Assembly (NCBI GenBank): GCA_030590165.1
Contig: JAUUZA010000027.1
Span: forward strand, 1 to 9,414
DNA: 9,414 bases
Reading direction: 5' to 3'
Source of the DNA: Candidatus Altarchaeota archaeon
GTDB taxonomy: Archaea > SpSt-1190
This document shows, in pieces, positions 1 to 9,414 of this stretch. Position 1 is the first letter of the stretch. Every line of letters begins with the position of its first letter. Below the pieces are notes generated by a model. That model was not told the DNA's origin. It ran no database searches and saw only the letters and a list, made by a program, of their open reading frames with translations. Both the position numbers and the translations under genes were made by a program.

Positions 1-78
1 ATTAATGAGGCTGGAAGCTCAATTGATGATAGCGACCTCAGTATTGATGGTGGAAATGTTGAAGATGCCTGTGAATAA
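1..78 (+). CDS. C-terminal tail of an upstream protein (partial)
   Basis: The frame starting at base 1 is open from the left edge to a TAA at 76-78. It gives 25 residues rich in Asp, Ser and Gly and ending Asp-Ala-Cys-Glu. The acidic, Cys-containing composition resembles the extracytoplasmic domains of the proteins that follow, so it may be another member of the same cluster. The second frame is also open (to 102), but it gives a Met-rich peptide and would overlap the next start, so I prefer this frame. The start and function lie outside the window. Confidence 0.6.
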   Translation: MNEAGSSIDDSDLSIDGGNVEDACE

Positions 79-90
79 AAGGGTGAAGAC

Positions 91-597
91 GTGCAGGGCT
101 TAAAATTGATTATGAATGTTATTGGTCGTTTAGTTATTGTAGGTTTTTTATTTGCTTCAGTAACTCCATACATTTCAGACTTCATGAAAGATAGTTTTGG
201 AGGTCGTGTAGAATTTGAAGCGAGTGAAGAAGAAATTCAATTAACACTTAAACTTTGTCGAAATTTTTATGATGAATCCTTCATCAAAGAAAATTATGAA
301 AAAACATATCACAACTCATTTGAAATGTTTTTTAGTGAGAGTAATTTAGACACACGATATGCCCAAACAAAACTGCTGTGTGGTGCCTTAATTGAAATTT
401 ATAATGATGCAAAAAATTCAAAAAATATTGAAACAACCATAAGTACAATAAATGAAGATTATTCAGTAATTTTTCCTGGACTCGAATTTGATTCAGAAGA
501 AATTCAAACAATAATATCAGAAAATGATGAGATTGTTTGGGTTGGGCTCGTTATAAATGAATTAACGGAGGAAATTAAAAAGGAGGTATCTAATTGA
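91..597 (+). CDS. small secreted/membrane-anchored protein with prepilin-like N-terminus (cluster member 1)
   Basis: The product is 168 aa and of unrecognised family. It starts at GTG 91, preceded by GGTGA at 82-86 with a 4-nt spacer. This start gives Met-Gln-Gly then hydrophobic residues, matching the Met-x-Gly start seen across the cluster. The in-frame ATG at 112 would cut into the helix. Residues about 4-27 form a single transmembrane or signal-anchor helix. The rest is acidic and mainly helical, with Cys56 and a second Cys in a Leu-Leu-Cys-Gly segment near residue 97. The segment around residues 51-65 (Leu-Thr-Leu, Cys, Phe-Tyr-Asp, Ser-Phe-Ile) closely matches cluster member 3, suggesting paralogy. 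It lies 12 nt after the upstream stop, and its stop overlaps the next start, so it is in the operon. Cell-surface location is inferred; no enzymatic motif is visible. Confidence 0.85.
   Translation: MQGLKLIMNVIGRLVIVGFLFASVTPYISDFMKDSFGGRVEFEASEEEIQLTLKLCRNFYDESFIKENYEKTYHNSFEMFFSESNLDTRYAQTKLLCGALIEIYNDAKNSKNIETTISTINEDYSVIFPGLEFDSEEIQTIISENDEIVWVGLVINELTEEIKKEVSN
580..587 (+). promoter_or_regulatory. strong Shine-Dalgarno site for a TTG start
   Basis: AAGGAGGT lies 6 nt before the TTG at 594. It is the best ribosome-binding site in the window and fixes a non-ATG start for cluster member 2, whose first base overlaps the stop codon of member 1 (TTGA arrangement). Confidence 0.75.
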
Positions 598-1412
598 GTA
601 ACCCTGCTTTAGGTCTACTTAATGGGGTTATTCTGGCTTTAATAATATTTAGAGTAGTAATTGTGGGTTCAGTAATAGGAACTGCTGATGTTGTATCTTC
701 CTTTGACCAAAAAATAACAATGGCTCAACTTGAATATCCTAAAACAATCTTAAAACTTGCTCTTCTTGATGATGAAGAATTTTATTCACCAAAAAGGGTG
801 GCTGAAAATTTCAAAGAAATTCAATCCCTATCACCTCATGAACTCGCAATTTCATCTGTTCCACTTGAAATGACTTCCTCAGACATAAAACAATTGCAGA
901 CTGTGCTTCAATCAGATGAAGGTGTTGCAACAGGAGACGCACTCAATTCACTCTTCATAAAATGTCAAGGATGGATGACAAAATCTGCACCAGGAACCTC
1001 TGAGTTTGACCCGAGTGAAAGATATATTGCAGATTATTATGAAGGTTTAATTTCTACAGGAGGATTAAATTTATTAAATCCTACTTCACTCTCAGAATTT
1101 CTTCACGAAAATATTGATGCTTTAAAACCAATTTTTGTGAATGATGGACTAAATGCAAAAACATGTGGAAAATGTTTTGAATTAAAAGAAGATTATGCCC
1201 TTGCTTTTAAAGCAAGACAAATGATAACTCCTGAAGATAATGTTAAAACCCATATTGAAATAAGAAGGGAAATGCATGACTTGGGTTGTGCCGAGGTATG
1301 TGCCCAAGTTTGTGTTGATATTTATCCCACATTAAAAGCCATCAATTTTGATGCGTTTAATAACCCAGAACTAAGCAAAGCATTAATATCAAAAAAAATA
1401 CAGGTTTCTTAA
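594..1412 (+). CDS. membrane-anchored Cys-rich extracytoplasmic protein (cluster member 2)
   Basis: The product is 272 aa and of unrecognised family. The TTG start overlaps the previous stop and is supported by a near-perfect AAGGAGGT. Residues about 6-30 form one hydrophobic helix. There is no Lys-Gly before it, though Gly7 could occupy the -1 position of a class III cleavage site. The remaining ~240 residues are soluble and mixed charge. Six Cys occur: 124, a Cys-x-x-Cys pair at 191/194, and 232, 236 and 240 spaced every four residues. This arrangement could form disulfides in an extracytoplasmic domain or bind a metal; the sequence cannot decide. Next to one-helix neighbours, it is probably a subunit of the same surface assembly. 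It is one of the two largest products of the cluster. Confidence 0.87.
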   Translation: MSNPALGLLNGVILALIIFRVVIVGSVIGTADVVSSFDQKITMAQLEYPKTILKLALLDDEEFYSPKRVAENFKEIQSLSPHELAISSVPLEMTSSDIKQLQTVLQSDEGVATGDALNSLFIKCQGWMTKSAPGTSEFDPSERYIADYYEGLISTGGLNLLNPTSLSEFLHENIDALKPIFVNDGLNAKTCGKCFELKEDYALAFKARQMITPEDNVKTHIEIRREMHDLGCAEVCAQVCVDIYPTLKAINFDAFNNPELSKALISKKIQVS

Positions 1413-1421
1413 GGTGTTAGA

Positions 1422-1868
1422 ATGAAAGGAGATGCAGGAAGCCCGATTTGGATTGTTGTAACTCTTCTTTTGGCGTTGGTTGTTGGAATTACAATGTACC
1501 AACTATTACAAAAAACGAGTGCTGATAAAACTTTTGGTAATTGGATGGATGAAATTGGAGGCGGACAAGCTGAACTCACTCTTTCCTCCTTTTGTGAATC
1601 TTGGTATGATTCAGGATTTGTTCTAGGAGCAGTGAATGAAGCAACACAAGCAAAGGCAACTGTTGCAGCCGCATATGAAGGGGCAACAGTAAATTATTTC
1701 ACACGAGAAGAATTTGAATTTGGTGAACGCCTTTCAGATTGTGATTGCGCAGTTTATCTTTACCAAATTGGTTCAATCGACAAACTTGAAACAAGCAAGT
1801 GGTATGATCCTGACGAATGTCATGAACTTACAAACGCGGTTGCTGAAAGCAGAGGCTTGGTAAGGTAG
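1422..1868 (+). CDS. pilin-like small membrane-anchored protein (cluster member 3)
   Basis: The product is 148 aa and of unrecognised family. ATG 1422 follows GGTG at 1413-1416 and lies 9 nt after the previous stop. The N-terminus is Met-Lys-Gly-Asp-Ala, then a strongly hydrophobic helix at about residues 9-29. Lys-Gly followed by Asp and Ala fits the archaeal PibD/EppA class III peptidase consensus ([KR]-G, cut, then an allowed residue). Four Cys lie beyond the helix: 58, 107, 109 and 133. The stretch at residues 52-67 (Leu-Thr-Leu, Cys58, Trp-Tyr-Asp, Gly-Phe-Val) aligns with member 1 around its Cys56. Length and architecture suit a minor pilin or other signal-anchored surface protein; this is inference from topology, not homology. 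Confidence 0.87.
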   Translation: MKGDAGSPIWIVVTLLLALVVGITMYQLLQKTSADKTFGNWMDEIGGGQAELTLSSFCESWYDSGFVLGAVNEATQAKATVAAAYEGATVNYFTREEFEFGERLSDCDCAVYLYQIGSIDKLETSKWYDPDECHELTNAVAESRGLVR

Positions 1869-1873
1869 GTCCT

Positions 1874-2314
1874 ATGAAGGGCCTCTCTTTACTTATTTAT
1901 ACAATTTTTCTTTCAATTATATTCTTTGTAAATCAAAGTGCATTCTTACAAATTGCAGGTTCACTAAATGGTGTTCCAGTACAAGTAGAATTTGTTGGCT
2001 CAACCCTCTATTCACAAATACAAGCTCAAGAAACATTCAACCCACCAAAAGATATGGAAGTTTTTCTTAGTAATTGTCTACTTCCCTCACATCCTAATTT
2101 AGACGTAGAGGATTATGAAATAGCAAGTGAACGGTGTGAAGGTTTTCCTTCAGTTTTATGTGTATTTTATAATTATTACTCTTCTCGTTTCAGATTTTGT
2201 AAACCGATGTGGCAGGAATTAGATAAACAATATTATTTCAATGGTACAACTTCCCCCCTTTTGAGACCTATTCTTTTAGAGGGTGGAATCCTCACATTTG
2301 AAGCTTATGAGTAA
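1874..2314 (+). CDS. pilin-like small membrane-anchored protein (cluster member 4)
   Basis: The product is 146 aa and of unrecognised family. ATG 1874 is 5 nt past the previous stop, with GGTAGGT at 1864-1870 as a likely ribosome-binding site overlapping that stop. It begins Met-Lys-Gly-Leu-Ser and then a hydrophobic helix to about residue 27, a good match to a class III (prepilin-type) cleavage site after Gly3. The soluble part has four Cys (68, 88, 96, 109), an even number suggesting two disulfides, and many aromatic residues between 97 and 122. The gene is followed by the only sizeable gap in the cluster, which carries a possible TATA box, so transcription may restart after it. Confidence 0.86.
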   Translation: MKGLSLLIYTIFLSIIFFVNQSAFLQIAGSLNGVPVQVEFVGSTLYSQIQAQETFNPPKDMEVFLSNCLLPSHPNLDVEDYEIASERCEGFPSVLCVFYNYYSSRFRFCKPMWQELDKQYYFNGTTSPLLRPILLEGGILTFEAYE

Positions 2315-2318
2315 TTAC

Positions 2319-2326
2319 TTTAAATA
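2319..2326 (+). promoter_or_regulatory. possible internal TATA box in the membrane-protein cluster
   Basis: TTTAAATA matches the archaeal TATA-box consensus well. It lies in the only gap above 20 nt inside the cluster (2315-2347 or longer). Its centre is about 25 nt upstream of a GTG at 2348, the usual distance for a leaderless transcript start. In AT-rich DNA such a match could be chance; a read-through operon remains possible. Confidence 0.4.
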
Positions 2327-2347
2327 TTGTAATTGTTTATTTCATCT

Positions 2348-2770
2348 GTGGGAGTTCAAGAAGATGTAATGTTTATGTCTGGTGTTTTTGGGCCCCTTCT
2401 TAGTTTTGCACTAATTGTTCTTCTTGGTATATCTACTTATCAAGGACTGGCCACGATGGGAATGACAAATAATTTTGCTATTAGGTCTGATGTACTTGCA
2501 GCTTCAATGAGTTTGGTTAATATGCATCCACATACAGAAGTGAATCTAAGCTGGGATTATCTTCCTTTTTCAATTGGAGTTCTTGAAGGCAATATTAATG
2601 GAGGACTTGGAATGTTTTTTCCTACTGAGACCGCAACTTTTTCTTCATATCCTTTAACTATCCCATTTTCAACAGATAATATTAAAGAAAACATTCACTA
2701 TGTTTCAAATGATTCTATCTCTAAATTTTGTTTTAAAAATTTAGGAAATCCAGAGGCGAGAATGGAATGA
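2348..2770 (+). CDS. membrane-anchored small protein (cluster member 5), start uncertain
   Basis: The product is about 140 aa from GTG 2348 and of unrecognised family. Possible in-frame starts are TTG 2333, GTG 2348, ATG 2369 and ATG 2375. No Shine-Dalgarno site has good spacing for any of them. I chose 2348 because it sits at leaderless distance from a TATA-like box. ATG 2375 would instead give Met-Ser-Gly followed directly by the hydrophobic helix, resembling its neighbours' Met-x-Gly starts. One helix (about 20 residues) is followed by a helical linker and a soluble domain. Its single Cys lies near the C-terminus in Ser-Lys-Phe-Cys-Phe, a motif also present in cluster member 8. The stop overlaps the next start. 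Confidence 0.8.
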   Translation: MGVQEDVMFMSGVFGPLLSFALIVLLGISTYQGLATMGMTNNFAIRSDVLAASMSLVNMHPHTEVNLSWDYLPFSIGVLEGNINGGLGMFFPTETATFSSYPLTIPFSTDNIKENIHYVSNDSISKFCFKNLGNPEARME

Positions 2771-3780
2771 AGGGTTTAGACGGAATTACAATGGGAGTCG
2801 TATTTATTCTTATAATAGGAATAATTAATATTTCAAGATTTCAAATATCAATAAAACAAGATTTAGATGGATGGCGAATCACTCGTATGGCGATGACTCA
2901 AGCCAATCTAATGGTTTCACACAAATACCAAGATGACTTTGGTATAGTAGACCTTGGAAAATTAGAAATTTCCCCTCAATATGGTTATGAAGTAAGTTAT
3001 GGTGTATATGATCCAGAACAGGGTGAATTTGTAAAAACTAGTGAAAACGGTCTTATGGGAACTGTATTTGAATATGTCTATATTTATGCAGGTGGTTTGA
3101 AAAAAGGGGATTTCAATCTACCAACTCACTCAAAATATTTCACCCCAAGTGCTAAAGAAAGAAGCCTACTCGGAATACCTAAACAAGAACTGAAGGAAAT
3201 TCAGGAAGAGGAATCTGAAGATATTATTGAAACGAGCAAAGAAATTATACGGAGTAATTTAATCGATCAAGTTTACAACACAATTCAAAAAACTCAAATA
3301 TCTTGTCTTTTAACTGTAATCAATTATATGAAAACGCATGGAGATGCTACAGAATCTGAGATATTACCTGTTCTATCTGAAAACTTAGATTGTAATGTTG
3401 AAAGAATTATTTCACTCTACAGAATTTTTGGAAATAGTAAAGAATTTTATGAAGCCTTATTGATGTCAAGCTTTTATCAAACAAATAATATGTTATTACC
3501 TCAAGTGTCCCCCTTTCTTATGAGCACTTATAGTGCATACTTACAAAATTTTGCAATATATTCATTGCCTATAGTTTACAAAGAGGGTTCAGGAAATAAA
3601 TATGGTCTTTTGATAGTCGTTCTAACTCCAAAAACTTATTTTTCAAGTGTTAATACACTCTCAGAAATTTCACAAGAAAATTTACCTGTTTTACCTGATA
3701 TTTACAAAGATTTTTTACCAAGCTTAAATGATTTTTATTTTAATTTACAAGAAACATATGAGAATATGGAGGCGTCATGA
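2767..3780 (+). CDS. large membrane-anchored protein with pilin-like N-terminus (cluster member 6)
   Basis: The product is 337 aa, the largest of the cluster, and of unrecognised family. The start ATG overlaps the previous stop (ATGA), with GAGGCGAG a few bases upstream. It starts Met-Lys-Gly-Leu-Asp, then a hydrophobic helix to about residue 24. That is followed by a continuing amphipathic segment (Asp-Gly-Trp-Arg, then Met- and Ala-rich), as in the long first helix of type IV pilin-like proteins. Residues about 150-235 are predicted helical and acidic, with Cys about 181 and 209. Residues 240-300 are rich in Ser, Tyr and hydrophobics and may be beta-rich. Translational coupling on both sides indicates that it works with its neighbours. 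It could be the scaffold or tip subunit of a surface complex, but nothing proves this. Confidence 0.87.
   Translation: MKGLDGITMGVVFILIIGIINISRFQISIKQDLDGWRITRMAMTQANLMVSHKYQDDFGIVDLGKLEISPQYGYEVSYGVYDPEQGEFVKTSENGLMGTVFEYVYIYAGGLKKGDFNLPTHSKYFTPSAKERSLLGIPKQELKEIQEEESEDIIETSKEIIRSNLIDQVYNTIQKTQISCLLTVINYMKTHGDATESEILPVLSENLDCNVERIISLYRIFGNSKEFYEALLMSSFYQTNNMLLPQVSPFLMSTYSAYLQNFAIYSLPIVYKEGSGNKYGLLIVVLTPKTYFSSVNTLSEISQENLPVLPDIYKDFLPSLNDFYFNLQETYENMEAS
3768..3772 (+). promoter_or_regulatory. Shine-Dalgarno site for cluster member 7
   Basis: GGAGG lies within the last codons of member 6, 4 nt before ATG 3777 and 7 nt before ATG 3780. It supports either of two adjacent Met codons as the start. 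Confidence 0.6.
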
Positions 3781-4175
3781 TGGCTGGAATACCTAAAAAT
3801 TTACCAACAACGGCAATAATGGTTGGACTTGCCTCAGGAATTGCTGTTGGTTTTGCTTTATTTTTTCAACTTTCAATAACTGCAACAGCAACTTATGGAA
3901 GAACACTTAATGCTGCATATCCATATCTTCATGCAATATCAATGCATACTGTAGAGGGTCATCCTTTTCTTTACTATCTATCAAATGCATTGAAAACAAA
4001 TTCAGAAACATTTGAAGGGGTGAATGTTAAAGAAATTTTAATGAACTTCAATGAAACTTTTGAGTTAGTGAATGAAACTGGAGACATAGTACTCTCAACT
4101 GGAGAAAAAAATGGTGAGCGTGCCTTCTTAGCAATTCCTCCAGATGGAAAATTGGTGATGATTTATGACAATTAA
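3777..4175 (+). CDS. small membrane-anchored protein without cysteines (cluster member 7)
   Basis: The product is 132 aa and of unrecognised family. It begins at ATG 3777, overlapping the previous stop (ATGA), or at ATG 3780, which gives Met-Ala-Gly-Ile. A GGAGG site serves both. Residues about 11-35 form a Gly/Ala-rich hydrophobic helix that continues into a Thr/Ala-rich helical region (about 35-60). A short soluble domain follows, ending in a likely beta-hairpin. It is the only cluster member with no Cys. The Gly-Ala-rich first helix followed by an extended helix is pilin-like. The gene overlaps the next one by 11 nt. Confidence 0.86.
   Translation: MMAGIPKNLPTTAIMVGLASGIAVGFALFFQLSITATATYGRTLNAAYPYLHAISMHTVEGHPFLYYLSNALKTNSETFEGVNVKEILMNFNETFELVNETGDIVLSTGEKNGERAFLAIPPDGKLVMIYDN
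4154..4159 (+). promoter_or_regulatory. Shine-Dalgarno site for cluster member 8
   Basis: GGTGAT, a full match to the archaeal anti-Shine-Dalgarno complement, lies 5 nt before ATG 4165 inside the coding region of member 7. It supports the overlapping start. Confidence 0.65.
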
Positions 4176-4806
4176 GAAAGGGTTTGCAACACTTGCCGCA
4201 TTAGCAGTTTCCGGCATGGTAGGAATGGCAGTAGCAGCAATGGCAAGCCAAGCTGCAGAAATGGAAGCAACAGCTGAAATATTTCTTGCAGACCTCCTTG
4301 CATTAAATATGTTTTATCAAGGTAGAAATATTCAAGAAATAATTACAATGGATTCATCATATGTCTTTGAAAAATATATAGAAGAAGGAGGTCCACAATT
4401 TTTTGGTTCTATTTTATTTGAGGGTAAATTTTTGAGTATTTTAAAAGATAGAGGCTCTTCACTAACTTATTCACAAAACTTAGTGAATAATGAATCAGGC
4501 CGTCTTGCTACACAAGTAGCAAAACAATATGAAGATTTGTGGGGGATTACGACTTCAAATGAAAATACAAGCTTTTGCCTTAAAAGAAAAACTTCTCTCA
4601 AATTTGGTGAACATGTAAGTAAATTTTGTTTTGAATCTCCCTTACAAATGGAATCTTTCAAAGTTTTAATTCCCTTAATGATTACGACAATAGAAAATGA
4701 GAATACTTGCATTGAATTTGGAAGCTATTCTATATGTTGGGCAGACCTAATATTTGACGGCATAACAACAAATTTCACTTATGCTATACACGAAATTGTT
4801 GAATAA
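4165..4806 (+). CDS. pilin-like membrane-anchored protein (cluster member 8, last gene)
   Basis: The product is 213 aa and of unrecognised family. The start overlaps member 7 by 11 nt. The N-terminus, Met-Thr-Ile-Lys-Lys-Gly-Phe-Ala, is the best class III signal peptide of the set: Lys-Lys-Gly, then Phe-Ala and an Ala/Val/Met/Gly-rich helix to about residue 30. A predicted long helix follows at 31-60. Cys occur at 138, 155, 182 and 191, enough for two disulfides. The motif Ser-Lys-Phe-Cys-Phe at 152-156 recurs in member 5. The last 23 nt overlap the convergent 3' end of dphB. It is probably the last gene of the left-hand operon. Confidence 0.87.
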   Translation: MTIKKGFATLAALAVSGMVGMAVAAMASQAAEMEATAEIFLADLLALNMFYQGRNIQEIITMDSSYVFEKYIEEGGPQFFGSILFEGKFLSILKDRGSSLTYSQNLVNNESGRLATQVAKQYEDLWGITTSNENTSFCLKRKTSLKFGEHVSKFCFESPLQMESFKVLIPLMITTIENENTCIEFGSYSICWADLIFDGITTNFTYAIHEIVE

Positions 4807-5440
4807 ATTCTTCCTCAAAGAAATGAAGTTCACCAGGCAATATTATACTATAAGGTGGCTTACCAAAATCAATAGTGAATTCTTTTCCAAAATAAATCTT
4901 TTCTGTTTTTGAACCCAATCTTTCACAAACTAAAAGTTCATTATCAAATCCCATTGCTCTTAAAATATTAATTGCATCATCAAGTTTCATTTCTGGGTCA
5001 ATTAAACAAAGACTGTGAAGACCTGCTTTCAAATTATTTTCAATTCTTTCCTTATCACTTTCATAAGTTTGTGAAAGTGTTACAATTCGCCCAAATTTAT
5101 ATGTGCTTAATCCCGTTCTTGCTATTGCATTAATGATTGATGGTGCATGAATTACTTCAATGTCAATCCCTTTTTCCTTACCTTCCTTAATCAATGAAAT
5201 ATGTGTAGTTGCGAATAGTGGGTCTCCAGGAATTAAAATTGCAATTGTGTCTTCTTCTGCCTTATCTAATAAAAAATTACTCTCAACTTTCCCCCTCGGA
5301 AGTAAAGTAGTTTCAAAATCCAACTCATATGGAAAACTAGTATAACTTTCAATAAAAATTTGGCTTGATTTTTTTATTGCTTCTGTTCCTTTTAATGTCA
5401 TGTCACCTTTTTCAATTCCCATTCCAATAAGGTAGAGCAT
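4784..5440 (-). CDS. dphB: diphthine synthase (diphthamide biosynthesis methyltransferase)
   Basis: DphB uses S-adenosylmethionine to methylate the aminocarboxypropyl-histidine intermediate on archaeal elongation factor 2, the second step of diphthamide synthesis. The 218-aa protein starts Met-Leu-Tyr-Leu-Ile-Gly-Met-Gly, the family's canonical N-terminus. Its Gly-Asp-Met-Thr-Leu-Lys-Gly, the Pro-Gly-Asp-Pro loop at 71-74 followed by Ala-Thr-Thr-His, His-Ala-Pro-Ser near 98, and Pro-Pro-Tyr-Ser with Pro-Gly-Glu-Leu-His-Phe near the end are all typical of the tetrapyrrole-methylase fold. The open frame extends 279 nt further upstream, but that extension lies antisense to nob1 and is not coding. 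At 218 residues it is shorter than the usual archaeal enzyme (about 250-265), mainly through a contracted loop near residues 120-130. It implies a Dph2 partner elsewhere in the genome. Confidence 0.95.
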   Translation of the reverse strand: MLYLIGMGIEKGDMTLKGTEAIKKSSQIFIESYTSFPYELDFETTLLPRGKVESNFLLDKAEEDTIAILIPGDPLFATTHISLIKEGKEKGIDIEVIHAPSIINAIARTGLSTYKFGRIVTLSQTYESDKERIENNLKAGLHSLCLIDPEMKLDDAINILRAMGFDNELLVCERLGSKTEKIYFGKEFTIDFGKPPYSIILPGELHFFEEEFIQQFRV

Positions 5441-5457
5441 ACCAAAAGGGTAATACC

Positions 5458-5466
5458 ATAAATTAA
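5458..5466. promoter_or_regulatory. possible shared bidirectional TATA element between dphB and nob1
   Basis: ATAAATTAA lies in the 43-nt divergent gap (5441-5483). Its centre, 5462, is exactly 22 nt from the first base of both start codons (5440 on -, 5484 on +). It reads as a TATA-like sequence on each strand. Neither gene has a well-placed Shine-Dalgarno site, so both transcripts may be leaderless. The distance is at the short end for archaeal TATA-to-start spacing and the match is weaker than that of rps15. Confidence 0.4.
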
Positions 5467-5483
5467 GAAGGCTTTGTTTTTTA

Positions 5484-5948
5484 GTGAAAATCAAAGTACT
5501 CGATGCTGGAGCCTTCATTGAAAATTTATATACTACAGGCATAACTTCAGAATCTGTTGCAGAAGAAACAAGAGTTCCCCCAACAGTTGAAATCCTTAGT
5601 CCTAAAACTGAATTCATTAATAAAATAAAAATTGCAGCAAGGGAAACGGGTGATTCTGGTGTCTTAAGCAAGGCAGATATTGATGTCCTCGCATTGGGAT
5701 TACAGATGGACGGAATCATTGTCTCAAATGACTTTGCAGTTCAAAATGTTGCTGAACACCTCAAATTATTATGGGAAGGGGCTGGAAAAAGTATGACAAA
5801 AAAAATTAATTGGATTTGGTATTGCCCAGGATGCAAAAGGCTCCAAGATGCAAAGGGAGTTTGTGAATTTTGTGGAACAGAAACTAAAAGAAGGCCAAAA
5901 CACCCCAGAAACCAAAAAAAACAGGAATCTCGTAGAAAACGCTTATAA
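5484..5948 (+). CDS. nob1: endoribonuclease Nob1 (16S rRNA 3'-end processing)
   Basis: Nob1 cuts precursor 16S rRNA at its mature 3' end during 30S assembly. The 154-aa protein has a PIN nuclease domain (about 1-95) and a C-terminal zinc ribbon (112-133). PIN acidic residues are visible as Asp7 (Val-Leu-Asp-Ala-Gly-Ala-Phe), Glu27/Glu28, Asp65/Asp67 (Lys-Ala-Asp-Ile-Asp-Val-Leu-Ala) and Asp83 (Ser-Asn-Asp-Phe, then Val-Gln-Asn-Val-Ala, a Nob1 signature). Zinc ligands are Cys114, 117, 127 and 130. The tail is strongly basic, as expected for rRNA binding. The GTG start at 5484 gives the family's short N-terminus; there is no alternative Met before Asp7. Length matches archaeal Nob1. It lies 21 nt upstream of rps15 and is divergent from dphB. 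Confidence 0.95.
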   Translation: MKIKVLDAGAFIENLYTTGITSESVAEETRVPPTVEILSPKTEFINKIKIAARETGDSGVLSKADIDVLALGLQMDGIIVSNDFAVQNVAEHLKLLWEGAGKSMTKKINWIWYCPGCKRLQDAKGVCEFCGTETKRRPKHPRNQKKQESRRKRL

Positions 5949-5950
5949 AA
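5943..5950 (+). promoter_or_regulatory. TATA box of rps15, overlapping the nob1 stop codon
   Basis: TTATAAAA is a near-consensus archaeal TATA box. Its centre is about 24 nt upstream of GTG 5970, and no Shine-Dalgarno site precedes that GTG, so a leaderless rps15 transcript is likely. The A-rich stretch just upstream could serve as a TFB-recognition element. The nob1 stop (TAA, 5946-5948) lies inside the box. Confidence 0.6.
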
Positions 5951-5969
5951 CGGCCTTACAAAATCCTTA

Positions 5970-6434
5970 GTGGCTAGAATATACACACATCGAAAAGGTA
6001 AGAGTGGGAGTAAAAAACCATTCAGAACCAGTTCTCCTGCATGGGTAAATTACTCTGCAGATGAAGTAGCTCAAATTGTAGTAAGGCTTGCTAAAGAAGA
6101 TAAATCTCCTACAATGATTGGAACAATTTTAAGAGACTCATACGGAGTTCCATCAATCAAACTCATAACTGGTAAATCAGTCGAAACAATTCTCAAAGAA
6201 GGCGGAATAAAATTTGAAATTCCTAATGATTTATTCGACCTCTTAGCAAAGGCAGTTCATTTGAGAGAACATTTAGAAAAAAATACGGCAGACAAACATA
6301 ATAAAAGAGGCCTTACACAGGTCGAAATGAAGATACTCAGACTCGTTAAATATTATAAAGGTAAGAAAAGACTTGGAAGCACTTGGAAATACACTCCGAA
6401 GACAGCTAAAGTTATTGTTAGTGGTGGTAAATGA
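5970..6434 (+). CDS. rps15: 30S ribosomal protein uS15 (S15P)
   Basis: This primary-binding 30S protein contacts the central domain of 16S rRNA. It is 154 aa, typical of the archaeal/eukaryotic long form. It has a basic N-terminal extension (Met-Ala-Arg-Ile-Tyr-Thr-His-Arg-Lys-Gly-Lys-Ser-Gly-Ser) and Pro-Ala-Trp-Val at about 24-27. Pro-Thr-Met-Ile-Gly, Ile-Leu-Arg-Asp, Tyr-Gly-Val-Pro and Lys-Leu-Ile-Thr-Gly-Lys fall in the middle. The C-terminal helices hold the signature His-Leu-Arg-Glu-type segment, Asp-Lys-His-Asn-Lys-Arg-Gly-Leu and Arg-Leu-Val-Lys-Tyr-Tyr-Lys. The GTG start matches the family N-terminus exactly. Its stop overlaps the rps3ae start (ATGATG/TGA), so the two are translationally coupled. 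Confidence 0.97.
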   Translation: MARIYTHRKGKSGSKKPFRTSSPAWVNYSADEVAQIVVRLAKEDKSPTMIGTILRDSYGVPSIKLITGKSVETILKEGGIKFEIPNDLFDLLAKAVHLREHLEKNTADKHNKRGLTQVEMKILRLVKYYKGKKRLGSTWKYTPKTAKVIVSGGK

Positions 6435-7003
6435 TGGCAAGAAGAGCAACTACTAAGGATAAATGGAAGGCAAAGACTTGGTATGAAATTATAAGTCCAA
6501 AAGATTTTGGAGAAAAGAAAGTTGGTGAGACCCCTGCAACTGACGCAAATAATGTGGTAGGTAGACTTATTAAGGTTTTAGCCAGTGAAGTCGCTTCAGG
6601 ACCACGCCTTAATCAAGTTAAATTATTATTTGAAATTGAAACTGTTTCAGGAAAAACTGCTCAAACGAAGCTTGCTGGATATGAGATGGCAAGAAGTTTA
6701 ATTCGCAGTATAGTTAGACGAAAAAGAACTAAGATTGAATTAATTAAAGATTACACAACATCAGATAATCAAAAAATTCGTATAAAAATTGTTGCAATGA
6801 CAGTCGGAAATTGTTACTCAAGTCATGAAAAAGATATTAGAAGAAATATGGAAGCAAGTTTAGATACCTTAGTTGAAGGAAAAAATACTGTCGATTTAAT
6901 CAAGGAAGTTTTAGCTCACACCATTCAAAACAAACTTAAGGAAAATGCAAGGAAAATATATCCTGTTGCCATACTTGAAATAAGAAAAGTTGATTTTGTT
7001 TAG
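6431..7003 (+). CDS. rps3ae: 30S ribosomal protein eS1 (S3Ae)
   Basis: This is an archaeal/eukaryotic small-subunit protein on the platform, near the 3' end of 16S rRNA and the mRNA exit. It is 190 aa, close to the usual ~200. Family features are Met-Ala-Arg-Arg, Lys-Thr-Trp-Tyr-Glu-Ile-Ile-Ser-Pro, and Val-Gly-Glu-Thr-Pro-Ala followed by Val-Gly-Arg at about 40. Further on are Gly-Tyr-Glu-Met-Ala-Arg-Ser-Leu-Ile-Arg-Ser-Ile-Val-Arg-Arg at about 81-95, and the ending Lys-Ile-Tyr-Pro-Val, Leu-Glu-Ile-Arg-Lys-Val. The start is ATG 6431 or ATG 6434, both served by GGTGGT at 6422-6427; the second gives Met-Ala-Arg-Arg and may be preferred. It overlaps rps15 by 4 nt and lies 10 nt before the phosphatase gene. 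Confidence 0.96.
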   Translation: MMARRATTKDKWKAKTWYEIISPKDFGEKKVGETPATDANNVVGRLIKVLASEVASGPRLNQVKLLFEIETVSGKTAQTKLAGYEMARSLIRSIVRRKRTKIELIKDYTTSDNQKIRIKIVAMTVGNCYSSHEKDIRRNMEASLDTLVEGKNTVDLIKEVLAHTIQNKLKENARKIYPVAILEIRKVDFV

Positions 7004-7013
7004 GTCCTTTTCA

Positions 7014-7598
7014 ATGAAATTAATTATTGTTAGACATGGTGAAACTTTTGAAAATATAAAAGGTATTTTTCAAGGACACTTAAATTCACAATTAACTCCA
7101 AATGGACTTGAACAATCAAAAAATATTGCAGAAAAACTAAAAAATATTAAAATTGATTGTGCTTATTCAAGTGATTTGGACAGGGCTTTGGATACCTGTA
7201 AAGAAATTCTGAAATTTCATCCAGAAACAAATTTAATTCCAACAAAAATTCTAAGAGAACAATCAAAAGGTGTACTAGAGGGAAAAATCAAATTAAAAAA
7301 AAGTAATTTAGAAATTCCGAATTATAACTTCAAACCAAGGAGCGGGGAAAGTTTAAGTGAAGTTTGGGATAAAGTTATACCTTTTCTTGAAAAAATTAAA
7401 AATGAATATAAAAATAAAACTCTTTTAATTGTGAGTCATAGAGGTCCAATCTCTTGTTTATTGACACATCTCAATAATGAAACTCTTGAAAACCAAAAAA
7501 AGTATTTACCAAGTGGAAATACGGCAATATCAACCATTAATATTAACAATAAAAAAATCGTCTTCGAAACATTAAATTGTTGTCAACATTTAGATTAA
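7014..7598 (+). CDS. histidine-phosphatase (phosphoglycerate-mutase-like) superfamily protein
   Basis: The product is 194 aa. It starts at ATG 7014, giving Met-Lys-Leu-Ile-Ile-Val-Arg-His-Gly-Glu-Thr, the canonical opening; AGGT at 7002-7005 is the likely ribosome-binding site. His8 is the phosphate-accepting catalytic His, with Arg7 in the same motif. Arg57 in Tyr-Ser-Ser-Asp-Leu-Asp-Arg-Ala is the second phosphate-binding Arg, Glu82 (Leu-Arg-Glu) is the likely proton donor, and His142 (Ser-His-Arg-Gly-Pro) is the second catalytic His. All active-site residues are present. Substrate cannot be told: relatives include phosphoglycerate mutases, alpha-ribazole-phosphatase-like enzymes and broad phosphatases. 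It lies 10 nt after rps3ae, probably co-transcribed. Its stop abuts the stop of the convergent 65-aa gene with no base between. Confidence 0.9.
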   Translation: MKLIIVRHGETFENIKGIFQGHLNSQLTPNGLEQSKNIAEKLKNIKIDCAYSSDLDRALDTCKEILKFHPETNLIPTKILREQSKGVLEGKIKLKKSNLEIPNYNFKPRSGESLSEVWDKVIPFLEKIKNEYKNKTLLIVSHRGPISCLLTHLNNETLENQKKYLPSGNTAISTININNKKIVFETLNCCQHLD

Positions 7599-7796
7599 TC
7601 AAAGTTCTTTAATTACATTCACAGTTGTTGCAATCCACAAGACTCCACCCATAAAAACGAGGAAGAATGCGACACAAAAAGTGAGTAATGAATCTAATGC
7701 ACTAGCACCAACAAAACTAAAGTTGGACGATAAAATTGCACCTAAAAGAATAGAAAAAGAACCAAAGGCCAAAAAGGCCAGGTCTTTTAATTGCAT
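7599..7796 (-). CDS. small two-helix membrane protein
   Basis: The product is 65 aa and of unrecognised family. It has two hydrophobic segments, about residues 5-26 and 35-60, joined by a short Ser/Ala-containing turn, with a Lys-Glu-Leu tail. Its ATG overlaps the TAA of the lysine-rich gene upstream (TAATG), indicating translational coupling with it, which supports it being a real gene despite its size. The pairing of a DNA-binding protein with a small membrane protein might mean membrane tethering or only operon packing. No function is assigned. Confidence 0.7.
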   Translation of the reverse strand: MQLKDLAFLAFGSFSILLGAILSSNFSFVGASALDSLLTFCVAFFLVFMGGVLWIATTVNVIKEL

Positions 7797-8503
7797 TATT
7801 TATACCATCCTTTTTCGTTACTCTTCACTTTTCTCTCTTTTTTAAGATAGAAGAGATAACGTCGTGCAGTTTGAAGTGTTATTCCTACTCCTCTTGAAAC
7901 TTGTGCAATAGATTTAGGAGATTTTTGTTTCTTCAAATAAGTAATAACTTGATCTTTCTTACTTGGAGCTCTCTTTTTCTTCACAACTTTCTTCTTGACT
8001 GTCTTTCTCTTCACTTTTCTCTTCTTTGTGGCTTTCTTTTTAACAGTCTTTCTTTTAACTGTTCTTTTCTTTGTAGTTTTTTTCTTCACTGTCTTTCGCT
8101 TAACAGTCCTCTTTTTTGCTACTTTTTTCTTAGCAGTTTTTCGTTTTACTGTCTTTTTCTTAACAGTTTTTTTCTTGGCTATCTTTCTTTTCACTGTTTT
8201 TTTCTTAGCAGTTTTTCGTTTTACAGTCTTTTTCTTAACAGTTTTTTTCTTGGCTGTCTTTCTTTTCACTGTCTTTTTCTTTACAGCTTTTTTCTTTACC
8301 CTTTTCTTTTTAGCTGGTTTCTTCTTTGCTTTCTTTTTCTTAGCTAAAGCCGCTCCAACTGCCTTAATTCTCCTTGGTTTCTTAGCCCCTACAGGGGCAA
8401 GCTCAACCATATCCGTTGCTTCGATTTCTCTGAGCATCTCACCTCGGTCCGGCAACTTTGTCTCATCAAGACCAAGTAACCAGTCCATAACTTTCCCTAA
8501 CAT
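7796..8503 (-). CDS. linker-histone-like lysine-rich protein with C-terminal winged helix
   Basis: The 235-aa protein has three parts. Residues 1-40 are amphipathic to acidic and include Trp8 and several Asp/Glu. Residues 56-175 are 24 uninterrupted pentapeptides of consensus [KR]-K-[TAV]-[VA]-K, extremely basic like the tails of linker histone H1 and the bacterial Hc/AlgP-type H1-like proteins. Residues about 182-235 look like a winged helix-turn-helix: a first helix from Lys-Lys-Asp-Gln-Val-Ile, then Ser-Ile-Ala-Gln-Val-Ser, a recognition helix with Thr-Ala-Arg-Arg-Tyr-Leu, and a basic wing ending Gly-Trp-Tyr-Lys. The likely role is DNA compaction or a sequence-guided chromatin regulator (inference). 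The ATG start has a TATA-like box 27 nt upstream and no clear ribosome-binding site. It lies 34 nt after the CBS gene and is coupled to the 65-aa gene downstream. Confidence 0.85.
   Translation of the reverse strand: MLGKVMDWLLGLDETKLPDRGEMLREIEATDMVELAPVGAKKPRRIKAVGAALAKKKKAKKKPAKKKRVKKKAVKKKTVKRKTAKKKTVKKKTVKRKTAKKKTVKRKIAKKKTVKKKTVKRKTAKKKVAKKRTVKRKTVKKKTTKKRTVKRKTVKKKATKKRKVKRKTVKKKVVKKKRAPSKKDQVITYLKKQKSPKSIAQVSRGVGITLQTARRYLFYLKKERKVKSNEKGWYK
7979..8338 (-). repeat. 15-nt periodic repeat tract encoding 24 lysine-rich pentapeptides
   Basis: Each 15-nt unit encodes one pentapeptide of consensus [KR]K[TAV][VA]K, with no spacer between units. The + strand is correspondingly pyrimidine-rich (runs of TTTTTCTT). 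It creates long Phe/Leu-rich open frames on the + strand that are not genes. Such tracts are prone to slippage and copy-number change. Confidence 0.9.
8123..8272 (-). repeat. 75-nt tandem duplication inside the lysine-rich tract
   Basis: Bases 8123-8197 and 8198-8272 differ at only two positions of 75. Each copy carries five pentapeptides. One difference is silent and the other changes Thr to Ile (Lys-Ile-Ala versus Lys-Thr-Ala). The rest of the tract is more diverged, so this looks like a recent unequal-crossover or slippage event. Confidence 0.85.
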
Positions 8504-8526
8504 GTAATTAAAAATACACTCTTCAC

Positions 8527-8533
8527 TAATATA
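8527..8533 (-). promoter_or_regulatory. possible TATA box of the linker-histone-like gene
   Basis: On the - strand TATATTA is centred at 8530, 27 nt before the ATG (first base 8503), in the short gap after the CBS gene stop. The spacing is ideal for a leaderless archaeal transcript, and no Shine-Dalgarno site is close to the ATG. This would let the gene be transcribed separately from the CBS gene. Confidence 0.45.
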
Positions 8534-8537
8534 CTTT

Positions 8538-9414
8538 TCACTCTTTAGTAATTTTTCTCAATTTCACTCTTTTTTTCTTTTCTAGCATAACTTCTTTCAC
8601 AAGTCGAGCCAAAGCTTCACTTAAAGATACATTAAATTCCTCATTTTCTCCATGAGACATAAACATTTTGGAAGGTGTAGACAATTTGATTTTTACTCTC
8701 CACACCCCTTTCTTACTAACATTAACACTTGCATATCTTGCTGGAGTTACTTTATTCACCTTCTGAATACTTTCAATTACTTGAACTTTCACAAAATCAG
8801 CATCCAACTTTTTTATAGATTCAAGTCCAGAATAAAAAATTGGAACAGTATATTCTTTAAAACTTGCTGCCAACTCAAAAATATCCTTCTTTGTTACTAT
8901 CCCAACTGGGTTTCTCTGTTTATCAATAACAACTATAGGATTTTCAATTAATTTATCAATAATTAATTTCACCCTTGTCCCCATTCGAGCCAGTGAAGGT
9001 TTTTTAATTAATTTTCCATCAGACCAAATTGCAATTAACTTTCCTGACGTATTCACTACTGGCAAAACGCTCATTCCTGTTTTCATTGAAATTTTTTCTG
9101 CAGTGTTAAGGCGTGATTCACTCACCGTTCTACAAGGACTCATAACAGTTTTCACTTCTCTTTTTGTTAATTCAGTAGTTTTTTTTACTGCACTAAGTAT
9201 CATATTTCCAGTAATTCCCTTTAAACTACTATTAAGAACTGGATAATCAGCCACCCCTTTTTCAATCATAAGGCGTGCAACCTCATAAATAGAGGTATCT
9301 GGGGAAATTGCTTTTATTTTTTTTGTAAGTCTTGAAACTTTTGTTTTCGGTTCAACTTTTTTCAAGGCATCTCTATCTACAACATAAATTTCCCTTAAAA
9401 TGGTAGAAACTGCA
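8538..9414 (-). CDS. multi-CBS-domain protein with possible hibernation-factor-like C-terminal domain (partial, 5' end outside window)
   Basis: The frame is open from the right edge to TGA at 8538-8540, giving 291 visible residues. The in-frame TTG at 9365 is not a credible start, because 16 further coherent residues (including Arg-Glu-Ile-Tyr-Val-Val-Asp) precede it and continue off the edge. Visible parts are: CBS motif A at about 26-76 (Asp-Thr-Ser-Ile-Tyr-Glu-Val-Ala-Arg-Leu-Met, then Tyr-Pro-Val); CBS B at about 87-138 (Val-Met-Ser-Pro, then Leu-Pro-Val-Val); CBS C at about 141-182 (Ile-Val-Val-Ile-Asp, then Gly-Ile-Val-Thr-Lys-Lys-Asp). A domain of ~95 residues follows. CBS pairs usually bind adenine nucleotides or SAM and act as energy sensors. 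The last domain has a beta-alpha-beta-beta-alpha look with an Ala-Leu-rich final helix and a basic tail, reminiscent of HPF/RaiA; this is inference. A regulatory role in translation is possible. Confidence 0.85.
   Translation of the reverse strand, partial: AVSTILREIYVVDRDALKKVEPKTKVSRLTKKIKAISPDTSIYEVARLMIEKGVADYPVLNSSLKGITGNMILSAVKKTTELTKREVKTVMSPCRTVSESRLNTAEKISMKTGMSVLPVVNTSGKLIAIWSDGKLIKKPSLARMGTRVKLIIDKLIENPIVVIDKQRNPVGIVTKKDIFELAASFKEYTVPIFYSGLESIKKLDADFVKVQVIESIQKVNKVTPARYASVNVSKKGVWRVKIKLSTPSKMFMSHGENEEFNVSLSEALARLVKEVMLEKKKRVKLRKITKE

Follow-up and report, generated by a model that had tools for sequence, protein, structure and literature searches.

A conserved 19-gene operon of Altiarchaeota: a probable machine of the type IV filament superfamily, with mostly unrecognised subunits

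What is built from eight consecutive genes that each encode one hydrophobic helix and a soluble domain? Such a row lies in the window, i.e., the stretch of DNA analysed here, which is an entire contig of 9414 bases (C26). The source genome (G000) comprises 724 kb in 64 contigs, is estimated to be 88% complete, and has Candidatus Altiarchaeota MAGs as close relatives in the named genome collection. A preliminary description, made from the letters of the window, had suggested a multi-subunit pilin-like or other surface complex that could be matched to no known system. Below we ask what the genes are part of, how their products may be processed, and which known machines they resemble.

The eight genes, the contig break and the conserved order

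As described earlier, the eight single-helix genes lie on the plus strand and overlap or nearly do so, and each product has a single hydrophobic stretch, at its N-terminus. The row begins with g1 (91..597, 168 aa), an open reading frame with positional orthologues in G001, G002 and G005, which overlaps by 4 nt with g2 (594..1412, 272 aa, six Cys), likewise read from its frame and orthologues. It continues with g3 (1422..1868, 148 aa), which begins MKG and is documented by alignments, a profile and a structure model, and with g4 (1874..2314, 146 aa, four Cys). The start of g5 had been sought at a later Met, which would give Met-Ser-Gly. Because most orthologues begin M-G-[VIA]-x-E, and the N-terminus M-G-V-Q-E is conserved, the most likely start is instead the GTG at 2348 (2348..2770, 140 aa; alternative start 2333); the M-G of this family has no charge. 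Then follow g6 (2767..3780, 337 aa), which starts MKG, and g7 (3777..4175, 132 aa), a helix with a small alpha/beta domain in its structure model, both read from their frames and orthologues. The last of the row is g8 (4165..4806, 213 aa). Its 3' end shares 23 nt (4784-4806) with that of dph5, a convergent gene, and tail-to-tail overlaps of 4-29 nt recur among the relatives read.

By a crude hydropathy test, about 10/53 other open reading frames of the genome have a single N-terminal helix, so that eight in a row would be expected by chance with a probability of about 1e-6; a chance cluster of single-helix genes was set aside. The Cys counts of g1 to g8 are 2, 6, 4, 4, 1, 2, 0 and 4, in keeping with the paired Cys noted earlier for most of the products. 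The best conserved subunit is g3 (its first five sequences are 59-73% identical), with a near-invariant helix and four invariant Cys in the orthologue alignments. The soluble domain of g6 varies in length between species, with orthologue proteins of 152-544 aa, and g7 has a conserved C-terminal stretch, LAVPPGGxLVxxY. Pfam gave no match to g1-g8 below E 0.04, and NCBIfam none for g3, g4, g5 and g7 and one unrelated match under the cut-off for g8. The profile search for pilin families suggested with the preliminary description, run in this way with curated models, returned no pilin among these products. A scan of genome contigs based on g6 found no relative, its patterns coming mostly from variable parts; alignment of g3 succeeded.

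That no ATPase or platform gene is in view remains true of the window, but the operon has both across a contig break, and they are missing from the window because the contig ends inside the operon. Specifically, bases 1-21 of the window (plus strand) are identical to the end of another contig of the same genome (C53, read on its reverse strand), and this 21-mer has exactly two copies in the genome, both at these contig ends. The eight genes claimed are preceded by a ninth such gene, g0, with the 3' end of which the window begins (1..78, plus strand): the frame INEAGSS...DACE, closed by a stop, continues the g0 of C53. Joined over the junction, g0 encodes a Cys-rich, pilin-like protein of 182 aa with its MKG start on C53, and it aligns with four orthologues on either side of the junction. 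We conclude from the unique 21-base overlap and the read-through of g0 that the two contigs are adjacent. The first half of the operon, on C53, consists of the ATPase, the platform, eight small membrane proteins and the 5' part of g0.

The operon as joined has 19 genes in about 11.2 kb: a secretion ATPase (741 aa), a platform protein (643 aa), eight small single-helix proteins (65, 46, 65, 64, 37, 105, 124 and 42 aa, in this order), g0, and g1-g8. A single transcript is plausible because the intergenic gaps measure only -11 to +37 nt. With a probability of roughly three in four, we take g1-g8 to be the distal part of this operon and the operon to encode a machine of the type IV filament superfamily.

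The order of the genes, whose conservation the preliminary description had singled out for checking, is kept in the relatives. One contig of G002 (C45) carries the ATPase, the platform, the small proteins and g0-g8, followed by dph5, and one of G001 (C6) carries the ATPase through g6; for G003, G005 and G006 the operon halves lie on separate contigs, each of which ends inside the operon. The series g5-g8, dph5 (on the opposite strand), nob1 and rps15 has the same order in G003, G005, G006 and G004, and G001 keeps the block as g6-g8. In two genomes of more distant families, G007 and G009, the order g3-g8 can still be recognised, although g6 and g8 are much longer there and one large member is added, and the g3 profile matches 10/10 Altiarchaeota genomes searched. 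Operon gene order is kept across the phylum Altiarchaeota.

Some further features were seen in these regions. In the subunit region of G008 (C17, L097) the reading frames of both strands are broken and overlap, a run of letters is masked, and the operon is not confidently readable. Between ATPase and platform, G006 has a 282-aa reading frame without a hydrophobic start (C66; L101, 11192-12040) that is absent in the other relatives read. On the minus strand of the window, a 65-aa two-helix membrane protein without a Pfam match (7599-7796) is conserved at the corresponding position in G001, G004 and G006. The product of the minus-strand gene at 7796-8503 is rich in Lys, contains many repeats of the type KKKTVKRK and has a winged-helix-like segment at its C-terminus, with matches to HC2 and FaeA; its length is very variable among relatives (124-289 aa).

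N-terminal motifs, prepilin peptidase and predicted folds

Prepilin-like N-termini had been ascribed to seven of the eight products on the strength of a Gly just before the helix. For four of them the orthologues uphold this: Lys or Arg followed by Gly (K/R-G) is kept before the helix in 9/9 orthologues of g3, 8/8 of g4, 9/9 of g8 and 7/8 of g6, a total of 33/34. K/R-G is not conserved in the orthologues of g1 (MQG here), g2 and g7 (MAG here), and for g1 and g7 the claim falls with the Gly itself, which is not conserved either. K/R-G is also found near the helix in 9/55 other N-terminal-helix reading frames, some of which may be pilins of other systems, and the evidence is therefore the conservation of the motif and not the motif itself. 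Archaeal prepilin peptidases require G, A or S at position -1, and -2 is often charged (PMC4371748); class III signal peptides of this description are found in g3, g4, g6 and g8 only. The MKG leader has three residues, which is under the range of 5-13 residues reported for prepilin and pilin-like leaders of M. maripaludis (PMC3875500).

A homologue of peptidase A24 (PF01478) is present in 9/10 Altiarchaeota genomes, namely G000 and 8/9 relatives. In G000 it is located elsewhere in the genome, outside the operon. Its PF01478 score of 26.5 bits is borderline, at the cut-off, and it was not reported by hmmscan; its orthologues are clear, it has 38-55% identity to three family orthologues, and both catalytic Asp are conserved. 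Both genes for which the preliminary description would have searched the rest of the genome, for a prepilin peptidase and a secretion ATPase, are thus present.

The two predicted structures, of g3 and g7, do not point to pilins. AlphaFold2 modelled g3 (7 sequences) as one long helix with shorter ones (pLDDT 82.7, pTM 0.71), for which the fold search gave no convincing PDB match. The model of g7 (6 sequences) has a helix and an alpha/beta domain (pLDDT 75.5, pTM 0.58), and its best fold matches are helix-tethered Cache/PDC-like sensor domains, whose Z scores reach 7.8 and do not rise above the stated noise level. No pilin is among the listed PDB fold matches of g3 and g7, and neither predicted model supports the classical pilin fold that would have strengthened the earlier idea.

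These models fit a different reading, in which g0-g8 would be bitopic proteins that stay uncleaved and, as scaffold, stator or receptor, form a membrane-anchored envelope complex round the motor, while the motor would polymerise the tiny peptides only, or move a substrate. Alignment and stator proteins, too, are built of a single helix and a soluble domain, with PilN/PilO, GspL/GspM and the archaellum F/G proteins for comparison. Besides this architecture, the all-helical model of g3, the alpha/beta model of g7 and its resemblance, under noise level, to tethered sensors would agree with such a complex, as would the lack of a conserved K/R-G in g1, g2, g5 and g7. However, K/R-G is conserved in nearly all orthologues of g3, g4, g6 and g8, and the genome has a peptidase. 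We consider an envelope complex unlikely, though not to be dismissed.

The motor, its relatives and its spread

The operon ATPase is of the CpaF/TadA/FlaI type with a family-specific N-terminal domain, and it matches T2SSE (PF00437) with E 1.3e-17. The platforms of seven relatives match T2SSF with E 1.4e-5 to 8.6e-4 per genome, under the curated cut-off (19.3 bits for G001), and the platforms of G000 and G001 are 59% identical over 643 aa. An upstream ATPase with a TadC-like platform points to the type IV filament superfamily, and in this the earlier suggestion of a multi-subunit pilin-like or surface system has gained ground. Tad/Flp pili are alike in having a TadA/CpaF-family ATPase, a TadC-like platform and very short helix-only subunits, but the operon ATPase matches the TadA family (TIGR03819) with E 6.8e-40 and 137 bits, far under the cut-off of 373, and the operon lacks a separate TadB gene. 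The archaellum is alike in its families of FlaI-like ATPase and FlaJ-like platform, but the FlaI score of 130.6 bits (NF058587) is far under the cut-off of 550 and no archaellin-like gene was recognised in the operon. The archaellum was set aside on that score.

Two further ATPase-platform sets, systems of type IV pilus/Tad type, are present in G000: one on C60 (L103), which includes a pair of TadC-like genes and the gene of a DUF2341 protein, and a Tad-like one on C20 (L104), with a short Flp-like pilin (MRGMTTVEWLVIAAIVL). The presence of these systems would suit the view that the operon builds an ordinary adhesive type IV pilus of a known archaeal kind whose major pilin is encoded elsewhere in the genome, and archaea with multi-pilin loci and stand-alone major pilins are indeed known (PMC4858521). 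What makes this rather improbable is that the C53 type is parted from the C60 and C20 ATPases by long, supported branches in the ATPase tree, that a profile of the ATPase N-terminal domain (A8) matches within G000 the C53 ATPase only, and that g1-g8 are without Pfam matches. The archaeal type IV pili of clades 1, 2 and 4 (Makarova, Koonin and Albers 2016, PMC4858521) share with the operon an ATPase, a TadC-like platform, several minor-pilin-like proteins, class III signal peptides and a prepilin peptidase encoded outside the locus. In clade 1, and in many loci of clade 2, there are two TadC genes and the pilins belong to recognised arCOGs (PMC4858521), whereas the platform of the operon is encoded by a single long gene and none of its products belongs to a recognised pilin family.

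The ATPase N-terminal-domain profile matched 187/394 genomes, mostly of 0.5-1.5 Mb, which to judge by size and gene content are probably DPANN. Forty loci, some of them cut by contig ends, were picked from matched genomes outside Altiarchaeota. In 19/40, no fewer than five single-helix reading frames come after the ATPase and platform, in eight families outside the phylum, and some of the remaining loci have the ATPase-platform pair alone. The platform of one such locus aligns over its full length with that of G000 (E 3e-77), and small-genome archaea have ATPases that cluster with the C53 type. For the subunits, hhalign probabilities of g5-g8 against single-helix reading frames of the other families were at most 13%, and hmmsearch in these families gave weak leads only, a 70-aa frame in L152 that resembles g3 in the helix region (E 4e-5) and one in L162 that resembles g6 (E 0.01). 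We therefore claim as shared the ATPase, the platform and the layout, and not orthologous subunits. An Alba-like gene (VYVGSKPxMSYVLAVVTQF) was seen near the subunit cluster in G009 (L096) and in other archaeal families (L151, L162, L182), and may be a conserved neighbour.

This spread bears on two other readings. The diverse soluble domains would suit an operon for surface adhesins or receptors that only happens to adjoin pilus genes, but the genes overlap, they keep their order behind the same ATPase and platform throughout the phylum, and the same layout recurs with other single-helix proteins in the eight further families, so that we give this reading very little weight. The locus might also build or export the hami, the grappling hooks of altiarchaea, since both occur in Altiarchaeota. 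The hamus protein, however, is S-layer-like and shows no kinship with pilins (PMC4460559), and the ATPase family is present in many lineages beyond the phylum, which makes a role in hami most improbable of all.

The statement that the genes match no known system was too strong. A paper of 2024 (PMC11291902, Nat Commun) reported for cluster 2 DPANN conserved loci that are type IV pilus-like, comprise CpaF, TadC and coiled-coil proteins, and are suspected of a role in host contact. The lineages concerned are Nanohaloarchaeota, Woesearchaeota, Pacearchaeota, Nanoarchaeota, Aenigmarchaeota and Undinarchaeota, without Altiarchaeota, and the figure legend names filament proteins for locus 1 only. 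Compared by description, these loci share with the operon a CpaF-type ATPase and a TadC-like platform; they differ in that the operon has a fixed set of 17 single-helix proteins and no strong coiled-coil protein among g0-g8. On a crude heptad score, g0-g8 reach at most 0.62, while the background reaches up to 0.82 and the coiled-coil reading frames of family f21 score 0.78-1.0. Five loci of this family (L151, L153, L164, L165 and L169) have the ATPase-platform pair and, further downstream, frames of 465-577 aa with a strong coiled-coil pattern, and are for these reasons probably the same loci as those reported. The open-access literature, in a search that was not exhaustive, yielded no description of an Altiarchaeota pilus locus or its subunits. 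On that search the Altiarchaeota form and its subunits may be new, and DPANN loci of a related kind are partly described (PMC11291902).

A proposed machine and its meaning

Most likely the locus is that of a machine of the type IV filament superfamily whose subunits are unusually many and for the most part unrecognised. For g0-g8 we infer, and propose here, processing, interaction and filament formation along the following lines. The K/R-G subunits (g0, g3, g4, g6 and g8) would be inserted by Sec and trimmed by the FlaK/PibD-like peptidase of the genome, and the ATPase and platform would then pull the trimmed subunits out of the membrane into a helical core. The repeating subunit may be one or more of the peptides of 37-71 residues, and the Cys-rich g0-g4, together with the variable g6 and g8, might form a tip or initiation complex. 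Two products without a conserved K/R-G, g5 and g7, may be anchored in the membrane as parts of a stator or for alignment. The outcome would be a surface filament or a short pseudopilus for attachment or export, both roles being guesses from the superfamily.

A bolder reading, which we put forward tentatively and at somewhat less than even odds, is that the type IV filament machines of this kind, spread through small-genome archaea, form a distinct class. This class would be marked by an ATPase N-terminal domain of its own, one long platform and an ordered series of unrelated single-helix proteins, with peptides of 37-65 residues as the repeating units and all-helical or Cache-like outer domains in place of pilin beta sheets.

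The motor family is widely distributed among the archaeal genomes sampled, and some of the subunits that go with nanoarchaeal pilus-type ATPases were reported to be unidentified (PMC4858521). For one pilus-type motor of small-genome archaea there is now an ordered, phylum-wide list of subunits with their conserved start codons, Cys and N-terminal motifs, and these features make processing, polymerisation and role testable.
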